NCBI RefSeq assembly: GCF_005519465.1
Contig: NZ_CP027859.1
Location: 1,302,001-1,366,000, forward strand
DNA from: Streptomyces clavuligerus
GTDB taxonomy: Bacteria; Actinomycetota; Actinomycetes; Streptomycetales; Streptomycetaceae
Length of the DNA stretch: 64,000 bases
Reading direction: 5' to 3'
Under the pieces are notes generated by a model. That model saw nothing but the letters and a program-made list of their open reading frames with translations. It did no database searches and had not been told where the DNA came from. Each line of letters opens with the position of its first letter. Position 1 is the first letter of the stretch. The position numbers and the translations under genes are program-made. This document shows positions 1 through 64,000 of the stretch, one piece after another.

Positions 1-408
1 GCCGAAGATCTCGGTCTGCTGCTCGACGGTCAGCAGCACGCCGTGCTCGTGGGCGTCGATCATCCGGTCCAGTCCGGCGCCGAGCCGCTGGAGGCGGTCG
101 ATCCGTTCGGCGACCTGGGCGCGCTGCGCGCGCAGCGCCCCCGGCACATCCGCGGCCGGGCCGTCCAGGACGGCGCGAATCCTGTCCAGGCCGAGACCGG
201 TCTCGCGGTAGACGGCGATGCGGTGGAGGCGTTCCAGATCACCGGCGGTGTAGAGCCGGTACCCGGCGGCCGTGCGCAGCGACGGCCGCGCCAGACCGAT
301 CTCGTCCCAGTGGTGCAGCGCGCGGACGGTCACGTCCAGACGCGCCGAGACCTGGCCGACGGTCAGACCATCGGGCAGGCCGTCGGTGGTGGCGGTGGCG
401 TCAGACAC
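1..408 (-). CDS. MerR-family transcriptional regulator (3' part cut by window edge)
   Basis: The 136 visible codons begin with an N-terminal MerR winged-helix domain at about residues 13-85 (LTVGQVSARLDVTVRALHHW, then the typical AAGYRLYTAGDLERL). A dimerisation helix follows, ending in LLTVEQQTEIFG at the window edge. That ending resembles the start of a TipAS-type effector domain, so a TipAL-like ligand-binding regulator is possible (inference). The GTG start at 408 lies inside the end of the VOC gene: GTGTCTGA contains both this start and the upstream stop, an 8-base overlap implying translational coupling. The ligand is unknown. The pairing suggests that it controls the small-molecule-binding VOC protein encoded with it. 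MerR identity is certain; the C-terminal domain is not visible. Confidence 0.9.
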   Translation of the reverse strand, partial: MSDATATTDGLPDGLTVGQVSARLDVTVRALHHWDEIGLARPSLRTAAGYRLYTAGDLERLHRIAVYRETGLGLDRIRAVLDGPAADVPGALRAQRAQVAERIDRLQRLGAGLDRMIDAHEHGVLLTVEQQTEIFG

Positions 409-949
409 GCTTTCCCTTGTCGTCGTGCCCCGGGCCCGGTGGGGTGATCCCGATCGCCGCGAGGTTGCGGGCCTCCTGACTCGCCGGGTCGAAGGGTTTC
501 GCGGCGGTGAGGACGACACGTGTGTTCTCGGGGGTGGTCACCGTGATGTCGCGGGTGTTCCAGGGGGTGTCCGAAGGGCCGTCGACCGAGTCCGGGCGCA
601 CCGCGCGACAGGCGTCGACCAGGGAGTCGACCTGGCTGAGCACGCACGCGAAATTGAGGCTCAGGGCCGGTATCCGACCCGGTGTCCGTTCCGGAGCATC
701 CACCGCGGGGACGAGGAGGACGTCCTGGAACGCCCAGCGGCGCAGATGCACCAGCCTGCCGGGGACGGTGAACAGTTCGAAGAACCCGAGCCCCCGGACC
801 CAGAAGTCCACCGAAGCCGCCAGATCGTGGGTGGGGATCGTCGCGAACGCGGGCATTCCATAGATGCCGCGGAACGGCTCCGGCGGGACCGCGTCGGGGC
901 CGGGGGCGGGTACGGGACTCACGTCGAACGCGTTGTGGTAGTCGTTCAT
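401..949 (-). CDS. VOC (glyoxalase/bleomycin-resistance) superfamily protein
   Basis: This 182-residue protein carries one vicinal-oxygen-chelate module, centred on PAFATIPTHDLAASVDFWV and GLGFFELFTV, with a second half around LSLNFACVLSQVDSLVDACR. VOC proteins bind or isomerise small molecules through paired beta-alpha-beta-beta-beta units; the substrate cannot be read from sequence. I chose the ATG at 949 because GGAG lies ten bases upstream; a GTG at 958 is an in-frame alternative. It is the first gene of a two-gene unit and overlaps the MerR regulator by eight bases. Such pairs often act in resistance to, or sensing of, a small toxic compound, but nothing here fixes the ligand. Confidence 0.85.
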   Translation of the reverse strand: MNDYHNAFDVSPVPAPGPDAVPPEPFRGIYGMPAFATIPTHDLAASVDFWVRGLGFFELFTVPGRLVHLRRWAFQDVLLVPAVDAPERTPGRIPALSLNFACVLSQVDSLVDACRAVRPDSVDGPSDTPWNTRDITVTTPENTRVVLTAAKPFDPASQEARNLAAIGITPPGPGHDDKGKRV

Positions 950-1070
950 GCGCCCCACTCTCCGGCCTCACGCGGCGTGAGGGTCAAGCCGGGCCCGCAC
1001 GGCGTGAGGGCCAAAGCCGGGTCCGCGCCCCCGCCCCGCCGACGCGACCGGCGCGGTTCGCGGCGGCCGG

Positions 1071-1778
1071 TCATATCTCCTGGAAGGCGCCGGACTGCGG
1101 CTCCCAGACCGAGCAGTCGTGGGCGAAGAACACCCGCTGCGGATCGAACGCGGCTATCCGCTCCAGCCAGTCGGGACAGGCCGGCAGGGGCTGCTCCACC
1201 CCGTCCCGCGCGGCCCGGTGGGCGAGGTGGTCCGCGGCGAAATCGGACGCGACGTCGTGTGACTGACCGGCGAGGACCACCGTGCCGTCCGGCCGTCGCA
1301 GGACCAGCGACTGGTGCCCGGGGGTGTGCCCCGGCGTCGGAACGACCAGGACGCCCGGCCACACCTCGGCCTCACCGGTGAGTTCCTCGTACACCACGCC
1401 GGGGAAGTCGACGAGTCCGTCGAAGGTGTAGCCGCCCCGGCGGGCGGTGGCCAGCTCCGTCTTCTGCACGACGACGGGCCTGCCCGGCAGGAGGCGGTTG
1501 CCGCCGCAGTGGTCGAAGTGCAGATGGCAGTTGACGACGAGGGAGATGTCACGCGGCTCGGCCCCGGCGGCCGACAGGGCGTCCGGCAGCGACCGCCGCC
1601 GGGGACGGTAGTGGGCCTCCGTCTCCGGGTCGCCCCTGCCGATGCCGGTGTCGAAGAGGATCAGCCCCCGGGGGTGCCGCACCAGATACGCGAGGACGGG
1701 CTCGACCCGGGGGTGCAGGCCGCCCGTCTCCGCGACAGGGCGGACGAAATATCCCAGATCCAGTCGGCGCACGGCCAT
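1071..1778 (-). CDS. MBL-fold metallo-hydrolase (AHL-lactonase-like)
   Basis: A 235-residue metallo-beta-lactamase-fold enzyme with the metal-binding signature HLHFDH (residues 85-90) followed by CGG, a second histidine in PTPGHTPGHQS, the bridging aspartate region around LAGQSHD and a late histidine in VFFAHD. Order and spacing fit the N-acyl homoserine lactonase / quinolone-hydrolase-like branch, which opens lactone or ester rings with two zinc ions. There is no signal peptide, so it is probably cytoplasmic. The ATG at 1778 follows GGGAGAG; the frame stays open far upstream, but that extension lies antisense to the next gene and is not credible. It diverges from the secreted NTF2-like protein across about 180 bases. 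Fold is certain, substrate unknown. Confidence 0.88.
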   Translation of the reverse strand: MAVRRLDLGYFVRPVAETGGLHPRVEPVLAYLVRHPRGLILFDTGIGRGDPETEAHYRPRRRSLPDALSAAGAEPRDISLVVNCHLHFDHCGGNRLLPGRPVVVQKTELATARRGGYTFDGLVDFPGVVYEELTGEAEVWPGVLVVPTPGHTPGHQSLVLRRPDGTVVLAGQSHDVASDFAADHLAHRAARDGVEQPLPACPDWLERIAAFDPQRVFFAHDCSVWEPQSGAFQEI

Positions 1779-1955
1779 GTTCTCTCCCATACGGCCATCC
1801 TGCCGGACCGCGCGGAGCCCCGCGGGCTTACCTCGGAGGTCATCGCGGCCGGGGCGCGGCCCGCGCAGACTGTGATCACTGACGGGCGAACGGCCCCCGG
1901 ACACCGGGTCCTTGGGGGTCCCTTCGCCCTTCACCCCCTCGACCAGGAGTTGGAC

Positions 1956-2999
1956 ATGTCTCGCCGCCGCATCCGTTCCGCGTTCGTCGTCGCCACCGCA
2001 GCCGCGCTGCTTCCGCTCGGGCCGCTGGACCCGTTCGAACCGCTCGGTTCCGGGGCCGCGGTCGCCGCCGGACCCGTCGCCGCCGCCTGCGCACCGGCCC
2101 CGGCGGTCGCCCCGGCGGCGCGCCCGCTCCCGGCGAACGTGGCCGCGTTCATGGAGGCGTACTGCGCCTGGGGCGCCCGGCCGGAGGTCGGGACGTATAT
2201 GGCGCTGTTCACCGGGACGGGGACGCTCATGGACTCCGGGCTCCCCGCCCCGATCGGCAAGGACGCCATCCGGGCCCAGATGGAGAGCCTTCTCCTGCAC
2301 ATCCCGGACTACCGCTTCCGCCCGCGGACCGTGCACGCCTCGCCCGATGGCCGGGTCGCGTTCGTGACGGCGCTCAACACCGGGACGGTGAAGGTGGCAA
2401 AGGACCCGGAGGGGGAGCCGGTCGGCCGGGAGTTCTCGTACATCACCACGCACCGGCTCGTCCTCGACGGGGCGCGGGTCCGGGAGGGGCGCCGGTTCTG
2501 GGACCAGACGCAGTTGTTCCGCCCGCTGGCGCCGCACCTGCCCGACCTCTTCGCCGAGATCCCGGCCGTCCCACCGGCCGGGCCCCGCACCCATGACCGC
2601 CTCACCGCGTGGAACACCCGGGACTCCGCCGCGCTGGTCGCCGGGGTGACCGGCTTCACCCGGCTGACCGGCCCCGGGCTCACGGCACCCCGCACCGGCC
2701 GTGCGCAGGCACGGGCCTATCTGGAGAGGTTCTTCAGCGGGGCGCACGGGCTGAGCCTCCGGCCCGGGAGGACGGTGACGGACGGACGGGTCACCTACCG
2801 CGAGTGGGTCGGCGGGGCCAGGGTCGGACCGCCGGGGCACGAACGGCGCATGACCTACGGCATCTCGGAGCGCTTCACCCACGCCGACCGGGGCGGTGTC
2901 ACCTGGGAGCTGTCCTTCGACACCCTCGACATGGTCGCCACCCCCGCCGAGATCGCCGAGCTGCGGAAGATTCTCTTCCCGCCCCGGACGGCCCCCTGA
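1956..2999 (+). CDS. secreted protein with two SnoaL/NTF2-like domains
   Basis: A 347-residue protein. The N-terminus (SRRRIRSAFVVATAAALLP) looks like a Sec signal peptide, followed by an alanine/proline-rich linker. The first cone-shaped SnoaL-like domain runs from about residue 60 (VAAFMEAYCAWG, IGKDAIRAQMESLLL) and a second, shorter one from about residue 215 (RLTAWNTRDSAALVAGVTGF, ARAYLERFFSG). SnoaL-like folds serve as isomerases, cyclases or ligand-binding domains; no catalytic His-Asp pair is obvious. The ATG at 1956 is six bases after AGGAG. It has its own promoter region and stands alone. Probable extracytoplasmic ligand-binding or enzyme role, substrate unknown. Confidence 0.72.
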   Translation: MSRRRIRSAFVVATAAALLPLGPLDPFEPLGSGAAVAAGPVAAACAPAPAVAPAARPLPANVAAFMEAYCAWGARPEVGTYMALFTGTGTLMDSGLPAPIGKDAIRAQMESLLLHIPDYRFRPRTVHASPDGRVAFVTALNTGTVKVAKDPEGEPVGREFSYITTHRLVLDGARVREGRRFWDQTQLFRPLAPHLPDLFAEIPAVPPAGPRTHDRLTAWNTRDSAALVAGVTGFTRLTGPGLTAPRTGRAQARAYLERFFSGAHGLSLRPGRTVTDGRVTYREWVGGARVGPPGHERRMTYGISERFTHADRGGVTWELSFDTLDMVATPAEIAELRKILFPPRTAP

Positions 3000-3184
3000 C
3001 AGCTCTCCCGGACCGACACCTCACGGGGCGGCCGTCCGGAGCGTCCGCCTCCGATCGGGCACGGTACGGACTTCTCGTGGTGCTTGACGGGCATGTGGGG
3101 CTGGCCGGGAGGAACACCTCGGGTGTGGCGGGTGTGCGACGGTGGGTTCGCCCTGTCCCGCTGACGAGAGGGAGTTGACGAGCA

Positions 3185-3562
3185 ATGACCAAGCCGTCCA
3201 TCCGCAGGTGCTTCGGCGTCGCCGCCGCGACCATGGCCGCGCTGGCCGCCACGGTCGTTCCGGCGTCGGCCGCGTCCAGCGATGTGTCCATACTCATCAA
3301 CCGCACGAACTGCAATCAGAACGACTACTTCGAGATACACAACAACAATGGCCGTGACACGCTCTGCTTCGCCAACGCCGGTTCGATGCCCGTCGCCATC
3401 TATGGCGTCAACTGGATCGAGTCGGGGAACAACGTGGTGACCTTCGAGTTCCAGCGGAACCTGAGCGAGCCCCGGCTGGAGACCGTCACCCTCGACAAGT
3501 GGCGTTCGTGGCAGCCCGGTCAGCCGTCCATTCACCGGGTCACTTGGATCAGAATCCACTGA
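3185..3562 (+). CDS. secreted beta/gamma-crystallin / killer-toxin-like protein
   Basis: A 125-residue preprotein. The signal peptide (SIRRCFGVAAATMAALAATV, cleaved around ASAA-SS) is followed by a mature domain of about 95 residues. The mature part contains YFEIHNNNGRDTLCFANAG and two cysteines that could form one disulfide, in the pattern of one-domain bacterial beta/gamma-crystallins such as the Streptomyces killer-toxin-like proteins. Members of that group are exported, very stable and sometimes antifungal; activity here is inference. The ATG at 3185 is preceded by GGGAG. The gene is monocistronic and ends just before a textbook terminator. Family assignment is moderate because it rests on pattern recognition only. 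Confidence 0.6.
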   Translation: MTKPSIRRCFGVAAATMAALAATVVPASAASSDVSILINRTNCNQNDYFEIHNNNGRDTLCFANAGSMPVAIYGVNWIESGNNVVTFEFQRNLSEPRLETVTLDKWRSWQPGQPSIHRVTWIRIH

Positions 3563-3578
3563 CGCGCGATCGATGTAC

Positions 3579-3610
3579 GGGGGCGCCCTTCGGGGCGCCC
3601 CCCTTTTTTT
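3579..3610 (+). terminator. intrinsic terminator after the crystallin-like gene
   Basis: A perfect 10-base stem GGGGGCGCCC / GGGCGCCCCC closes on a TTCG tetraloop (3589-3592) and is followed by seven T residues (3604-3610). It begins 16 bases after the stop codon. This is a canonical Rho-independent terminator, unusually complete for Streptomyces. Confidence 0.95.
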
Positions 3611-4051
3611 CTGTTCTCCGCGGGCTCCTGCCCCTGCGCCGCCGGCCCGCAGGGGCACCGGCGTACACCGGGCCCGGGGCCGGGCACGGTCTTCGGCCAC
3701 CCCACCCCACCCCGGGCCCCGATTCCCGGCCTCCGGACCTCCGACTCCGGACCTCCGTGTGTGAACCGGACAACCCTGGCGGGGCACCGGTGACTGATTA
3801 AAGGTGTCAGTCGGTCAGCCGGTGTGTGTTGTGCGCCACGGTCGCACCGTCCCGGCCACGGGCGATGGAAGCCGACAGTGCCCTCGCCCCGGCCGGCCGC
3901 GTCCCGCGCCCCCCGTCGACACCCGGCGGCGCTTGGATAACATGATCGGATTAACGGCGATCGCCCTGATCACTCGCCCCTCGCGGGGAACGTGCCACGT
4001 GGTACGAAAAATGACATTTCTCTACATATCAAACACATAGGCTAAATCAAA
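3611..4051. other. intergenic region with AT-rich promoter segment upstream of PAP2 gene
   Basis: No credible gene is seen. The last 100 bases are markedly AT-rich for this genome (4010-4075). A near-perfect palindrome GTGCCACGTGGTAC (3992-4005, core CCACGTGG exact) and a pair TGATC/GATCA (about 3941-3971) lie just before them, so this is probably the control region of the PAP2 gene. A short open frame at 3804-4040 lacks a ribosome-binding site and coding bias. Confidence 0.5.
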
Positions 4052-5401
4052 TTGATACGTAAAAAATCGCAGCTTTCTTCGCGAATAGAAAGCGGAACTG
4101 CGGTCGCTGCGTGGCGCCAACCGCGGGTGATGATGTGGATCGCGGCGGGCGCGGTGGCCCTCGGGTTCCTTCTCGCGCTGGAGATCGCCGCACGCCGCTA
4201 CGGGCTGCCGGGACCCATCGTCCACCAGGCGCGGGAGGCGATATTCGTCCCCGCGTCCGGGCCCCTCCTCTACGCCAGCATGGCGCTGATGATGGTGGTG
4301 CTCACCTGGCGGCAGCGGTTCATCGCCGCCGCCGCAGCGGTCGGCATCGACCTCGCCTTCGCCCTCGTACGGTGGGCCCTCGACGCCGAGCAGGGATACG
4401 GCAACGGCGCGCTGCTCGTCGTCCTGGGCTGCGCGGTCCTCGCCGTCACCCACCGCACCGGCCAGGAGCGGATGCTGCTGCTGAAGGGCGTCGGGCTGGG
4501 CCTGCTGCTGGTGGCGGGCCGCAAGACCGGTGACACCTGGCTGCTGATCACCTCGAAGACCCGCCCCGAGGTGCTCGACCAGTACGTACTCACCGCCGAC
4601 CAGGCGCTGGGCAACCCGGCCTGGCTGGTCGGCCGGATGGTCGAGGCCACCGGGCCGGTCGGCGCCCACGTCCTCGACTGGGTCTATGTCAAGCTCGCCG
4701 TCGCCGCGGTCGTCTTCGCGGTGTACCAGCTCCGCCATGTGGCCACCGAGCGCCGCTTCCCGCGCCACCACCTGGTGCGCACCTTCCTCGTCATCGGTCT
4801 GCTCGGCCCCGGCATCTACATGATCTTCCCCGTCGTCGGTCCGGTCTTCGCCTTCGGACCCGACGGCGGACCGTGGGCGCTGGCCGATCTGTGGCCCGAC
4901 ACGGCCCCGCAGATCACCACCCCGCAGCACATGCCGTTCGACGGGATCACCCCCCGCAACTGCATGCCCAGCCTGCACACGGCCTGGGCCGTCGCGATCT
5001 TCATCCACTCCCGGAAGGCCCCGCGCCTGCTGCGCCTCGGCGGCACCTTCTGGCTGATCGCCACGCTCGCCGCGACGCTCGGATTCGGCTACCACTACGG
5101 GGTCGACCTCGTCGCCGGTGTGGTGTTCACGCTCACCATCGAGGCCGGGCTGCGCGCGTTCGACCGCGGCTGGGACCCCTCGGGCATCCGGATCGTCGCT
5201 TACGGTCTGACCGTCTTCACCGCGTTCCTGGTGTCGTACCGCTATCTGTCGATGGAGATGGCCGACCACCCGTGGGTGTTCGGGCCGCTGCTCATCCTCG
5301 CGATGCTCTCGGTGATCGTCCTCTATGTCCGGACCACCCGGCAGTGGGACGCGGAGGCCGAGTCGGCCCCGCAGCCGAAGTCGCAGCTCGAACCGGCGTG
5401 A
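4052..5401 (+). CDS. PAP2-superfamily integral membrane phosphatase/phosphotransferase
   Basis: A 449-residue polytopic membrane protein with about ten hydrophobic segments. The C-terminal half carries the PAP2 signature: TPRNCMPSLHTAWA (C2 motif, PSLH) and GFGYHYGVDLVAG (C3 motif, catalytic His and Asp). The layout resembles the inositol-phosphorylceramide-synthase/AUR1-like subgroup, which acts on lipid phosphates at the membrane face. The assigned TTG start at 4052 has no clear ribosome-binding site; a GTG-ATG-ATG cluster near 4128 would give a start right before the first membrane helix. It converges on the terpene synthase gene, with a shared hairpin between them. A lipid or prenyl-phosphate substrate is plausible but inferred. 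Confidence 0.8.
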   Translation: MIRKKSQLSSRIESGTAVAAWRQPRVMMWIAAGAVALGFLLALEIAARRYGLPGPIVHQAREAIFVPASGPLLYASMALMMVVLTWRQRFIAAAAAVGIDLAFALVRWALDAEQGYGNGALLVVLGCAVLAVTHRTGQERMLLLKGVGLGLLLVAGRKTGDTWLLITSKTRPEVLDQYVLTADQALGNPAWLVGRMVEATGPVGAHVLDWVYVKLAVAAVVFAVYQLRHVATERRFPRHHLVRTFLVIGLLGPGIYMIFPVVGPVFAFGPDGGPWALADLWPDTAPQITTPQHMPFDGITPRNCMPSLHTAWAVAIFIHSRKAPRLLRLGGTFWLIATLAATLGFGYHYGVDLVAGVVFTLTIEAGLRAFDRGWDPSGIRIVAYGLTVFTAFLVSYRYLSMEMADHPWVFGPLLILAMLSVIVLYVRTTRQWDAEAESAPQPKSQLEPA

Positions 5402-5417
5402 GACGGGTCACACCCTC

Positions 5418-5454
5418 CCCGTTCGTCCGGTGACCGACTCACCGGACGAACGGG
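5418..5454. terminator. bidirectional terminator between convergent PAP2 and terpene synthase genes
   Basis: A perfect 16-base stem (CCCGTTCGTCCGGTGA and its complement) closes on a five-base loop CCGAC. It sits 17 bases after the PAP2 stop and 28 bases beyond the 3' end of the convergent gene. There is no T tract, as is usual for streptomycete bidirectional terminators. Confidence 0.88.
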
Positions 5455-5481
5455 CCCGGGCCGCCGTCGGCCGCGCCCGGT

Positions 5482-6471
5482 TCAGCCCGACGACCGGGCG
5501 ACGAGATTCTCCAGTCCGAGATCGCCGGGGTGATCGCGGGTGGTGTACCGCGAGGCGCCGCGACCCCAGTCGTGGTACCCGCGGCAGAACGCGGACAGCG
5601 CGTCGGCGTACCGGTCGAGCACGGCCCCCTCGACACCGAGGGCCCGGCCCAGCTCCGGCAGCCCGGACCGCAGTCGCAGGAAGGACTCGATCGAGCCCTG
5701 GACCAGGTCGCACACCCGGGTGACGGCCTCCGGCCCGGTGAGTCCGCCGTGGTGCACGAGGCTCAGGACGAGGTTGGCGTGGCCCTGCGCCCGGTCCTTC
5801 TCGAACGAGTGGAGCTCGTTCATGCCGATCACCGCATCGGACGTGGTGAACCGCATCCCGTCGAGCCGGCTGGAGTGCCAGGCCCGCCGCGGGACCTCGT
5901 ACCCCCCGACCCGTTCCGCCAGGGCGAAGAGCGGGCGGCAGCAGATCGTCCGGTGCCGCGCGCGCAGATGCGCGGCCGGGTCCAGGACGGCGCCGTGCGC
6001 GCGGTCGGCGAGCTTGGTGGGCCAGCCCGCCAGATAGTCCACCCACTCATGGACCGTCCGCCGCCGCCACGCGTCCGACATGCCCGCCCGCATCCGCTCC
6101 CAGCAGTCGCTGAACGCCACCACGATCGGCGGCGAGGCCGCCGTGGCCGCCGTCCCCTTCCACAACAGGTCCGTCAGCTCCGCGCAGACCGCCAAAGCGT
6201 CCCGCTCCCGCCCGTCCCCGGCGTCGAATTGATCGTCGAAGAGGAAGGTCCACCCGAGGACGTCGACGCAGAGATCCAGGTCCGCACCGGTCGCGTGCGG
6301 ATATCCATAGGCGCCGATGTCGGCCACACAGGAGAACTCGTAACGCCGCCTGGCCTCCTCGCCGCGCACCAGGTCCATGGCGTGGACCCAGTCGAGATGA
6401 CGGGCCCTCGCGCGGGCGAGATCCGGACTGACACGGCTCGGCGCGGGCACCGCGAATTCGAATTCCTGCAT
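5482..6471 (-). CDS. class I terpene synthase (sesquiterpene-cyclase type)
   Basis: A 329-residue protein of the size and motif pattern of single-domain bacterial terpene cyclases. The aspartate-rich motif DDQFD is at residues 79-83 (FLFDDQFD). The NSE triad appears as NELHSFEKD (218-226), where the last acidic position is Asp rather than Glu. The RY pair is at 308-309 (SRYTTRD). These residues bind three magnesium ions and the diphosphate of farnesyl or geranyl diphosphate and trigger cyclisation in the cytoplasm. The ATG at 6471 has GGGG six bases upstream; a TTG at 6483 is less likely. No P450 or prenyltransferase is adjacent. The product cannot be predicted from sequence alone. Confidence 0.9.
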   Translation of the reverse strand: MQEFEFAVPAPSRVSPDLARARARHLDWVHAMDLVRGEEARRRYEFSCVADIGAYGYPHATGADLDLCVDVLGWTFLFDDQFDAGDGRERDALAVCAELTDLLWKGTAATAASPPIVVAFSDCWERMRAGMSDAWRRRTVHEWVDYLAGWPTKLADRAHGAVLDPAAHLRARHRTICCRPLFALAERVGGYEVPRRAWHSSRLDGMRFTTSDAVIGMNELHSFEKDRAQGHANLVLSLVHHGGLTGPEAVTRVCDLVQGSIESFLRLRSGLPELGRALGVEGAVLDRYADALSAFCRGYHDWGRGASRYTTRDHPGDLGLENLVARSSG

Positions 6472-6586
6472 CAATGACCCCAACTCTCGTGAACGCTGCG
6501 CACATTATGGGGACGCCGGTGGCGCGGTACGGCGGAAACCCGTCACCGTGATCGGCGCGGTGGCCGGGAGGGGCGTCGCGGTGCGA

Positions 6587-6592
6587 TAGAGT
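6587..6592 (+). promoter_or_regulatory. -10 element of the structured RNA, copy A
   Basis: The hexamer TAGAGT (TAnnnT type) directly abuts the first base conserved between the two RNA copies. Copy B has TACGAT at the identical position, although flanking bases differ. No convincing -35 element is visible. Confidence 0.5.
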
Positions 6593-6597
6593 GATCT

Positions 6598-6748
6598 TGT
6601 TGCTCGCGCCGGTGGAAGCCGGTCGGGGCACATGCGTTGGTGGTCCAAGGAAAGACACCCCACTTCCCGTGGGGGGATGCAGGTGCAAGGCCTGCCCAGC
6701 GCTCCGCACCACAGGCCCCGGCCTCCTCGATGGAGGCCGGGGCCTGTG
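6598..6748 (+). ncRNA. duplicated structured RNA element with terminator, copy A
   Basis: Bases 6593-6707 match 38596-38710 at 113 of 115 positions. Visible pairing: CGTTGG (6635-6640) with CCAGCG (6696-6701) encloses hairpins CCCCAC/GTGGGG (6658-6674) and GCAGG/CCTGC (6679-6695). A 17-base perfect stem with a TCGAT loop (6710-6748) then looks like a terminator. The loop GGTGCAAGG resembles the B12 box of cobalamin riboswitches, but the usual downstream box is missing, so that relation is a guess. No plus-strand gene follows within many kilobases, so copy A looks like a free-standing RNA rather than a 5' leader. The start near 6598 is inferred from the -10. Confidence 0.6.
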
Positions 6749-6814
6749 TCATGTGCCCTGATGTGCGGCGCGGCGGCGGGTGAGCAGGGCGCCGCCCCCG
6801 GGCCCGGCGGGTGG

Positions 6815-9517
6815 TCAGGCGGGGCGGCGGTGCCAGTTGTCCAGGGCGGTCAGGGCGGTGTCCGCCAGTGTCGCGCACTGCTTGTAGCCGAGCGCCAGCG
6901 CCTCGGTGGCGACGGCCGTCAACTCGGCGCGGGCCTCGATCGGACGGCCCAGGCCGGTCAGGGCCTCGCCGCGGGCCAGACGGAGCAGCAGCCGCCGGGC
7001 CGGGGTCTTGGGCGAGGAACCCAGGGCGAGGCCCTCGTGCGCGTGGTGCAGGGCGGGAGCGTACTCGGCGCGGTCCAGCAGATGGCGGGCCAGATGCATA
7101 TGGGCGAGGGCGGCGGTGGCCGGGTCCGGGACACCGCGGGCCAGGGCGATCGCCACGGTCAGCATCTCCCGGGCCTCGGCGGCCCCGCCCGCCTCGTCCA
7201 GGGCGAGGGCGAGATTGACCCGGGCGACGGCCTCGCTCGTCCCGCCCCCGGATCTCCGGGCCAGCTCGGAGGCGACCCGCAGATGGGTCAGGGCCTCCGT
7301 CAGCCGCCCCCCGATCTGGAGTATCCAGCCCAGCAGCGACCGGGTCCGGGACTGCGCGTCGACGTTCCCGTCCAGCTCCGCGGCGGCCAGGCCCTGTTCC
7401 AACAGGGCGGTCCAGCCCTCCCCGGCCCGCCAGACGATCAACGGCCACTGGACGAGCACCAGCCGCCACACCCGGTCGTGCATCCCGGCCGCCGCCCCCG
7501 CCGCGACCGCTCCGTACAGGCCCGCCCGTTCGGCCTCGAACCAGGCCAGCGCCGCCTGCCGGTCCTCGAAGGTACGGATCGCCACCGGCCGCCGATGGGC
7601 CGTCGGCAGGGTGAAGCAGGGGCCGCTGGACGGCTCGGCGGTCGCGCAGGCGACCAGCCCGGTGTGGACATAGTGGTCGAGGAGTCGGCCCAGCGCCTCG
7701 GGATCGGCGGGCCGGCACAGGCTGCGCGCGTAGAGCAGGACGAGGTCGTGCGCGGTGTAGGCGTCGTCGGACGGGCCGCTCCCGTCGAGCAGATGGGCGT
7801 CGGCGAGCCGTTCCAGCGCGGCACCCGCCTCACCCATCCCGCAGTCGGCCAGAGCGGCGGCGGCGTACACGTCGAACCGGGGCCCGGGGTGCGTCCCGAG
7901 GGCCCGGAACATCCGCCGCGCGTGCTCGGGCAGTTGGGCCAGGGTGAGCCCGAGGGCGGCGGCGATCCCGGTGTCCTCGATGTCCAGCAGCGAAAGACGC
8001 CGCTGCTCGTCCCCGAGCTGCCCGGCCAGCGCGGCCAGGCTGCGGTGTCTGCCGGTGAGGAAGCGGGCCGCCGTGATCCGCACGGCGAGCGGCAGCCCGT
8101 CGCAGAGCACGGCCAGCCGCTCGGTCGCCTCCGGTTCCGCCCGGACCGTCTCCGGGCCGAGCAGCGCCTCCAGCAGGTTCGCGCAGTCGGAACGGGGCAG
8201 CTCGTCGACCCGCACCGGCCGGGCGGCGTCGCTGGCGACCAGCCCGCCCAGCCGGTCCCGGCTGGTGACCAGGGTGGTGCAGGTCCCGCCGCCCGGCAGC
8301 AGGGGGCGGACCCGCTCCGAGGCCGCCGCGTTGTCCAGGACCACGAGGAACCGTCTGCCGGAGGTGAGGGCGCGGTAGAGCGTCCCCATCCCCGCGCCGG
8401 TGTCCGGCAGCCGCTGGGCCGGCACCCCCAGCGCCGACAGGAACTCCCGCAGCACCGCCGTCGTCTGCCGCGCCGGTGTGCCGCTGTAGCCGCACAGATC
8501 GGCGAAGAGGACCCCGTCGGGGAAGTCCGCCGCGTGCTCGTGCGCCCAGTGCACGGCCAGCGCCGTCTTGCCGACCCCGGCGCCCCCCGCGATCAGGGCG
8601 ATCGGCCCCGGATCGCCCTCGACGAGCCGGGTGGCCCCGGTCAGGGCGGCCAGTTCCGGCTGCCGTCCGGTGAAGCCCCTGGGGCGGCGCGGCAGCATGT
8701 CCGGCACGGCGAGCGGGGCCGTGACCGGCGTCCGGGGCGCGGGCGGTACCGGGACGGCGGCGGTGTCGGGGGCGGCGCACGCGCGGAGCACCCGCGCGTG
8801 CGCGTCCAGCAGTTCGGGGCCGGGCGCGACACCCGCCTCGTCCATGAGCAGCCGCCGGGTCCGGTTGAACCAGTCGGCGGCGTCGCGCGGCCGTCCGGAG
8901 CGGGCCAGCGCCAGCATCAGGGCCGCCGAGAGCGACTGCCGCAGCGGATGGGCGACCGCCTCGGCGCGGAGGGTCGCGGCGGCCCTGGCGTGTTCCCCCA
9001 GCTCCCCGAGGGCCGAGGCCAGGGCCTCCACGGCCGCGAGCCGCCGCTGCCCCAGCTCCTCCCGGGCGGCCTCCAGCAGCGGCCCGGCGACCGTTCCCGC
9101 CAGGGCGGGCCCCTGCCACAGCGCCAGAGCGGCGCGGAGCAGCCGCACCCGGTCCTCCGGAGTCCGCCGGTCGTCGGCGAGGAGGAGCAGTTCGGTGAAC
9201 CGGTGCGCGTCCACCAGCGGTTCGGGCACCCGTAACGCGTAGCCGGAGGGGACGGTGTCCAGGTCCACCCCGAACCGGTGGGCGTCGTGCGCGGCCAGCA
9301 GGGAGCGCAGTTGCGACACATGGCCCTGGAGCACGGTCCGCGCGTGGGTCGGCGGCTCGGCGTCCCACAGCGTTTCGGCCAGCAGGTCCCAGGTGACGGG
9401 ACGGTTGGGCCGCAGCAGGAGCATCGAGAGCAGGGCCCGGCGCTTGGCCGGGCCTGGCGGCAGGTGCTCGCCGTCCGCGGTGATCACGCCGACGGTCCCG
9501 AGCACGCGGAACTCCAT
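6815..9517 (-). CDS. AfsR/SARP-type regulator with NB-ARC and TPR domains, contains TTA codon
   Basis: A 900-residue multidomain activator: OmpR-like winged helix (residues 1-97, KRRALLSMLLLRPNRPVTW), bacterial transcriptional activation domain (100-245), NB-ARC ATPase (about 275-560, Walker A GGAGVGKTAL near 313, Walker B RFLVVLDNA) and C-terminal TPR-like helices. This is the AfsR architecture. Such proteins activate secondary-metabolite or developmental genes after nucleotide-dependent switching. A TTA leucine codon (residue 95, bases 9233-9235) would make translation depend on the bldA tRNA and hence on development. The ATG at 9517 starts a standard MEFRVLG N-terminus. It lies downstream of, and co-directional with, the injection-system operon, so that operon is one candidate target. 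The actual target is unknown. Confidence 0.93.
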   Translation of the reverse strand: MEFRVLGTVGVITADGEHLPPGPAKRRALLSMLLLRPNRPVTWDLLAETLWDAEPPTHARTVLQGHVSQLRSLLAAHDAHRFGVDLDTVPSGYALRVPEPLVDAHRFTELLLLADDRRTPEDRVRLLRAALALWQGPALAGTVAGPLLEAAREELGQRRLAAVEALASALGELGEHARAAATLRAEAVAHPLRQSLSAALMLALARSGRPRDAADWFNRTRRLLMDEAGVAPGPELLDAHARVLRACAAPDTAAVPVPPAPRTPVTAPLAVPDMLPRRPRGFTGRQPELAALTGATRLVEGDPGPIALIAGGAGVGKTALAVHWAHEHAADFPDGVLFADLCGYSGTPARQTTAVLREFLSALGVPAQRLPDTGAGMGTLYRALTSGRRFLVVLDNAAASERVRPLLPGGGTCTTLVTSRDRLGGLVASDAARPVRVDELPRSDCANLLEALLGPETVRAEPEATERLAVLCDGLPLAVRITAARFLTGRHRSLAALAGQLGDEQRRLSLLDIEDTGIAAALGLTLAQLPEHARRMFRALGTHPGPRFDVYAAAALADCGMGEAGAALERLADAHLLDGSGPSDDAYTAHDLVLLYARSLCRPADPEALGRLLDHYVHTGLVACATAEPSSGPCFTLPTAHRRPVAIRTFEDRQAALAWFEAERAGLYGAVAAGAAAGMHDRVWRLVLVQWPLIVWRAGEGWTALLEQGLAAAELDGNVDAQSRTRSLLGWILQIGGRLTEALTHLRVASELARRSGGGTSEAVARVNLALALDEAGGAAEAREMLTVAIALARGVPDPATAALAHMHLARHLLDRAEYAPALHHAHEGLALGSSPKTPARRLLLRLARGEALTGLGRPIEARAELTAVATEALALGYKQCATLADTALTALDNWHRRPA

Positions 9518-9726
9518 GAACGGCCTCCCTGTCGCTCGGGTGTGCGGCCCGGAAGCCTAGGGGCGGCGGAGCGGATTCCGCCGCCCCGCGCCGCCCCGCG
9601 GGACCGAAACCCATCGATCACCCGGTGGCCCGGGGAGGCCACCGGCGGGCCCTGCGGGCCACGGCCGTGCGCCGCGGTGCCGGGGACCCTCTCCCGTCCC
9701 CCGCGCCTCCCCTTCCCCCGACCCCG

Positions 9727-11481
9727 TCAGGGACGGGAAGCGGAACGCCCGAAGAACTCCATCTCCGCGATGGCGACCTGCCGGTCCGCCGCCGCTCCAT
9801 AGGCCGACCGGATGACCAGGCGGACGGTCACCGCGTCCCGGACCCGGACGCGCACCTTCTGCGCGCCGCCGTCGTTGATGTGGTGCCGCGAGGTGCGCGT
9901 CCTGCCGCTGGAATCGGTGACGAGGAGGTCGAATTCCTGCGGACGGGCCTGTTCCGACCGTTGACCGGAACGTTTCGACGTACCGGGGGTGATGATCAGC
10001 GCCAGCAGATCGGTCGGCTGTCCGAACGACGCCTCCAGGTACTGGCCCGCCGAGTCGCCCGCGTAGCCGGTGCCGAACCAGGTGTTGGAGTAGCCGTCGA
10101 ACGCGAGATGGACATCGTGCTCCCGGTCCGCGTGGGAGGCGTTCCAGGTGTCGGGCCGTACCGCGACCCGCTTGGCGAAGTGGTCCTGGACCGCGCGGAC
10201 CGCCGGTGGCCCGGCGGCCACCGCGCCCACGACGGCGGCCGTCACCCCGAGGGCGATCAGCGTGCGCGTCACCCACCGCCTGCGGGCCCGGGGCAGCGGC
10301 GGACGCTGGCCCGCGTACGGCCCGGTGGGCCGCTCGGCCGTGCGCGGGTCGAGGGGGGCGGCGCAGCCCCGGCAGAAGTGCCGGTGCGGTCCGTTGGCGG
10401 TCCCGCAGTCGAAGCAGGCCCTGCCCTCCTCCGGCGCCGCCTCCACCTGGACGCTGCGGCGCGGGCGCGGGGCCTGCGGCCGGGCGGGCAGGACCTCGCC
10501 CGGCGCCCCGGGCGGGCGGACCGGGGCCGTCGCCTCCGGGACGGGCACCAGCAGGGCGCGGGCGGCGTCCGCGCCCCCGCGCGGCGGAACGCTCGGCGGA
10601 ACGGGGGGCGGGGGCGGCGTGCGTCGGGCGGGGTCCGCGCCGGTGGCCGGTGCGGCTGCGGCCCGCCCTCCGTCGGCCGGGCCTTCGTCCGCCCGCTGCC
10701 TTTCGTCCACTCGCCTTCCGTCGGCCCGTTCCTCGTCGGCCCGTTCTCCGTCGGCCCGTTCTCCGTCGGTCTGTGCCGTGCCACGGGCCCGTTCCGTCGT
10801 GTGCTGCCGTGCCGCCCCGGGGCGCGGCCCGTCGTCCGTCGTCCCGGTCCACGAGGGGTCGGTGGGTGTGCCGGTGCCGGTGCCGCTGCCGGGCCGTTCC
10901 GTCCCGGCCGGTGCTCCGCCGTCCGCCTCCCAGGGCGCGCCGACCGGCGTCCCGGCCCGTTCCGTTCCACGGCCCCGCGGCTCTTCGGCCGCTGACCCGC
11001 TGTCGGGCTGCGGCCCCGCCGGCCGCGCTCCGCCGCCGTCCGCCGCCCCGGGCGCGCGGACCGGGTCCCCGGCCCGTGGCCCGGTGTCCGCCGTGCCGGG
11101 GGCGCCGCCCGTGGTCCCGCGCTCCGCCGTCCCGGCCCGGGGCCCGTCGCCGGTCCGCGCCGTCCCGGCCCCGGACCCGCCGCCCGTCGCCCCGGACGCG
11201 GTGTCCGCCGTCCCGGCCGAGGGGGTGCGCGCCCCCTCCCGTTCCGCCGGAACGGATCGCTCCCCGGCCCCACCGTCCCCCGGTCCGGCAGCGGGCTCCC
11301 GGCCCCCGGGCTCCTCGGCGGCCCCCGGGGCCCCGGCGGAGCCCCCGTCCGGGGCCCGGCCGCCGCCGTCGGCGGTGCCGTCCGGGCCCCACTTCAGGAA
11401 CGCCCCGCACACATCGCAGAACGACTGGCCCGTCGGGCGGACCTGACTGCCGCAGTCATGGCAGGAAAGGGTGGCGGACAT
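9727..11481 (-). CDS. zinc-ribbon, single-pass membrane protein with discoidin-like glycan-binding domain (eCIS accessory)
   Basis: A 584-residue protein in four parts. First is an N-terminal zinc ribbon (C7, C10, C22, C25). A disordered stretch of about 300 residues rich in Ala/Gly/Glu/Asp follows, then a second ribbon (CFDCG...CRGC, near 350-368). One transmembrane helix (VTRTLIALGVTAAVVGAVAA, about 405-425) leads to an exported beta-sandwich resembling NADase-type or F5/8 discoidin glycan-binding domains (HLAFDGYSNTWFGTGY...EMEFFG). It is the last gene of the injection-system operon, three bases from the tail protein. Placement and topology suggest the protein that ties the particle to the membrane and cell wall (CisA-like role in Streptomyces CIS); that function is inference. 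Confidence 0.75.
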   Translation of the reverse strand: MSATLSCHDCGSQVRPTGQSFCDVCGAFLKWGPDGTADGGGRAPDGGSAGAPGAAEEPGGREPAAGPGDGGAGERSVPAEREGARTPSAGTADTASGATGGGSGAGTARTGDGPRAGTAERGTTGGAPGTADTGPRAGDPVRAPGAADGGGARPAGPQPDSGSAAEEPRGRGTERAGTPVGAPWEADGGAPAGTERPGSGTGTGTPTDPSWTGTTDDGPRPGAARQHTTERARGTAQTDGERADGERADEERADGRRVDERQRADEGPADGGRAAAAPATGADPARRTPPPPPVPPSVPPRGGADAARALLVPVPEATAPVRPPGAPGEVLPARPQAPRPRRSVQVEAAPEEGRACFDCGTANGPHRHFCRGCAAPLDPRTAERPTGPYAGQRPPLPRARRRWVTRTLIALGVTAAVVGAVAAGPPAVRAVQDHFAKRVAVRPDTWNASHADREHDVHLAFDGYSNTWFGTGYAGDSAGQYLEASFGQPTDLLALIITPGTSKRSGQRSEQARPQEFDLLVTDSSGRTRTSRHHINDGGAQKVRVRVRDAVTVRLVIRSAYGAAADRQVAIAEMEFFGRSASRP

Positions 11482-11484
11482 CGC

Positions 11485-12162
11485 TCAATGGCCTTCCGGG
11501 AGCGGGGACGGTGGGAGAGACGGTGGCGAAGAGTCAGTGGGGCGAGCAGGGCCAGCGGGGCCAGCAGGATCGGAAGGGAGGACCTCGACCGTGAACGGCA
11601 GATGCGCGGGGCGGGCGGCGGCCACCACGGCGTGGAGCCGGTACCGGTCGACGCGCTCCGGCTCCGGCACCGTCAGCCGCACCAGCAGCGAGGCCACCGG
11701 ATGCCCGGGAAACGGGCCCAGCGGCCGGGCGGACCAGACCGCGCCCCCGCTCTCCACGATCTCCGGACGCGCCCCGAACGCCTGCCGGACGGTGCGCGCC
11801 AGCCCCTCGACCGTGCCCCGCAGCCGGTGCAGGGCCACCGCCGACGCGACCGCCCGGCGGCGCGCCTCCAGCGGTTCGGAGCCGTCCAGCTCCGGCCCCA
11901 CCCAGTCGGCGAGCCAGTCGACGAAGTCCTCCGGCGCCAACGACGGCGTGAAATACGCCTCCAGACAGTCCAGGACGTTGAACAGCGGGGCCAGGACGAC
12001 ATCCAGACCGCTGACGAACCGCTGCGCCAGCTCGTCCTCCGCGTAGACGGCGGGCAGCCGCTCCCCGAGCGGATGCGCGGAGGCCAGCCCCGGCAGGGTG
12101 CCGCGCGCCGTACCCGCCGTATCTGTCGTGCCCGCCGTGCGCGCTGTCTCCACCCCCCTCAC
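11485..12162 (-). CDS. eCIS baseplate/tail protein, P2 gpI type (Cis12/Afp12-like)
   Basis: A 225-residue protein with the phage tail protein I-like core: LGERLPAVYAEDELAQRFVS, LAPEDFVDWLADWVG and RRRAVASAVALHRLRGT, the sequence order seen in P2 gpI and T4 gp6-partner families of contractile tails. It belongs to the baseplate wedge that holds the spike and sheath. The GTG start at 12162 overlaps the stop of the baseplate J-like gene (GTGA), indicating coupled translation and near-stoichiometric synthesis. The C-terminal tail from about residue 195 is low-complexity Pro/Ser/Ala and probably disordered. Confidence 0.85.
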   Translation of the reverse strand: MRGVETARTAGTTDTAGTARGTLPGLASAHPLGERLPAVYAEDELAQRFVSGLDVVLAPLFNVLDCLEAYFTPSLAPEDFVDWLADWVGPELDGSEPLEARRRAVASAVALHRLRGTVEGLARTVRQAFGARPEIVESGGAVWSARPLGPFPGHPVASLLVRLTVPEPERVDRYRLHAVVAAARPAHLPFTVEVLPSDPAGPAGPARPTDSSPPSLPPSPLPEGH

Positions 12163-14105
12163 CGTGCCTCGACGACGCGGACCCGGTGGTCGAACGGGAA
12201 GAGCAGGGCCGACGGCACCAGGTCGATGCGGTCGGTCGCGTCCCCCCGCCGCCCCGTCAGCGGATCGGCCGGATGCAACTGCACCTCGTCCACCAGCTCC
12301 ACCCCCGGCACGCGCTGGAGCGCGGCGAAGATCTCACCCGCCCGCAGCGGGCGCCCGAACGGCCAGCCCTCGCCGTGCGCGCCGCCCGTCAGCGGATCGA
12401 GATACGCGTACAGGGCGTCCAGGGCCGCGTCCCGCACCCAGTCGATCCGTACCGCGCGGAACGCGTGCAGGGTCGCCACCACCGTGACGCCCTGGTAGAA
12501 CGGCGGACCCACGGCCAGCCGGGTGCCGATCGGCCGCCGCTCGTCGAGGAAGGACGTGACCCGCTCCAGCAGCTCGTCCCCGGGCACCAGTTGCTCGAAC
12601 CGCAGCCGCCGCCCGACGTCGGGCACCGCCTGCGGCACCACCAGGACCCGGACCGCGTTGTCGCCCGCCTCGGCCCGGTCGGCCGCCAGACAGGCGATCC
12701 GCGCGGCCTCCGGCGCGGCCCGCCGCGCCAGCTCCTCGTAGTCGCGGGCGGTCACGGCCCGCTCCTGCGCGCGCAGCGCGATCGGCGCCCTGGTCTTGGC
12801 CTCCTCGACGGTCTCCCCGTCCACCCCGCCGCGCGCGCCCTCCCGGTTCTCCACCCGGGCGATGTACGGGATGGAGCTGCGCAGCACCCGCAGACTGCCG
12901 CGCGCCACGTTCCCGGCCCGGCCGCCGCCGGTGCGGTAGCGGGCCGCCCGGACCGTCGCCCCCTTGCGGGGCACCGCCCCGTACTGCCGCAGCGAGCCGT
13001 CCGCCGTCCGCACCCCGGGGCCGAAGCGGATCTCCCCGGTGGCCGCGTCGAGGACGGCGTGCCGGTCGGCGGGTCCGGAGGCCGCGAACTCGTCGACGAC
13101 CTCCCAGCGGCGCCAGCCCTCGCCCTCCGACACCTCCAGGGTCAGCCCGCCCACGACCGGGGCGTGCGCGAGCCGCAGCCGCTGCCCGGGGACCCCCTCC
13201 GACTCCCCGAGGATCTCGTCCCTGACCCGTTCGGAGTGCGCGGCGTCGGTGGTGCCGCCGATGGTGAAGGCGCTCGCGGCCCGCACGGTGGGGGACTCGC
13301 TGTAGAACGGCTGCCCGGCCGCCGCCTCGACCACCCGGCAGCGCACCCAGCCCGCGTCCACCCGGGTCTGGCGGGACACCGCGTGCCCGGCGGGCAGATG
13401 GAGGATCACCTCGCCGGGCCGGTTGAGCCCGCCGGTGGAGTCCGTGTCGACCTCGCAGCCGCGCCAGCCGTCGGCCGTCCACGCCTCCCACACCAGCGGG
13501 GGCTGCCGCGGGTCGACGCCGACACCGTCGACCCGGCTGTCCAGCCGCAGCACCAGCACACACCGGGGCGCCGCTGCCGAGAGCCCGAACAGGACCTGGT
13601 CGCCGGGGCGCGGGGGGTCCCCGAACACGGCCGTGTCGGTGCCGCCGAGGACATCCTGCGAGCGGTCCTCGGCGGGGGCGCCCTCGGGCTGCCGCAGGAT
13701 GTGCGTCAGCGCGCACGGCACGACCGTCAGATCCTCCGTGGTGGAGAAGACCACCGCCTCCTCGGCCTCGGTCCGCAGGGTCGCGACCTCGGTGCCCGTG
13801 GGCAGCACCACCGGCTCGGGCTGCGGCGCGGACAGCCAGAACGTGACCGGCGCGCGGGCCGCCGACGGCGGGAAGAGGGTGACGCCCAGCAGATCCAGGA
13901 AGGCGAGCCGGTTCTTCTCCGGCACCCGGTTGAGCCGGTAGACGATCTGGTCGGCCATGTGCGCGACCGCCTCGATCAGGGTGACCCCCGGGTCCGAGAC
14001 GTTGTGGTCGCTCCACTCGGGGCACCGCTGCTGGATATAGCGCTTGGCGTCGTCGACGAACTGCTGGAAGCGGCGGTCGTCGAGATGGGGAGCGGGCAGG
14101 GCCAT
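12159..14105 (-). CDS. eCIS baseplate wedge protein, gpJ/T4 gp6 type (Cis11/Afp11-like)
   Basis: A 648-residue putative baseplate assembly protein. Diagnostic stretches are HNVSDPGVTLIEAVAHMADQ near the N-terminus, then RLNRVPEKNRLAFLDLLGV, ERAVTARDYEELARRAAPEA in the middle and IGTRLAVGPPFYQGVTVVAT late. The GVTLIEA and AVTARDYE blocks are the hallmarks of baseplate J-like proteins in contractile systems. In assembled particles it forms the wedge ring around the spike. The ATG overlaps the gp25 stop by one base (TGATG) and its stop overlaps the next start, so three baseplate genes are tightly coupled. Confidence 0.93.
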   Translation of the reverse strand: MALPAPHLDDRRFQQFVDDAKRYIQQRCPEWSDHNVSDPGVTLIEAVAHMADQIVYRLNRVPEKNRLAFLDLLGVTLFPPSAARAPVTFWLSAPQPEPVVLPTGTEVATLRTEAEEAVVFSTTEDLTVVPCALTHILRQPEGAPAEDRSQDVLGGTDTAVFGDPPRPGDQVLFGLSAAAPRCVLVLRLDSRVDGVGVDPRQPPLVWEAWTADGWRGCEVDTDSTGGLNRPGEVILHLPAGHAVSRQTRVDAGWVRCRVVEAAAGQPFYSESPTVRAASAFTIGGTTDAAHSERVRDEILGESEGVPGQRLRLAHAPVVGGLTLEVSEGEGWRRWEVVDEFAASGPADRHAVLDAATGEIRFGPGVRTADGSLRQYGAVPRKGATVRAARYRTGGGRAGNVARGSLRVLRSSIPYIARVENREGARGGVDGETVEEAKTRAPIALRAQERAVTARDYEELARRAAPEAARIACLAADRAEAGDNAVRVLVVPQAVPDVGRRLRFEQLVPGDELLERVTSFLDERRPIGTRLAVGPPFYQGVTVVATLHAFRAVRIDWVRDAALDALYAYLDPLTGGAHGEGWPFGRPLRAGEIFAALQRVPGVELVDEVQLHPADPLTGRRGDATDRIDLVPSALLFPFDHRVRVVEAR

Positions 14106-14554
14106 CAGAGTCGTTCGCTTTCGCCGCCGGCCGGATGTCCGCCCGGACCCTCGTACGGGGCCTCGGACGGGATGACATAGAAGGGGAAGACGAGACTGCG
14201 GGGGTTGTTGGTGCCCCGGACCGAGTACCGGACGTCGATATGGAGCACGGTCGGATCGTCGGGCGCGGGCGTCACCGTCACATCCCGGACCTCGATCCGC
14301 GGCTCCCAGCGGTCCAGCGAGGTCCGCACCTCGTGCTGGATGCGTCCCGCGGTGGCGTCGTTGACCGGCGCGAACACCAGATCGTGCACGGCGCAGCCGA
14401 ACTCGGGCCGCATGGGCCGCTCCCCCGGCGCGGTCGCCAGGACCAGCCGCATCGACTCCTCGATCTCACGGTCCCGGCGCACCAGCGCGATACCGCCGCC
14501 CGGGTCGATCCGCAGCGGGAACGACCATCCCGCGCCGATGAACTGCTCGCTCAT
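14105..14554 (-). CDS. eCIS baseplate protein, gp25/GpW type (Cis9-like)
   Basis: A 149-residue protein of the T4 gp25 lysozyme-like baseplate family: GWSFPLRIDPGGGIALVRRD, IEESMRLVLATAPGERPMRP, FGCAVHDLVFAP. These proteins connect the inner baseplate to the first sheath disc and initiate sheath polymerisation; despite the family name they are not active lysozymes. The last 15 residues are Gly/Pro-rich and variable. The gene overlaps the baseplate J-like gene by one base and follows the spike gene after about 67 bases. Position and length fit other Streptomyces CIS clusters. Confidence 0.93.
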   Translation of the reverse strand: MSEQFIGAGWSFPLRIDPGGGIALVRRDREIEESMRLVLATAPGERPMRPEFGCAVHDLVFAPVNDATAGRIQHEVRTSLDRWEPRIEVRDVTVTPAPDDPTVLHIDVRYSVRGTNNPRSLVFPFYVIPSEAPYEGPGGHPAGGESERL

Positions 14555-14621
14555 CCCCGGTCCCCTCGCACGCGCTCCTCCACCCCTCGATATCGCCGGT
14601 GCCGCACCAACGGACCCGGTC

Positions 14622-16457
14622 TCAGAACGGCACCCCGTTGCGGAGCGTCGCCCCGGTCAGGGTCACGGTCGTGGCCGTGACCGACGCGTTGACGGCGGCC
14701 TTCAGCGACACCGAGCCGATCGCGTCGAGCTGCACACTCGCCCCGGCCTTGACGGCGACCTGCCCGACCGCTTCGAGCGAGAGCGAACGCCCCGCCTTCA
14801 GCGTGAGATCACCGGCCGACTCCACCCGCACCGCGCGGGTGCCGCTGATGGTCACCGAGCCGTCGCTGCCGATGGTCAGGGCGGTGCTCGCCTCGTCCAG
14901 CTCGATCCGCAGCCCGTTCCCCCCGGTCTGGAGGAGAATGCCGCCGCCGCTCCCGGCCGCCGCTCCCGGCCCGCCCGACTCGATCAGCTCGACCGTGTGT
15001 CCGCTGCGGGCCGTCAGCGCACGCCAGTTGACCCGGCCGCTGGTCGGATCGACCGGGGGCCGTCCCTTGGGCTCCTCCGGCGGCCGGTCCACCCCGTTGT
15101 ACAGACCGGCGAGGACATACGGATGGGCCAGCGAGCCCCGGTCGAACGCGCACAGCACCTCGTCGTCGACCTCGGGCAGCAGCAGCCCCCCGCCCCCGAC
15201 CCCGCCGAACTGCGCCACCCGGGACCAGTCGCTCTCATAGGTGTCCGACAGCCACGGGAACCGCAGCCGCACCCGCCCCAGACCCAGCGGGTCCTTGGTG
15301 TTGGTGACGACCGCGAGCGCCACCCCCGGCATCGGCGGCGCGCTCGCCGTCGCGCCCGACGCCAGCCCGTACAGGGAACGGAACTGCCGCCCCGACACCG
15401 TCAGCCAGGTGGTGAACGGCTGCCCCGACGCGAACACGTGCCGCACCCCGGTCGCCGTGTACTTGCCCTCGAACGGGGTGCCCGCGCCGTTCACCGACAC
15501 CGGGACCCCGGGCCGCAGCTCCGGATTGCCCGTGACGGCCACCTCCAACTCGGCGAACGAGCCGGTGATGTCGTCGGCGAGCGCCCGCGCGGCCTGGGTG
15601 ACCTGCGCCTGGGTCGTGAACGGCGGCCGGGTCGCGGTGGCCTCCGCCTGCCCGAACAACGGGGTGACCTGGCCCGGCGTCAGCCCGGCCGTGATCCCCG
15701 GGTTCGCGGTCGCGGGCGCGGGCGCGACCAGGGTCCGCCGCGTCAGCATGTCCCAGCCGCGCACCGACACCCGGTCCACCTGGTCGGCGGCGGTCATCGC
15801 GACCCGGCTGTGCAGCGTGTTGGCGCCGAAGTCCAGGACATAGGGGCTCTGCGCGGCCGGGGTGGCGTCCGAGGGCGCGCCCGCCGCCGACGGCAGCGCC
15901 GTGAACTCCAGCCGCCCGTCCCCGTCGCACGCCAGCCGGACATCGTTCTCGGCCGCCAGCCCCGACAGGAAGTCCCAGTCGGTGGTCCCCGGCTGGGTGG
16001 CCAGCTCGTACACGGTCGTCGTCGCGTCCACCCGCCCCAGCGCGACCCCGCAGCGGGCCGCGACCCGCCGCACGATGTCGGACGCGGTCATCTGCGCGTA
16101 CCCCACCACGGGACGGTTGCGCAGCAGCCGGTGCGCCGGGTCGTACCCGCGCACCACCAGATGCCGCCCGCTCGCCGGGTCGGCGTCCACCTCCAGGGCG
16201 GTCACCTCCCCCGTCAGCATCGGCGGCCCGGCCCGGCCGTCCGTGAACGGGTGGAGCACCACCGGCGCCCCGATCGTCAGCCGGGGGAACTCCGTCGTCA
16301 GCAGGCCGTCCTTGTCGCTGAACGTGAGCTGGAACGCGGAGGGCACATTCAGGCTCGCGTCCACCCAGCCCTCGATCAGCAGCAGCGCCAGCGGTTCGGG
16401 CAGCTCCGCGCCGCCCACCGACACCTGCAACAGGGTGGTGAAGGTCGTCTCGCTCAC
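14622..16457 (-). CDS. eCIS spike protein, VgrG/gpD-like (Cis8-like)
   Basis: A 611-residue spike. N-terminal gpD/gp27-like domains form the first 350 residues (YDPAHRLLRNRPVVGYAQMT, TDWDFLSGLAAENDVRL). An OB-fold gp5-like domain follows (VVTNTKDPLGLGRVRLRFPW, EVDDEVLCAFDRG), then a beta-helical needle of short valine/threonine-rich turns to the end (SVTISGTRAVRVESAGDLTL). It forms the trimeric membrane-piercing tip seated in the baseplate. No C-terminal enzymatic effector is fused, and I see no PAAR gene in the cluster. It is in the same operon as the LysM adaptor upstream and gp25 downstream. Confidence 0.93.
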   Translation of the reverse strand: MSETTFTTLLQVSVGGAELPEPLALLLIEGWVDASLNVPSAFQLTFSDKDGLLTTEFPRLTIGAPVVLHPFTDGRAGPPMLTGEVTALEVDADPASGRHLVVRGYDPAHRLLRNRPVVGYAQMTASDIVRRVAARCGVALGRVDATTTVYELATQPGTTDWDFLSGLAAENDVRLACDGDGRLEFTALPSAAGAPSDATPAAQSPYVLDFGANTLHSRVAMTAADQVDRVSVRGWDMLTRRTLVAPAPATANPGITAGLTPGQVTPLFGQAEATATRPPFTTQAQVTQAARALADDITGSFAELEVAVTGNPELRPGVPVSVNGAGTPFEGKYTATGVRHVFASGQPFTTWLTVSGRQFRSLYGLASGATASAPPMPGVALAVVTNTKDPLGLGRVRLRFPWLSDTYESDWSRVAQFGGVGGGGLLLPEVDDEVLCAFDRGSLAHPYVLAGLYNGVDRPPEEPKGRPPVDPTSGRVNWRALTARSGHTVELIESGGPGAAAGSGGGILLQTGGNGLRIELDEASTALTIGSDGSVTISGTRAVRVESAGDLTLKAGRSLSLEAVGQVAVKAGASVQLDAIGSVSLKAAVNASVTATTVTLTGATLRNGVPF

Positions 16458-16509
16458 GCCCGCCCCCTCCGCTCCGTCGCCCGCCCTTGTGCCTGCCCCT
16501 CGTGCCCCT

Positions 16510-17307
16510 TCACCGTGCTCGCCCCTTCGCCTCGTCCGGGCCGTGCGCCGCCCGTCCGCCCATGCCTGCCGCCCGTCCGCCCGAGGTGGTCTCCCGTTCG
16601 CTCGCGGCGGGCAGCAGCAGCTCGGTCCCCGGCCGCAGCCGCATCGGGTCGTCGACGGAGTTCGCCTCGGCGATCAGCCGCCACCGCCCCGCGTCCCCGT
16701 ACTCCCGCCACGCCAGCGAGGGCAGGGTGTCCCCGGCCACGGTGCGGTGGATCCGGTGTGCCGAGAGCGCCCCCGAGGTCGGGTTCTGCCTCTTGGTCGC
16801 GGTGGCGATCTCCGTCAGCGCCAGCGAACAGGTCGCCCGCAGCGGCATCCCGTTCGGACTGAACAGCGTGTACGTGGCGTCCACGCTCGTCACATACGCG
16901 GTGAACTGCACCGTCGAGAACGCGCCCCAGGAGAACCGCACCCACGGCGGCGACGGCGCCTTGGCCGCGATGGACTGCGGTGTCACCTCGCAGCACGAGA
17001 GCAGCAGGGCCACCTGGTCCTGAACGGTCGCCGCGCCCGGGGTCCCCGACGCGTCGAGGAACACCTCCAGCCGCAGATTGGCCGGGTGGGCGCCGGTGAA
17101 CTTCGCCGGGGCGCCCCGGGTGTACGCGACGGCCGGCGGTGTGGTCCAGCTCGCCGAGCGGCCCAGCCGGAGCTGCGAGGGGTTGAACCGGAACCGCACC
17201 TCGCCGAGCGGGCCACCGGGGTCGCCCGCCAGATCCGTCGGCGGGCTGAGGATGGCGAGGACGGCGCGCGAGAGTCCGGCGGATGGATTGCCGACGGGGG
17301 TGGACAC
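16510..17307 (-). CDS. eCIS LysM-domain tube/spike adaptor (Cis7/Afp7-like)
   Basis: A 265-residue protein. The N-terminal three-quarters hold beta-rich tail-adaptor sequence (GEVRFRFNPSQLRLGRSASW, FTAYVTSVDATYTLFSPNGM). A LysM-like module follows at about residues 185-240 (HRTVAGDTLPSLAWREYGD, then WRLIAEANSV), and the Gly/Arg-rich tail is disordered. In contractile tails this protein (T4 gp53 / Afp7 group) links the tube hub to the baseplate; here LysM is structural rather than wall-degrading. The GTG start at 17307 lies only three bases after the stop of the second tube gene. Confidence 0.9.
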   Translation of the reverse strand: MSTPVGNPSAGLSRAVLAILSPPTDLAGDPGGPLGEVRFRFNPSQLRLGRSASWTTPPAVAYTRGAPAKFTGAHPANLRLEVFLDASGTPGAATVQDQVALLLSCCEVTPQSIAAKAPSPPWVRFSWGAFSTVQFTAYVTSVDATYTLFSPNGMPLRATCSLALTEIATATKRQNPTSGALSAHRIHRTVAGDTLPSLAWREYGDAGRWRLIAEANSVDDPMRLRPGTELLLPAASERETTSGGRAAGMGGRAAHGPDEAKGRAR

Positions 17308-17310
17308 GGG

Positions 17311-17748
17311 TCACGCACCCCCCGCGTCGGTGAAGCCGTGATGGGCGATCTCCAGGGTCTCGGTCGCCACCGCCGGACTCTCCGGATTCAGCGTCGGCCC
17401 CGTCCAGCTCACCGGCAGCACCTCCATCAGGCCCCACTGGGCCACGATCGAGCCGTCGGCGCGCAGGGCGGCGATCTGCGCGGTGGGGCGGGTGATTCCG
17501 GTGGTGACCGAGGAGATCCAGGTGGCGACCCGTGCCGTGTCGGCGGTCAGCGGACGGGTCAGCCGGATGGTGGAGAAGTTCACCCGGGTGGGCAACTGCC
17601 AGACGAACCCGTTGTTCCCGCCCTCCTGGTGCCGCTCGATCTCCACGGTGGAGGACAGCCCCTCACAGCCGTTGAACAGGCCGAGGTTCTGCCCGTCGAC
17701 GGTGAGGGTGAAGAAGACGGTGGAGCCGGGGTCAGGGGTGGCGGGCAT
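17311..17748 (-). CDS. eCIS tube protein 2, gp19-like (Cis5-like)
   Basis: A 145-residue tail-tube protein of the T4 gp19-like / TIGR02241 type: STVFFTLTVDGQNLGLFNGC, EGLSSTVEIERHQEGG, NFSTIRLTRPLT. Contractile injection systems carry a main tube gene plus one or two specialised paralogues that form the first rings near the baseplate. Because this copy sits beside the LysM adaptor and far from the sheath, it is probably the baseplate-proximal ring. It is clearly divergent from the tube gene at 22613-23056. Confidence 0.92.
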   Translation of the reverse strand: MPATPDPGSTVFFTLTVDGQNLGLFNGCEGLSSTVEIERHQEGGNNGFVWQLPTRVNFSTIRLTRPLTADTARVATWISSVTTGITRPTAQIAALRADGSIVAQWGLMEVLPVSWTGPTLNPESPAVATETLEIAHHGFTDAGGA

Positions 17749-17814
17749 GGTATCCGGGTTCTCCGCGGGTGGGTGGGGACGGATCGGGATCGGGAACGGG
17801 GCAGGGGGCGCGGG

Positions 17815-20800
17815 TCAGCCGTCCCGCAGCCGGCCCACCCGTTCCCGGTCCCCGCGCAACTCGGCCCTGAGCAGCCGGGACAGCGGGGCGACGAGTCGGC
17901 GCGCGAGCCGGTCGAGATCCTGGGGGGTGGGGTCGGCGGCGGTGTCGTCGGCGGGGGGCGGTGGTTGCGGCGGCTGGGGTTGCGGTGGCTGCGGTGGCTG
18001 CGGTGGGGGAGTGGCGCGTGGCTGGACCACGGGGACGGGTGGTGCGGGCGCCGGTGCCGATGCGGGCGCCGGTACCGCGGATCTCGCGATCGTGATCGGT
18101 GCCGGGGGAACGGGAAGGGCGGGGGCGGGTGCGGAGAGGGCGGCGGGCCGTGGCGCGGGGCCGGGGCCGAGAGGGACCGGTGCCGCGGTGGTGCTCCTCC
18201 GGTCACCCGGCTCGATCCGCCGCAGCGGTGCCGGACCGCCACCGCCAGGGGGAGGGGGCGCCGGTGCCGTCGGTGGTGTCGGACCGCTTCCGTGGGAGAC
18301 CGTCAACGGGCGGGACGAGGCCAGCGGCCCGCCGGAGGGGGCGCGTTGAAGGGCGGGGAGGGGGACCTGCACACGGGGGAGGGGCACCGGGTCCGGTGCG
18401 GGGGGTGGGGCTGCCGGTGCCGGTGATGATGGCGGCGGCGGTGGTGGTGATGGTGGAGCGGTGGTCCGTTGCACGGGCGCGCCGGGCGACGGCGCCGGAC
18501 CTGCGGAGAGGGGCGCGCCGATGGAGGACCGTCGCCGCGAACCGCCGGGCCCGGGGCCCTCGGGCGCCCGGTCCCGGGTGGTCCGCCTCACCACGGGCCG
18601 CCGCTGGACGAACGGTCCGCGTTCCTCGGGGGCAGGGCTCCCCGCGCCGGTGGGGGAGACCGGCGCGGGGAGGGCGGGCGATGCCTCCGGCGCCGGAGGC
18701 ATCGCCAGGGGCTTCCCCACGGCGGCGATCCGCCGCGAGGGCACCACAGGCCGCGGAGACACCGTCAACGGCGCACCCCCCACCACCGCCCGCACCACCG
18801 GCGCCGGAGCGCCGCTTCCACCCCTGACGGCCGGACCGGACACCCCGGTGCCCTCGACGGCGGGTGCTCGCTGAACGGCCGGGGCCGGGGTCGGGGCCGA
18901 GGCCGGGGTCGGGGCTGCGGTGCGTCGGTTGTCGGCGGGGCGGGGCGCGGCTGTTGTGCCGTTCGCGGTCCGCTGCACGCCGGGGGAGCGTGGAGCGGGC
19001 TGCTGGTGCGGTGGTTCAGGTTCGGGGGTGTGCCTCGGGGAGGTGTCTCCGCCTCCGGCGGGGGCTCGTTGAACGGTGCGTTCGGCAGCGGTGGGCGGGG
19101 CCGTGGTGTCGTTGGCGGGCGTGGTCCGTGGGGCGGGTGGTGCGTGCTCGTCCCCGGCGGGGGCTCGTTGGATGCTGGGTGTGGGTGTGGGTGGGGGTGT
19201 GGTCCGGAGTGCGGGCTGCTGTTGTGGTCCGGCGCCGGGCGCGGGCGAGGCGTCCTCGCTCCTGGCGGGGGCTCCGGTGGTGGGCGCGGGTGGGGTGTGC
19301 CCGGCCGGAGCGGCGGCTCGTTGAACGGTGGTGTCGACGGCGGGCGTGCGTGGGGTGTCCTCGCCTCTGGCGGGGCGTTGGGCTGTGGTGGCGGGCTGCT
19401 GTTGCCGTGTTTCGGTGATGTGCGCGGGGGCGGCGCGTTCGTTCGGGGCGATGGCTCGTCGGACGGTGGTGTCGGCGGTGGGCCGGTCGTCGGCCGGGGC
19501 GTCGTTCGTGGCTGTGGCCTCGGTGGCGCGCTGCTGTCGTGGTCCGGCGCCGGGTGCCCGTGGGGTGTCTTCGCTCCTGGCGGGGGCCCGTTGAACGGTG
19601 CTGTCGGCCGTGGGCCGGTCGCCGGTCGGGGCGGGGCCGGGGGTGCTGGTGATGTCCCCCGGTGCCGGGCGCGGACCGGGAGCCGGGGTCCGGGCCCGTT
19701 GGACGGCGGGGGCATCGGCGGACGACGACTCGGTTCGCGGGGATGCGTTGACGGGCGCGGAAGCGGCAACGGGGTTCCGGGGCACAGGCTCCGCGCCCCG
19801 GACGCCCCGGACGCCCCGGCCTTGCCCGGTCGACGTACGGGCCCCCTCGGCCGGACGCCCTCCGGGGCCGTCGATCCGGCCGGGTCCGGGCACGGGGCCG
19901 CTACCGCCGGGCACGGAGCGCTGTACGTCCTGCCTCCTGCCGTCGCGCGGGTCCGGCACGGAACCGCCGTCCATGGGCGCGCCGGTGGCCGCCCGGCCTT
20001 CGGTACGGACCGCCCGGGTCCGCTGTGCGGGGGCCACGGGGCTACTGATGCCGGGGTCGGCGCCGATGCCTGTCGCCCCACCGCCTTCTGAGAGGGCACG
20101 GGGGAGGGCGGGGGCTGGGGCGCTGCTGGCAGGGGTTCGTTGTACGGCGGGTCGGGGTGCCTGTGGGGTGGTCGGGGTGGCCGACGGTGTGCTGGCACTG
20201 GGTGCGCGGCCGGGGGCGGAGTCGGTGACGGGGCTGTCGACGGTCGGTTCGCTGCCTGCACGGGTGAGGGTGGGGGCGTCGTCGTTCACGGCGGGGGCTC
20301 GCTGCACGGCGGGCCCGAGACTCTCCGGAGTGGTCGCGGGGACCGGAGCGGGTGACGGCGCGCCGATATGGGGTGTGCGGCTGGAGGCGGAGTCGGTGAC
20401 GGGGCTGTCGACGGTCTGTGCCCCGCCGGTGTTGGCGGTGGCGGCTGTGTCGTTCATGGCGGGGGTTCGTTGTACGGCGGGCTGGGGTGTCTGTGGGGTG
20501 GCCGACGGTGTGCCGGCACTGGGTGTGCGGCTGGAGGCGGGATTGGTTCCGGGGCTGTCGACGGTCTGTTCCCGGCCGGTGGTGGTGGGGGCTGTGTCGT
20601 TCACGGTGGGGGTTCGTTGTACGGCGGGCTGGGGTGTTTCCGGGGTGGTTGGGGTGCCTGGAGCGGTTGACGGTGTGCTGGCACTGGGTGTGCGGCTGGA
20701 AGCGGAATCGGTACCCCGGTTGACGACGGTCTGTTCCCGGCCGGTGTTGGTGAGGGTGGCGGGGGTTCGTTGTACGGCGGGTCGGGGTGCCTGTGGGGTG

Positions 20801-21960
20801 GCCGGGGGGCCCGAGGCGGGTGACGGCGCGCCGCCACCGGGCGTATGGCCGGATGCGGAGTCGGTACCCGGGCCGACGACGGTCCGCCCTCCGCCCGAGG
20901 CGTCGGCGGCGTCGGCGGCGTTCACCGCTGTCGGCCGTGCACCCGCGTCCGCGTCCGTACCCGCGCCCGTACCCGTCCGATCCGATCCCGCTGGGGAGCC
21001 GGACCGGCCGGGACCGGCGGTCCGCCCGCCGCCGTCCGGGGTGGAACGCTGCACCGGCGTGGTGGCCTCGGCCCCCGGGGTGGGCACGGACGGGCGCGGG
21101 GCCGCCGGGACGCGTCCCCCGCCCTCTCGGCCTCCGCCGCCCCGCGCTTCCCGCGCTTCCCGTGGTGGTGCTGAGCCTCCGGAACGGGTCGACCGGCCCG
21201 GGTCGCCGACCGTGGCCCGCCGCCCCGTTGTGACGTCTTCCCCACCCGGCCCGGACGGCCTGTCCGCGGTGGACGCGGCGGACCGCCGCTGCACAGCGTC
21301 GACCGGCCCCGGCCCCGGCCCCGTTCCCGTCCCCACCGCCTCCGCCGCCCTCGTTCCCCGCACCGTTCCGGACTGCGGAGTCCCGGATTCCGGCGCCTCC
21401 GGCAGATCCGGGACGACACGCGGCAGATCCGGGCCACCAGCGGCCGGGCCACCAGGAACGGCACGCGGCGAATCCGGAGCACGCGGCGCATCCGGAGTGC
21501 GCGGCCCCTCCAGGCCCCCCGGCGCATCGGACCCGCCGCCTCCGCGCCGCGCCACGGGCAGCCGCTGAACGGGCAGGGACCCCCCGGGGGAGCCCCCCAC
21601 CGGGGGCCCGGCGACCGGGGTGAGGACATCGCGGACGACACCGTGGGGCGCGTCGCCGTCGACGGCGTGGCCGACGCCCCCGCCGACGAAGGAGTGGTGC
21701 CGATGGGTGGCCAGCCGATCGGCGAAACCGAGGTCCGCGGTCAGCCGGGGTGCGCCCAGCGCGCGCTGGATGGGGGCGGTGACCGTCCAGCCCGCCTCAG
21801 GACCGCCCCCGACCGGAGCAGCGGGCTCCGGAGCGGCGGAGGCCACGTCGGAGGGCATGGCGGAGGTCACGGCGGAGGACTCCGGGGCGGCGGAAGCGTC
21901 CGGGGCGCCCCCGTCACCCGTCCCCTGCCCGCCGCCCCGCAGCCGAGCCAACCAGCCCAT
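17815..21960 (-). CDS. 1381-residue Pro/Ala-rich QR-repeat protein of the eCIS operon
   Basis: The ordered ends flank a very long disordered middle. N-terminal: MGWLARLRGGG, then WTVTAPIQRALGAPRL and a short conserved block to about residue 130. C-terminal: a predicted helix LDRLARRLVAPLSRLLRAEL. Between them are dozens of short units around VQRxP, with the unit AVQRTPA recurring roughly every 55-60 residues between about residues 395 and 620. The paired glutamine-arginine motif also occurs in DUF4157 eCIS-core proteins. Conserved tips plus a long linker would suit a tape-measure, scaffold or cargo-adaptor role; no family assigns it firmly. It lies between the small assembly genes and tube 2, the usual place of a length-determining gene. 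The opposite strand is also open over long stretches, but only this frame has gene starts, operon fit and conserved ends. Confidence 0.7.
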   Translation of the reverse strand: MGWLARLRGGGQGTGDGGAPDASAAPESSAVTSAMPSDVASAAPEPAAPVGGGPEAGWTVTAPIQRALGAPRLTADLGFADRLATHRHHSFVGGGVGHAVDGDAPHGVVRDVLTPVAGPPVGGSPGGSLPVQRLPVARRGGGGSDAPGGLEGPRTPDAPRAPDSPRAVPGGPAAGGPDLPRVVPDLPEAPESGTPQSGTVRGTRAAEAVGTGTGPGPGPVDAVQRRSAASTADRPSGPGGEDVTTGRRATVGDPGRSTRSGGSAPPREAREARGGGGREGGGRVPAAPRPSVPTPGAEATTPVQRSTPDGGGRTAGPGRSGSPAGSDRTGTGAGTDADAGARPTAVNAADAADASGGGRTVVGPGTDSASGHTPGGGAPSPASGPPATPQAPRPAVQRTPATLTNTGREQTVVNRGTDSASSRTPSASTPSTAPGTPTTPETPQPAVQRTPTVNDTAPTTTGREQTVDSPGTNPASSRTPSAGTPSATPQTPQPAVQRTPAMNDTAATANTGGAQTVDSPVTDSASSRTPHIGAPSPAPVPATTPESLGPAVQRAPAVNDDAPTLTRAGSEPTVDSPVTDSAPGRAPSASTPSATPTTPQAPRPAVQRTPASSAPAPALPRALSEGGGATGIGADPGISSPVAPAQRTRAVRTEGRAATGAPMDGGSVPDPRDGRRQDVQRSVPGGSGPVPGPGRIDGPGGRPAEGARTSTGQGRGVRGVRGAEPVPRNPVAASAPVNASPRTESSSADAPAVQRARTPAPGPRPAPGDITSTPGPAPTGDRPTADSTVQRAPARSEDTPRAPGAGPRQQRATEATATNDAPADDRPTADTTVRRAIAPNERAAPAHITETRQQQPATTAQRPARGEDTPRTPAVDTTVQRAAAPAGHTPPAPTTGAPARSEDASPAPGAGPQQQPALRTTPPPTPTPSIQRAPAGDEHAPPAPRTTPANDTTAPPTAAERTVQRAPAGGGDTSPRHTPEPEPPHQQPAPRSPGVQRTANGTTAAPRPADNRRTAAPTPASAPTPAPAVQRAPAVEGTGVSGPAVRGGSGAPAPVVRAVVGGAPLTVSPRPVVPSRRIAAVGKPLAMPPAPEASPALPAPVSPTGAGSPAPEERGPFVQRRPVVRRTTRDRAPEGPGPGGSRRRSSIGAPLSAGPAPSPGAPVQRTTAPPSPPPPPPSSPAPAAPPPAPDPVPLPRVQVPLPALQRAPSGGPLASSRPLTVSHGSGPTPPTAPAPPPPGGGGPAPLRRIEPGDRRSTTAAPVPLGPGPAPRPAALSAPAPALPVPPAPITIARSAVPAPASAPAPAPPVPVVQPRATPPPQPPQPPQPQPPQPPPPADDTAADPTPQDLDRLARRLVAPLSRLLRAELRGDRERVGRLRDG

Positions 21961-21966
21961 CCCTCG

Positions 21967-22125
21967 TCACCCCTGCCCTTCGTCCTGCCCCACCAGGGCG
22001 GCCACCCGCCGTACGTACGCCCGCCGGTCGGCGTGCTCCAGATCGAGGATCGAGTCCATCCCCCAGTGCAGGTGGAAGGCCAGGTACGCGGTTTCCTCCT
22101 CGATCCGGTCGGCCGCGTACGTCAC
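21967..22125 (-). CDS. small conserved eCIS protein (DUF6760-like, 52 aa)
   Basis: Only 52 residues, with a strongly helical pattern: DRIEEETAYLAFHLHWGMDS, ILDLEHADRRAYVRRVAAL. The GTG start at 22125 overlaps the upstream stop (GTGA). Small proteins of this kind sit between the assembly chaperone-like gene and the tape-measure position in contractile phage tails and injection systems. By analogy it may be the second product of a tail-chaperone pair. It ends six bases before the 1381-residue protein begins. Confidence 0.75.
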   Translation of the reverse strand: MTYAADRIEEETAYLAFHLHWGMDSILDLEHADRRAYVRRVAALVGQDEGQG

Positions 22126-22613
22126 GATTCCCCCAGGCGGCTCCCGGCCAGCTCCACCTCGAACGACTCCTCGCAGTGCGGGCACGCCACGGCCGCCCGG
22201 GTGTGGCCCTCGGCGTTGATCTGCCGATAGAAGTCCTGGAGGAAGGCGAGGTCGGAGGCGAACATCTGCTCCACCGTGCCGTCGTGGACGGCGGGCAGCG
22301 TGCCGAGCCGGGTGATGACCCGGCCGAGCAGGACCACCGACAGATACGCGGGGTTCTCGCGCACCCGTATGTCCCGCAGCGGCACCAGCTCGTCGCGGGC
22401 CGTGGCCAGACGCATGGCCCCGTGCCGGTGGACCGTGCCGCTCTCGTCGAGGTAGCCGCGCGGCAGCTCGAACGCGAACTCGGTCCGCAGGGGCGCGGAC
22501 CGCCCGCCCGCCCCACCGCCACCGGTGGCCTCGTGGACACCGGTGACCCCACCGGTCCCGGGAAACCCCGGTGCCCCGGCGGACCCCGGTGCCCCGGGCG
22601 CTTCCCGTCGCAT
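22122..22613 (-). CDS. eCIS tail-assembly protein with C-terminal CxxC
   Basis: A 163-residue protein. The first 40 residues are Gly/Ala/Pro-rich and disordered. The core RTEFAFELPRGYLDESGTVH and AYLSVVLLGRVITRLGTLPA resembles phage tail assembly/chaperone proteins. The end carries a CPHC pair (VACPHCEESFEVEL) that could hold zinc only as a half site, perhaps in a dimer. Its ATG overlaps the tube-gene stop (TGATG). Position between tube and tape-measure candidate matches the G/GT chaperones of phage lambda, which supports an assembly role; this is inference. Confidence 0.78.
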   Translation of the reverse strand: MRREAPGAPGSAGAPGFPGTGGVTGVHEATGGGGAGGRSAPLRTEFAFELPRGYLDESGTVHRHGAMRLATARDELVPLRDIRVRENPAYLSVVLLGRVITRLGTLPAVHDGTVEQMFASDLAFLQDFYRQINAEGHTRAAVACPHCEESFEVELAGSRLGES

Positions 22614-23056
22614 CAGCCGAGCGTCAGTTCTTCGAAGGTGATGGTGATCGTCTCGGTCAGGGCCGAGGTGTCACCCGCCTTCGCCGAGCTGACCTCCACC
22701 TTGCTGCACCACGCGTTGCTGAGGTTGTAGCGCTTGACCGGCCGCCGCTCGTAGTCCATGAAGATGATGCTGGCGTTCTTGCGGGCCGAGCCCATGTTCC
22801 CCTCGATGGACTCCCTGATCCACTGGGTGAACACCGCCGACTGGGTCGCGCCGCGGACCACCGTGCACTCCCCGGCCTTGCGGGCTCCGGGCAGCTTCTT
22901 CACCATCGGCTGCCCGTTCGCGGACACCTGCTTGTACTCGATGACGTCCTGATCCATCGTGAGGCTGCTGACCTCCTGGAGGAACTCGACCATGACACCG
23001 TCGATCTGGATGCCGAAATTATGTGCGACGAGGGCATCGCCGGGCTGAAGAGACAT
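22613..23056 (-). CDS. eCIS main inner-tube protein, gp19-like (Cis1-like)
   Basis: A 147-residue tube protein: MSLQPGDALVAHNFGIQIDG, EFLQEVSSLTMDQDVIEYKQ, KLPGARKAGECTVVRG, and the end ITITFEELTLG. This is the standard T4 gp19-like fold that stacks as hexameric rings to form the conduit expelled on contraction. It follows the sheath gene by 87 bases, the usual sheath-tube order. Its extreme similarity of pattern to other Streptomyces CIS tubes makes the call safe. Confidence 0.96.
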   Translation of the reverse strand: MSLQPGDALVAHNFGIQIDGVMVEFLQEVSSLTMDQDVIEYKQVSANGQPMVKKLPGARKAGECTVVRGATQSAVFTQWIRESIEGNMGSARKNASIIFMDYERRPVKRYNLSNAWCSKVEVSSAKAGDTSALTETITITFEELTLG

Positions 23057-23143
23057 AGCGGATCACTCCTGTGCTGAACGGGACGAGGGGGACGGGAAGC
23101 GGACCGGCTGCGCGGACGGAAGCGCGGAGCGCGGAGGGGGGGG

Positions 23144-24751
23144 TCACTCCTCCAGTTCGGCGCCGCCCCCGGAGATCTGCGCCATCCGGAAGACCACGAA
23201 CTCGGCGGGCTTGACCGGCGCGATACCGATCTCGCAGACCACCCGGCCCAGGTCCACGGACTCCGGGGGGTTGGTCTCCTCGTCGCACTTCACATAGAAC
23301 GCGTCCTCGGGCCGCTGCCCGAACAGCGCGCCCGAACGCCACTCCGTGACCAGGAAGGCCGAGATATTGCGCCGGATGCGCGCCCACAGCGCCTGGTCGT
23401 TGGGCTCGAAGACCACCCACTGGGTGCCGACGAGGATCGACTCCTCCAGATAGTTGAAGTACCGGCGCACATTGAGGTACCGCCAGGCCGCGTCGGAGCT
23501 GAGGGTCCGCGCCCCCCACACCCGGACGCCCCGCCCCGGGAAGGCCCGGATGCAGTTGATCCCCGTCGGGTTGAGGAGGTCCTGCTCCCCCCGGGTGATC
23601 TGGAGGTCCAGGTCGACCGCGCCGCGCACCACCTCGTTGGCAGGTGCCTTGTGCACACCGCGCTCGAAGTCGTTCCGGGCCCACACACCGGCCATATGGC
23701 CCGACGGCGGCACACTGCGGGTCTGCCCGGTCGACGGATCGAAGATCTTGACCCAGGGGTAGTAGACGGCCGCGTACCGCGAGTCGTACCCCGCCGTCTC
23801 CATCCGCCAGGCGCGGACCTGCTGGGCGTTCAGACCCGGCGGCGTGTCCAGGACGGCCATCCGGTCGCCCATCAGCTCACAGTGCGCGATCAGACCGAGC
23901 TGGACGGCTTTGACCTGCTCCAGATCGATCAGGCCCCGCTGATGGGCGGACATCAGATCCGGCACGGCGACCATGCTCACCGCGTCGATCGCCTCCAGAC
24001 CGCCGAAGCCGGTGCGGTCGGCGGAGTCCCCGATGAACCGGGTCGGCCCGAGCCCGCCTCCCGCCGCGTCCGGAACCACCGGAGCGGCCCCACCGGCGGT
24101 CCCCGGCGCGGGGGCCGGCGGCTCCAGGGCGACGGTCTGCGGCTCCGGCTTGGCGAGCTGGCCGCCCGTCCGCGCCTCCTCGATCACGATCGTCCGGGAA
24201 CGCTGCCGGACCTGCGTGACCACGTAGTTCTTCGCGGACTTGCGATGGCTGACGTCGAAGGACTCCACGACGGTGTCGCCGTCCTTGACGACGAGGGTGA
24301 ACCGGTCGGCGTTCCCCTCACCCTCCGGGTGCGCCACCTCGACGGTGAGACCGCCGCCGTCCGCACCGGCCGCGACGGCCGACACGGTGAACGGCCCCAG
24401 CGCCGCCGGCCGCCCCGGCGGCAACTGCGCGGGCGCGTCCGCCACGGCCCCCGCTCCCGGGGCGGCGGCCGGGTAGGTGCCGTCGGACGTGCCGCCGATC
24501 CGGATCACGTACGCGGCGCTGCCACCGTTGTTGAAGAAGCCGTAGACGGCCTGCGCCAGGTAGTACCCGTCCGTGAACTCGCCGAACTCGGCCACGTACT
24601 GGGACCAGTTGGTCACCAGCGTCGGCTCGTTCAGCACACCGGTGGGTGCCAGGCCGACGAAGGCAGCCACCGACGTCCCGATGCCCTCGATGGGCCGGGA
24701 GCCGCTGGCGACCTCTTCGACATAGACACCGGGGGACAGGTAGTTGGGCAT
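23144..24751 (-). CDS. eCIS contractile sheath protein (Cis2-like)
   Basis: A 535-residue sheath subunit. The N-terminus PNYLSPGVYVEEVASGSRPI is diagnostic, and the C-terminal handshake domain (DLQITRGEQDLLNPTGINCI, FPGRGVRVWGARTLS, NPPESVDLGRVVCEIGIAPV) is full length. An inserted domain of about 150 residues (roughly 85-235) has Ala/Pro/Gly-rich edges and would project from the particle surface. The ATG at 24751 has GGGAGAG eight bases upstream; the frame extends further but without homology. It is the first gene of the operon running to 9727, so its promoter lies in 24752-25131. Confidence 0.96.
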   Translation of the reverse strand: MPNYLSPGVYVEEVASGSRPIEGIGTSVAAFVGLAPTGVLNEPTLVTNWSQYVAEFGEFTDGYYLAQAVYGFFNNGGSAAYVIRIGGTSDGTYPAAAPGAGAVADAPAQLPPGRPAALGPFTVSAVAAGADGGGLTVEVAHPEGEGNADRFTLVVKDGDTVVESFDVSHRKSAKNYVVTQVRQRSRTIVIEEARTGGQLAKPEPQTVALEPPAPAPGTAGGAAPVVPDAAGGGLGPTRFIGDSADRTGFGGLEAIDAVSMVAVPDLMSAHQRGLIDLEQVKAVQLGLIAHCELMGDRMAVLDTPPGLNAQQVRAWRMETAGYDSRYAAVYYPWVKIFDPSTGQTRSVPPSGHMAGVWARNDFERGVHKAPANEVVRGAVDLDLQITRGEQDLLNPTGINCIRAFPGRGVRVWGARTLSSDAAWRYLNVRRYFNYLEESILVGTQWVVFEPNDQALWARIRRNISAFLVTEWRSGALFGQRPEDAFYVKCDEETNPPESVDLGRVVCEIGIAPVKPAEFVVFRMAQISGGGAELEE

Positions 24752-25131
24752 GAGGCGCTCTCCCGGAACGAATGAGGGGGATGCATGACGGAACGCATGC
24801 ATGAACGAGAGGAATGCGGGGGATGGCGAGAGGACGAGCAGACGACAAGCGGAGTGACAACGGGCCGCGCCGGACGCCTGGGTGCACAGGACGGACCGGC
24901 GACACGGGGTCCGGCCCCGACCCTGACCCATCGAGGGCGCCCGGGGCAGGGATGCGCGTACCTCCGTCGGGGCAACCACGGATGCCCGAAAGGACCTGCG
25001 GGGCCCGGCCGGACCCGTTCCGCCCCATCCCCGCCCGGGATCTCCCGGGCCGGGTCGGACCCGGCCGGACGCCCACCGATACCGTTTCCCCGCACACGCC
25101 GACGACCGACCGAAAGGGCAAGGTGACGGCC
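24752..25131. other. divergent promoter region between sheath operon and SARP gene
   Basis: 380 bases without a gene of their own. Near the sheath end there are repeated GCATGA/GCATGCATGA units (24782-24805) that could be regulator-binding half sites. The rest is GC-rich with no clear -10/-35 hexamers. The neighbouring SARP at 25132 is the obvious candidate to bind here. Confidence 0.45.
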
Positions 25132-27129
25132 ATGCCGGGCAGCGGCGAGGCCCCTGGCGGACTGCGGTTCCGCCTGCTCGGACCCCTCCAGGGCGAACAG
25201 AACGGCCGGCACCTGCCGCTCGGCCCGCCCCAGCAGCGCGCCTTCCTCGCCGTCCTGCTGCTGCGCGTGGACCGGCCCGTCTCCACCGCCGAACTCATCG
25301 ACGCCCTCTGGGGCGAACGCCTCCCCGACCGCGCCGTCGGCACCCTCCGCACCTATGTCTCCCGGCTCCGCCGCCTCCTCGAACCGGAGCGGCCCGCCCG
25401 CTCGGCCGCCACCGTGCTCGTCTCCACCGACGACGGCTATCTGCTCCGCGTGCCCCCCGGGGCCGTCGACACCGTCGAGTTCGAACGCCGCACCTCCGCC
25501 GCCGGGCGGCTCCGGGCGGCCGGGGACACCGAAAGCGCCCACGGGGAACTCGACGCCGCCCTCGAGCTGTGGTCCGGCACACCCCTCACCGGGCTCCCCG
25601 GACCGCACGCCGCCCGCCAGCGCGACCGGCTCACCGAACTCTGGCTCACCGCTCGCGAGGACCACTTCCACTGCTCCCTCGCGCTGGAACGGCACACCGC
25701 GACCATCCCCCCGCTGCGGGCCTTCGCCGCCGAACACCCCCTGCGCGAACGGACGCAGGCCCTCCTGATGCAGGCCCTGCACCGGGACGGCCGACAGGCC
25801 GAGGCCCTCGGCGTGTACGAGGAGACCTGCCGCGCCCTCGCCGGGGAACTCGGGGTCGGACCCGGCCGCGAACTCTCCGCCCTGCACACCCGGCTGCGCA
25901 CCGCCGCCCCCGGCGAACTCCCCGAGGCCCGCGCCACCGTGGTCCGCGTCCGGGTCCCCCGCTCCCCGGCGGCCCCGGGCGACACCCTCGAACGGGTCCT
26001 CGCCGAGACCCGGGCCGCGCTCGTCCGCTTCCGCCCCGACCTCGTCCTCACCGCGCCGCGCCCCGGCCCGCCCCCTCCGTCGGCCGCGCCCCCGCCCCTT
26101 CCCGAACTGTCCCTGCCAGGGCTGACCGAGGACTTCCAGCAGCGGATCGCCGACGCCGTCGCCGCGGCGCTCTCCGCCCTCACCGACACCGACGCCGACA
26201 TCGGAACCGAGAACGGCACGGGCACCGGCACAGGGACCGGCACGGGCACCGGGACCGACAACGGCACGGGACGGACGGCGAACGGGCGGGTCCCGGCCGC
26301 CCTCGACGCCACCGGGGAGCTGCTGACGACCTGGTCCCGTCTCGTCCAGGGAACCGCCGACTGCCACCGGCCCATCGCCCCGGCCCACCGGCTCCTCGCC
26401 GCCGCCCGCCGCCACGGCGACCCCTCCGCCGCGGGCCGGGCCCTGCACATCCTCGCCACCGCGCCCCCCGTGGGCATCGACGACCTCGGCCGGAACATCG
26501 ACCGGCTGCGCCGCGCCCTGCGGCACTCGACGAGCCCCGGCGACACCCCGGCCTCGGCCGAGGGCGCCCTCGACCTCGCCCTTCTCCTCGTCCTCGTCGG
26601 CCGCCCCCGGGAGGCCCTGCCCTGGAGCGAGCGCGCCCGGGACCGGTACGCCGACCTCGACGCCCCCCACCACCGGGCGCGCGCCCTCGCCCTGACCGCC
26701 CGCGCGCACGCCCTGCGCGGCGACGCCGAGGCCGCAGGGCGGGCGGGCGACCAGGCCCTCGACGAGGCCCGCGCCCTCGCCGACCCGCACACCCTGGGCT
26801 CCGTCCTGCACCATGTCGGCTGCGCCCGGCTCGCCCTCGGCGACCACGGCCGGGCCGTCGCCCATCTGCGCGAGGCCCGGTACCACCACCGGCGCACCGG
26901 CCAGCCGCGCTGGGAGGCCCACGCCTGGTCCCGGCTCGCGGAGGGCGCCCTCGCCCAGCGGCGCCCCGAGGAGGCGGCGGCCTGCGCCACCCAGGCGCTC
27001 GCCCTCGAACGGACCGTCAGGGACCCGATCTGCCGGGGCCTGGCCCTCGCCGCCCGCAGACAGGCCCTCCACATCCTCGACACCCACCCCCCGGGAACCC
27101 CCCTGGACCTCCCCGCCCCACCCCTGTGA
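25132..27129 (+). CDS. SARP-family (AfsR/DnrI/RedD) regulator with C-terminal TPR region
   Basis: A 665-residue protein: OmpR-like DNA-binding domain (residues 10-100; PPQQRAFLAVLLLRVDRPVS, LRTYVSRLRRLLEP), activation domain BTAD (105-255), a proline-rich linker, and a tract of Gly-Thr repeats near residues 360-380 (bases 26211-26275, short tandem repeat). A helical TPR-like half follows (EALPWSERARDRYADLDAP and similar). There is no NB-ARC ATPase. SARPs bind tandem heptamers overlapping the -35 and recruit RNA polymerase. Divergent placement beside the sheath gene makes the injection system its likely target. ATG 25132 and GTG 25123 are alternative in-frame starts. Confidence 0.9.
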   Translation: MPGSGEAPGGLRFRLLGPLQGEQNGRHLPLGPPQQRAFLAVLLLRVDRPVSTAELIDALWGERLPDRAVGTLRTYVSRLRRLLEPERPARSAATVLVSTDDGYLLRVPPGAVDTVEFERRTSAAGRLRAAGDTESAHGELDAALELWSGTPLTGLPGPHAARQRDRLTELWLTAREDHFHCSLALERHTATIPPLRAFAAEHPLRERTQALLMQALHRDGRQAEALGVYEETCRALAGELGVGPGRELSALHTRLRTAAPGELPEARATVVRVRVPRSPAAPGDTLERVLAETRAALVRFRPDLVLTAPRPGPPPPSAAPPPLPELSLPGLTEDFQQRIADAVAAALSALTDTDADIGTENGTGTGTGTGTGTGTDNGTGRTANGRVPAALDATGELLTTWSRLVQGTADCHRPIAPAHRLLAAARRHGDPSAAGRALHILATAPPVGIDDLGRNIDRLRRALRHSTSPGDTPASAEGALDLALLLVLVGRPREALPWSERARDRYADLDAPHHRARALALTARAHALRGDAEAAGRAGDQALDEARALADPHTLGSVLHHVGCARLALGDHGRAVAHLREARYHHRRTGQPRWEAHAWSRLAEGALAQRRPEEAAACATQALALERTVRDPICRGLALAARRQALHILDTHPPGTPLDLPAPPL

Positions 27130-27595
27130 CCACGCCCCCGAAGGCCCCCGCCACCACCGTGCCCGCGCGCCCCGCCGCGCCTGCCCGCCGCGCGGACGGC
27201 ACCCGGCGACGACATCCCGGCTGCTACCGTGCCATCCGGCCGAAAACCGTCCCCGAGCGGTCGTAGCCGGTGCGCGAAGCCGGTGCCGGCGGCCGAAGCG
27301 GCCGAACGCTCCGGCGCCGACCCGCTCCACTCCGTCCCGCCCCGGCACGGTCCGGTCCGGTCCGGTCCGGGACGACGCCCGCCGCCGTCGCCCGGGAGTG
27401 CCCCCGGGGACGCGGCCCCGGCCCCGAGGGCAGCCGGGGCGGGCCGAAAGGGCAGCCGGGCAGGGGGAAACGCGCGGTCGGGCAGAGGGGCCGACCGGAC
27501 GGGCAAGGGCAACCGGCCCCGGAGGCAGTCGGCGCTGCCCCCGGCGCGGCCCTTCCGGGCTGGGGCCGGGCGCGCCCGCTTCCTACCGTTCCCGC
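27130..27595. other. 466-base intergenic region, no feature recognised
   Basis: Pure GC-rich sequence between two plus-strand genes. Repeated GGTCCGGTCCGG (27352-27368) and several open frames without ribosome-binding sites are present; I see no hairpin followed by T residues and no convincing promoter. Confidence 0.4.
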
Positions 27596-29275
27596 ATGAC
27601 CCTCTGGACGTCTCTGGACCCCCCTGCCCGCACCGTCGAACCGGGCGGGCACGCCACCGCGCGGCTGCGGCTGCGCAACACCGGAGACACGGTCGAGGAG
27701 TACCGGATCTCCCTCGTCGGCGCCCCCGCCGGATGGGCCCGCGCGGAGCCCGACGTGCTCCGGCTGTACCCGGGGACGGAGGGCACGGCCGAGATCTCGT
27801 TCGCCCCGCCCCGTACCTCCGACGCACCCGCGGGGCCCGCCCCGTACGGCATCCGTGTCGAACCACGTGACCAGCCCGAACTGCGGACGGTGGTCGAAGG
27901 ACAGGTCACCGTCACCCCGTTCGCGCAGATCAAGGCCGAACTGCTGCCGCCGAACCTGATCGGCCGGTTCCGGGGCCGGGCCCGGATCGCCGTCGACAAC
28001 CTCGGCAACACCCCGCTGACGGCCTCGCTCACGGTCCGCGACGAGAGCAACGGCCTCACCTTCGACCTCCAGCCGGGCGCGGTCCAGATCGGGCCCGGCC
28101 GCGCCGCCTTCGCCGACCTCGTGGTCCGGCCCCAGGAGATCCGCTGGACCGGCACCGCGCAGGAACACCGGCTGACCCTCTCGGTCCGCCGCTCCGGCGA
28201 CGAGCACGGCCAGGATCTGAACGGGGTCTTCGACCAGCGCCCCGTCCTGCCCCCGTGGCTGGTCGTCGTCGGCGGGCTGCTGGTCGCCGCCTGTGTGGCC
28301 TTCGTCGCCATCTGGCTGGCCTTCACCCCCACCTTCGGCAGCTCCGCGGGCGAGACCCGGGCCGCCGGCCGTCAGCCCCTCCCCCAGGGGGAGAAGAACG
28401 CTCTTCCGCCCGCGCCGGACGCCCCACCGGGGGAGCCGCTCAAGGAACGGCCCTCCGGCTCGGACGGCGGTTCCGACCCAGGCCCCGGTCCCGGCTCCGG
28501 CCCCGACCGCGGGGCCCCCGCCGGGGGAGGAGACCCCGGCGCCGGGTCGCCGGACCGGGGCGGCGCCCCCGCGGGACCGGACCGCCGTCCCGCCGCCGGA
28601 GGGGACAAGGGCCCCTCCACACCGGATCGGCGGCCCGCCCCGAGAACCACGAAGCCCCAACCCGCGAAGCCCAGACCCACACCGCCCAGGCCCGCGCCCG
28701 TCGGGCCGCCGTGGCGGAAGGGCTACCAGTCGGACGACATCGTGCTCTTCGCGCAGCACCGGCTGTCCACGCTCGGCAGCAGGAACCCCTGCAACCTCGC
28801 GAAGAACTTCACCCCCGGGGTGATCGACGACCGCACCGACCGCTCCCTGCGCTGCTATCAGCGGGCGGTGATGGAGCATCCCAAGCTCACCCGGCAGCTC
28901 ACCCGCACGGACCCCTACGGAACCCTGGGCCGGGCCACGCTCGCGTCGATGTGGACCCAGTCCATCAAGCCGTCCGACGTCACCCTCGGGTCGGAGAACA
29001 TCGAGGTGACGAAGCTCAACGCCGCCCTGTGGTGGGCCACCCAGGCCGAGATCTCCGACGGCGACCTCCACCGCGACCGCGCCTACGCCCGGCTGGGCAT
29101 CGCCTACTTCTCCGGCAAGGGGAGAGCGGTCACCCCGTTCAACAAGAGCGTGGAACACATGGTCCGCGTCTATCAGCAGCGGGTCGGCCTGAAGGCCACC
29201 GGCCAGGTGAACTGGGACACCCTCTTCGCCCTCCTCGGGGGCTCGGTCCACCGCCCCGGCGTCCCGGGCCGCTGA
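27596..29275 (+). CDS. membrane-anchored protein with Ig-like domains and C-terminal peptidoglycan-binding-like region (eCIS accessory)
   Basis: A 559-residue protein. Two N-terminal beta-sandwich segments (DPPARTVEPGGHATARLRLR, GRARIAVDNLGNTPLTASLT) resemble NEW3/Ig-like domains. One transmembrane helix follows at about residues 220-242 (PPWLVVVGGLLVAACVAFVA), then a long Pro/Gly/Asp-rich linker. The last 190 residues contain repeats like peptidoglycan-binding modules (TDRSLRCYQRAVMEH, VEHMVRVYQQRVGLKATGQV, NWDTLF). Topology implies cytoplasmic Ig-like domains and a wall-facing C-terminus. Its location inside the injection-system locus suggests a role in anchoring or firing particles at the envelope; similar genes recur in Streptomyces CIS loci. 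The ATG at 27596 is the first start with homology-like sequence. Confidence 0.7.
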   Translation: MTLWTSLDPPARTVEPGGHATARLRLRNTGDTVEEYRISLVGAPAGWARAEPDVLRLYPGTEGTAEISFAPPRTSDAPAGPAPYGIRVEPRDQPELRTVVEGQVTVTPFAQIKAELLPPNLIGRFRGRARIAVDNLGNTPLTASLTVRDESNGLTFDLQPGAVQIGPGRAAFADLVVRPQEIRWTGTAQEHRLTLSVRRSGDEHGQDLNGVFDQRPVLPPWLVVVGGLLVAACVAFVAIWLAFTPTFGSSAGETRAAGRQPLPQGEKNALPPAPDAPPGEPLKERPSGSDGGSDPGPGPGSGPDRGAPAGGGDPGAGSPDRGGAPAGPDRRPAAGGDKGPSTPDRRPAPRTTKPQPAKPRPTPPRPAPVGPPWRKGYQSDDIVLFAQHRLSTLGSRNPCNLAKNFTPGVIDDRTDRSLRCYQRAVMEHPKLTRQLTRTDPYGTLGRATLASMWTQSIKPSDVTLGSENIEVTKLNAALWWATQAEISDGDLHRDRAYARLGIAYFSGKGRAVTPFNKSVEHMVRVYQQRVGLKATGQVNWDTLFALLGGSVHRPGVPGR

Positions 29276-29362
29276 CCGGCCCACCGGCCCCGTGCCACCG
29301 GCCCCGGTCGCGGTCACCCGCGCCCGGGGCCGACACGTCCCCCGGCACCGGCACCGGTACCG

Positions 29363-31486
29363 CTACGGGCCCCACCCCGTCCCCGGCACCAGCCGCCCCG
29401 ACTTCAGATACTCCCGCCGCGCCCCGGCCCGTACATCGTCCGAGGTCACCGCCCCGCCCCGGGCAGCCGCCAGATACGCGGCGGTGGCCGCGCCCGCCCG
29501 GATGGACCCGCCCGCCAGCTCGAACTCCTTGGCGAACGCCGCGAGGCCGTCGTCGAGCCCCGGCTCCCGGGGCGCCCCCGCCAGCGAGGACCGCCACAGC
29601 CGCAGCCGCGCCTCGGGGTCCGGGAAGGGGAAGTCGACCACCATGTCGAGCCGCCGGGTGAACGCCTCGTCGATGTTCGCCCGCAGATTGGTGGTGAGGA
29701 TCGCGATCCCGTCGAAGGACTCCAGCCGCTGGAGCAGGAACGCGCTCTCCAGATTGGCGTACCGGTCGTGCGAACTCCGCACCTCGGACCGTTTGCCGAA
29801 CACCGCGTCGGCCTCGTCGAAGAGCAGCACCACATCCGTCCGGTCGATCTCGGCGAAGATCCGCTCCAGGTTCTTCTCGGTCTCGCCCACATACTTGTCG
29901 ACCACCGAGGACAGGTCGATCACATAGAGATCCAGGCCGAGTTCCCCGGCCACCACCTCGGCGGCGAGGGTCTTGCCGGTGCCCGAGTCCCCGGCGAACA
30001 GGGCCACCACACCCCGCCCCCGGCCCCCGCCGGTCCGCAGCCGCCACTCGCCGAGCACCCGGTCGCGGTGGCGGGCCCGCCCCACCAGCTCGCCCAGCAT
30101 CCCCAGGGGCTCCCCGGGCAGCACGAGATCGGTGAAGCCGACGGCGGGCCGGACGCACCGCGCGAACCGGCCCAGCAGCGGGGCCGACAGCAGCCGGGCA
30201 CTGCGCCGGACATGCCCGGGACCCACCGGCACCCCCTCGAAATCGGCCAGCGTCACCGCCGCCCGCGCCGCGCGCCGCACCCGCTCCCCGCCCGCCCGGT
30301 AGGCGCCGACCGCCGTCGCCAGGTCCCCCGCGTAGTCGGGCAGCTCCGCACGCCAGACGCTCAACGGGTCGGCCCCCGCCGACACGTCCTCCACCGGAAT
30401 GACGACGGAACGGGGCGCCCAGCCCGGGTCGTACGCCACCGGCCCGGCCAGCACGACCGTCACGTCCTGCTGCTCGGTCAACGTCCGTACCAGGGGGCCG
30501 GGCTCCTTCGGCAGCGGCTCGACGACCAGGGCCGTCCCCGCGCCCCGCAGCCGTGCTTCGCGCACCAGCGCCCGGGCCACCCCCGCGTCCTTGTCGTCGC
30601 CGCGGGGCCGGAACCGCAGCACGGACCGGCCCGCCGCGCGCAGCGCCCCCGTCACCGCGTCGGCTCCGTCGCCGTCGCCCTTGTCCCGCAGATGGACGCG
30701 GACCGGACGCCTGTACGCGGCGATCCTGGCCGCGGTCTCGTGCCCCGTGTCCCGTTCCGTGTCCTGTCCCGTGTCCTGTCCTGTGTCCTGTTTCGCGTTC
30801 TGCCCATCGGTACCGGACGGGCTGCTCCCGGCCGTGGCGGGCAGCCACTCGACTCCGGCGTCCGACAGCAGCGCGTCCAGCCGCTCGTCCCCGAGCAGAT
30901 GGGCGATCACCCGCTCCGGTACCCGTACGGCCCGCCCCGGAAGGGGGCGTTCCTCGTCCTCCAGGGTCAGCAGCCCCCCGGCGATCAGGGGCGCGTCCGG
31001 GTGGAACCGGGCCCGTGCCACCGGCTCCCAGGGGCCCGTGCCCAGCAGCTCCAGGGCGAGCGAGACGGTGGCCCGGCGGCGGCCCACATCGTCGTTGAGA
31101 TACCCGTACAGAGCCTCGAACCGGCCGTCCACGTCCGGGGCGAGCCCGGCGAGCAGAATCCATCCGTCGAAGCCGGACAGGCCGAACCGGTCCACCAGCG
31201 ATCCGAGCCGCGCCCCGAGCGGGGGGAGCCCGGGCACCGGCCCGGCACCCGAGCCGACGGGGACGGCGGCCAGTTCGACCGCGCTCTCGTGCGTCATGTA
31301 CATCCCGCGCAGGGGGTCGTGCGCCGTCGGGTCCGCCGCCGAACGGGCCGCGACCCGCTCGGCCACCGCCCGGCGCAGCTCTTCCAGTACGGTCAGCAGC
31401 TCACCGGCGGCGCCGGTGGCCGGTCCGCCGGCCGCCGACGGCCCCCGCGGGGCGGCTGCGACGGTGTCCCTGTCCGGCCCGGTCAT
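29363..31486 (-). CDS. eCIS AAA+ ATPase (Cis15/Afp15-like)
   Basis: A 707-residue protein. The C-terminal AAA+ module has Walker A GDSGTGKT (about 500-507), Walker B VVLLFDEADAVFGKR (about 550-560), sensor region ILTTNLRANIDEAF and arginine finger RRLDMVVDFPFPD. The N-terminal 450 residues hold winged-helix-like substrate-binding parts. A QDTG repeat (30745-30790) marks a flexible linker. Members of this family are found in all eCIS loci and are needed for assembly rather than for contraction. The ATG overlaps the stop of the tail-terminator-like gene (ATGA), so the two form an operon. It faces the membrane-protein gene convergently. Confidence 0.93.
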   Translation of the reverse strand: MTGPDRDTVAAAPRGPSAAGGPATGAAGELLTVLEELRRAVAERVAARSAADPTAHDPLRGMYMTHESAVELAAVPVGSGAGPVPGLPPLGARLGSLVDRFGLSGFDGWILLAGLAPDVDGRFEALYGYLNDDVGRRRATVSLALELLGTGPWEPVARARFHPDAPLIAGGLLTLEDEERPLPGRAVRVPERVIAHLLGDERLDALLSDAGVEWLPATAGSSPSGTDGQNAKQDTGQDTGQDTERDTGHETAARIAAYRRPVRVHLRDKGDGDGADAVTGALRAAGRSVLRFRPRGDDKDAGVARALVREARLRGAGTALVVEPLPKEPGPLVRTLTEQQDVTVVLAGPVAYDPGWAPRSVVIPVEDVSAGADPLSVWRAELPDYAGDLATAVGAYRAGGERVRRAARAAVTLADFEGVPVGPGHVRRSARLLSAPLLGRFARCVRPAVGFTDLVLPGEPLGMLGELVGRARHRDRVLGEWRLRTGGGRGRGVVALFAGDSGTGKTLAAEVVAGELGLDLYVIDLSSVVDKYVGETEKNLERIFAEIDRTDVVLLFDEADAVFGKRSEVRSSHDRYANLESAFLLQRLESFDGIAILTTNLRANIDEAFTRRLDMVVDFPFPDPEARLRLWRSSLAGAPREPGLDDGLAAFAKEFELAGGSIRAGAATAAYLAAARGGAVTSDDVRAGARREYLKSGRLVPGTGWGP

Positions 31487-32229
31487 GACTCCGTCCCCCG
31501 CTCCGGCTTCCGCTTCGCCCCCGGGCCCGGCTCCGCGGCCCCTGTCTCCTCGGCTGTTCCGGCGGTTGCCGCCGCCCCCGCGCGTTCCGTTCCATTCCCC
31601 GGCCGGGTCCGTGCCTCGGCCCGGATCACGCGCGGACGGCCCCGGGCGGCGTCGGGGCCCTGCCGGTCCCGCACCGTGACCTCGATCTCCGTCACCGGCG
31701 GGCCGACCTCCCAGACGGGCGTGACCGGGAACGGAGTGGTGATCACCACGTCGAGCGAGGGCTTCAGCTCCCCGCCCAGCGCCGACCAGATATCCGCAAG
31801 GGAGCGCGACTCGGCAGGCGGCACGGCCACCGTCAACGGGATCGGAATCCGGTACTCCGACAGCGCCGCCGGGACCGATCCCGCGGGCAGGGTCTCGTGC
31901 GGCAGCAGCGTGGCGAGGACCCCCGACAGCAGCCGGTGCTCGTCCTCCGGCCGGGTGGTCCACGCCGTCACCAGGTACGACAGCCGGTACCACCGCATCG
32001 GCTGCCGCTGGCGCACCACCACGCCCCGCTCGTCCCGCTCGGCGCGGGCTCCCCGTTCGCGCCGGGCCACGTCCTCGCGGATGTCGTACAGATAGGCGTT
32101 GACCGTCGGGGCGTTCCGGCGCGCGGCCCAGTCCCGGGTCGGCGCGTCGAAGGCGACCTCCCCGGTCCCCTCGGGCAGGGCCCCGCCCCGCAACAGGCGC
32201 CGCAGCGCCTCGTCCATCTCGTGGATCAT
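31483..32229 (-). CDS. eCIS tail-terminator/cap protein, DUF4255 type (Cis16/Afp16-like)
   Basis: A 248-residue protein whose first 180 residues match the DUF4255 pattern: MIHEMDEALRRLLRGG, RDWAARRNAPTVNAYLYDIR, RWYRLSYLVTAWTTRPEDEH. This family caps the distal end of the tube and sheath and fixes final length. The last 60 residues are low complexity. I chose the ATG at 32229; a GTG 21 bases upstream is possible, and neither has a strong ribosome-binding site (AAGGA lies 13 bases before the ATG). It is coupled to the ATPase gene. Confidence 0.85.
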   Translation of the reverse strand: MIHEMDEALRRLLRGGALPEGTGEVAFDAPTRDWAARRNAPTVNAYLYDIREDVARRERGARAERDERGVVVRQRQPMRWYRLSYLVTAWTTRPEDEHRLLSGVLATLLPHETLPAGSVPAALSEYRIPIPLTVAVPPAESRSLADIWSALGGELKPSLDVVITTPFPVTPVWEVGPPVTEIEVTVRDRQGPDAARGRPRVIRAEARTRPGNGTERAGAAATAGTAEETGAAEPGPGAKRKPERGTES

Positions 32230-32372
32230 CGTCAGGAATACGTCCTTCACTCGGTGAGGGGACCGCCGGGGCGGCCGTCGGGCGCGGTGGCGCGGGCACG
32301 GAGGCGGCAAAGACAGCAAAGACGGGAGCGGCGGGAGCGGCGGGAGAGGCGGCGGGGATGGCGGAGGGCCGG

Positions 32373-33023
32373 TCAGATATAGCCCTCGCGCAGGGCGAAG
32401 GCCACGGCGTGCGCCCGGTTGGAGAGCTGGAGCCGGGTCATCACCCCGTGCAGGATGTTCTTGATGGTCCGCTCGGAGTAGGCGAGCTTCTGCGAGATCT
32501 GCCGGGTGTCGAGCCCGTCGGCGATCAGCCGCAGGACGTCGACCTCCCGCGGGGCCATCCCGAGCAGCGGTACCGAACCCGTGCCGCTCTCCTCACTGCC
32601 GCACCGCCTCAGCCGTCCCACCTGTGTCAGCAGTTGGTTGAGCAGATCGATGGGGAGATCGCTCTCGCCCCGGGCCGCGCGGTGCACGGCCTTCAACAGC
32701 CGGGCCTCGGTGGCCTCATGACGCCACAGGATCGCCCGTACCCCGCATTCGACGACGGTCAGCAGATCGTCCTCACGCAGCTCGCGGGCGACCAGGACGA
32801 CCGGTCGCTCCAGACCGCGCGAGATCCGCCGCAGCTCGGCGGCGACCACCTCGTCGAGCCGGTCGACCACCATCACGACCACCCCCGCGCAGCCCTCGGC
32901 CCCGCTCTCCTCGACCACCTCGACGGAGCCCTGGTGGCGCAGCAGGCTTCTGACCCCGGCCCGCCCGATCGGATCGGCCGCCTGGACACCCACCCGTATC
33001 CGCTCCGAAGGCAACTGGCCCAC
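32373..33023 (-). CDS. LuxR/NarL-type response regulator with atypical receiver
   Basis: A 216-residue regulator. The C-terminal LuxR helix-turn-helix (PREVDVLRLIADGLDTRQIS, QKLAYSERTIKNILHGVMTR) is canonical. The N-terminal receiver keeps an Asp at 54 but has a single acidic residue at the start of the fold, and the conserved lysine before the last helix is replaced (GVRAILWRHEA). Phosphorylation is therefore doubtful and no histidine kinase is adjacent. The GTG at 33023 is preceded by GAGGA. It is co-directional with and 143 bases upstream of the cap-ATPase pair, which makes it a candidate regulator of the injection system. Confidence 0.9.
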   Translation of the reverse strand: MGQLPSERIRVGVQAADPIGRAGVRSLLRHQGSVEVVEESGAEGCAGVVVMVVDRLDEVVAAELRRISRGLERPVVLVARELREDDLLTVVECGVRAILWRHEATEARLLKAVHRAARGESDLPIDLLNQLLTQVGRLRRCGSEESGTGSVPLLGMAPREVDVLRLIADGLDTRQISQKLAYSERTIKNILHGVMTRLQLSNRAHAVAFALREGYI

Positions 33024-33366
33024 GTATCCGTCCTCTCTCGCTCGGCAGGTTGTTCATCCGGCCGCCACCCGACCGGCGTCAGAGCTTCACCTGGGCGAAT
33101 CAACAGCCAGTCAACACGCCTTAACACTGGCCGAATCCCATCGCCGCGTCCGTCGCTTCCGCCCCGTCCCCTGTCTCCCGAAGGCCCCGGGAGTACCCCG
33201 CGTACCGGGCACTCGGCGCGGCCGTGCGCTGCCCTTCCGGTCGGGGTGCTCTGCCCTCCGGTACCTCGCGGCGGGAAGCGCCCGTCCGTTACACAGGACG
33301 TGCCGGACGCACAGGGCGGTTCGGAGCACAGGACGTGCCGGAATCCCGTGTCGGAAGAGGTCCCGC
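33024..33366. other. divergent intergenic region upstream of LuxR-type gene and DUF4157 gene
   Basis: 343 bases with no gene. An AT-richer stretch (33088-33140) contains AACAGCCAGTCAACACGCCTT, likely part of the minus-strand promoter. Two short direct repeats ACAGGACGTGCCGGA occur at 33294-33308 and 33330-33344, just before the DUF4157 gene. Confidence 0.4.
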
Positions 33367-34056
33367 GTGTACAGCCACGAGAACGCCAGGACCAGTGGTC
33401 CCACGGCGGCCGAAAGGCCCGAGCGGAAGGCGCAGCGAGGGCTTCTCGCCTGGCAGGGAACCGCGGGGAACGCCGCCGTCGTCCAGATGCTCCGCCGGGC
33501 GGGCCACCCCTGGGCGCAGGGCGGCGGGGACGGCGGCCACGCCCAGGGCGACCGGGCCCCGGACCAGGAACAGCACCGGCACGGCCCCGGCTGCGACCAC
33601 CGGCGGACCGGCCCGGCGGCACCGCCCGTACAGCGCTCGACGGCGGAGCCCGTACAGCGTTCCGCCGTCCACGATGTGCTCCGCACCCCCGGACAGCCGC
33701 TGGACACCACCACCCGCACCGAGATGGAGGCCCGCCTCGGCGCGGACTTCTCCGATGTCCGCGTCCACCGGGACACCGCAGCGCAGGCGTCCGCGGCCGA
33801 GGTCAACGCCCGTGCCTACACCTCCGGCAGCCATGTGGTCCTGGGCGGCGGCGGTACCGACAAACACACCCTCGCCCATGAGCTGACCCATGTGATCCAG
33901 CAGCGGCAGGGCCCCGTCGCCGGAACGGAGAACGGGTCCGGGCTACGGGTGTCGGACCCCTCGGACCGCTTCGAGCGCGAGGCGGAGGCGAACGCGGCCC
34001 GGGTGATGCGCGGGCCCGTTCCCGAACGGGACGGCCAAGGGGCCGCACAGCCATGA
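33367..34056 (+). CDS. DUF4157 (eCIS-core) protein with HExxH motif
   Basis: A 229-residue protein. The first 85 residues are variable and include AWQGTAGNAAVVQMLRRAG. Tandem PVQRST/PVQRSA units lead into the DUF4157 core: LGADFSDVRVHRDTAAQASA, AEVNARAYTSGSHVVLGGGG and HELTHVIQQRQG (HELTH at 171-175, a zincin-like HExxH). DUF4157 is the domain most strongly linked to eCIS loci and is thought to mark loaded effectors or process them. No toxin domain is fused downstream, so this is either a core-only form or an adaptor. It is divergent from the LuxR-type regulator and starts with GTG. Confidence 0.88.
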   Translation: MYSHENARTSGPTAAERPERKAQRGLLAWQGTAGNAAVVQMLRRAGHPWAQGGGDGGHAQGDRAPDQEQHRHGPGCDHRRTGPAAPPVQRSTAEPVQRSAVHDVLRTPGQPLDTTTRTEMEARLGADFSDVRVHRDTAAQASAAEVNARAYTSGSHVVLGGGGTDKHTLAHELTHVIQQRQGPVAGTENGSGLRVSDPSDRFEREAEANAARVMRGPVPERDGQGAAQP

Positions 34057-34113
34057 GAAGATCCCCGTTCACCTCCCTGAACAGGGCGGGGAACGTGAGG
34101 GGGGAACCGGAAC

Positions 34114-34740
34114 GTGGTCATGTTGGCCGAGAGTTGGTCGGACCCTTCCGTGGTGGTGTCCATCGCGGCACTGCTGGCGACGGTGGCGGTCGGCGTCGTG
34201 GCGGCGGTGGTGGCGCGGCGGGCCTCGTTCGCCAAGCGGCGGCTGACCCACGATCTGGCACCCCCGGCGAGACTTCTGCCCCCGGGGTCCGGCGACCGGC
34301 TCGTGGTGACCTGTGACGGCAGCGCCCTCCGCGATCCCCACATCGCGGAGGTGCACCTCGCCAACACGGGACGCCGGGACATCGCCAGTGGTCTCTTCGA
34401 CGGTGCCCGGCCGATCAGGTTCGAGCTGAACGCCCCGGTCGTCGAGATCCTCGACACCCACTGGGAGGGCGCCACCCACGCCCGGCCGACCGTCACCGCC
34501 GACGGGTCGGCGCTCCTCCTCCAGCCGACGCTGCTGCCCCGGGGACTGGAGATGACCGTCCGGGCCCTGGTGGACGGGCGGCCGAGCCTGACCATCCACG
34601 CCGAGTTGCTCGATGTGGACGTGCGCCGCCGCCCGCGCGCGGCCACGTGGGAGAAGTCCACCCGGCGCGCGGTCCTCGCCTCCGCCGTGGCCCTCCTCTC
34701 CACCGTGGTCCAGGCGGTCCTCCTAGCCCTCCAGCCCTGA
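34114..34740 (+). CDS. two-helix membrane protein of unknown function
   Basis: A 208-residue protein with an N-terminal membrane helix (VVVSIAALLATVAVGVVAAV), a central beta-rich domain of about 140 residues (VVTCDGSALRDPHIAEVHLA, GLEMTVRALVDGRPSLTIHA) and a C-terminal helix (AVALLSTVVQAVLLAL). No catalytic motif is visible. The GTG at 34114 lies eight bases after AGGGGGGA. It follows the DUF4157 gene by 57 bases and could be co-transcribed with it, which would make it a candidate membrane partner or immunity-type protein; that is speculative. Confidence 0.75.
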   Translation: MVMLAESWSDPSVVVSIAALLATVAVGVVAAVVARRASFAKRRLTHDLAPPARLLPPGSGDRLVVTCDGSALRDPHIAEVHLANTGRRDIASGLFDGARPIRFELNAPVVEILDTHWEGATHARPTVTADGSALLLQPTLLPRGLEMTVRALVDGRPSLTIHAELLDVDVRRRPRAATWEKSTRRAVLASAVALLSTVVQAVLLALQP

Positions 34741-34792
34741 ACGGTCCCTGCTGAACGGTCTGTTCGGGGCGGATCCCTGCCCTCGGGAACCC

Positions 34793-34821
34793 TTGCCGGG
34801 GATGATTTTTGGCCCTAGGGT
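34793..34821 (+). promoter_or_regulatory. putative sigma-70-type promoter of the small secreted protein gene
   Basis: TTGCCG (34793-34798) and TAGGGT (34816-34821) are separated by 17 bases, matching streptomycete housekeeping spacing. The TAGGGT ends 37 bases before the ATG at 34859. Confidence 0.5.
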
Positions 34822-34858
34822 CGGGCCGGTCATGTTGTCGATCATGCAGGGGGTTTTG

Positions 34859-35296
34859 ATGATCAAGGCAAGGCTCAAGGCGTCCGTCGCGGCACTCGCG
34901 GCCACGGTGCTCTTCACCGGTCTGTCCGCCGGCGAGGCGATGGCGGTGCCCAACTCGACGAAGACGTTCTCCCTTTCGGGAACGTACCAGGGCCACACCG
35001 GATACACAGAGGGCTACCTCTACTTCTACAACCGGTCCGTGGGGATCACCGGCACGGTCAAGTCGAACACCACCGGCTGTGTCCAGGTCGTCATCGCGGT
35101 GCACGCGGGCGGCAGGGAGACGGACCACCAGACCCGGACGGCATGCGGCCGGGGCACCGGCACGTCCACGGGCTTCAACTACACCGCGTCGGCCGACATC
35201 CCGGGCGGTGCCGACGAAGTGGAGATCAATCTTGCCGGGCTGGACGGCAGGGGACAGATCGACGCCGTGATCACCGGTGGCCGCTATCGTCCGTAG
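34859..35296 (+). CDS. small secreted protein of unknown function
   Basis: A 145-residue preprotein with a Sec signal (IKARLKASVAALAATVLFTG, cleavage near AMA-VP). The mature beta-rich domain is rich in Gly/Thr/Tyr (HTGYTEGYLYFYNRSVGITG) and contains two cysteines. No family is recognised. The ATG at 34859 follows AGGGGG by six bases. A plausible promoter precedes it, so it is probably transcribed alone. An extracellular structural or binding role is as much as can be said. Confidence 0.72.
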   Translation: MIKARLKASVAALAATVLFTGLSAGEAMAVPNSTKTFSLSGTYQGHTGYTEGYLYFYNRSVGITGTVKSNTTGCVQVVIAVHAGGRETDHQTRTACGRGTGTSTGFNYTASADIPGGADEVEINLAGLDGRGQIDAVITGGRYRP

Positions 35297-35322
35297 CCGG
35301 CCGGCTCGGTAGAGTCCCGCCG

Positions 35323-35778
35323 GTGAAACGGCGCAGACAGAAGAGACTCACCCGCGGACTGATCGACGCGGCCCTGACCGGGGACCTCCACCGCACCCGC
35401 GCGCTGCTGCGGGCCGGGGCCGACCCGGCGGTGCCCGACCGGGACGGCGCCACCGCCCTGTACATCGCCGCCGTCCAGGGCGAAGCACCCGTCGCCCGGC
35501 TGCTGTTGGCGGCCGGTGCACCGCCGGACGCGGAGAGCGGCCCCGGGGGAGAGGGGCACGGAGGAGGCTGGGACGGGACGCCGCTGTGCGCCGCCGCGTG
35601 CTGGGGGCACGAGGACGCGGTGCGCGTTCTCCTGGAGCACGGGGCGGACCCCGGGCTCCGGGAGGACCGGGGGAGCGGGCGGACCCCGCTGGAGTGGGTC
35701 CGGGACACCCCGGGCGGGCCCCACCCCGTGGTCGAACGGCTGCTCCTGGAGGCCCTGGCCCGCCGCCCCGGCGCATAG
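35323..35778 (+). CDS. ankyrin-repeat protein
   Basis: A 151-residue protein with three ankyrin repeats: LIDAALTGDLHRTRALLRAG, then ATALYIAAVQGEAPVARLLL and TPLCAAACWGHEDAVRVLLE, each followed by AGADP or HGADP turns. A glycine-rich loop interrupts repeats two and three. Small ankyrin proteins of this type mediate protein-protein contacts in the cytoplasm. The GTG at 35323 has a weak ribosome-binding site; it lies 26 bases after the secreted-protein gene, so read-through expression is possible. Confidence 0.85.
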   Translation: MKRRRQKRLTRGLIDAALTGDLHRTRALLRAGADPAVPDRDGATALYIAAVQGEAPVARLLLAAGAPPDAESGPGGEGHGGGWDGTPLCAAACWGHEDAVRVLLEHGADPGLREDRGSGRTPLEWVRDTPGGPHPVVERLLLEALARRPGA

Positions 35779-35796
35779 GACCCGGGCCTGGCCCGG

Positions 35797-36387
35797 TCAG
35801 GCGGCGGTGTCGATGATGGCCCAGGTCTCCCGGCCGTCGGCCGTGGCGCGGCTGCCGCAGCCCCGGGGGCCGAGCCGGTGCAGCCGGGTGAGGACGGCGG
35901 GGTCCAGCGGCGCGGGATGCGGCCGGTGGCTGAGCGCGAGGACGAGCACCAGCCGGTTCTGCTCGGAGACATGGACGCTGATCCGCCGCCCGCCGTCGGC
36001 CACCGCCGTCCGTACGAGGAACTTGACCACGTCACCGGTGCCCTCGGGCGCCGGGAGCCGCCAGGCGGTGATCTGCTCCGTCACCGCGCGGGCGGCCCGG
36101 GACGCGACCCAGGGCGCGGACTCGAACGCCCAGGCGGCGCCGGGGCGGTTGGCCATGAGGGGACGCCGCCGGGGCTCCGCCGCGACGACCGGGGGGTTCG
36201 GCGGCGGATCGGGCGGCGGCGGTGGGTTCTTCGGCGGTTTCGGGGTGTTCGGGGGCCAGTCAGGGGGGCGCGGCTTGGTCGCTGACGGGCTGCTCGGGGG
36301 TTCCACGCTCACCTCCGCGGAGTGGACGCCGGGCGCTGTGGACGGAGTCTTCCCCCACGGTGACACGCCGACGCCCGAAAGCCCCAT
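35797..36387 (-). CDS. degenerate histidine-kinase-like ATPase (anti-sigma-type) protein
   Basis: A 196-residue protein. The N-terminal 85 residues form a proline-rich linker containing a run of Pro-Lys and Pro-Asp pairs. The C-terminal 115 residues (WAFESAPWVASRAARAVTEQ, VVKFLVRTAVADGGRRISVH, LVLVLALSH, ETWAIIDTAA) follow the fold order of RsbW/SpoIIAB-like ATPases common in Streptomyces. The N-box asparagine and the GxG lid motifs are absent, so ATP binding is doubtful. The chosen ATG at 36387 has GGA six bases upstream; the frame stays open further back. It converges on the ankyrin gene. Function unknown. Confidence 0.6.
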   Translation of the reverse strand: MGLSGVGVSPWGKTPSTAPGVHSAEVSVEPPSSPSATKPRPPDWPPNTPKPPKNPPPPPDPPPNPPVVAAEPRRRPLMANRPGAAWAFESAPWVASRAARAVTEQITAWRLPAPEGTGDVVKFLVRTAVADGGRRISVHVSEQNRLVLVLALSHRPHPAPLDPAVLTRLHRLGPRGCGSRATADGRETWAIIDTAA

Positions 36388-36552
36388 GCCTTGTCCAGCA
36401 GATGGGACGGGCGGTATCGCATCGAGGACGGGCGGCCCTCGGGGCGCCGGGAGGGGACGGCCGCCGCGCCGCGCCCCGCCACGCCCGCCACGCCCCGCCC
36501 GGTTCGGGGGAGCTCCGCGCCACCCGCGGCACGGTGGCCGCGCGGACGACAC

Positions 36553-36622
36553 CCGCTGTACCGACACCGGCTGTACCGAAACCCGCCGTACCGAAACCCG
36601 CTGCGCCGACCCCGGCTGCGCC
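36553..36622. repeat. 15-base tandem repeat (about 4.5 units)
   Basis: Units such as GGCTGTACCGAAACC recur with small changes over about 70 bases. The 15-base period keeps any reading frame, giving Cys-Thr-Glu-Thr-type or Val-Pro-Lys-Pro-Ala-type pentads depending on frame, so it may be a decayed or active linker-coding repeat. Confidence 0.7.
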
Positions 36623-36658
36623 ACCTCGGGCGGTCATCCTCAACAGGGCCACCCGCGG

Positions 36659-36883
36659 ATGCCCGTCGTCCGCACCGGCGCGGAGCCCACCCGGTACTCC
36701 GTCACCACCCCGCGCACCGGCCTCGACCTCCTCGTCGTCGGTCGCGGCCACAGCGACGCCGGCGGCGACGGAACGGCCGGCGGGGTCCGGGGCACCCCGG
36801 CCACCGCCGACGCGGTGATCACCGCCCACCGGGTGTCGGCCCGTTCGCCGTACGGGGCGGCGCGGCGCCGCGTCTTCCGGTAA
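36659..36883 (+). pseudogene. possible 3' remnant of an unidentified gene
   Basis: In this frame nearly every third base is G or C, with C dominating (PVVRTGAEPTRYSVTTPRTG, then LDLLVVGRGHSDAGG). The frame ends at TAA 36881-36883. Upstream, the coding-like bias seems to move to another frame across the 15-base repeats (TTPAVPTPAVPKPAVPKPAA), consistent with a frameshifted or decayed gene. No ribosome-binding site precedes the ATG. I do not recognise the product. Confidence 0.3.
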
Positions 36884-37214
36884 AGACGGATATCAGCGGA
36901 TAAGGCGTAGCGACTATTTCCAGCCATGTTCATATCGTGGCTCCCGGTGCCCGACGGCCCGGCGTGTCCTAAAAGATCTTCACATCGGTGGCACATCCGC
37001 GGCGGAATCTGTGCCGCGATGATCCGCAAACCGTCACCCTCCGTGCTGCCGCCTTCTGCCGCACAACCTTCTGGCCTGCGAAGACATGTCCGTATGGCAG
37101 CCAACCAAAGGAACCCCCCTACTGCGTCTGCCACCCCCCGTGTAGTCATGTCGCGGCGGCTCGCAAACACTTCGGGGGGCCGCCTCAGCCATGTCTTTGG
37201 GAGTTCATTCCGCC
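36884..37214. other. control region upstream of the melC operon
   Basis: 331 bases, less GC-rich than the surroundings, with no gene. It should contain the melC promoter. I see ATATCAGCGGATAAGGCGTAG near the left end and GGGAG (37200-37204), which is the melC1 ribosome-binding site, at the right end. No hairpin stands out. Confidence 0.5.
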
Positions 37215-37652
37215 ATGTCCAGACTCACCCGCCGCCAGGTCATCGGAGTCGTCACCGGCGCCGCCGCGGGCTCGGCGCTCGCCGGTCTCGCCACCGCGAC
37301 CGCCGACAGCCCGCCCCCGGCGAAGGCCACCGCCGCGCCCGCCGGTACCACCGGACCCGACTCCTTCGACGAGGTCTTCCAGGGCCGCCGCATCCAGGGC
37401 CTGCCCGCCGAGGGCGGGGCCGCCCACGCCCGCGGCGCCCACGCCCGCGGCGCCCACGGCCACGCCGGGCACGGCCCCGCCTACCGCGTCCTCATCGACG
37501 GCCGCGAACTCCATGTCATGCGCCACGGAAAGATGGGCTGGAGCAGCGCGATCAACCACTACGAGAGGTTCGCGACCCCGCTCGACGCCGCGCGCACCGC
37601 GGTCGTCTCCCTCAAGGGCGCCGCCGTCGTCCCCTTCGACCCCACCGTCTGA
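37215..37652 (+). CDS. melC1: tyrosinase co-factor / copper chaperone MelC1
   Basis: A 145-residue protein with a Tat-like signal (SRLTRRQVIGVVTGAAAGSA; RRQVIG) and the MelC1 core: a His-rich segment with repeated HARGA units, then YRVLIDGRELHVMRHG and INHYERFATPLDAARTAVVS. In Streptomyces MelC1 binds apo-tyrosinase, delivers copper and carries it out through the Tat pathway. The repeated HARGAHARGAHGHAGHG tract supplies many extra histidines for copper. The ATG at 37215 is eleven bases after GGGAG. It is followed by melC2 after 16 bases. Confidence 0.95.
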   Translation: MSRLTRRQVIGVVTGAAAGSALAGLATATADSPPPAKATAAPAGTTGPDSFDEVFQGRRIQGLPAEGGAAHARGAHARGAHGHAGHGPAYRVLIDGRELHVMRHGKMGWSSAINHYERFATPLDAARTAVVSLKGAAVVPFDPTV

Positions 37653-37668
37653 GCCGGGAGCCACCGCC

Positions 37669-38490
37669 ATGACCGTACGCAAGAACCAGGCGAACCTCAC
37701 GGCCGCCGAGAAGAAGGCGTTCGTCAACGCCGTCCTGGAGCTGAAGCGCAGGGGCGTCTACGACGAGTTCGTCGCCGCCCACCGCCTCCGCTTCAACGTC
37801 GACATGAACACCGGGATATACGTGGGCCACTTCGGCCCCTCGTTCCTCCCCTGGCACCGCAAGTACCTCATCGACTTCGAGCGGGAACTGAAGAAGATCG
37901 ACGCGTCGGTGTCGATCCCGTACTGGGACTGGACCGCCGACAACACCGCCGCGTCCTCCCTCTGGGCCCCGGACTTCCTCGGCGGCACCGGACGCCCCCT
38001 GGACGACCAGGTCATGGACGGGCCCTTCGCCTACTCCGGCGGCAAGTGGACGATCACCGTCCAGGCCGACAGCCGGCCCTTCCTCGCCCGTAACCTCGGC
38101 TACCGGGTCCCCACCCTGCCCACCCGCGCCCAGGTCGACGCCGCCCTCGCCATGCCGACCTACGACTCCGCCCCCTTCCGGGACGGATCGGCGGGCTTCC
38201 GCTCCGAACTCGAAGGCTCCTCGGGGTATATGAGCATGCACAACCGGGTGCACACCTGGGTCTGGGGGCAGATGGAGTCCAGCGTCTCCCCGAACGACCC
38301 GGTGTTCTGGCTGCACCACGCGTTCGTCGACAAGCTCTGGGCCGAGTGGCACGCCCTCCACCCGGGCAGCGCCGAGTACCTCCCCGCCGCCGCCACCCCC
38401 GATGTGATCGACCTGAACGAGCCCATGCCTCCGTGGACCGCGACTCCGCAGAGCGTGCTGGACCACACCCAGTTCTACATCTACGTCTGA
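37669..38490 (+). CDS. melC2: tyrosinase MelC2
   Basis: A 273-residue type 3 copper enzyme that hydroxylates monophenols and oxidises diphenols to quinones, starting melanin synthesis. Copper A ligands H38 (AAHRLRF), H54 (VGHFGPSF) and H63 (PWHRKYL). Copper B ligands H191 and H195 (MHNRVHTW) and H217 (FWLHHAFVDKLW). Length and motif spacing equal those of characterised Streptomyces tyrosinases, offset by one residue for copper B. It has no signal peptide, so export relies on MelC1. The ATG at 37669 follows GGGAG by eight bases. A strong hairpin follows the stop. Confidence 0.98.
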   Translation: MTVRKNQANLTAAEKKAFVNAVLELKRRGVYDEFVAAHRLRFNVDMNTGIYVGHFGPSFLPWHRKYLIDFERELKKIDASVSIPYWDWTADNTAASSLWAPDFLGGTGRPLDDQVMDGPFAYSGGKWTITVQADSRPFLARNLGYRVPTLPTRAQVDAALAMPTYDSAPFRDGSAGFRSELEGSSGYMSMHNRVHTWVWGQMESSVSPNDPVFWLHHAFVDKLWAEWHALHPGSAEYLPAAATPDVIDLNEPMPPWTATPQSVLDHTQFYIYV

Positions 38491-38500
38491 CCGACCCCGG

Positions 38501-38535
38501 CCGGACGCCCCCACCCGCGGTACGGGGGCGTCCGG
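38501..38535 (+). terminator. terminator of the melC operon
   Basis: A perfect 12-base stem CCGGACGCCCCC / GGGGGCGTCCGG with an eleven-base loop starts ten bases after the melC2 stop. There is no T tract. Confidence 0.85.
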
Positions 38536-38589
38536 AACCCGGGCGGGCCGTGTCTCCCCACGCGGTCCGGACCTGCCGTTCCAGCGGTG

Positions 38590-38595
38590 TACGAT
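38590..38595 (+). promoter_or_regulatory. -10 element of the structured RNA, copy B
   Basis: TACGAT (TAnnnT type) stands exactly where copy A has TAGAGT, immediately before the first base shared by both copies. Confidence 0.5.
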
Positions 38596-38600
38596 GATCT

Positions 38601-38750
38601 TGTTGCTCGCGCCGGTGGAAGCCGGTCGGGACACAGGCGTTGGTGGTCCAAGGAAAGACACCCCACTTCCCGTGGGGGGATGCAGGTGCAAGGCCTGCCC
38701 AGCGCTCCGCTCACCGGGCCCCGGCCTCCCCCTCAGGGAGACCGGGGCCC
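38601..38750 (+). ncRNA. duplicated structured RNA element with terminator, copy B
   Basis: Bases 38596-38710 match copy A at all but two of 115 positions. The same pairing is available: CGTTGG (38638-38643) with CCAGCG (38699-38704) around two hairpins. A different terminator-like hairpin follows (38716-38750, 15-base stem with one mismatch, loop CCTCA). The hairpin sequences differ completely between copies while both stay strong, which argues for selection on termination. The MarR gene lies 182 bases downstream on the same strand, so a cis role is possible here; copy A has no such gene. Confidence 0.6.
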
Positions 38751-38902
38751 TCGTGTGTGCCCGGGACCCGCCGCTGAGGTGTTCAGCGGGACGCGCCCCG
38801 GGTGTTCACGGTGCTGACGGGCCCGTGGCGGCGTGTGCCGGAAACCGGACTCGATCGCCGTACGGCCGTCGAACGTGTGTCCTGGTGTCGGACCGGAAGC
38901 GT

Positions 38903-38922
38903 TTACTTTCCGAAGAAAGTAA
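38903..38922. promoter_or_regulatory. palindromic operator of the MarR gene
   Basis: The perfect inverted repeat TTACTTTC-CGAA-GAAAGTAA ends ten bases before the MarR start codon. An AT-rich 20-base palindrome in this position is the usual autoregulatory site of a MarR dimer, and it probably overlaps the -10 region. Confidence 0.75.
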
Positions 38923-38931
38923 TATGGGGCC

Positions 38932-39414
38932 ATGGCCGCCGAGCAGTCGAAGATCCAGCCGCTGAACGCGGGCGAAGAGGCGCTGGTCCGCTCGATCCAC
39001 CGCATCGTCCACGTCCTGCCCAAGGTCATGGACGCGACCATGCAGCGCGAGCAGCGGATCTCGTTGACCGAGTACCTGACGCTGTTCCGGCTCTCCGAGG
39101 CGCCGGAGCGGAAGATGCGGATGAGCGAGCTGGCCGAGGTCTCGTTCCTGTCGCTGAGCGGTATGACCCATGTGGTCACCCGGCTCCAGGCGGAGGACCT
39201 GGTGGAGCGGGCGCGTGACGCGGAGGACCGCCGCGGCTGGCACGCGGTGCTCACCGACCGGGGCATGGCCCGGCTGCACGAGGCGGGGCCAAGCAACCTG
39301 AGCGGGGTGCGCCGCTATCTCCTCGACCATCTCCAGGGCTTCGACCTGCACGCCCTCGCCCAGGCGTTCGACGCCGTCGGGGACTCTCCGGGGGAGCCCA
39401 CCGGCGGCCGTTGA
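38932..39414 (+). CDS. MarR-family transcriptional regulator
   Basis: A 160-residue regulator with the MarR winged helix: ISLTEYLTLFRLSEAPERKM, MSELAEVSFLSLSGMTHVVT, RLQAEDLVERARDAEDRRGW (wing). MarR dimers release DNA when they bind a phenolic or other ligand. No standard ribosome-binding site sits before the ATG at 38932 (GGGG lies only two bases away). The palindrome directly upstream suggests tight autorepression. An XRE regulator follows in the same direction after 52 bases, so the two may be co-transcribed. Confidence 0.92.
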   Translation: MAAEQSKIQPLNAGEEALVRSIHRIVHVLPKVMDATMQREQRISLTEYLTLFRLSEAPERKMRMSELAEVSFLSLSGMTHVVTRLQAEDLVERARDAEDRRGWHAVLTDRGMARLHEAGPSNLSGVRRYLLDHLQGFDLHALAQAFDAVGDSPGEPTGGR

Positions 39415-39466
39415 GGCAGCCCGCAGCCGCGGCGGTCCGCGGCCGGAATCAGGGAGTCGCGCTCGT

Positions 39467-40354
39467 ATGACGACACACACCAGCAACCTGGCCGCGTTCC
39501 TCCGCTCGCACCGGGAGCGGCTCAAGCCCGAACAGGTCGGACTGGCCTCCCACGGCCGACGGCGCACACCGGGCCTGCGCCGCGGGGAACTCGCCACGCT
39601 CGCCGGACTGAGCGTCGAGTATCTGGAACGTCTCGAACAGGGCCGGGACACCAACCCCTCCGGCGCGGTGCTCACCGCGCTCGCCGACGCGCTGCGCCTG
39701 TCCCAGGACGAGAAACAGCACCTCGCGCTGCTGGCCATGCGACAGCACAGCGCCACGCTCCTGCCCGTTCCGCGTCCGGTCGGCGACGATCCACGCCCCG
39801 GTGTGCGCGAACTCCTGGGCCGCCTCGACCCCACCCCGGCCTGTCTGCTCGGACCGGTCTACAACGTGGTGACCTGGAACGCGGCCTGGGAGACGGCCGC
39901 CCGCCCACTGGGCGTCCTGGATCTGGACCCGCCCGACCTCGTCCGCTACCACTTCCTGAACCCCAAGGCCCGCCGGACCTTCGACGACCAGTCATGGGCG
40001 GAGACCGCGGACGAGGTGGTCGGCTGGCTGCGGGCCGCCGAACCGGACTGGGGCGACGACGACGCCTTCCGGGCGCTGATGAGCGATGTGCACACGGTCC
40101 CCGAGTTCGCCTCCCGGTGGGCCGCCCACACGATCGCCTCCCGGCGGCCCGCCAGCAAACGCGTCTGGCACCCCGGGGCCGGGCATCTGAACATCCGTCT
40201 CGAAGTCCTCTTCGTCGGAGAGGCGAACCACTGGCTCCAGCTCTGGCTGCCGAGCGACGAGGACACCGCGACGGCCCTCGCCTCCCTCACCCGCACCCGG
40301 ACGGACCCCGTGCCCCACCCCCGCGAACCCCGTGAACCGGCGCGGGAGGCATAG
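39467..40354 (+). CDS. XRE-family regulator with MmyB-like ligand domain
   Basis: A 295-residue protein: N-terminal helix-turn-helix (residues 8-75; RRGELATLAGLSVEYLERLE, then QGRDTNPSGAVLTALADAL) and a C-terminal MmyB-like PAS-type domain (about 105-270; YNVVTWNAAWETAARPLG, then PDLVRYHFLNPKARRTFDD). MmyB-type regulators control short-chain dehydrogenases or antibiotic genes in response to a bound fatty-acid-like ligand. The ATG at 39467 starts a typical sequence. It stands between MarR and the homogentisate-dioxygenase-like gene, either of which it could control. Confidence 0.9.
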   Translation: MTTHTSNLAAFLRSHRERLKPEQVGLASHGRRRTPGLRRGELATLAGLSVEYLERLEQGRDTNPSGAVLTALADALRLSQDEKQHLALLAMRQHSATLLPVPRPVGDDPRPGVRELLGRLDPTPACLLGPVYNVVTWNAAWETAARPLGVLDLDPPDLVRYHFLNPKARRTFDDQSWAETADEVVGWLRAAEPDWGDDDAFRALMSDVHTVPEFASRWAAHTIASRRPASKRVWHPGAGHLNIRLEVLFVGEANHWLQLWLPSDEDTATALASLTRTRTDPVPHPREPREPAREA

Positions 40355-40482
40355 CCCGCGCGCCTCCCGGCCCGGCCGCAGCGTCTCCCTCCCCCTACGG
40401 GTACGGCCGCGGCGTTCCTGCGCGGCCCCCCGGCGCGCACTGTGGGACCAGGGGCGTACGACAGAGCGAAAGGAACGGTCCG

Positions 40483-41658
40483 ATGCAGCTCAGGCCGATG
40501 CGATCGTGGATTCACCACAGCCGGGGAAAGGTGCTGCGCCAGGCGGTGACCGGACGGAGGGAACTGGGTGGCCTGTACGAGGACATGCTCACCAGGCAGG
40601 GCTTCGAGGGACGCGACGCCTATCTGTACCGGCGCGCCGAGCCGACCGCCTGGAAGCACGCGGAGGAGGGCGCGGCCAACCGCACCTACGACGGGCAACT
40701 CGTGGAGCCCACCGACCGGACCCGCCCCGACGGCGGCCCGCTGCGCCTGTTCCACCACCCCGCGCTGGCCGTCTCCGTCAGCAGGCGCGGCGCGAACATG
40801 CCCTTCTCGGTCCGCAACGTCGACGGGGACGAGCTGTACTTCGTCCACGAGGGCACCGGCACCTTCTACACCGAGTTCGGTCCGATCCCGTACGAGCCCG
40901 GCGACTACATCCTGCTGCCGAAGGGCGTCACCTACCGGATTCGTCCGTCCGGACCGGTGAACTACTTCCTCGTCGTCGAGTCGGCCGAAGAGCTGGGCTT
41001 CGCCGACACCGGCGTCCTCGGCCGCCGGGCCCCTTTCGACCCCGGTCTGCTGTACATCCCCTCCCCGGAGCTGGACGAGCTGGGCGACGGCCGGGACGAG
41101 CGCGGCACCTGGCCGGTACGGCTCAAGATCCGCGACGGGTACGCCAGCCTCGTCTACGACGCCGACCCGATCGACGTCGAGGGCTGGTCGGGCGACCTCT
41201 TCCCGTTCAAGCTGAACATCCGCGACTACCGGCCGGTCATGAGCGACCGCATCCATGTCATGCCGTCCGCGTACGCGGTCTTCGCCACCTCGACCTTCAT
41301 GGTGGGCAACTTTCTGCCCCGCCCCTTCGAGACGGCCCCGGACGCGGCGGTCTTCCCGCCCTACCACCGCAATGTGGACTACGACGAGTTCACCTTTTTC
41401 CACGGCGGAACGGTGCTCGGCATGCCCATCGCCCCCGCCACCATGGCCCTCGTCCCGCAGGGGCTGCACCACGGCCTGCCCGCCGAGGTCCAGGCGCAGG
41501 TGACCGGGCGGCTGAAGCCGGGCGACCGCATCGACACCGAGGTCGTCTTCGTGGACACGACGGTGCCGCTGACCCCCACCCCGGAGGCCGAGGCCGCGCA
41601 GCGCCACGCCGAGCAGGAGTCCGGGGCCCCGACGGCACCGGTGGGGGACTGGATGTGA
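40483..41658 (+). CDS. homogentisate 1,2-dioxygenase-family protein
   Basis: A 391-residue cupin-fold dioxygenase. Family stretches are GDELYFVHEGTGTFYTEFGP, YEPGDYILLPKGVTYRI and the iron-site region PYHRNVDYDEFTFFHGG with a late histidine in PQGLHHGLP; together these supply the His-Glu-His iron triad. The enzyme opens the aromatic ring of homogentisate in tyrosine catabolism. Homologues in Streptomyces are a shorter, divergent branch, so a related aromatic substrate is possible. The ATG at 40483 has AAAGGA upstream. A tyrosinase operon lies 2 kb away, so both use tyrosine-derived aromatics, but they are not in one operon. Confidence 0.85.
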   Translation: MQLRPMRSWIHHSRGKVLRQAVTGRRELGGLYEDMLTRQGFEGRDAYLYRRAEPTAWKHAEEGAANRTYDGQLVEPTDRTRPDGGPLRLFHHPALAVSVSRRGANMPFSVRNVDGDELYFVHEGTGTFYTEFGPIPYEPGDYILLPKGVTYRIRPSGPVNYFLVVESAEELGFADTGVLGRRAPFDPGLLYIPSPELDELGDGRDERGTWPVRLKIRDGYASLVYDADPIDVEGWSGDLFPFKLNIRDYRPVMSDRIHVMPSAYAVFATSTFMVGNFLPRPFETAPDAAVFPPYHRNVDYDEFTFFHGGTVLGMPIAPATMALVPQGLHHGLPAEVQAQVTGRLKPGDRIDTEVVFVDTTVPLTPTPEAEAAQRHAEQESGAPTAPVGDWM

Positions 41659-41741
41659 GGACCGGCCGCTGACGGGCGGGCCGCCACGCGCCCGCGCGGC
41701 GGGAGGGGGCGCGCCGGGCCGGGCCGGGCCGGCCGCCCGAC

Positions 41742-41767
41742 GGGGAGACCGGTGGACCGGTCTCCCC
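41742..41767 (+). terminator. terminator after the dioxygenase-like gene
   Basis: The perfect inverted repeat GGGGAGACCGGT / ACCGGTCTCCCC leaves a minimal GG loop (a four-base loop once the tip pair opens). It lies 84 bases after the stop. Confidence 0.78.
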
Positions 41768-41817
41768 GGCCTCGGTGTAGACATGACCTGAAGCACCCTC
41801 GCCGATCAGGAGAGAAC

Positions 41818-42195
41818 ATGTCCACCGACGCAACGATCAGGACCCGCCTCACCCCCGTCCCCCGCCCGGCTCAGGAGGCCGCGCGGGCGCTCCTCCGCGA
41901 CGGCCACCGGACCCAGGCGGTGGTACGGCTGCGCAAGGGCACGGACCTCGGACTGCGGCAGGCCGCTGCCGCCGCCGACCTCCTGGCCGAGGACGTCCGG
42001 CTGCCCGCCTCGCACCAGGAGGCCATCGACGTCCTCGAAGAACTCCTGCCCGACGTCCACCGCGAGGTCGCCGCCATGGCACGCGGCGGTGACGAGGTCC
42101 GGGCCACCCGGCTGCTGCGCCAGGAGACCGGAGTCGGTCTGGTCATCGGGTACCAGCTCGTCAGCGCGCTCAACGAGCGGGACCGGAGCGCGTAG
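41818..42195 (+). CDS. small protein with two L7/L12-like C-terminal-domain motifs
   Basis: A 125-residue protein of unknown function. Two segments resemble the conserved helix-turn of ribosomal L7/L12 C-terminal domains: AVVRLRKGTDLGLRQAAAAA and ATRLLRQETGVGLVIGYQLV (compare the GLGLKEAK motif). Stand-alone proteins of this type occur in Streptomyces and have no known role; the fold may bind translation factors or other proteins. The ATG at 41818 follows AGGAGA. It has its own terminator-separated upstream region and lies 110 bases before the permease gene. Confidence 0.7.
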   Translation: MSTDATIRTRLTPVPRPAQEAARALLRDGHRTQAVVRLRKGTDLGLRQAAAAADLLAEDVRLPASHQEAIDVLEELLPDVHREVAAMARGGDEVRATRLLRQETGVGLVIGYQLVSALNERDRSA

Positions 42196-42305
42196 GCCGG
42201 GCCGGTCGCGTTCCCGTCCCTCGCCATCGGGGTAGGTCGACCACGGCACGAACCATCCGTGAGCCGTCTGTGTCCACGGGCGCCGTGACGACCAAGGAGG
42301 ACGCC

Positions 42306-43751
42306 ATGTCCCGACCGGACTTACCCGGTGGTTCACCCGCCACGGGCGCCGACGCCCAGCCCGCACTGAAACGGGTGATGGGCCCGGGTCTGCTGTTGCT
42401 GTTCATCGTCGGCGACATCCTCGGCACCGGGATCTACGCGCTGACCGGGCAGGTGGCCGGGGAGGTCGGGGGAGCGGCCTGGCTGCCGTTCGTCATCGCC
42501 TTCTCCGTCGCGCTGGTCACCGCCTGCTCCTATCTGGAGCTGGTCACCAAGTACCCGCAGGCCGCGGGCGCCGCCCTCTATGTGCACAAGGCGTTCCGCA
42601 CCCACTTCCTGACCTTCCTCGTGTGCTTCACCGTGATGTGTTCCGGCATCACCTCGGCGTCGGCGGCCTCCCGGGCCTTCGCGGCCAATATGGTCACCGG
42701 CTTCAAGACCGACGCGGGTGACGGTGTCGTCCTGCTGATCGCGCTGGGTTTCATGGGCCTGGTGCTGTTCGTCAATCTGCGGGGTGTCACCGAGAGCCTC
42801 AAGGTCAATGTCGTGCTGACGGCCGTGGAACTGGCGGGTCTGCTGCTGGTCGTCCTGATCAGCGCCTACTTCATCGCGGGCGGGAACGCGGACTTCTCCC
42901 GGGTCGTCGCCTTCGACACCGACTCCGACAAGAGCGCCTTCCTGGCGGTGAGTACGGCGACCTCGCTGGCCTTCTTCGCCATGGTCGGCTTCGAGGACTC
43001 CGTCAACATGGCGGAGGAGACCAGGGAACCCGCGCGGATCTTCCCCCGCATGATGTTCACCGGACTGGGCATCGCCGGGCTGATCTATGTGGTGGTGTCG
43101 ATCTGCGCCGTCGCTGTCGTCCCGGTGGGGCGACTCGCCGCCAGTGAGACCCCGCTGGCCACGGTCGTCCAGACGGCAGCCCCCGACTTCCCCATCTCCG
43201 ATCTGCTGCCGTTCATCTCCCTGTTCGCCGTGGCCAACTCCGCGCTGATCAACATGTTGATGGCCAGCCGGCTGCTGTACGGCATGAGCAGACAGGGCGT
43301 GCTTCCCCCCTTCCTCGCCAAGGTCCACCCCGTACGGCGCACCCCGCGGGCGGCGATCCTGTTCACCACGGCCGTCGCCGTCGGCCTCATCACCTTCGTC
43401 TCACTGAACCCGGACAGCTCGGTCGTCGCCCTGCTCGGCGGTACGACCACCCTGCTGCTGCTCACGGTCTTCGCGGGCGTCCATCTCTCGGTCCTCGTCC
43501 TGCGCCGGGACAAGGTCGCGGCCCCGCACTTCCGGGCGGGCCGTGCACTGCCCGTACTGGGCGCGCTGAGCTGCCTCTATCTGGTCCTGCCCTGGTCCTC
43601 CGGCCGCCCTGCCGAGCAGTACCGCATCGCGGGGGTGCTGCTGCTGATCGGCCTGGCCCTCTGGTCGGTCACCTGGCTCACCCGCCGCACCGCCCCTGGC
43701 TCGGCCCCCGCCGCCCCTGACACCGGCCGACCGGACGGGGCCCCGCGCTGA
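42306..43751 (+). CDS. APC-superfamily amino-acid permease
   Basis: A 481-residue transporter with twelve predicted membrane helices. The first helix carries the substrate-binding glycine motif (FIVGDILGTGIYALTGQVAG), and the sixth carries SLAFFAMVGFEDSVNMAEET with EEAxxP-like ending REPARIFPR. These are the signatures of the APA/CAT branch that imports amino acids by proton coupling. The ATG at 42306 has AGGAGG six bases upstream. Several possible substrates exist, and none is implied by neighbours. It is co-directional with the small L7/L12-like gene. Confidence 0.93.
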   Translation: MSRPDLPGGSPATGADAQPALKRVMGPGLLLLFIVGDILGTGIYALTGQVAGEVGGAAWLPFVIAFSVALVTACSYLELVTKYPQAAGAALYVHKAFRTHFLTFLVCFTVMCSGITSASAASRAFAANMVTGFKTDAGDGVVLLIALGFMGLVLFVNLRGVTESLKVNVVLTAVELAGLLLVVLISAYFIAGGNADFSRVVAFDTDSDKSAFLAVSTATSLAFFAMVGFEDSVNMAEETREPARIFPRMMFTGLGIAGLIYVVVSICAVAVVPVGRLAASETPLATVVQTAAPDFPISDLLPFISLFAVANSALINMLMASRLLYGMSRQGVLPPFLAKVHPVRRTPRAAILFTTAVAVGLITFVSLNPDSSVVALLGGTTTLLLLTVFAGVHLSVLVLRRDKVAAPHFRAGRALPVLGALSCLYLVLPWSSGRPAEQYRIAGVLLLIGLALWSVTWLTRRTAPGSAPAAPDTGRPDGAPR

Positions 43752-43849
43752 CGGGCCGGGATCGCCCAACGGCAGGAGCACGCCCGTTTCCGGACGCCCG
43801 CCCGATGTCATGGTTGAACTGACTCAGGGCCTTGCATGAGGGTGGCCGC

Positions 43850-44092
43850 ATGGATGACACCGGTGTCGATCGCTGCCCCGTCTGCTGGTCGCCGGTAGCG
43901 GACAGCGCGCAGTGGGTCCTGCTGTCCCGGCATCAGACCTCCGAAGGCGTGCTTGAGTACTGCCTGTCGGGTTGTGGATGCGTGGCCGTCCTGCTGGGCG
44001 GGGACCTGGTGAAGGCCGTTCCCCATGGATGCGCGCGGCTCATCGGCGTACGGCCGTGGGGTCCGGGGTCCCGGATCGCGTCGAGCCGATAG
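43850..44092 (+). CDS. small zinc-ribbon-like protein
   Basis: An 80-residue protein with a CPVC pair (RCPVCWSPVADSAQWVLLSR) and a second set of cysteines (EYCLSGCGCVAVLLGG) that can complete a zinc site. Similar short proteins with WLVLSRH(x)TSEG patterns are common in Streptomyces and have no assigned role. The ATG at 43850 follows GAGGG by seven bases. The C-terminal 20 residues are variable. Confidence 0.7.
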   Translation: MDDTGVDRCPVCWSPVADSAQWVLLSRHQTSEGVLEYCLSGCGCVAVLLGGDLVKAVPHGCARLIGVRPWGPGSRIASSR

Positions 44093-44154
44093 CCCGACGG
44101 CCGGGAGCCCGCTGCCCGCACCCCGCTCGGCGCCGAGTGCGCCCGGTCCGGTCC

Positions 44155-45210
44155 TCAGCGGAACCGGGCCGGCTTCTTCAGGCGGACCTCGTCCACGCCC
44201 AGCAGACCGAGCAGCGGCACCTTGGCGGTCCGCTGGTCCGGGTCGACCACCAGGCCGGATTCGCGGATCCGGGTCAGCAGGAGTTCGGCCAGGGGGAGGA
44301 CCATATGGCGGCCCCAGCACCGCTCCGACGCGTGGCCGAACGGGAGATAGCCCGGGGTCCTGTCGGGGTCGAGCCCGTCCCAGCGGTCGGGGCGGAAGGC
44401 TTCCGGGTCGTCCCACAGCGCCGGGTCCCGATGGGACAGCAGCGGGAGCAGGAGGACATCGTCCTTCGAGCCGATCCTGCCGTCGACGGCCGGGTACTCG
44501 GGGGAGGCGTTGCGCAGGAGGTTCCAGGAGGGCGGCAGCAGCCGCAGGGTCTCGTGGACGATGTTCCGGTTCGGCGTGTCGTCGGCGAAGGGGAAGCCGA
44601 GCCAGAGCGCGTTGGCCACCAGCGTGGACACGGTGAAACAGACCGGGGCGGCGGACCTGCGGTACATGCCCATGGCGTACCGGCGCTCCTGGTAGCCCAT
44701 GGCTCCGGCGGTCCGGTCGGCGAGGGCGGTGCGGCCGTCGCCCTGCCGGGGCAGGCGGGGCAGGGCCGCGCCGAGCGTGACCACGGACCAGGTGAGCACC
44801 GGGGTGAGTTCGAGTCTGCGGCTCATCAGCAGGCGCAGCCGGTAGGGGTCCCGGCCGAGAATGAGGTCGCGCAGGACGTAGTGCCCGGTCCAGGGCCAGG
44901 GCCCGGACAGGTCGACGTCCTTCGGCAGGGGGTGCCTGAGCGCCTCGCGGACATCGGCGCCGACGGTCCGCGTCACCGCCGACGCCTCGGCGCGCGGTAT
45001 CGAGCGCCCGAGCAGCGGCTTGAAGGTGGGCCGTTCGGTCTCCGTGGCACGGCGCGCGGCAAGCACACGGTCCATGACCTCGGGTCCCGCGACGCCGATG
45101 GTGTCGGGTTCCAGCCGGAAGACGTCCTGCCCCGTGTGGTCGTCCATGAGGGCGGCCAGCCGTGGGCTGAACACGGTGGTGCGGAGGCGCTGCGGCGATG
45201 ACGTGGGCAT
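44155..45210 (-). CDS. cytochrome P450, candidate atropopeptide cross-linking enzyme
   Basis: A 351-residue P450, shorter than the usual 400. The ExxR pair is E220-R223 (HETLRLLPP), followed by the FRPDRWDG meander. The heme-binding loop is PFGHASERCWG with the axial cysteine at 298. The I-helix region (CFTVSTLVANALW, 191-203) lacks the common acid-threonine pair. It lies 112 bases downstream of, and on the same strand as, a 27-residue precursor peptide ending in AWYIWW. In known tryptorubin-type pathways a single P450 makes the aryl-aryl and aryl-nitrogen cross-links of the hexapeptide core. The ATG at 45210 starts a normal N-terminus. Confidence 0.88.
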   Translation of the reverse strand: MPTSSPQRLRTTVFSPRLAALMDDHTGQDVFRLEPDTIGVAGPEVMDRVLAARRATETERPTFKPLLGRSIPRAEASAVTRTVGADVREALRHPLPKDVDLSGPWPWTGHYVLRDLILGRDPYRLRLLMSRRLELTPVLTWSVVTLGAALPRLPRQGDGRTALADRTAGAMGYQERRYAMGMYRRSAAPVCFTVSTLVANALWLGFPFADDTPNRNIVHETLRLLPPSWNLLRNASPEYPAVDGRIGSKDDVLLLPLLSHRDPALWDDPEAFRPDRWDGLDPDRTPGYLPFGHASERCWGRHMVLPLAELLLTRIRESGLVVDPDQRTAKVPLLGLLGVDEVRLKKPARFR

Positions 45211-45322
45211 GATTCTCCGGAAGGCGTCGGGGCGCCGCCGTCCAGCCGGACCGTGGAGCCGTGGGGGAGCGGTCCGGCCGGACGGCGGGGTCACATCGGT
45301 GATGCGGCCGAGAACGGGGACA

Positions 45323-45406
45323 TCACCACCAGATGTACCAGGCGTACCCCTTCAGGCTCTTTCCTTCCGAGACCTTGTGGCGTATGGCGAAGAGCAGCTT
45401 GGTCAC
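45323..45406 (-). CDS. atropopeptide (tryptorubin-like) RiPP precursor peptide, 27 aa
   Basis: The gene encodes a lysine-rich leader (begins MTKLLFAIRHK) and ends GYAWYIWW-stop. The last six residues AWYIWW differ only in the final residue from the tryptorubin A core AWYIWY. The GTG start at 45406 follows AGAGGAAG with good spacing; the TGA stop is at 45323-45325. The next gene on the strand is the P450. The core's aromatic residues are substrates for oxidative carbon-carbon and carbon-nitrogen bonds. The call rests on core sequence, size, basic leader and neighbour. Whether the leader is removed by a local or general protease is unknown; none is adjacent. Confidence 0.88.
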   Translation of the reverse strand: MTKLLFAIRHKVSEGKSLKGYAWYIWW

Positions 45407-45721
45407 GGCACTTCCTCTCAGCGTGGATCGGACGGCACGCGGCGGTCCCGGTCCGGGGCGGCGCCGGTGCGCACCGCGTGCCGATGGCGCAGTGAGGCTT
45501 CCCTGCCCCGGCCAATGGCTAATCCAAGGAAGCGCCTCTCCCTCGTGTGTGCGAGCGGTTCTGGACCGTGCGGAAGTGTGATTGGCCCGTTAAATGCGGC
45601 TGGTTTTGGGGGTTTGGCAGTGTTCAGCCGTGGTGTGCGCACCGGCAGGTTGGCCGGATATCGGTGCCGTGAACGCTCTTTCCCGGCGTGCCGTCCCCGA
45701 TGTGCACGGCGGAGGCGGGTG
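45407..45721. other. upstream region of the RiPP locus
   Basis: 315 bases between the precursor gene and the 3' end of the pentapeptide-repeat gene; all of it lies upstream of the precursor on the minus strand and should hold its promoter. An AT-richer patch (45580-45625) is the best candidate. No regulator gene or clear operator is visible. Confidence 0.4.
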
Positions 45722-46381
45722 TCAGTCGTCCCGTACGGTGAGGCCGATGTGCCGGGCGAGCACGGGCGCCAGGTCGAAGAGCTGCGTGGTGCTGACCGTG
45801 GCGCCCTTGAGCGCCTCCACCCCGGAGCCGATGCCCAGCGCGGTGGCCTCGCGCAGGTCCACCCGGGAGAGGACGGCCCGGTCGAGGCCGACGCGGTCCA
45901 GGGCCGTCCCCGGGAAGGTGACACCGGTCAGGGACGCACCGGCGAAGTCCACGTCCCGCAGCAGGCAGTCGACGAACGAGACCTCCCGCAGCACGGCCGC
46001 GCGCAGATTGACCGAGTCGAACTTGCACTGCTGGAAGACGACCCGCTGGAGCCGGGCCCCGTGGAGCTGGGTGCCCGCCAGCAGACTGGAGAGACACGCG
46101 GTGTCCAGCCAGCCGGTCTCCGCGAGATCGGTGCCGACGGTGCGGACGTTGTGCATCCAGACGGTGTCGAGACGGGCGCGCCGGAGCCGTCCGCCCGTGA
46201 ACGTCACGGAGGTGAGGGCCGACTCGCTGAAACGGGCCATCCCGGCGTCGATGTCGTCGAGGGCGAGGCCGTCGAGATGGGCCCACTCGTAGTCGCCGTC
46301 CCGTTCCGGTTCCCCCGTGAAGGGTTCCAGGCGGTGTGCGTAGGGGAGTTCGCTCAGGTCCTGCGGGGTGCGCGTGGGCAT
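45722..46381 (-). CDS. pentapeptide-repeat protein
   Basis: A 219-residue protein. A short leader domain (SELPYAHRLEPFTGEPERDG) precedes right-handed beta-helix repeats with the A(D/N)LxX spacing: GMARFSESALTSVTFTGGRL, RRARLDTVWMHN, LHGARLQRVVFQQCKFDSVN and LRDVDFAGASLTGVTF. Such proteins mimic DNA or act as scaffolds; some protect gyrase. The ATG at 46381 has AAGGA upstream. It shares its direction with the RiPP locus and ends 315 bases before the precursor gene, but no functional tie is evident. Confidence 0.88.
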   Translation of the reverse strand: MPTRTPQDLSELPYAHRLEPFTGEPERDGDYEWAHLDGLALDDIDAGMARFSESALTSVTFTGGRLRRARLDTVWMHNVRTVGTDLAETGWLDTACLSSLLAGTQLHGARLQRVVFQQCKFDSVNLRAAVLREVSFVDCLLRDVDFAGASLTGVTFPGTALDRVGLDRAVLSRVDLREATALGIGSGVEALKGATVSTTQLFDLAPVLARHIGLTVRDD

Positions 46382-46699
46382 GGTGTCCTTCCGGGGCGGT
46401 CGGGGAAGATCCGGCGGGGCCGAAGATAGCCCTCCGCGCTGACACCGGCCCGCTACCGCATCCACGCCACCGCGGCGACCGCCTGGCGCTGACCCGCCGG
46501 TGGTCCACCGCCGGGCGGCCGGGACGGCCGCAGGAGGCCGGCCTCCAGGAATTACCTCTCAAAATTGTCAAAAACAGGCACGTTGCGCTCCCAAACGAGC
46601 ATCTGTGTACGGGACATGGAACGTTTCGAACGCTATTCCCGTCCTGCTGGGCGAAGCGTGTGGTCGGCCGACCGCACGTCAGGTCCCACAGGGGGAAAC
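46382..46699. other. divergent promoter region for pentapeptide and protease genes
   Basis: 318 bases with an unusually AT-rich centre (46548-46640), including TTGTCA (46565-46570) and the short near-palindrome CGTTTCGAACG (46621-46631). No gene is seen. Confidence 0.45.
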
Positions 46700-47476
46700 A
46701 TGCCCACGTTCACCGAACGAGCCGCCGCCGTCCTCATGACCTCCGCGCTCGCCGTGACCGGCCTCGCCGCGACCGCCACCCCGGCCGCCGCCATCCACGG
46801 CGGGCAGAACACGACCGTCACGGACCACCCGTACGCGATGCTGCTGGTCACCCCCGACGGCCAGCAGGTCTGCGGCGGCACACTGGTGGAGCCCACCAAG
46901 GTGCTCACGGCCGCGCACTGCGTCGACGGCCTGGCCACGACCGATCTCCAGGTCATCGGCGGCCGTACGGAGGTGGCGGGCACCAAGGGAACCGTGCGGG
47001 CCATCCGCTCCATCGCCCTGCACCCCCGGTACAACGAGGGCGGCTTCCTGGCCAACGACGCCGCCGTGATCACGCTCACCGCGTCGATGCCGTACCGGAC
47101 GCTGCCCGTCGCGGGCCCGAAGGACACCGCCCTCTACGCCGTCGGCAGCACCGCGAAGGCCGTGGGCTGGGGCCGGATCGCCCGTGACACCCCGGCCACC
47201 CGGCTGAAGTCGGCGCAGCTCACCCTCTCGCCGATCGCCGCGTGCGACCCGTTCACCGACACCGGCGACTCGCTCGCCCGCAAGGTCTGCGGCACCCCGC
47301 CCGCGGGCACCCAGAACAGCATCTGCCGGGGCGACTCGGGCGGCCCGCTCATCGCGGGCGGCAAGGTGATCGGCGTGGTCACCACCGGCAACAAGTACTG
47401 CGACACCGAGCACCTGAAGTCGGTCTTCACCCGCACCAGCGCCGTCGCGGCCGACCTCGGGCTGCGCACCGGCTGA
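46700..47476 (+). CDS. secreted chymotrypsin-fold serine protease
   Basis: A 258-residue preprotease with a Sec signal (AAAVLMTSALAVTGLAATAT) and a short or absent propeptide before IHGGQ. Catalytic triad: H73 (LTAAHCVDG), D120 (ANDAAVITL), S213 (CRGDSGGPL). The residue six before the serine, which sets primary specificity, is S207 rather than Asp, so this is not a true trypsin; a chymotrypsin- or elastase-like preference is expected. Cysteine pairs are in the usual places. The ATG at 46700 directly follows GGGGGAAAC. A 12-base-stem terminator follows. Confidence 0.93.
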   Translation: MPTFTERAAAVLMTSALAVTGLAATATPAAAIHGGQNTTVTDHPYAMLLVTPDGQQVCGGTLVEPTKVLTAAHCVDGLATTDLQVIGGRTEVAGTKGTVRAIRSIALHPRYNEGGFLANDAAVITLTASMPYRTLPVAGPKDTALYAVGSTAKAVGWGRIARDTPATRLKSAQLTLSPIAACDPFTDTGDSLARKVCGTPPAGTQNSICRGDSGGPLIAGGKVIGVVTTGNKYCDTEHLKSVFTRTSAVAADLGLRTG

Positions 47477-47484
47477 CACAGCGG

Positions 47485-47525
47485 CCCGGCGTCCGGCCCG
47501 GAGGGCCACCGGACCGGACGCCGGG
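47485..47525 (+). terminator. terminator of the protease gene
   Basis: Perfect 12-base arms CCCGGCGTCCGG and CCGGACGCCGGG with a 17-base loop begin nine bases after the stop. Confidence 0.75.
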
Positions 47526-47646
47526 GGCGGGCGGAGCGCCGCCGTCACCCGTCTGCCCGCCCGGGGAGGACGGCGGACGGCGGGCCGAAGAGGCTGAGAC
47601 CCGACACCCGTACGGCGCTCCGCCGCCGAAGGACGAAGGTACCCGT

Positions 47647-48060
47647 ATGCCGCACCGCACCGCCGCGGGCCCGGAGTACAGCCCGCCGGCCAGATGGGCG
47701 GGCGCGCTGCTGTGCCTCGCCGTGGCCGTCGTCCACGTCGTGGACCAGGGCGGCATCACGGTGACACGGGACCCCTACTACATCGGCGTCGCCTACCACG
47801 TCCTGGAGATCGCGGCCGTGCTCGCCGCCGTCCTCCTGCTGGCCCGCTTCGTCCGGCCGGGCTGGCCGCTGGCGGCGGGGGTCGCCGCCGGGCCGCTGCT
47901 CGGCTATGTCCTCTCCAGAGGACCGGGACTGCCGGGCTACCGGGACGACATCGGCAACTGGACGGAGCCGCTGGGCCTGGTCAGCCTGGCCGTCGAGGGC
48001 GTCCTGCTGCTGCTCTCGCTGTCACTCCTCGTCCGCGGCGGGCGCCGCCGGGTCCGCTGA
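47647..48060 (+). CDS. small four-helix membrane protein
   Basis: A 137-residue integral membrane protein with helices at about residues 17-35 (WAGALLCLAVAVVHVVDQGG), 46-66 (VLEIAAVLAAVLLLARF), 73-90 (LAAGVAAGPLLGYVLSRG) and 105-128 (LGLVSLAVEGVLLLLSLSLL). No family is identified; similar proteins are frequent in Streptomyces. The ATG at 47647 follows GAAGG. Its last 39 bases overlap, tail to tail, the end of the GbsR/MarR gene on the other strand. Confidence 0.75.
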   Translation: MPHRTAAGPEYSPPARWAGALLCLAVAVVHVVDQGGITVTRDPYYIGVAYHVLEIAAVLAAVLLLARFVRPGWPLAAGVAAGPLLGYVLSRGPGLPGYRDDIGNWTEPLGLVSLAVEGVLLLLSLSLLVRGGRRRVR

Positions 48061-48903
48061 GCCGGTGCCGGTGCCGGTGCCGGTGCCGGTGCCCGTGCCC
48101 GTGCTGGTGTCTGCGGCGTCGTCAGGGCCGGGCGGCGCGGCGGCGGTGTCGCCGGGCGCCGGTGCCGTTCCGGCCGGTTCGAGGAGCACCTCGCGGGCCT
48201 GTTCCGCGGAGCGGGTGATGCTCTCGCCGACGAAGTCGACGAAACGGGCGACGCCTTCGAGGCGGGCGGCGGCCGGAGTGCCGCGACCGAGGACGGTGAC
48301 GCCCTGCCGCGCGGTCTCGGCGAGCAGGGCGTTGGCCCGGGCGCTGGCGAGCATCGCCTGGTACCACAGCTCGTTGTCGACGATGTAGCGCTCGCGGCGG
48401 CCCTCGCCGCGCTCCCGGCGGATGAGGTTCCGGCCTTCGAGGAAGGCGATCGCCTTGGAGACGGACGCCGGGCTGACCTGGAGCCGCCGGGCGAGTTCGG
48501 ACGCGGTGAGGCTGCCCGCGTCGGTGGTGTAGAGGCAGGTCAGCACCCGGGACATCATCTTGGGCAGGCCCTGGCCCATGAGGATGGTGGTGAACGTCTC
48601 CTCGTACCCGCGTACCGCTTCGGCGTCCCGGCCATAGCTCTGCGCGGCCGTCCGGGCCTCCCGGGGCGCGGACGGCCGACGCCTGCGGGCGCGGTGTTCG
48701 GTGGCGCGGTGGGCCAGGTCGGAACGGTAGTCGGTGGGGCCGCCGTTGCGCATCACCTCACGGGTGACGGTCGAGGTGGGGCGGTCCAGCCCGCGGGCGA
48801 TCTCCGCGTAGGCGAGGCCGTCGGCCAGGCCCAGCGCGATCCGCTGACGTTCCTGCTGGGTGAGTCTGCCTCCCGGCATCGTGGTCTCCTTCGTCTCCGC
48901 CAT
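48022..48903 (-). CDS. GbsR/MarR-family regulator with extra N-terminal helix-turn-helix
   Basis: A 293-residue regulator. The N-terminus has an IS30-like helix-turn-helix (RLTQQERQRIALGLADGLAY, then AEIARGLDRPTSTVTREVMR). A central MarR/GbsR winged helix follows (SLTASELARRLQVSPASVSK, AIAFLEGRNLIRRERGEGRR). The C-terminal tail after about residue 260 contains a (Thr-Gly) run encoded by a six-base tandem repeat (48064-48105). It diverges from the DUF4097 gene across 204 bases holding three TTGCAA motifs, its likely operators. The ATG at 48903 is chosen; another at 48879 is possible. Confidence 0.88.
   Translation of the reverse strand: MAETKETTMPGGRLTQQERQRIALGLADGLAYAEIARGLDRPTSTVTREVMRNGGPTDYRSDLAHRATEHRARRRRPSAPREARTAAQSYGRDAEAVRGYEETFTTILMGQGLPKMMSRVLTCLYTTDAGSLTASELARRLQVSPASVSKAIAFLEGRNLIRRERGEGRRERYIVDNELWYQAMLASARANALLAETARQGVTVLGRGTPAAARLEGVARFVDFVGESITRSAEQAREVLLEPAGTAPAPGDTAAAPPGPDDAADTSTGTGTGTGTGTGTGSADPAAPAADEE
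48064..48105. repeat. six-base tandem repeat GGTGCC in the regulator 3' end
   Basis: About seven copies of GGTGCC/CGTGCC, giving a Thr-Gly dipeptide run in the regulator. Length variation by six bases would not break the frame. Confidence 0.85.
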
Positions 48904-48944
48904 GGTCGCCGATACGTCCGACCTTAGCGTTCACCATCAGTCCA

Positions 48945-49037
48945 TTGCAATGCTTCATCGATGGGATGTTGCGTTGAATTTAAGGACGTTGCAACGATTG
49001 CACTGCTCTGAGCTGGGAAAATGATGGTTGTTTGCAA
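48945..49037. promoter_or_regulatory. cluster of TTGCAA motifs between divergent genes
   Basis: TTGCAA at 48945-48950, the palindrome GTTGCAAC at 48988-48995 and TTGCAA at 49032-49037, each about 44 bases from the next. Further GTTGC and ATTGCA half sites surround them. Regular spacing (about four helical turns) and AT richness mark this as the control region shared by the regulator and DUF4097 gene. Confidence 0.65.
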
Positions 49038-49107
49038 CGTGGATGTTGCTCAAGGCGTGAACGCGACGTAGCGTTTTCGATGTCAGAAACAACGAGCCAA
49101 GGAGTGC

Positions 49108-49782
49108 ATGATGCAGAAGTTCGCCACCCCCGCCCCCGTGTCCGCCGTTCTCGACATCCCCGCGGGGCACATCCGTCTCATCGCCGCCGACCGGGCCGAC
49201 ACCACGGTCGACATTCTGCCCGCGGACGCCTCGAAGAGCCGCGATGTGAAGGCGGCGGAGCGGGCCGTGGTCCACTGCGCCGACGGCGTTCTGCGGATCG
49301 AGGTCCCGCAGCGGTCGAACCCGGTGCTCGGCGGCTCCGGCTCCATCGAGGTGACCGTGCAACTGCCCGCCGGTTCCCGGGTCGAGGCCAAGACGGCCAG
49401 CGCCGAATTCCGCGGTGTCGGACGCCTCGGCGACGTCACCTTCGAGGGCGCGCACGGCTCGGTCAAGCTGGACGAGACCGCGAGCGCCCGCCTCTCCCTC
49501 CTGGACGGCACCATCGAGGTGGGCCGGCTGGGCGACTCCGCGGAGATCAGCACCGCCAAGGGCGACATCCGGATCACCGAGGCCGTGCGCGGCACGGTCG
49601 CGCTGCGCACCGAGGCCGGAGAGGTGTCGGTCGGCGCCGCCCGCGGGGTCTCCGCCACCCTGGACGCCGGGACCGCCCACGGCCGCATCCACAACGCGCT
49701 CCGCAACAGCGAGGGTTCCGCCGCCGGTCTGACCATCCGTGTGACGACCTCCTACGGCGACATCACCGCCCGCAGCCTCTGA
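49108..49782 (+). CDS. DUF4097-family beta-repeat protein
   Basis: A 224-residue protein composed mainly of short beta turns with the Ser/Ala-Glu-Phe/Ile patterns of DUF4097 (ASAEFRGVGRLGDVTFEGAH, SAEISTAKGDIRITEAVRG, TSYGDITARSL). The family forms a beta-helix-like stack; function is not established. There is no signal peptide. The ATG-ATG at 49108-49113 follows AGGAG. Divergent pairing with a GbsR/MarR regulator is a common streptomycete arrangement, and the TTGCAA cluster implies direct control. Confidence 0.85.
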   Translation: MMQKFATPAPVSAVLDIPAGHIRLIAADRADTTVDILPADASKSRDVKAAERAVVHCADGVLRIEVPQRSNPVLGGSGSIEVTVQLPAGSRVEAKTASAEFRGVGRLGDVTFEGAHGSVKLDETASARLSLLDGTIEVGRLGDSAEISTAKGDIRITEAVRGTVALRTEAGEVSVGAARGVSATLDAGTAHGRIHNALRNSEGSAAGLTIRVTTSYGDITARSL

Positions 49783-50022
49783 GGGGTGAGGGATTCGGGC
49801 AGGTGTACGTATCCCGCCGGAACCATCCCCGTTCGAACAAAGCGTGCTCGTTCGCCATTTCACCAGAAAGAGTTCAGAAAAAATAAACACAGAAATAGCG
49901 GTAACGAGGTGGAATTATCACTCATATTCTGAGGCCGCGCGCTGATCGCGCACGCTGACAACGGCGGACGGCCGTCCGGGCGTTCGCCCCCCAATCCGGC
50001 GTTCAGAACGGGACAGAACACC

Positions 50023-51735
50023 ATGACCGACGTACACGCCGGCGCCCCTGCCGGCGTCCTCGGTGGCACAGCCGCCGAAGCACCGTCCGACACGGCCGCC
50101 GACGCGCCGCACACCCCGTTGACCACGACGCCGTCCGACGAGGACTACCGGCTGGGCACCGAGAGCTTCACCGACGAGCGGCGGACGGCGGTCCTCGCCC
50201 GGCTGGAGGAACATCTCGACCAGCACCGCGCCCGTATGCTCGGCTACCAGGTCAACCTCTCGCTCGACGGCCACACCTCCCTCGGCCGCTTCCTCCGCTA
50301 CCACATCAACAACGTCGGGGACCCGTTCGTCGACAGCCACTTCAGCATGCACTCGCGGTGGCTGGAGCGCGCGGTGCTCGAACACTACGCCCGGCTCTGG
50401 CACGCCCCCCTGCCCGAGGACCCCACCCGCCCCCGGAACGAGGACGCCTGGGGCTATGTCCTCTCCATGGGCAGCACCGAGGGCAACCTCTACGCCCTGT
50501 GGAACGCCCGCGACTACCTCGACGGCAACGCCCTCGTCCGCGACGAGATCTCCGGGGACGCGAGCTGCCGCACCACCTACATCCGGGCCCAGCACCCCGA
50601 GGACAACCCCAACGCCTACGCCCCCGTGGCCTTCTTCTCCCAGGAGACCCACTACTCCCACATCAAGGCCATGCGGGTCCTGGACATCCCCACCTTCTAC
50701 GACCTCGGCGGCAGCCTCTACCCGGACCAGTGCCCGATCGACGTGTCCGGCACCGGCACACGGACCTACAACGGCTGGCCCCTGGGCGGAGTTCCCACCA
50801 CCGGCGGGGACGAGGGACCCGGCACGGTCGACATCGACGCCCTCGTCCCGCTCGTGGAGTTCTTCGCCGCGAAGGGCCACCCCGTCCTCGTCAACTTCAA
50901 CGTCGGCAGCGTCTTCAAGGGCGCCTACGACGATGTCGCCACCGCCTGCGAGCGGCTCCGGCCCGTCTTCGAGCGGTACGGGCTCGTCGACCGCGCCGTA
51001 CGGTTCGACCCCGACGACCCGGACCGGGTCAGCGTACGGAACGGGTACTGGGTGCATGTCGACGGCGCCCTCGGCGGCGCCTACGCCCCCTATCTGGAGA
51101 AGGCCCGCGACGCCGGACTGACCGGGAGCGCGCCGCCGGTCTTCGACTTCCGGATTCCCGAGGTCTCCTCGATCGTCACCAGCGGGCACAAATACCCCGG
51201 GGCGCCGGTGCCCACCGGCATCTTCCTGTCCCGCGCGGGGTCCAAGCTGCGCCCGCCGTCGGACCCGGCGGTCGTGTCCTCGCCGGACAGCACCTTCGCC
51301 GGGTCCCGCAGCGGGTTCGCCTCGCTGGCGATGTGGAACCACCTCGCGCAGCTCGGCGAGGAGGAGCAGATGCGGCAGGCCGTCGAGGCGCTGCGGGTCG
51401 CCGAGTACACGGCCGGGCGGCTCAGGGAGCTGAGCGCCGCCCTCGCGGAGCGCGGCGAGCCCTGGGCGGAGGACGGGATCGAGGTCGGGCACGGCGACCA
51501 CGCGCTGAGCGTGTGGTTCCAGCAGCCCCGGGCCGAGATCACCGCCAAGTACACGCTGGCCTGTGTCCCGCTCGACCTCGGGGGAGTGCGCCATGACTAC
51601 AGCCATGTCTATGTCATGCCGCATGTGACCCGGGAGCTCGTCGACGAACTCGTGGACGAGCTCTACCGGCCCGGGGCCTTCGACCGCTCCGCCGAGGAAG
51701 GGGCCGTCCGGCCGCCGCTCCCCGGACAGAGCTGA
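50023..51735 (+). CDS. PLP-dependent decarboxylase (histidine/aromatic amino-acid type)
   Basis: A 570-residue group II-like decarboxylase. Key parts are WGYVLSMGSTEGNLYALWNA (cofactor phosphate site), ETHYSHIKAMRVLDIPTF (aromatic stacking on the pyridoxal ring), YWVHVDGALGGAY (Asp binding the pyridine nitrogen) and TSGHKYPGAPVPTG with the Schiff-base lysine K390. The GSTEGNLY motif and Hxx pattern are closest to bacterial PLP histidine decarboxylases; the amino-acid substrate is not proven. The first 40 residues are low complexity. It stands alone after an AT-rich leader. Confidence 0.87.
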   Translation: MTDVHAGAPAGVLGGTAAEAPSDTAADAPHTPLTTTPSDEDYRLGTESFTDERRTAVLARLEEHLDQHRARMLGYQVNLSLDGHTSLGRFLRYHINNVGDPFVDSHFSMHSRWLERAVLEHYARLWHAPLPEDPTRPRNEDAWGYVLSMGSTEGNLYALWNARDYLDGNALVRDEISGDASCRTTYIRAQHPEDNPNAYAPVAFFSQETHYSHIKAMRVLDIPTFYDLGGSLYPDQCPIDVSGTGTRTYNGWPLGGVPTTGGDEGPGTVDIDALVPLVEFFAAKGHPVLVNFNVGSVFKGAYDDVATACERLRPVFERYGLVDRAVRFDPDDPDRVSVRNGYWVHVDGALGGAYAPYLEKARDAGLTGSAPPVFDFRIPEVSSIVTSGHKYPGAPVPTGIFLSRAGSKLRPPSDPAVVSSPDSTFAGSRSGFASLAMWNHLAQLGEEEQMRQAVEALRVAEYTAGRLRELSAALAERGEPWAEDGIEVGHGDHALSVWFQQPRAEITAKYTLACVPLDLGGVRHDYSHVYVMPHVTRELVDELVDELYRPGAFDRSAEEGAVRPPLPGQS

Positions 51736-51747
51736 CCCGGACAGAGC

Positions 51748-51773
51748 CGACCCGGCCCGCGCGCGCCGGGTCG
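51748..51773. terminator. hairpin between the convergent decarboxylase and cupin genes
   Basis: CGACCCGGC and GCCGGGTCG form a nine-base stem with an eight-base loop, starting twelve bases after the decarboxylase stop. Confidence 0.6.
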
Positions 51774-51850
51774 CTCTGCTTCCCGCCCCCTGCCTCCTGG
51801 CCCCCGTCCTTCGCCCCTGGGCGAGCGGCGGGGGCCCGCGCCGTCCCGGA

Positions 51851-52285
51851 CTACTCGAAGTCGCAGCCCGGGTTGGGGGCGTCCTGGGAGAAGGGCGCGC
51901 CGTGCGGCAGGGCATAGACGGCCCGCAGGACGAGGTCCGTGGCGCCGGGGTTGCGGCCCAGGTGCACATAGCCGGGTCCGGCCGCCTCCCGCAGCGGATC
52001 GCCCTCGGTGTAGACGCCGTCGGAGGCGCAGGTCGCGTCGTAGTGGTGCAGGGTGCCCCGGGCGACGTACCCGCGCACGGGGCCGTTGTGGTAGTGCCAG
52101 CCCGTGGTCTGACCCGGTGGGATGGTGACCTCCCGCAGGATGTAGTCGGTGTCGCCGAGGGTGGTCCGGGCGAGGACCTTTCCCGTGACGCCCGGACCCG
52201 CCGGGGTGGCGTGCGCCGCCCCGGCGGGCAGGGACAGGCCGACGAGAACCGCGCCGACGGCCGCGAGGGAGGGAAGACTGCGCAT
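51851..52285 (-). CDS. secreted cupin-domain protein
   Basis: A 144-residue preprotein with a Sec signal (LPSLAAVGAVLVGLSLPAGA, cleavage near AHA-TP) and a single cupin barrel: PPGQTTGWHYHNGPVRGYVA (HxH metal ligands) and GPGYVHLGRNPGATDLVLRA. Small exported cupins bind metal and may be ligand-binding or enzymatic. Two late cysteines could form a disulfide. The ATG at 52285 has AGAGG upstream. It diverges from the alpha/beta hydrolase over about 200 bases. Confidence 0.85.
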   Translation of the reverse strand: MRSLPSLAAVGAVLVGLSLPAGAAHATPAGPGVTGKVLARTTLGDTDYILREVTIPPGQTTGWHYHNGPVRGYVARGTLHHYDATCASDGVYTEGDPLREAAGPGYVHLGRNPGATDLVLRAVYALPHGAPFSQDAPNPGCDFE

Positions 52286-52483
52286 GACGGCACCTCTGAG
52301 GGAGGGGGACGGTGGACGGAGCGGGGAGCACTGTATCCCGCACCGTGCGCATGGCTGAAGGGAGTTGGGCGGCCTATGTGCCCTGCCGGGCGGGGCGGGA
52401 GTGTGACATCGTCTGGGCACAGCGTGGTATCCGCCCTCCGCGCGCGCCGCCGCGCGTTCGACCACTACGGCGAAGGACTGCTC

Positions 52484-53224
52484 ATGCCCGCGATCCTGAT
52501 CCACGGCGTCCCCGACACCCACCATGTGTGGGACGGCGTCCGCCGCCGGCTGACCCGTACCGATGTGGAGGCATGGGACCTGCCGGGGTTCGGCACCCCG
52601 CGCCCGGACGGCTTCGGCTCCACCAAGGAGGAGTACGTCGACTGGCTCGTCGAGCGACTTGAGCGGGTCGGGGAGCCGGTCGACCTGGTCGGTCACGACT
52701 GGGGCTGCATCCTCACCCTGCGCGTAGCCTGCCTCCGTCCCGACCTGGTCCGCACCTGGGCCGGGGGCGACGGGCCGCTCGACGCCGGGTACGAGTGGCA
52801 TCCGCTGGCGAAGATCTGGCAGGACCCGGTGGAGGGCGACCGCTATATGGCGGAACTGGAGCCGGAGTCCTTCACCCACGGCCTGGTGGGGGGCTTCGAC
52901 GTGCCCGCCGACCGCGCCGCCGAGATGATCGGCCGGGTGGACGGGACGATGAAGGACAGCATCCTCAGGCTCTACCGCTCCGCCCTGACCGTGGGCGCCG
53001 AGTGGGCGCCGGAGCTGTCCCGGGTGGCGGCGCCCTGTCTGGTGTTCTGGGGTGTGCGCGACCCCGCCTGCCCGGTCGGTTTCGCCGACGGGCTCGCCGC
53101 CGCCCTGCGCGCGCCCGACCCCGTGCGCATCGACTCCAACCACTGGCCCCTCCTGGAGCGGCCCGCCGAGGTCGCGGCGGCCCTCGAAGCGCACTGGGAC
53201 ACGGCCGCTGACCTGGGCGGCTGA
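52484..53224 (+). CDS. alpha/beta-fold hydrolase (epoxide hydrolase / haloalkane dehalogenase-like)
   Basis: A 246-residue hydrolase: HGVPDTHHVW (oxyanion HGxP), nucleophile elbow VGHDWGCI with D72, acid near WGVRDPACP and histidine in DSNHWPLLERP. An aspartate rather than serine nucleophile points to the epoxide-hydrolase/dehalogenase branch. Cytoplasmic, with no signal. The ATG at 52484 has AAGGA eight bases upstream. The substrate is unknown and the neighbours give no hint. Confidence 0.88.
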   Translation: MPAILIHGVPDTHHVWDGVRRRLTRTDVEAWDLPGFGTPRPDGFGSTKEEYVDWLVERLERVGEPVDLVGHDWGCILTLRVACLRPDLVRTWAGGDGPLDAGYEWHPLAKIWQDPVEGDRYMAELEPESFTHGLVGGFDVPADRAAEMIGRVDGTMKDSILRLYRSALTVGAEWAPELSRVAAPCLVFWGVRDPACPVGFADGLAAALRAPDPVRIDSNHWPLLERPAEVAAALEAHWDTAADLGG

Positions 53225-53270
53225 GCCCGCGGCCCCAGCGGTCGGCGCCCGCGGGGGCGCGGGTACGCGG

Positions 53271-53299
53271 GCGCCCGCGGCCGGTCCGGCCGCGGGCGC
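53271..53299. terminator. hairpin after the alpha/beta hydrolase gene
   Basis: A 14-base perfect inverted repeat (GCGCCCGCGGCCGG and complement) with one central base, between convergent genes ending at 53224 and 53324. Confidence 0.75.
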
Positions 53300-53323
53300 T
53301 TCGCGCTGTCGGTGCCCGGAGGG

Positions 53324-53605
53324 TCAGGGGCGCCAGAGGATCAGGTCCCACCGGTCGGGTGCGACCTGCGGACAGAGGTAGTAGGACGCGCCGGCGTTCA
53401 TGACCGCCCACTGGCCCGCGTGTGCGCAGGCGCCCAGGGACGAGTACCAACCCCAGGGAATCCAGGCCGTGGGCCCGACGGCCGGGGCCGGGGCCGCGGT
53501 CACGGTAGGCGCTGCCGCTGCCTGGGCCGCCGGGGCGGCCATCAGTCCGGCGCTTGCGACAGCGGCGGCCACGGCCGCTCCGGCGAACATCCTGCGTAGG
53601 GACAT
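53324..53605 (-). CDS. small secreted tryptophan-rich protein
   Basis: A 93-residue preprotein: Sec signal (RRMFAGAAVAAAVASAGLMA, cleavage near AQA-AA), an Ala/Pro spacer, then a short domain rich in Trp and Tyr (AWIPWGWYSSLGACAHAGQW, ASYYLCPQVAPDRWDLILW) with two cysteines. No family is recognised. It is convergent with the hydrolase gene. The ATG at 53605 follows GGAGGG at a longer than usual distance. Confidence 0.65.
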   Translation of the reverse strand: MSLRRMFAGAAVAAAVASAGLMAAPAAQAAAAPTVTAAPAPAVGPTAWIPWGWYSSLGACAHAGQWAVMNAGASYYLCPQVAPDRWDLILWRP

Positions 53606-53908
53606 GACGTTGAGCCCTCCCGTTCCATCAGGTCCATCGAGGTCCGCGCCCCGATGGCTGAAGAAAGACTGATCCCTATCGATGGATCAATGCAATGGGA
53701 AGCCAATATTCCGTCATAGGTTGGCTAATACCGGACTGATCGGCTGATTTTATGTAGTTTCTGTGAAGAGGCAGTGGGTAGATCGTGGCGTTCAGGGCTT
53801 GCGATACGCCCTGCTGAAGATGAAGGTTGGTCAGATCTGGTCAGGTCTGGACCACTTGAGAGGCGAGCGGTGTCCCGCAGCGGTCCGCACCGCGCGGGCG
53901 GGCCGGGC
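53606..53908. other. promoter region of small secreted protein gene
   Basis: 303 bases, AT-rich at 53670-53770, where the inverted repeat AGCCAA/TTGGCT (53701-53726) lies. No gene is seen. The 3' end of the MFS gene abuts its right side. Confidence 0.45.
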
Positions 53909-55474
53909 TCATCGGCGCGCGGCGGGCTCGCGCGCGGGTGCGGGGGCCGGTGGCGCGGCCGCGGTGCCCGTCGTCTCCTTGCCGTAACGGGCGATCGCCG
54001 CCGTGGCGAGGGCCATGGGGACCGCGATGACGGCCGCCACCTGGCCGGTGGTGAACGAGGCCGTCAGCCAGCCCACCGCCGGGGGCCCGATGATGCCGCC
54101 GGACTTGCTGCACGCCGCGGAGAGTCCGCTGCCGAGGCCGCGGAAGGCCGTCGGGTACACCTGCGCGGTGTAGGGGCCGAGCACGGCGACCACCCCGCTG
54201 GTCCCGGTGAGCAGGCCGATCAGGACCGGGACGGCGATCTGGGGGTCGTCCAGCGGCAGCACGGTCAGCAGGGCCAGGGAGGCCGCCGTGACCGCGCCGT
54301 ACAGGGTCATCGTCTTCCGTGAGGACCAGCGGCTGTAGAGCCAGGCGGCCAGCGCCGTCCCCGGGATGGACATCAGCGAGGCACCGAACAGGATCTGCGA
54401 GGGCGGCGTGCTGAGGCCCGCGTCGCCGAGCACGGTCGGCAGGAAGGTGACGAACCCCCAGTAGACCAGGCCCCAGGAGAGGGCGAAGCCGGAGATGACC
54501 AGGGTCTGACGGCGGTGGTCGGGGCCGAGGAGGGCCCGCATCCCGCGTCCGGTCCTGGGCTCGGCGGGGGTCTGCCCCAGGCCGAACAGCACGGTCATCC
54601 GGCGTGCCTCGGCATGCTTGCCCTGCGCCGCCAGGAAGCTCGGGGACTCCGGTATCCAGCGGTTGAACGCCAACAGGAGCAGGGCGAGGGGCAGTTGCAG
54701 GAACCACAGGACGCGCCAGCCGTACAGCGGCTCGAAGAGCGAGGACAGACCACTGGCGGCGAGATAGCCGGCGACCGTCGTCAGCCCGGCGGTCAGGACC
54801 ACCACCCCGCTGCGGCCGGGCAGCACCTCGGACATCAGGGCGTACACGATGGGCAGCATGCCGCCCGCGGACATGCCCATCAGCACGCACATCAGCACAC
54901 TGGCCTCGAAGCTCGGCATGGCCCCGCACACTGTGGTCGCGACGAAGAGCAGCGCCGCGAGCAGGACCGAGGCGCGCCGCCCGATGCGGTCGGCCAGATG
55001 CCCCCACAGCAGTGAGCCCAGGACCGTGCCCGTCAGCCCGCCCATCGGGATCAGGGCCACCTCGGCCGGGGTGAGACCGTACTCGGCCCGCGCGCCGGGC
55101 ATGATGAAGGCGAGTGTCGCCGGTTTCATCTGGTCGACGATCAGGGCGAAGGACAGGACGGCGATCAGACGTCTGCGGAGCAGGGTCTGCCGCGCGGGGG
55201 AGACCGGCTCCGGGGCCGTGTCGGGCGGTGGCGGTGTCTCCTCCGGGCGGCGGTGGGGCGCGAGTCCGAAGCCCGCGAGGACCAGTCCTGCCACGACCGC
55301 CACCATCGCCGCCCACATGGCCGTGTCCATGGGCATATGGGACATGTGGAAGTCCATCTCGGCGGCGTGGACGAACATCCGGATGTGCTCGGCCACCCCC
55401 GCCGAGCAGATCGCCACACCTGACCAGAACAGCAGCGGACGCGGGATCAGGCCCCGGCTCCGGAATCGGTCCAT
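53909..55474 (-). CDS. MFS transporter with extra His/Met-rich N-terminal part
   Basis: A 521-residue transporter. A first segment with two membrane helices and a His/Met-rich loop (HAAEMDFHMSHMPMDTAMWA) precedes a standard twelve-helix MFS body. The body has the loop motif GHLADRIGRR and its C-half echo (SRWSSRKTM). The body resembles the metabolite:proton symporter/sugar transporter branch (IPMGGLTGTVLGSLLWG). The ATG at 55474 follows GAAGGGAAC. It faces away from the enediyne genes across 829 bases and could export product or import precursor; that is inference. Confidence 0.85.
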   Translation of the reverse strand: MDRFRSRGLIPRPLLFWSGVAICSAGVAEHIRMFVHAAEMDFHMSHMPMDTAMWAAMVAVVAGLVLAGFGLAPHRRPEETPPPPDTAPEPVSPARQTLLRRRLIAVLSFALIVDQMKPATLAFIMPGARAEYGLTPAEVALIPMGGLTGTVLGSLLWGHLADRIGRRASVLLAALLFVATTVCGAMPSFEASVLMCVLMGMSAGGMLPIVYALMSEVLPGRSGVVVLTAGLTTVAGYLAASGLSSLFEPLYGWRVLWFLQLPLALLLLAFNRWIPESPSFLAAQGKHAEARRMTVLFGLGQTPAEPRTGRGMRALLGPDHRRQTLVISGFALSWGLVYWGFVTFLPTVLGDAGLSTPPSQILFGASLMSIPGTALAAWLYSRWSSRKTMTLYGAVTAASLALLTVLPLDDPQIAVPVLIGLLTGTSGVVAVLGPYTAQVYPTAFRGLGSGLSAACSKSGGIIGPPAVGWLTASFTTGQVAAVIAVPMALATAAIARYGKETTGTAAAPPAPAPAREPAARR

Positions 55475-56303
55475 GGAGAAGTTCCCTTCGACTGAGGTGC
55501 GGGCAGAGGGGACGGGCGCCCGACGGGAGCGGGAAGGGGCGGGCGCCTGGAAGGAGGAGCAGCCACGCGGAAGGCCGGGAAGGCCGGTGAAGGAAGGGGG
55601 AGGAGGGGGGAGGAGGGGAGAGGTCCCGCGGTCGCGCGGGACGGCTGCCGACGGACACACGCATGACTTGATCGTGTCGGGGCCGAGGTACATCTCAGCA
55701 GCCGTTCCGGTACGCGTCTTCTCCGCGTTTGCGCAGTACCGGTGCGCCACCGGGACGCTTCTCCGCTGGTAGCGGATTCGGTACTACCGGTTCCGGTCCG
55801 GCTGGGGAGGCGCCCGCGCTCCCGCTTCGCATACGCCGCTGAACTGGGCACACGCGGAGATGACGGTGTTGCGTGGCCGGTTCACGATGGTCCCTCGTGC
55901 CACATGTCGCGTGGCGCCCATCCGTGAGGAGGCCGCTCATGCCGACCGCTTCCGGTCCGCCGCGCAGACTCTTGACACCATCGGCTCCGGTGCCTGACCG
56001 TCTCCACACCACCAGCACGACGGCACCCGCCACCGCACATGCCGGTCACTGTACGGCGGGTCCTGTCGCTCACCGGAGCGTGGCGGGCCGGACGCGTTGA
56101 CGCCCTCCCGGCACGCCACCGGCCGCCGACCCGGCGGGCCGGCACCGGGCAGCAGGGCACGGCGGTGGCTTCGGCCCCACGGCACAGCGGTGGCCTCGGC
56201 CCCACGGCACCAGGGATCAGCGGCGGCTTCGGTTCCACGGTGCAGCCGCGCACCACATCACCCCGGACGGACCGGGAATCGCGACGAGGGGCGGTAGAGC
56301 GCG
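55475..56303. other. long divergent intergenic region upstream of the enediyne cassette
   Basis: 829 bases with no credible gene. AT-rich patches at 55660-55700 and 55730-55800 may hold the promoter of the MFS gene. TTGACA at 55974-55979 lacks a matching -10. The right end holds three 24-base direct repeats (see the separate entry). Confidence 0.5.
56162..56243. repeat. three 24-base direct repeats upstream of the enediyne operon
   Basis: Copies at 56162-56185, 56187-56210 and 56220-56243. The first two differ by one base; the third has five changes. Consensus GCGGTGGCTTCGGCCCCACG with GCAC at the end. Copy starts are 25 and 33 bases apart, and the last ends 60 bases before the E3 start codon. 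Confidence 0.8.
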
Positions 56304-57278
56304 ATGTCGGCCAATCTACGTGCGTTGAGGCGTCGTATCCTCACACCGAAGGTCTCGGAGGTACGCCTCGGGAAACGGGGCTTCCACACCAAGGACCCGG
56401 CGGCCCGGCGGCTGCTGGAGTCCGTCGGCCTGAGCTTCCTCGACGGCTACGGCCATGCCGTCGAGGTACGCACCCCGGCGGAGCTGGAACACCGGCTGGA
56501 CGGTGTGCCGAGGGAGCTGCGCGGGTTCGCCTACGAGGGCGCTGCCATGGGATGTTCCGTGCTGGACGCGCTCCCGGGCACCTCCGGGCGGCGGTTGGCA
56601 GGACTTCTCGCCGGTGAGGGCCGCCACCATGTCTACATGGCCTATGTCGGGATCGGCTGGGCCATGGCCAGGCTGCCGAGGGCCCTGTGGCCGGACCTGA
56701 CGGGGACGGTCCCGCTGCTGCGCTGGCTCGTCCTCGACGGCTACGGCTTCCACCAGGCGTACTTCCATACCGCGAAGTATGTGCACGGGCAGTTCCAGGA
56801 CGCCTCCCTGCCCTGGCGGGACGGCCCCGCGTCCTATGTGCCCCGCGCCGTCGACCAGGGCATCGGCAGGGCGCTGTGGTTCGTCGGCGGCAGCGACCCC
56901 GATGTGGTCGCGGACCTGGTCGAGAGGTTCCCCGAGGAGCGGCGGGCCGACCTCTACGGCGGCGCCGGGCTGGCCGCGACCTACGCGGGCGGCTCCGACG
57001 AGACGGAGCTGCGCAGGCTGGCGGAGCGGGCCGGGCGGTACCGGCCCTGCCTCCAGCAGGGCTCGGTCTTCGCGGCCGAGGCCCGGGAGAGGGCCGGTCT
57101 GACCGTGGCCCACACCCGTCTCGCCACCCGGGTGTTCTGCGGGATGGAGCCCGAAACGGCGGCCGGGCTCTGTCAGGAGCTGCGCCCCGCCCTGGACAGC
57201 GGGGGGTCCGCCTACGAGGAATGGCGCCGGGCCATAGCCGATGCGTGTGTCTCAGCAGGGGGTGCAGGAACGTCATGA
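56304..57278 (+). CDS. enediyne biosynthesis DUF1702 protein (E3/UnbL type)
   Basis: A 324-residue DUF1702 protein with the family stretches RRRILTPKVSEVRLGKRGFH, LRGFAYEGAAMGCSVLDALP, YVGIGWAMARLPRALWP and LVLDGYGFHQAYFHTAKYVH. It is one of the genes found in essentially all enediyne loci beside the PKS; its biochemical role is not settled but deletion studies in the family link it to core formation. The ATG at 56304 follows GAGGGGC. It is first of four overlapping genes; its stop overlaps the UnbV start by four bases (ATGA). Confidence 0.93.
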   Translation: MSANLRALRRRILTPKVSEVRLGKRGFHTKDPAARRLLESVGLSFLDGYGHAVEVRTPAELEHRLDGVPRELRGFAYEGAAMGCSVLDALPGTSGRRLAGLLAGEGRHHVYMAYVGIGWAMARLPRALWPDLTGTVPLLRWLVLDGYGFHQAYFHTAKYVHGQFQDASLPWRDGPASYVPRAVDQGIGRALWFVGGSDPDVVADLVERFPEERRADLYGGAGLAATYAGGSDETELRRLAERAGRYRPCLQQGSVFAAEARERAGLTVAHTRLATRVFCGMEPETAAGLCQELRPALDSGGSAYEEWRRAIADACVSAGGAGTS

Positions 57279-59179
57279 CCATACGTGAAACCGTTCGCAG
57301 CCAGCTTCCCGGGATACTGGCCCTCACCCTCATGGTGGGACTCTTCTTCATGGTCCGGCCGCCGGTCACCTCGGCGCAGGACAGGGACCGGATGGCGGAC
57401 TCCTTCGCCTTCACCCCCCTGTCCATAGCCCTGCCGTCCGGGTTCCCGCAGCAGACCATCCGCAAGGTGAACCAGGACTACCGGAACATCGAGGCGTGGA
57501 TCTCCTCCGTCGGCGCGGCCGTCGCCATGAACGACGTCGACGGCGACGGCCTCCCCAACGACCTGTGTGTCACGGACCCCCGGATCGACCAGGTCGTCCT
57601 GACGCCGACGCCGGGCAAGGGCGCGGACCGCTACCGGCCCTTCGCGCTGGACCCCGCCCCGCTGCCCATGAACGCGACCATGGCACCGATGGGCTGCGCC
57701 GCCGGGGACTTCAACGAGGACGGCGCCATGGATCTGCTCGTCTACTACTGGGGCCGCACCCCGGTCATCTTCCAGGCGGAGCCCGGCGCGGGCGCCCCGG
57801 CCGCCGACGCGTTCCGGCCCGTCGAGCTGGTGCCCGGCGTGGGCAGCAGCACGTACACCGGACCGCTGTGGAACAGCAACGCGACCACGGTCGCGGACTT
57901 CGACGGGGACGGCCACGAGGACATCCTCATCGGCAACTACTTCCCCGACAGCCCCGTCCTCGACCCGTCGAAGGACGGCGGTGTGGAGATGAACGACTCC
58001 CTCTCCCAGGCCCGCAACGGCGGTGAGGACTTCATCTTCCGCTGGACCCCCGACGGCTTCGAGAAGGTCGACGACGCCCTGCCGAAGGACACCAGGACCG
58101 GCTGGACCCTCGCCGCCGCCGCCACCGACCTCGACGGGGACCTGCTGCCCGAGCTGTATCTCGCCCATGACTTCGGCACCTCCCGGCTGCTGCACAACAC
58201 CTCCCGTCCCGGGAAGATCACGTTCCGGGCGGTGGACGGTCCGCGGGACGGCATGACCCCCAAGTCCAAGCAGCTCGGCCGCAGCTCCTTCAAGGGGATG
58301 GGCATCGACTTCGGGGATCTGGACGGCGACGGCCTCCACGACATGTTCGTCAGCAACATCACCACCTCCTTCGGTATCCAGGAGTCCAACTTCACCTTCA
58401 TGAACACGGCGAAGGACCAGGCCGCCCTGCGGGCCGCGTTCAAGGACGGCGTCGCCCCCTACGAGGACCGCAGTGCCCCGCTGGGCACGGCCTGGTCGGG
58501 CTGGGGCTGGGACGCGAAGACGGGGGACTTCGACAACGACGGCCGCCTGGAGATCACCCAGACCACCGGCTTCGTCAAGGGCAAGACCAACCGCTGGCCC
58601 CAGCTCCAGGAGCTGGCCACCGCCAACGACGGACTGGTCCGGCACCCCGAGTGGTGGCCGAACGTGCGGCGGGGCGACGACCTCAGCGGCAACCAGACCC
58701 TGCGCTTCTTCGCCCGGGGCGAGAAGGACCGCTACACCAATCTCGCGCCCGAACTCGGTATGGCCGTCCCCATCCCCACCCGGGGGATCGCCACCGGTGA
58801 CGCGGACGGCGACGGCCGGCTCGATCTGGCGGTGGCCCGGCAGTGGGGCGAGCCCGTCTTCTACCACAACCAGAGCCCCGGGGCAGGTGGCCACCTCGGT
58901 CTGAAGCTCACCCATCCCTCCGGTTCGCCCGTCGTCGACGCCCAGGCGACCGTCACCCTGCCCGACGGCTCCGTCCGGGTCGGCCGGGTCGACGGCGGCG
59001 GCGGCCACTCGGGCAAGCGCAGCCATGACATCCACATCGGCCTCGGCGAGCACACCGGAGAACCGCTCCAGGTGCGTCTGCGCTGGCGGGACCGCGACGG
59101 TGTGGCACAGGACCAGGAACTCCGACTGAGCAGCGGCTGGCACACCCTCCAGCTCGACTCCGTGGCGAAGGAGAAGTGA
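57275..59179 (+). CDS. enediyne biosynthesis protein UnbV type (E4), CRTAC1/ASPIC family
   Basis: A 634-residue protein. The N-terminal membrane or signal segment (LPGILALTLMVGLFFMVRPP) is followed by an FG-GAP beta-propeller with many calcium-binding loops (NDVDGDGLPN, ADFDGDGHED, GDLDGDGLHD, GDFDNDGRLE, GDADGDGRLD). The C-terminal ASPIC/UnbV domain is at about 550-625 (DAQATVTLPDGSVRVGRVDG). Located on the outside of the membrane by topology. It always accompanies E3 and E5 in enediyne clusters, but its reaction is unknown. It overlaps both neighbours by four bases (ATGA and GTGA). Confidence 0.95.
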   Translation: MTIRETVRSQLPGILALTLMVGLFFMVRPPVTSAQDRDRMADSFAFTPLSIALPSGFPQQTIRKVNQDYRNIEAWISSVGAAVAMNDVDGDGLPNDLCVTDPRIDQVVLTPTPGKGADRYRPFALDPAPLPMNATMAPMGCAAGDFNEDGAMDLLVYYWGRTPVIFQAEPGAGAPAADAFRPVELVPGVGSSTYTGPLWNSNATTVADFDGDGHEDILIGNYFPDSPVLDPSKDGGVEMNDSLSQARNGGEDFIFRWTPDGFEKVDDALPKDTRTGWTLAAAATDLDGDLLPELYLAHDFGTSRLLHNTSRPGKITFRAVDGPRDGMTPKSKQLGRSSFKGMGIDFGDLDGDGLHDMFVSNITTSFGIQESNFTFMNTAKDQAALRAAFKDGVAPYEDRSAPLGTAWSGWGWDAKTGDFDNDGRLEITQTTGFVKGKTNRWPQLQELATANDGLVRHPEWWPNVRRGDDLSGNQTLRFFARGEKDRYTNLAPELGMAVPIPTRGIATGDADGDGRLDLAVARQWGEPVFYHNQSPGAGGHLGLKLTHPSGSPVVDAQATVTLPDGSVRVGRVDGGGGHSGKRSHDIHIGLGEHTGEPLQVRLRWRDRDGVAQDQELRLSSGWHTLQLDSVAKEK

Positions 59180-60216
59180 CGGACATGGCCGAGCGGACAG
59201 CACCCACCCCACCGCGCCACGACCCCAAGGTCGTCACCGCCCTGCGCCGGTTCGCGATCTCGATCACCATCCTCAATATCGCGGGCTACGCCTTCCTCGG
59301 CTTCGAACAGTCCTGGGTCTGGCCCCTGATCGCGATCACCACCGCCTATACCGTCGAGATCGCGCTGGAGGCCGTCGCGGCCCGGCTGGAGCACCGGACC
59401 CCACGCTTCCGGGGCAACGGGGTACGCGGGGTCGTCGAGTTCCTCCTCCCCGCCCACATCACCGCCCTCGCGCTCAACATGCTCATCTACGTCAACGACC
59501 TGGTCTGGGTGATGATCTTCGGCGTCGTCGTCGCCGTCGGCGCCAAATGGGTGCTGCGCGCGCCGGTGCGCGGCAGGCTGCGGCACTTCATGAACCCGTC
59601 GAACTTCGGCATCACCATCGTCCTGCTGCTCTTCCCCTGGGCGAGCATCGCGCCCCCGTACCAGTTCACGGAGCATGTCGGCGGGGCCGTCGACTGGCTG
59701 ATCCCGCTGGTCATCATCGTCGCCGGGACGATGATCAACGCCAAGCTGATCCACCGGATGTGGCTGATCGGCGCCTGGGTGACCGGCTTCGCGCTCCAGG
59801 CGGTCCTGCGCGGGCTGCTCTTCGACACCTCGATCCTCGCGGCGCTGGGGATGATGACGGGGGTCGCCTTCGTCCTCTTCACCAACTACATGATCACGGA
59901 CCCCGGCACCACGCCCTCCAAGCCCGTCGCCCAGATGGCCTTCGGCGCCGGTGCCGCCGCGCTCTACGGGGTCCTCACGGCGCTGGGCATCGCCTACGGC
60001 ATCTTCTTCGCCACCGCGGCCGTCTGCCTCGTCCGCGGCGGCTATCTCTGGTGGCTCGACATCACCGACAGACGCCGCCAGAACCTCGTCGTAGCCACTC
60101 CCGGCCGGACCGGAGCCGAGGCAGGCACCGGGGCGGGGGCCGAGGCCGGGGCGGGGGCCCGCGCCACGCCACCGGTCGCCCACCCCGGGGCGGAAGAGAA
60201 AGCCGTGGCCGCGTGA
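59176..60216 (+). CDS. enediyne biosynthesis membrane protein UnbU type (E5), RnfD-like
   Basis: A 346-residue integral membrane protein with about nine helices. The RnfD/NqrB-like signatures are RHFMNPSNFGITIVLLLFPW and TNYMITDPGTTPSKPVAQMA; relatives in Rnf complexes hold flavin covalently on a threonine in such a loop. A redox step at the membrane during enediyne assembly is therefore an attractive inference. The Ala/Gly-rich C-terminal 35 residues are disordered. The GTG start lies in the UnbV stop, and its own stop shares one base with the PKS start (TGATG). Confidence 0.93.
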   Translation: MTDMAERTAPTPPRHDPKVVTALRRFAISITILNIAGYAFLGFEQSWVWPLIAITTAYTVEIALEAVAARLEHRTPRFRGNGVRGVVEFLLPAHITALALNMLIYVNDLVWVMIFGVVVAVGAKWVLRAPVRGRLRHFMNPSNFGITIVLLLFPWASIAPPYQFTEHVGGAVDWLIPLVIIVAGTMINAKLIHRMWLIGAWVTGFALQAVLRGLLFDTSILAALGMMTGVAFVLFTNYMITDPGTTPSKPVAQMAFGAGAAALYGVLTALGIAYGIFFATAAVCLVRGGYLWWLDITDRRRQNLVVATPGRTGAEAGTGAGAEAGAGARATPPVAHPGAEEKAVAA

Positions 60217-63200
60217 TGACCAGAATCGCCATCGTGGGCATGGCCTGCCGCTACCCGGACGCGACCACCCCCCGCGAACTGTGGGAGAACGCCCTCGCGG
60301 GCCGCCGGGCCTTCCGCCGACTCCCCGACGAGCGGATGCGTTTGGCGGACTACTGGGACCCTGACCCCGCCCGTCCCGACCGTTTCTATGCCCGTAACGC
60401 GGCGGTGATCGAGGGGTACTCCTTCGACCGGGTTGGTCACAAGATCGCGGGGAGTACGTATCGTTCGACGGATCTGACGCACTGGCTGGCGTTGGATGTG
60501 GCGGGGCGGGCGTTGGCGGATGCGGGTTTCCCGGGTGGGGCGGGGCTGCCGGGGCGGCGTACGGGTGTGGTGGTCGGCAATACGCTGACGGGTGAGTTCA
60601 CCCGTGCGAATACGCTGCGGTTGCGGTGGCCGTATGTGCGGCGGGTCGTGGGGGCGGCGTTGCGGGAGGAGGGCTGGGACGACGGGAAGCTCGCCGGCTT
60701 CCTGGATGCCGTGGAGTCCTCGTACAAGGGCCCGTTCCCGCCGGTGGACGAGGACACGCTGGCCGGGGGGCTGTCGAACACGATCGCGGGGCGGATCTGC
60801 AACCACTTCGATCTGGGTGGCGGCGGTTACACGGTGGACGGGGCGTGTTCGTCGTCCCTGCTGTCGGTGACGCAGGGGGCGAAGTCCCTGATCGACGGTG
60901 ATACGGATGTGGTGGTGGCGGGGGGTGTGGATCTGTCGATCGATCCGTTCGAGATCATCGGTTTCGCGAAGACGGGTGCGCTGGCGCGGGGGGAGATGCG
61001 GGTCTATGACCGGCGTGCCGGTGGTTTCTGGCCGGGTGAGGGCTGCGGCATGGTGGTCCTGATGCGTGAGGGTGACGCGCTGGCGGCCGGGCACCGGGTG
61101 TATGCGACGGTGGCGGGGTGGGGGATCTCCTCCGACGGGCAGGGGGGTATGACGCGGCCGGAGGAGCGCGGTTACCGGCTCGCTTTGGAGCGTGCTTATG
61201 AGCGGGCCGGGTTCGGTATCGGGTCGGTGGCGCTGTTCGAGGGGCACGGGACGGGGACGGAGGTGGGTGACGCCACGGAGCTGGGGGCTCTGGGCGGGGC
61301 GCGTGCCGCCGGTGGGCCTGTCGGTCCGGCGGCGGTGGTGAGTTCGGTGAAGGCGCAGATCGGGCACACGAAGGCTGCGGCCGGGGTCGCGGGACTGATC
61401 AAGGCCGCGATGGCCGTCGACGAGGAGATCCTGCCACCGGCCGTCGGGTGTGGGGAGCCCCATCCCCTGCTCACGGGGGAAGAAGCCCCGCTGAGGGTGC
61501 TGCGCCGGGCGGAGGTGTGGCCGCAGGGGGCCCCGGTCCGTGCCGGGATCACCGCGATGGGCTTCGGCGGCATCAACGTCCACGTCGTCCTCGACAAGGC
61601 CCGGGGAGCCGCCCCGCGCCGCCGCCGCACGCTCACCGGCCGCGGCCTGGCACTCGCGTCCTCCGCCCAGGACGCGGAACTGCTCCTCGTCGACGCCGAC
61701 TCCCCCCGGGAACTGCGCGAACGCCTCAACGAACTGGCGGGCCTCGCCGCCCGGGTCTCCTACGCCGAACTGGGCGACCTCGCCGCCACCCTCCAGCGGG
61801 AACTGCGCGACGCGCCCTGCCGAGCGGCTGTCGTCGCCTCCTCACCCGACGAGGCCGAACAGCGGCTCGCCCTGCTCGCGGACACCCTCGGCCAGGGCCG
61901 GGAGGAGTATGCCGCCCCGGACGGCGGTGCCTTCCTCGGCCGGGTCCGGGGCCCCGCCCGCATCGGCTACCTCTTCCCCGGACAGGGATCGGGCAAGGGC
62001 AGCGGCGGCGGAGCCCTGCGCCGCAGGATGGCCGAGGCCGACGAGGTGCACACCGCCGCGGCCCTGCCCGCCGACAGCCACGGCGTGGCCACCGAGTCCG
62101 CCCAGCCCCGCATCGTCACCGGCTCCACCGCCGGGCTGCGCGCCCTCGACGCCCTCGGACTGGACGCGACCGTCGCGGTCGGCCACAGCCTCGGCGAACT
62201 CTCCGCCCTGCACTGGGCCGGAGCGCTCGACCAGGAGCCGCTGTTCGATCTTGCGCGGACCCGGGGCGCCGTCATGGCGGAACACAGCGCCCCCGGCACC
62301 ATGACCTCGCTCGCCGCCTCCGCCGAGAAGGCCGCCGAACTGGCCGCCGGGCTCCCGGTCGTCCTCGCCGGGCACAACGGCCCCGAGCAGACCGTCCTCG
62401 CCGGACCCGCCGACGCGATCGCCGATGTCGAGGCCAGGGCCCGCGCCGCCGGGACGAACTGCACCCGTCTCGCCGTCTCCCACGCCTTCCACTCCCCCCT
62501 GATGACGGCCGCCGCCGAGACCTTCGGCACCTGGCTCGCGGAACGGGAGTTCCGCCCCGTCGGACGGCGGGTCGTCTCCACGGTCACCGGCGACGTCCTC
62601 GCCCCCGGCACCGACCTGCGCGCGCTGCTGCGACGGCAGATCACCGCCCCCGTGCTCTTCACCCGGGCCGTCGCCCGCGCGGCGGCGGACGCCGACCTCT
62701 TCATCGAGGTCGGCCCCGGCCGGGTGCTCAGCCCCCTCGCCACCGCCGTCACCGGACTGCCCGCCCTCTCCCTGGACACCGACAGCGAATCGCTGCGCGG
62801 ACTGCTCGGCGTGGCGGGCGCCGCCCATGTCCTCGGCGCGCCGCTCGACCACGCGCGCCTCTTCCACGACCGGCTGATCCGGCCCCTCGACACCGACGGC
62901 GGATTCCGGTTCTTCACCAGCCCGGCGGAAGCGGCTCCCGTGGTCGACCTGAACGGCCACCGCGCCATCGCCGCGGGCCACGAGCCCGACGCCGAGCCCC
63001 ACGCCGTCACCGCCACCGTCACCGGAGAGCGTGGCGGAGAGGGCACCGGCAGCGGTGACGCGCCGACCGGGAACACCGTCGACCTGCTGCGCCGGATCGT
63101 TGCCGAACGGGCCGAACTCCCGCCCGAACTGGTCACCTCCGAGACCCGTTTGCTCGACGGCCTCCACCTCAGCTCCATCACCGTCGGCCAGATCGTCAAC

Positions 63201-64000
63201 GAGGCCGCCCGGCTGCTCGGCGTCCCCCCGGCCGCGACCCCGCTCAACTTCGCGACCGCGACCGTCGGCGAACTCGCCGAGGCCCTGACGGAACTGGCGG
63301 GCACCGCACGGGACGGCGACAGCGCCCGGCCCCCCGCCGTCGCCGGGGCCGCCGCCTGGGCCCGTGCCTTCGCCGTCGAACCCGAGGAGCTGCCCCTCCC
63401 CACAGCCGCCCCGCCCGAGGACAACGCCCCCTGGCAGCTCTTCGCGGACCGCGGCCACCCCTTCGCCGAACCCCTGCGCCGCAGGCTGGAGAAGGCCCGT
63501 GTCGGCGCGGGAGTCCTGGTCTGCCTGCCGCCCTCCGCCACCGAGGCCGACCTGGAGACGGCCCTGCGGGGAGCCAGGGCCGCGCTCGCCGACGGGCACA
63601 CCCGGCGCTTCGTCCTCGTCCAGCATGGCCCCGTCGCCACCGCGCTCGCCAAGACCCTCCACCTCGAAGCTCCCCGGCTGCGCACCACCGTCGTCCGGCT
63701 CCCGGCGAACGCCCATGTGCATATGGATGCGGATGCGAATTCCGATACGGGAGGGGAAGGGGAGGCGACCGGGTCCCGGGCCGGGGCCATCGCGGTGATC
63801 GTCGCGGAGACCGCCGCGACCACCCACTTCACCGAAGCCCACTACGGCCCCGAAGGCAGCCGTACGGTGCCCGTTCTGCGCCCGCTTCCGGTGCGCCCGG
63901 CCCGCGCCCGGCAGCCCCTGGGCTCCTCCGACGTCCTCCTCGTCACCGGCGGCGGCAAGGGCATCACCGCCGAATGCGCCCTGGCCCTCGCCGTCGACAC
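60216..64000 (+). CDS. pksE: iterative enediyne polyketide synthase PksE (KS-AT-ACP-KR..., cut by window edge)
   Basis: The first 1261 residues are visible. Ketosynthase 1-450: nucleophile C211 (TVDGACSSSLLSVTQG), EGHGTGTEVGDA and SVKAQIGHTKAAAG. Acyltransferase about 585-880: FPGQGSGKGS, VGHSLGELSALHWAG and VSHAFHSPLM. Acyl carrier protein about 950-1030, in mid-protein as only enediyne PKSs have, with the carrier serine at 986/987 (LHLSSITVGQ). Start of a ketoreductase Rossmann fold at the end (LLVTGGGKGITAE). DH and C-terminal phosphopantetheinyl transferase domains should follow outside the window. This enzyme makes the polyene precursor of the 9- or 10-membered enediyne core. It is coupled to UnbU by a one-base overlap. 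Confidence 0.97.
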   Translation, partial: MTRIAIVGMACRYPDATTPRELWENALAGRRAFRRLPDERMRLADYWDPDPARPDRFYARNAAVIEGYSFDRVGHKIAGSTYRSTDLTHWLALDVAGRALADAGFPGGAGLPGRRTGVVVGNTLTGEFTRANTLRLRWPYVRRVVGAALREEGWDDGKLAGFLDAVESSYKGPFPPVDEDTLAGGLSNTIAGRICNHFDLGGGGYTVDGACSSSLLSVTQGAKSLIDGDTDVVVAGGVDLSIDPFEIIGFAKTGALARGEMRVYDRRAGGFWPGEGCGMVVLMREGDALAAGHRVYATVAGWGISSDGQGGMTRPEERGYRLALERAYERAGFGIGSVALFEGHGTGTEVGDATELGALGGARAAGGPVGPAAVVSSVKAQIGHTKAAAGVAGLIKAAMAVDEEILPPAVGCGEPHPLLTGEEAPLRVLRRAEVWPQGAPVRAGITAMGFGGINVHVVLDKARGAAPRRRRTLTGRGLALASSAQDAELLLVDADSPRELRERLNELAGLAARVSYAELGDLAATLQRELRDAPCRAAVVASSPDEAEQRLALLADTLGQGREEYAAPDGGAFLGRVRGPARIGYLFPGQGSGKGSGGGALRRRMAEADEVHTAAALPADSHGVATESAQPRIVTGSTAGLRALDALGLDATVAVGHSLGELSALHWAGALDQEPLFDLARTRGAVMAEHSAPGTMTSLAASAEKAAELAAGLPVVLAGHNGPEQTVLAGPADAIADVEARARAAGTNCTRLAVSHAFHSPLMTAAAETFGTWLAEREFRPVGRRVVSTVTGDVLAPGTDLRALLRRQITAPVLFTRAVARAAADADLFIEVGPGRVLSPLATAVTGLPALSLDTDSESLRGLLGVAGAAHVLGAPLDHARLFHDRLIRPLDTDGGFRFFTSPAEAAPVVDLNGHRAIAAGHEPDAEPHAVTATVTGERGGEGTGSGDAPTGNTVDLLRRIVAERAELPPELVTSETRLLDGLHLSSITVGQIVNEAARLLGVPPAATPLNFATATVGELAEALTELAGTARDGDSARPPAVAGAAAWARAFAVEPEELPLPTAAPPEDNAPWQLFADRGHPFAEPLRRRLEKARVGAGVLVCLPPSATEADLETALRGARAALADGHTRRFVLVQHGPVATALAKTLHLEAPRLRTTVVRLPANAHVHMDADANSDTGGEGEATGSRAGAIAVIVAETAATTHFTEAHYGPEGSRTVPVLRPLPVRPARARQPLGSSDVLLVTGGGKGITAECALALAVD

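Follow-up and report, generated by a model that had tools for sequence, protein, structure and literature searches.

The question raised by this locus is which product would be specified by a short gene ending in the codons for AWYIWW together with the single cytochrome P450 gene downstream of it, and whether the final Trp of that core would bring a new cross-link with it. Both genes lie in a 64-kb stretch of Streptomyces clavuligerus DNA, positions 1302001-1366000 of contig NZ_CP027859.1; this stretch was analysed as a whole and is called the window here.

The precursor and P450 genes

The precursor gene is located at 45323-45406 on the minus strand, starts with GTG at 45406, ends in TGA and encodes the 27-aa product MTKLLFAIRHKVSEGKSLKGYAWYIWW, comprising the leader MTKLLFAIRHKVSEGKSLKGY and the C-terminal end KSLKGYAWYIWW with the core AWYIWW. 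The purine-rich GAGAGGAAG stands directly 5' of the GTG. The assignment rests on the open reading frame, on the NCBIfam model NF038372.1 (tryptorubin_fam, tryptorubin family RiPP precursor), which was passed with 47.9 bits against a cut-off of 33, and on the motifs KSLK (residues 16-19) and W-Y-x-W, both invariant in 9 of 9 aligned sequences that had been hand-picked for the alignment. The preliminary description had read here a 27-codon minus-strand gene ending in AWYIWW directly before its stop and followed by a single P450, and the open reading frames agree with it. Reading the letters without tools was thus enough for the 27-codon RiPP precursor to be spotted and correctly assigned to its family.

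The P450 gene occupies 44155-45210 on the minus strand and encodes an atropopeptide-type cytochrome P450 of 351 aa, identified by the Pfam family p450, by annotation (WP_003963544.1 in pSCL4 of strain F613-1), by the tree described below and by its motifs, ExxR and the haem ligand region PFGHxxERCWG being retained in 98% or more of the 85 rows of the alignment. The spacer from the precursor stop to the P450 ATG (45211-45322, minus strand) comprises 112 bases with GGAG before the ATG; in 78 relatives it ranges from 64 to 224 bases, counted up to where the P450 match begins. The P450 frame is open up to 45294, where a GTG start is found, and the RefSeq start is the ATG at 45210. The longer protein from the GTG is backed neither by the annotation nor by most of the 120 listed homologues, whose lengths are near 350 aa. 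The best 60 of 179 solved structures matched by sequence were general P450s, with CYP3A4 at the top, and matched the C-terminal third.

The same preliminary description held the precursor to be too short for most automated callers, a claim that stands only in part: a dedicated NCBIfam model exists and antiSMASH 8.0 brings a new atropopeptide rule, according to the available part of PMC12230676, whereas PLSDB, in a gene table for the F613-1 copy of pSCL4 that is described there as incomplete, has the P450 and lacks the precursor.

Relatives, core variants and the P450 tree

The set of relatives comprises the best 80 of 122 genome stretches encoding a P450 relative, with identities of 58-80%. 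A short open reading frame with an aromatic core was identified directly 5' of the P450 in all 80 fetched loci, so the precursor is conserved where the preliminary description had looked for it to be. A stricter precursor pattern caught 78 of them, the exceptions being L013 and L079, with the endings TWYLWY and AWALWY and the motifs QSLK and TSLK. The cores of the 78 loci were AWYIWY in 21, AWYLWY in 18, AWYFWY in 14, AWYHWY in 6, SWYIWY in 3, VWYLWY in 2, and AWYVWY and AWYAWY in one each. Cores with a last residue other than Tyr were found in the other 12 of the 78: AWYGWI in 8, AWYIWF in 2, AWYGWV in 1 and AWYIWW in 1, the sole carrier of AWYIWW being Amycolatopsis xylanica (L078). Among 31 related genomes, the own genome counted, a strong P450 match was present in five others (identities 78, 77, 72, 70 and 67), all five with a precursor beside it.

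The tree was built from 84 of the 85 family rows, one row below 290 aa as read, apparently L057, being left out. All rows had been selected by likeness to the window's P450, and its nesting among them is therefore partly by construction; the outgroup, two other P450s from the same genome, is very distant with long branches, making the root uninformative. The P450 of the window groups with the family P450s, as the preliminary description had supposed, and is sister to P0004 of Streptomyces jumonjinensis (100/90), 80.9% identical to it, inside a group of 21 rows (99/96). P0002, P0003 and P0005 surround it in the tree; measured along the branches, P0005 is closest (0.35), followed by P0004 (0.36), and the highest identity is that of P0002 (82%). 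The P450 of A. xylanica belongs to a separate group of 38 rows (100/99), on a long branch, and is 59.6% identical to the window's P450. Since the two fall in different groups, the core AWYIWW occurs in two separate P450 lineages.

PMC11450843, cited here and below for the part of its text that was available, defines atropopeptides by a class-defining P450, a KSLK leader motif and a Trp at core position two. The window's locus has a P450 grouped with 83 family rows, KSLK at residues 16-19 and Trp as the second residue of AWYIWW. With the precursor model, the kinship of the P450 and the same gene order in the relatives, the proposal of a minimal atropopeptide locus is upheld: judged by its sequence, the locus on the megaplasmid pSCL4 is an atropopeptide cluster of minimal size, with two genes and of the tryptorubin type of RiPP.

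Surroundings of the locus

The genes around the locus include those for an amino acid permease, a serine protease and a pentapeptide-repeat protein, and further a tyrosinase pair and a homogentisate dioxygenase. A larger cluster including the pentapeptide protein, the permease and the serine protease was considered and rejected, none of them recurring near related P450s. Of 13 annotated neighbours compared with the 80 loci, in flanks of up to 5 kb, a length that some loci did not reach, a single HTH regulator was matched, in 2 of the 80 and with about 33% identity. Groups of open reading frames 3' of the P450 recur in 18, 15 and fewer of the 80 loci.

Several other features were observed in the window. 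The pentapeptide-repeat protein (45722-46381) is weakly like the Qnr and MfpA families, far below their cut-offs. Near the atropopeptide genes, at 37215-41658, are those for a homogentisate 1,2-dioxygenase and for a tyrosinase and its cofactor protein; neither tyrosinase nor homogentisate 1,2-dioxygenase recurred near related P450s in the 80 loci with flanks of up to 5 kb. The segment 9727-32229 looks like a contractile injection system, with phage tail, tail sheath, baseplate assembly, VgrG-related, LysM, GPW/gp25 and ATP-binding genes grouped by annotation. The segment 56304-64000 is the start of an enediyne-type polyketide cluster, comprising DUF1702, VCBS-repeat and UnbU-like proteins together with a type I polyketide synthase that continues past the window end. 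Finally, an R-linalool synthase is annotated at 5482-6471, on the megaplasmid.

Proposed product and known atropopeptides

The two genes on pSCL4 form, in all likelihood, an atropopeptide cluster with amyxirubin B (clavorubin) as its product. We infer the product in S. clavuligerus, the cross-link positions, the docking of the leader and the action of a protease as follows. The ribosome would make the 27-aa precursor, whose leader would dock on the P450 with its KSLK motif; the P450 would then install cross-links among the Tyr and the first two Trp residues of AWYIWW, and a protease that the cell supplies from outside the cluster would remove the leader, and often the Ala too, giving amyxirubin B. 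The final Trp would be left as an uncross-linked tail in the place of tryptorubin's Tyr. With six H removed, WYIWW has a calculated m/z of 847.3562 and AWYIWW one of 918.3933.

A chance short reading frame next to an unrelated P450 would draw on the abundance of such frames here, 35 of at least 20 aa in 3.5 kb. An ending W[YF]xW[WYFLIV]-stop with a KSLK-type leader motif is nevertheless found once in the 64-kb window, whereas in 60 simulated windows (order-2 Markov) the aromatic ending occurred once and the ending with the leader motif in 0 of 60. Of 150 Streptomyces genomes, 17 had a match to NF038372.1 above its cut-off, the genome of the window being one of them, against 0 of 14 control genomes. 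With the arrangement in the relatives these results rule chance out, its probability being negligible. The WYIWW-stop pattern has a single occurrence in the own 8.54-Mb two-contig genome. Of 392 Streptomyces genomes 3 contain it, own genome counted; the leader motif is absent at the two other places, which appear fortuitous, so that by this pattern no further AWYIWW cluster was identified in the 392. A decayed or silent cluster giving no product is highly improbable. A simple scan for promoter-like and terminator-like sites (sigma-70-type, which says little for Streptomyces) found none at the locus, in keeping with silence; against decay, both reading frames are intact, ExxR and the haem ligand region are kept, and the 4001 bases of 43000-47000 match 15 plasmid records at 100%, every one of them from S. 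clavuligerus and pSCL4 of strain F613-1 among them.

Another reading accepts the atropopeptide cluster and gives it a pattern other than that of amyxirubin; the final Trp might be bonded, for instance, or a monocycle formed as in varsorubin B2a or scabrirubin. Such a pattern is very unlikely, and so slight are the chances of a different or extra bond involving the final Trp of AWYIWW, with a product other than amyxirubin B, that it can be called highly unlikely too. The core by itself does not determine the product, since one P450 can give several patterns per core, two non-overlapping ones being described for the varsorubins; in laurentirubin B the sixth residue is cross-linked, though by a second P450 and through the Tyr oxygen (PMC11450843), and the other P450 genes found elsewhere in the S. 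clavuligerus genome may act on the AWYIWW peptide. Nevertheless, the annotation of the 64-kb window shows no second P450, amyxirubin B was identified by 1H NMR and HR-ESI-MS as the product of the jum cluster from S. jumonjinensis DSM 747 (PMC11450843), to which the sister P450 apparently belongs, and A. xylanica makes the same compound with a P450 just 59.6% identical to the window's. Laurentirubin B excepted, the sixth residue of atropopeptides alone lies outside the bicycle and is relatively flexible (PMC11450843). Because of this position, the change from Tyr to Trp would alter the tail and leave the cross-links as they are. A new cross-link at the final Trp is thus probably not to be expected, and the new pattern that the preliminary description had derived from the variant core was not borne out, AWYIWW being found in A. 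xylanica as well and the jum relative giving amyxirubin B.

The producer of clavorubin we take to be S. clavuligerus, the organism of the window, and the study of Han et al. 2022 reportedly dealt with S. clavuligerus and ended with a modified bicyclic pentapeptide. The locus points to the gene pair on pSCL4 as the probable source of a known product, amyxirubin or clavorubin, in this species. The family and the core have been described before, and so, very probably, has the product. The amyxirubins are "also referred to as clavorubins" in PMC11450843, with Han et al. 2022 given as the source, and amyxirubin B was without antibacterial or antifungal activity in the panel used there. In a literature text search the string AWYIWW was absent from the match listed, PMC12352619, which has only WYIWY in its available text; for "amyxirubin" PMC11450843 was alone among the matches listed, and for "clavorubin" it alone among those listed concerned the peptide, by titles and the starts of abstracts.

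The closest known system is the jum cluster, which has, like the window, a precursor and one P450, and whose predicted core is that of amyxirubins A and B from A. xylanica (PMC11450843); that it reads AWYIWW follows from these words and the A. xylanica locus. The cloned jum fragment of 1252 bp has the length of 44155-45406. An origin of the window from S. jumonjinensis, which this coincidence suggested, was rejected on account of the 100% match to S. clavuligerus plasmid records and the mere 80.9% identity of the S. jumonjinensis P450. The P450s of jum and A. xylanica are printed as 59% identical (PMC11450843), and the 59.05% calculated between P0004 and the A. xylanica P450 supports P0004 as the jum enzyme. 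The jum cluster belongs to another species, and P0004 differs from the window's P450 at 19% of residues. The amyxirubin cluster of A. xylanica shares the AWYIWW core, the KSLK motif and a P450 directly downstream, its precursor comprising 23 aa (or 19, depending on the start codon) against 27 in the window. The pairing of AWYIWW with P450s of so low an identity makes a small natural test of how loose the link between P450 sequence and product may be, as PMC11450843 has already argued for jum. The clavorubins are, according to the same source, the same peptides as the amyxirubins. Biarylitides have a five-residue precursor (PMC13417212, in its available part), in contrast to the 27 residues found here, which places the window's locus outside that family. 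Tryptorubins A and B have the leader type, the W-Y-I-W core and the single P450 in common with the window's locus, their final core residue being Tyr where the window's core has Trp.
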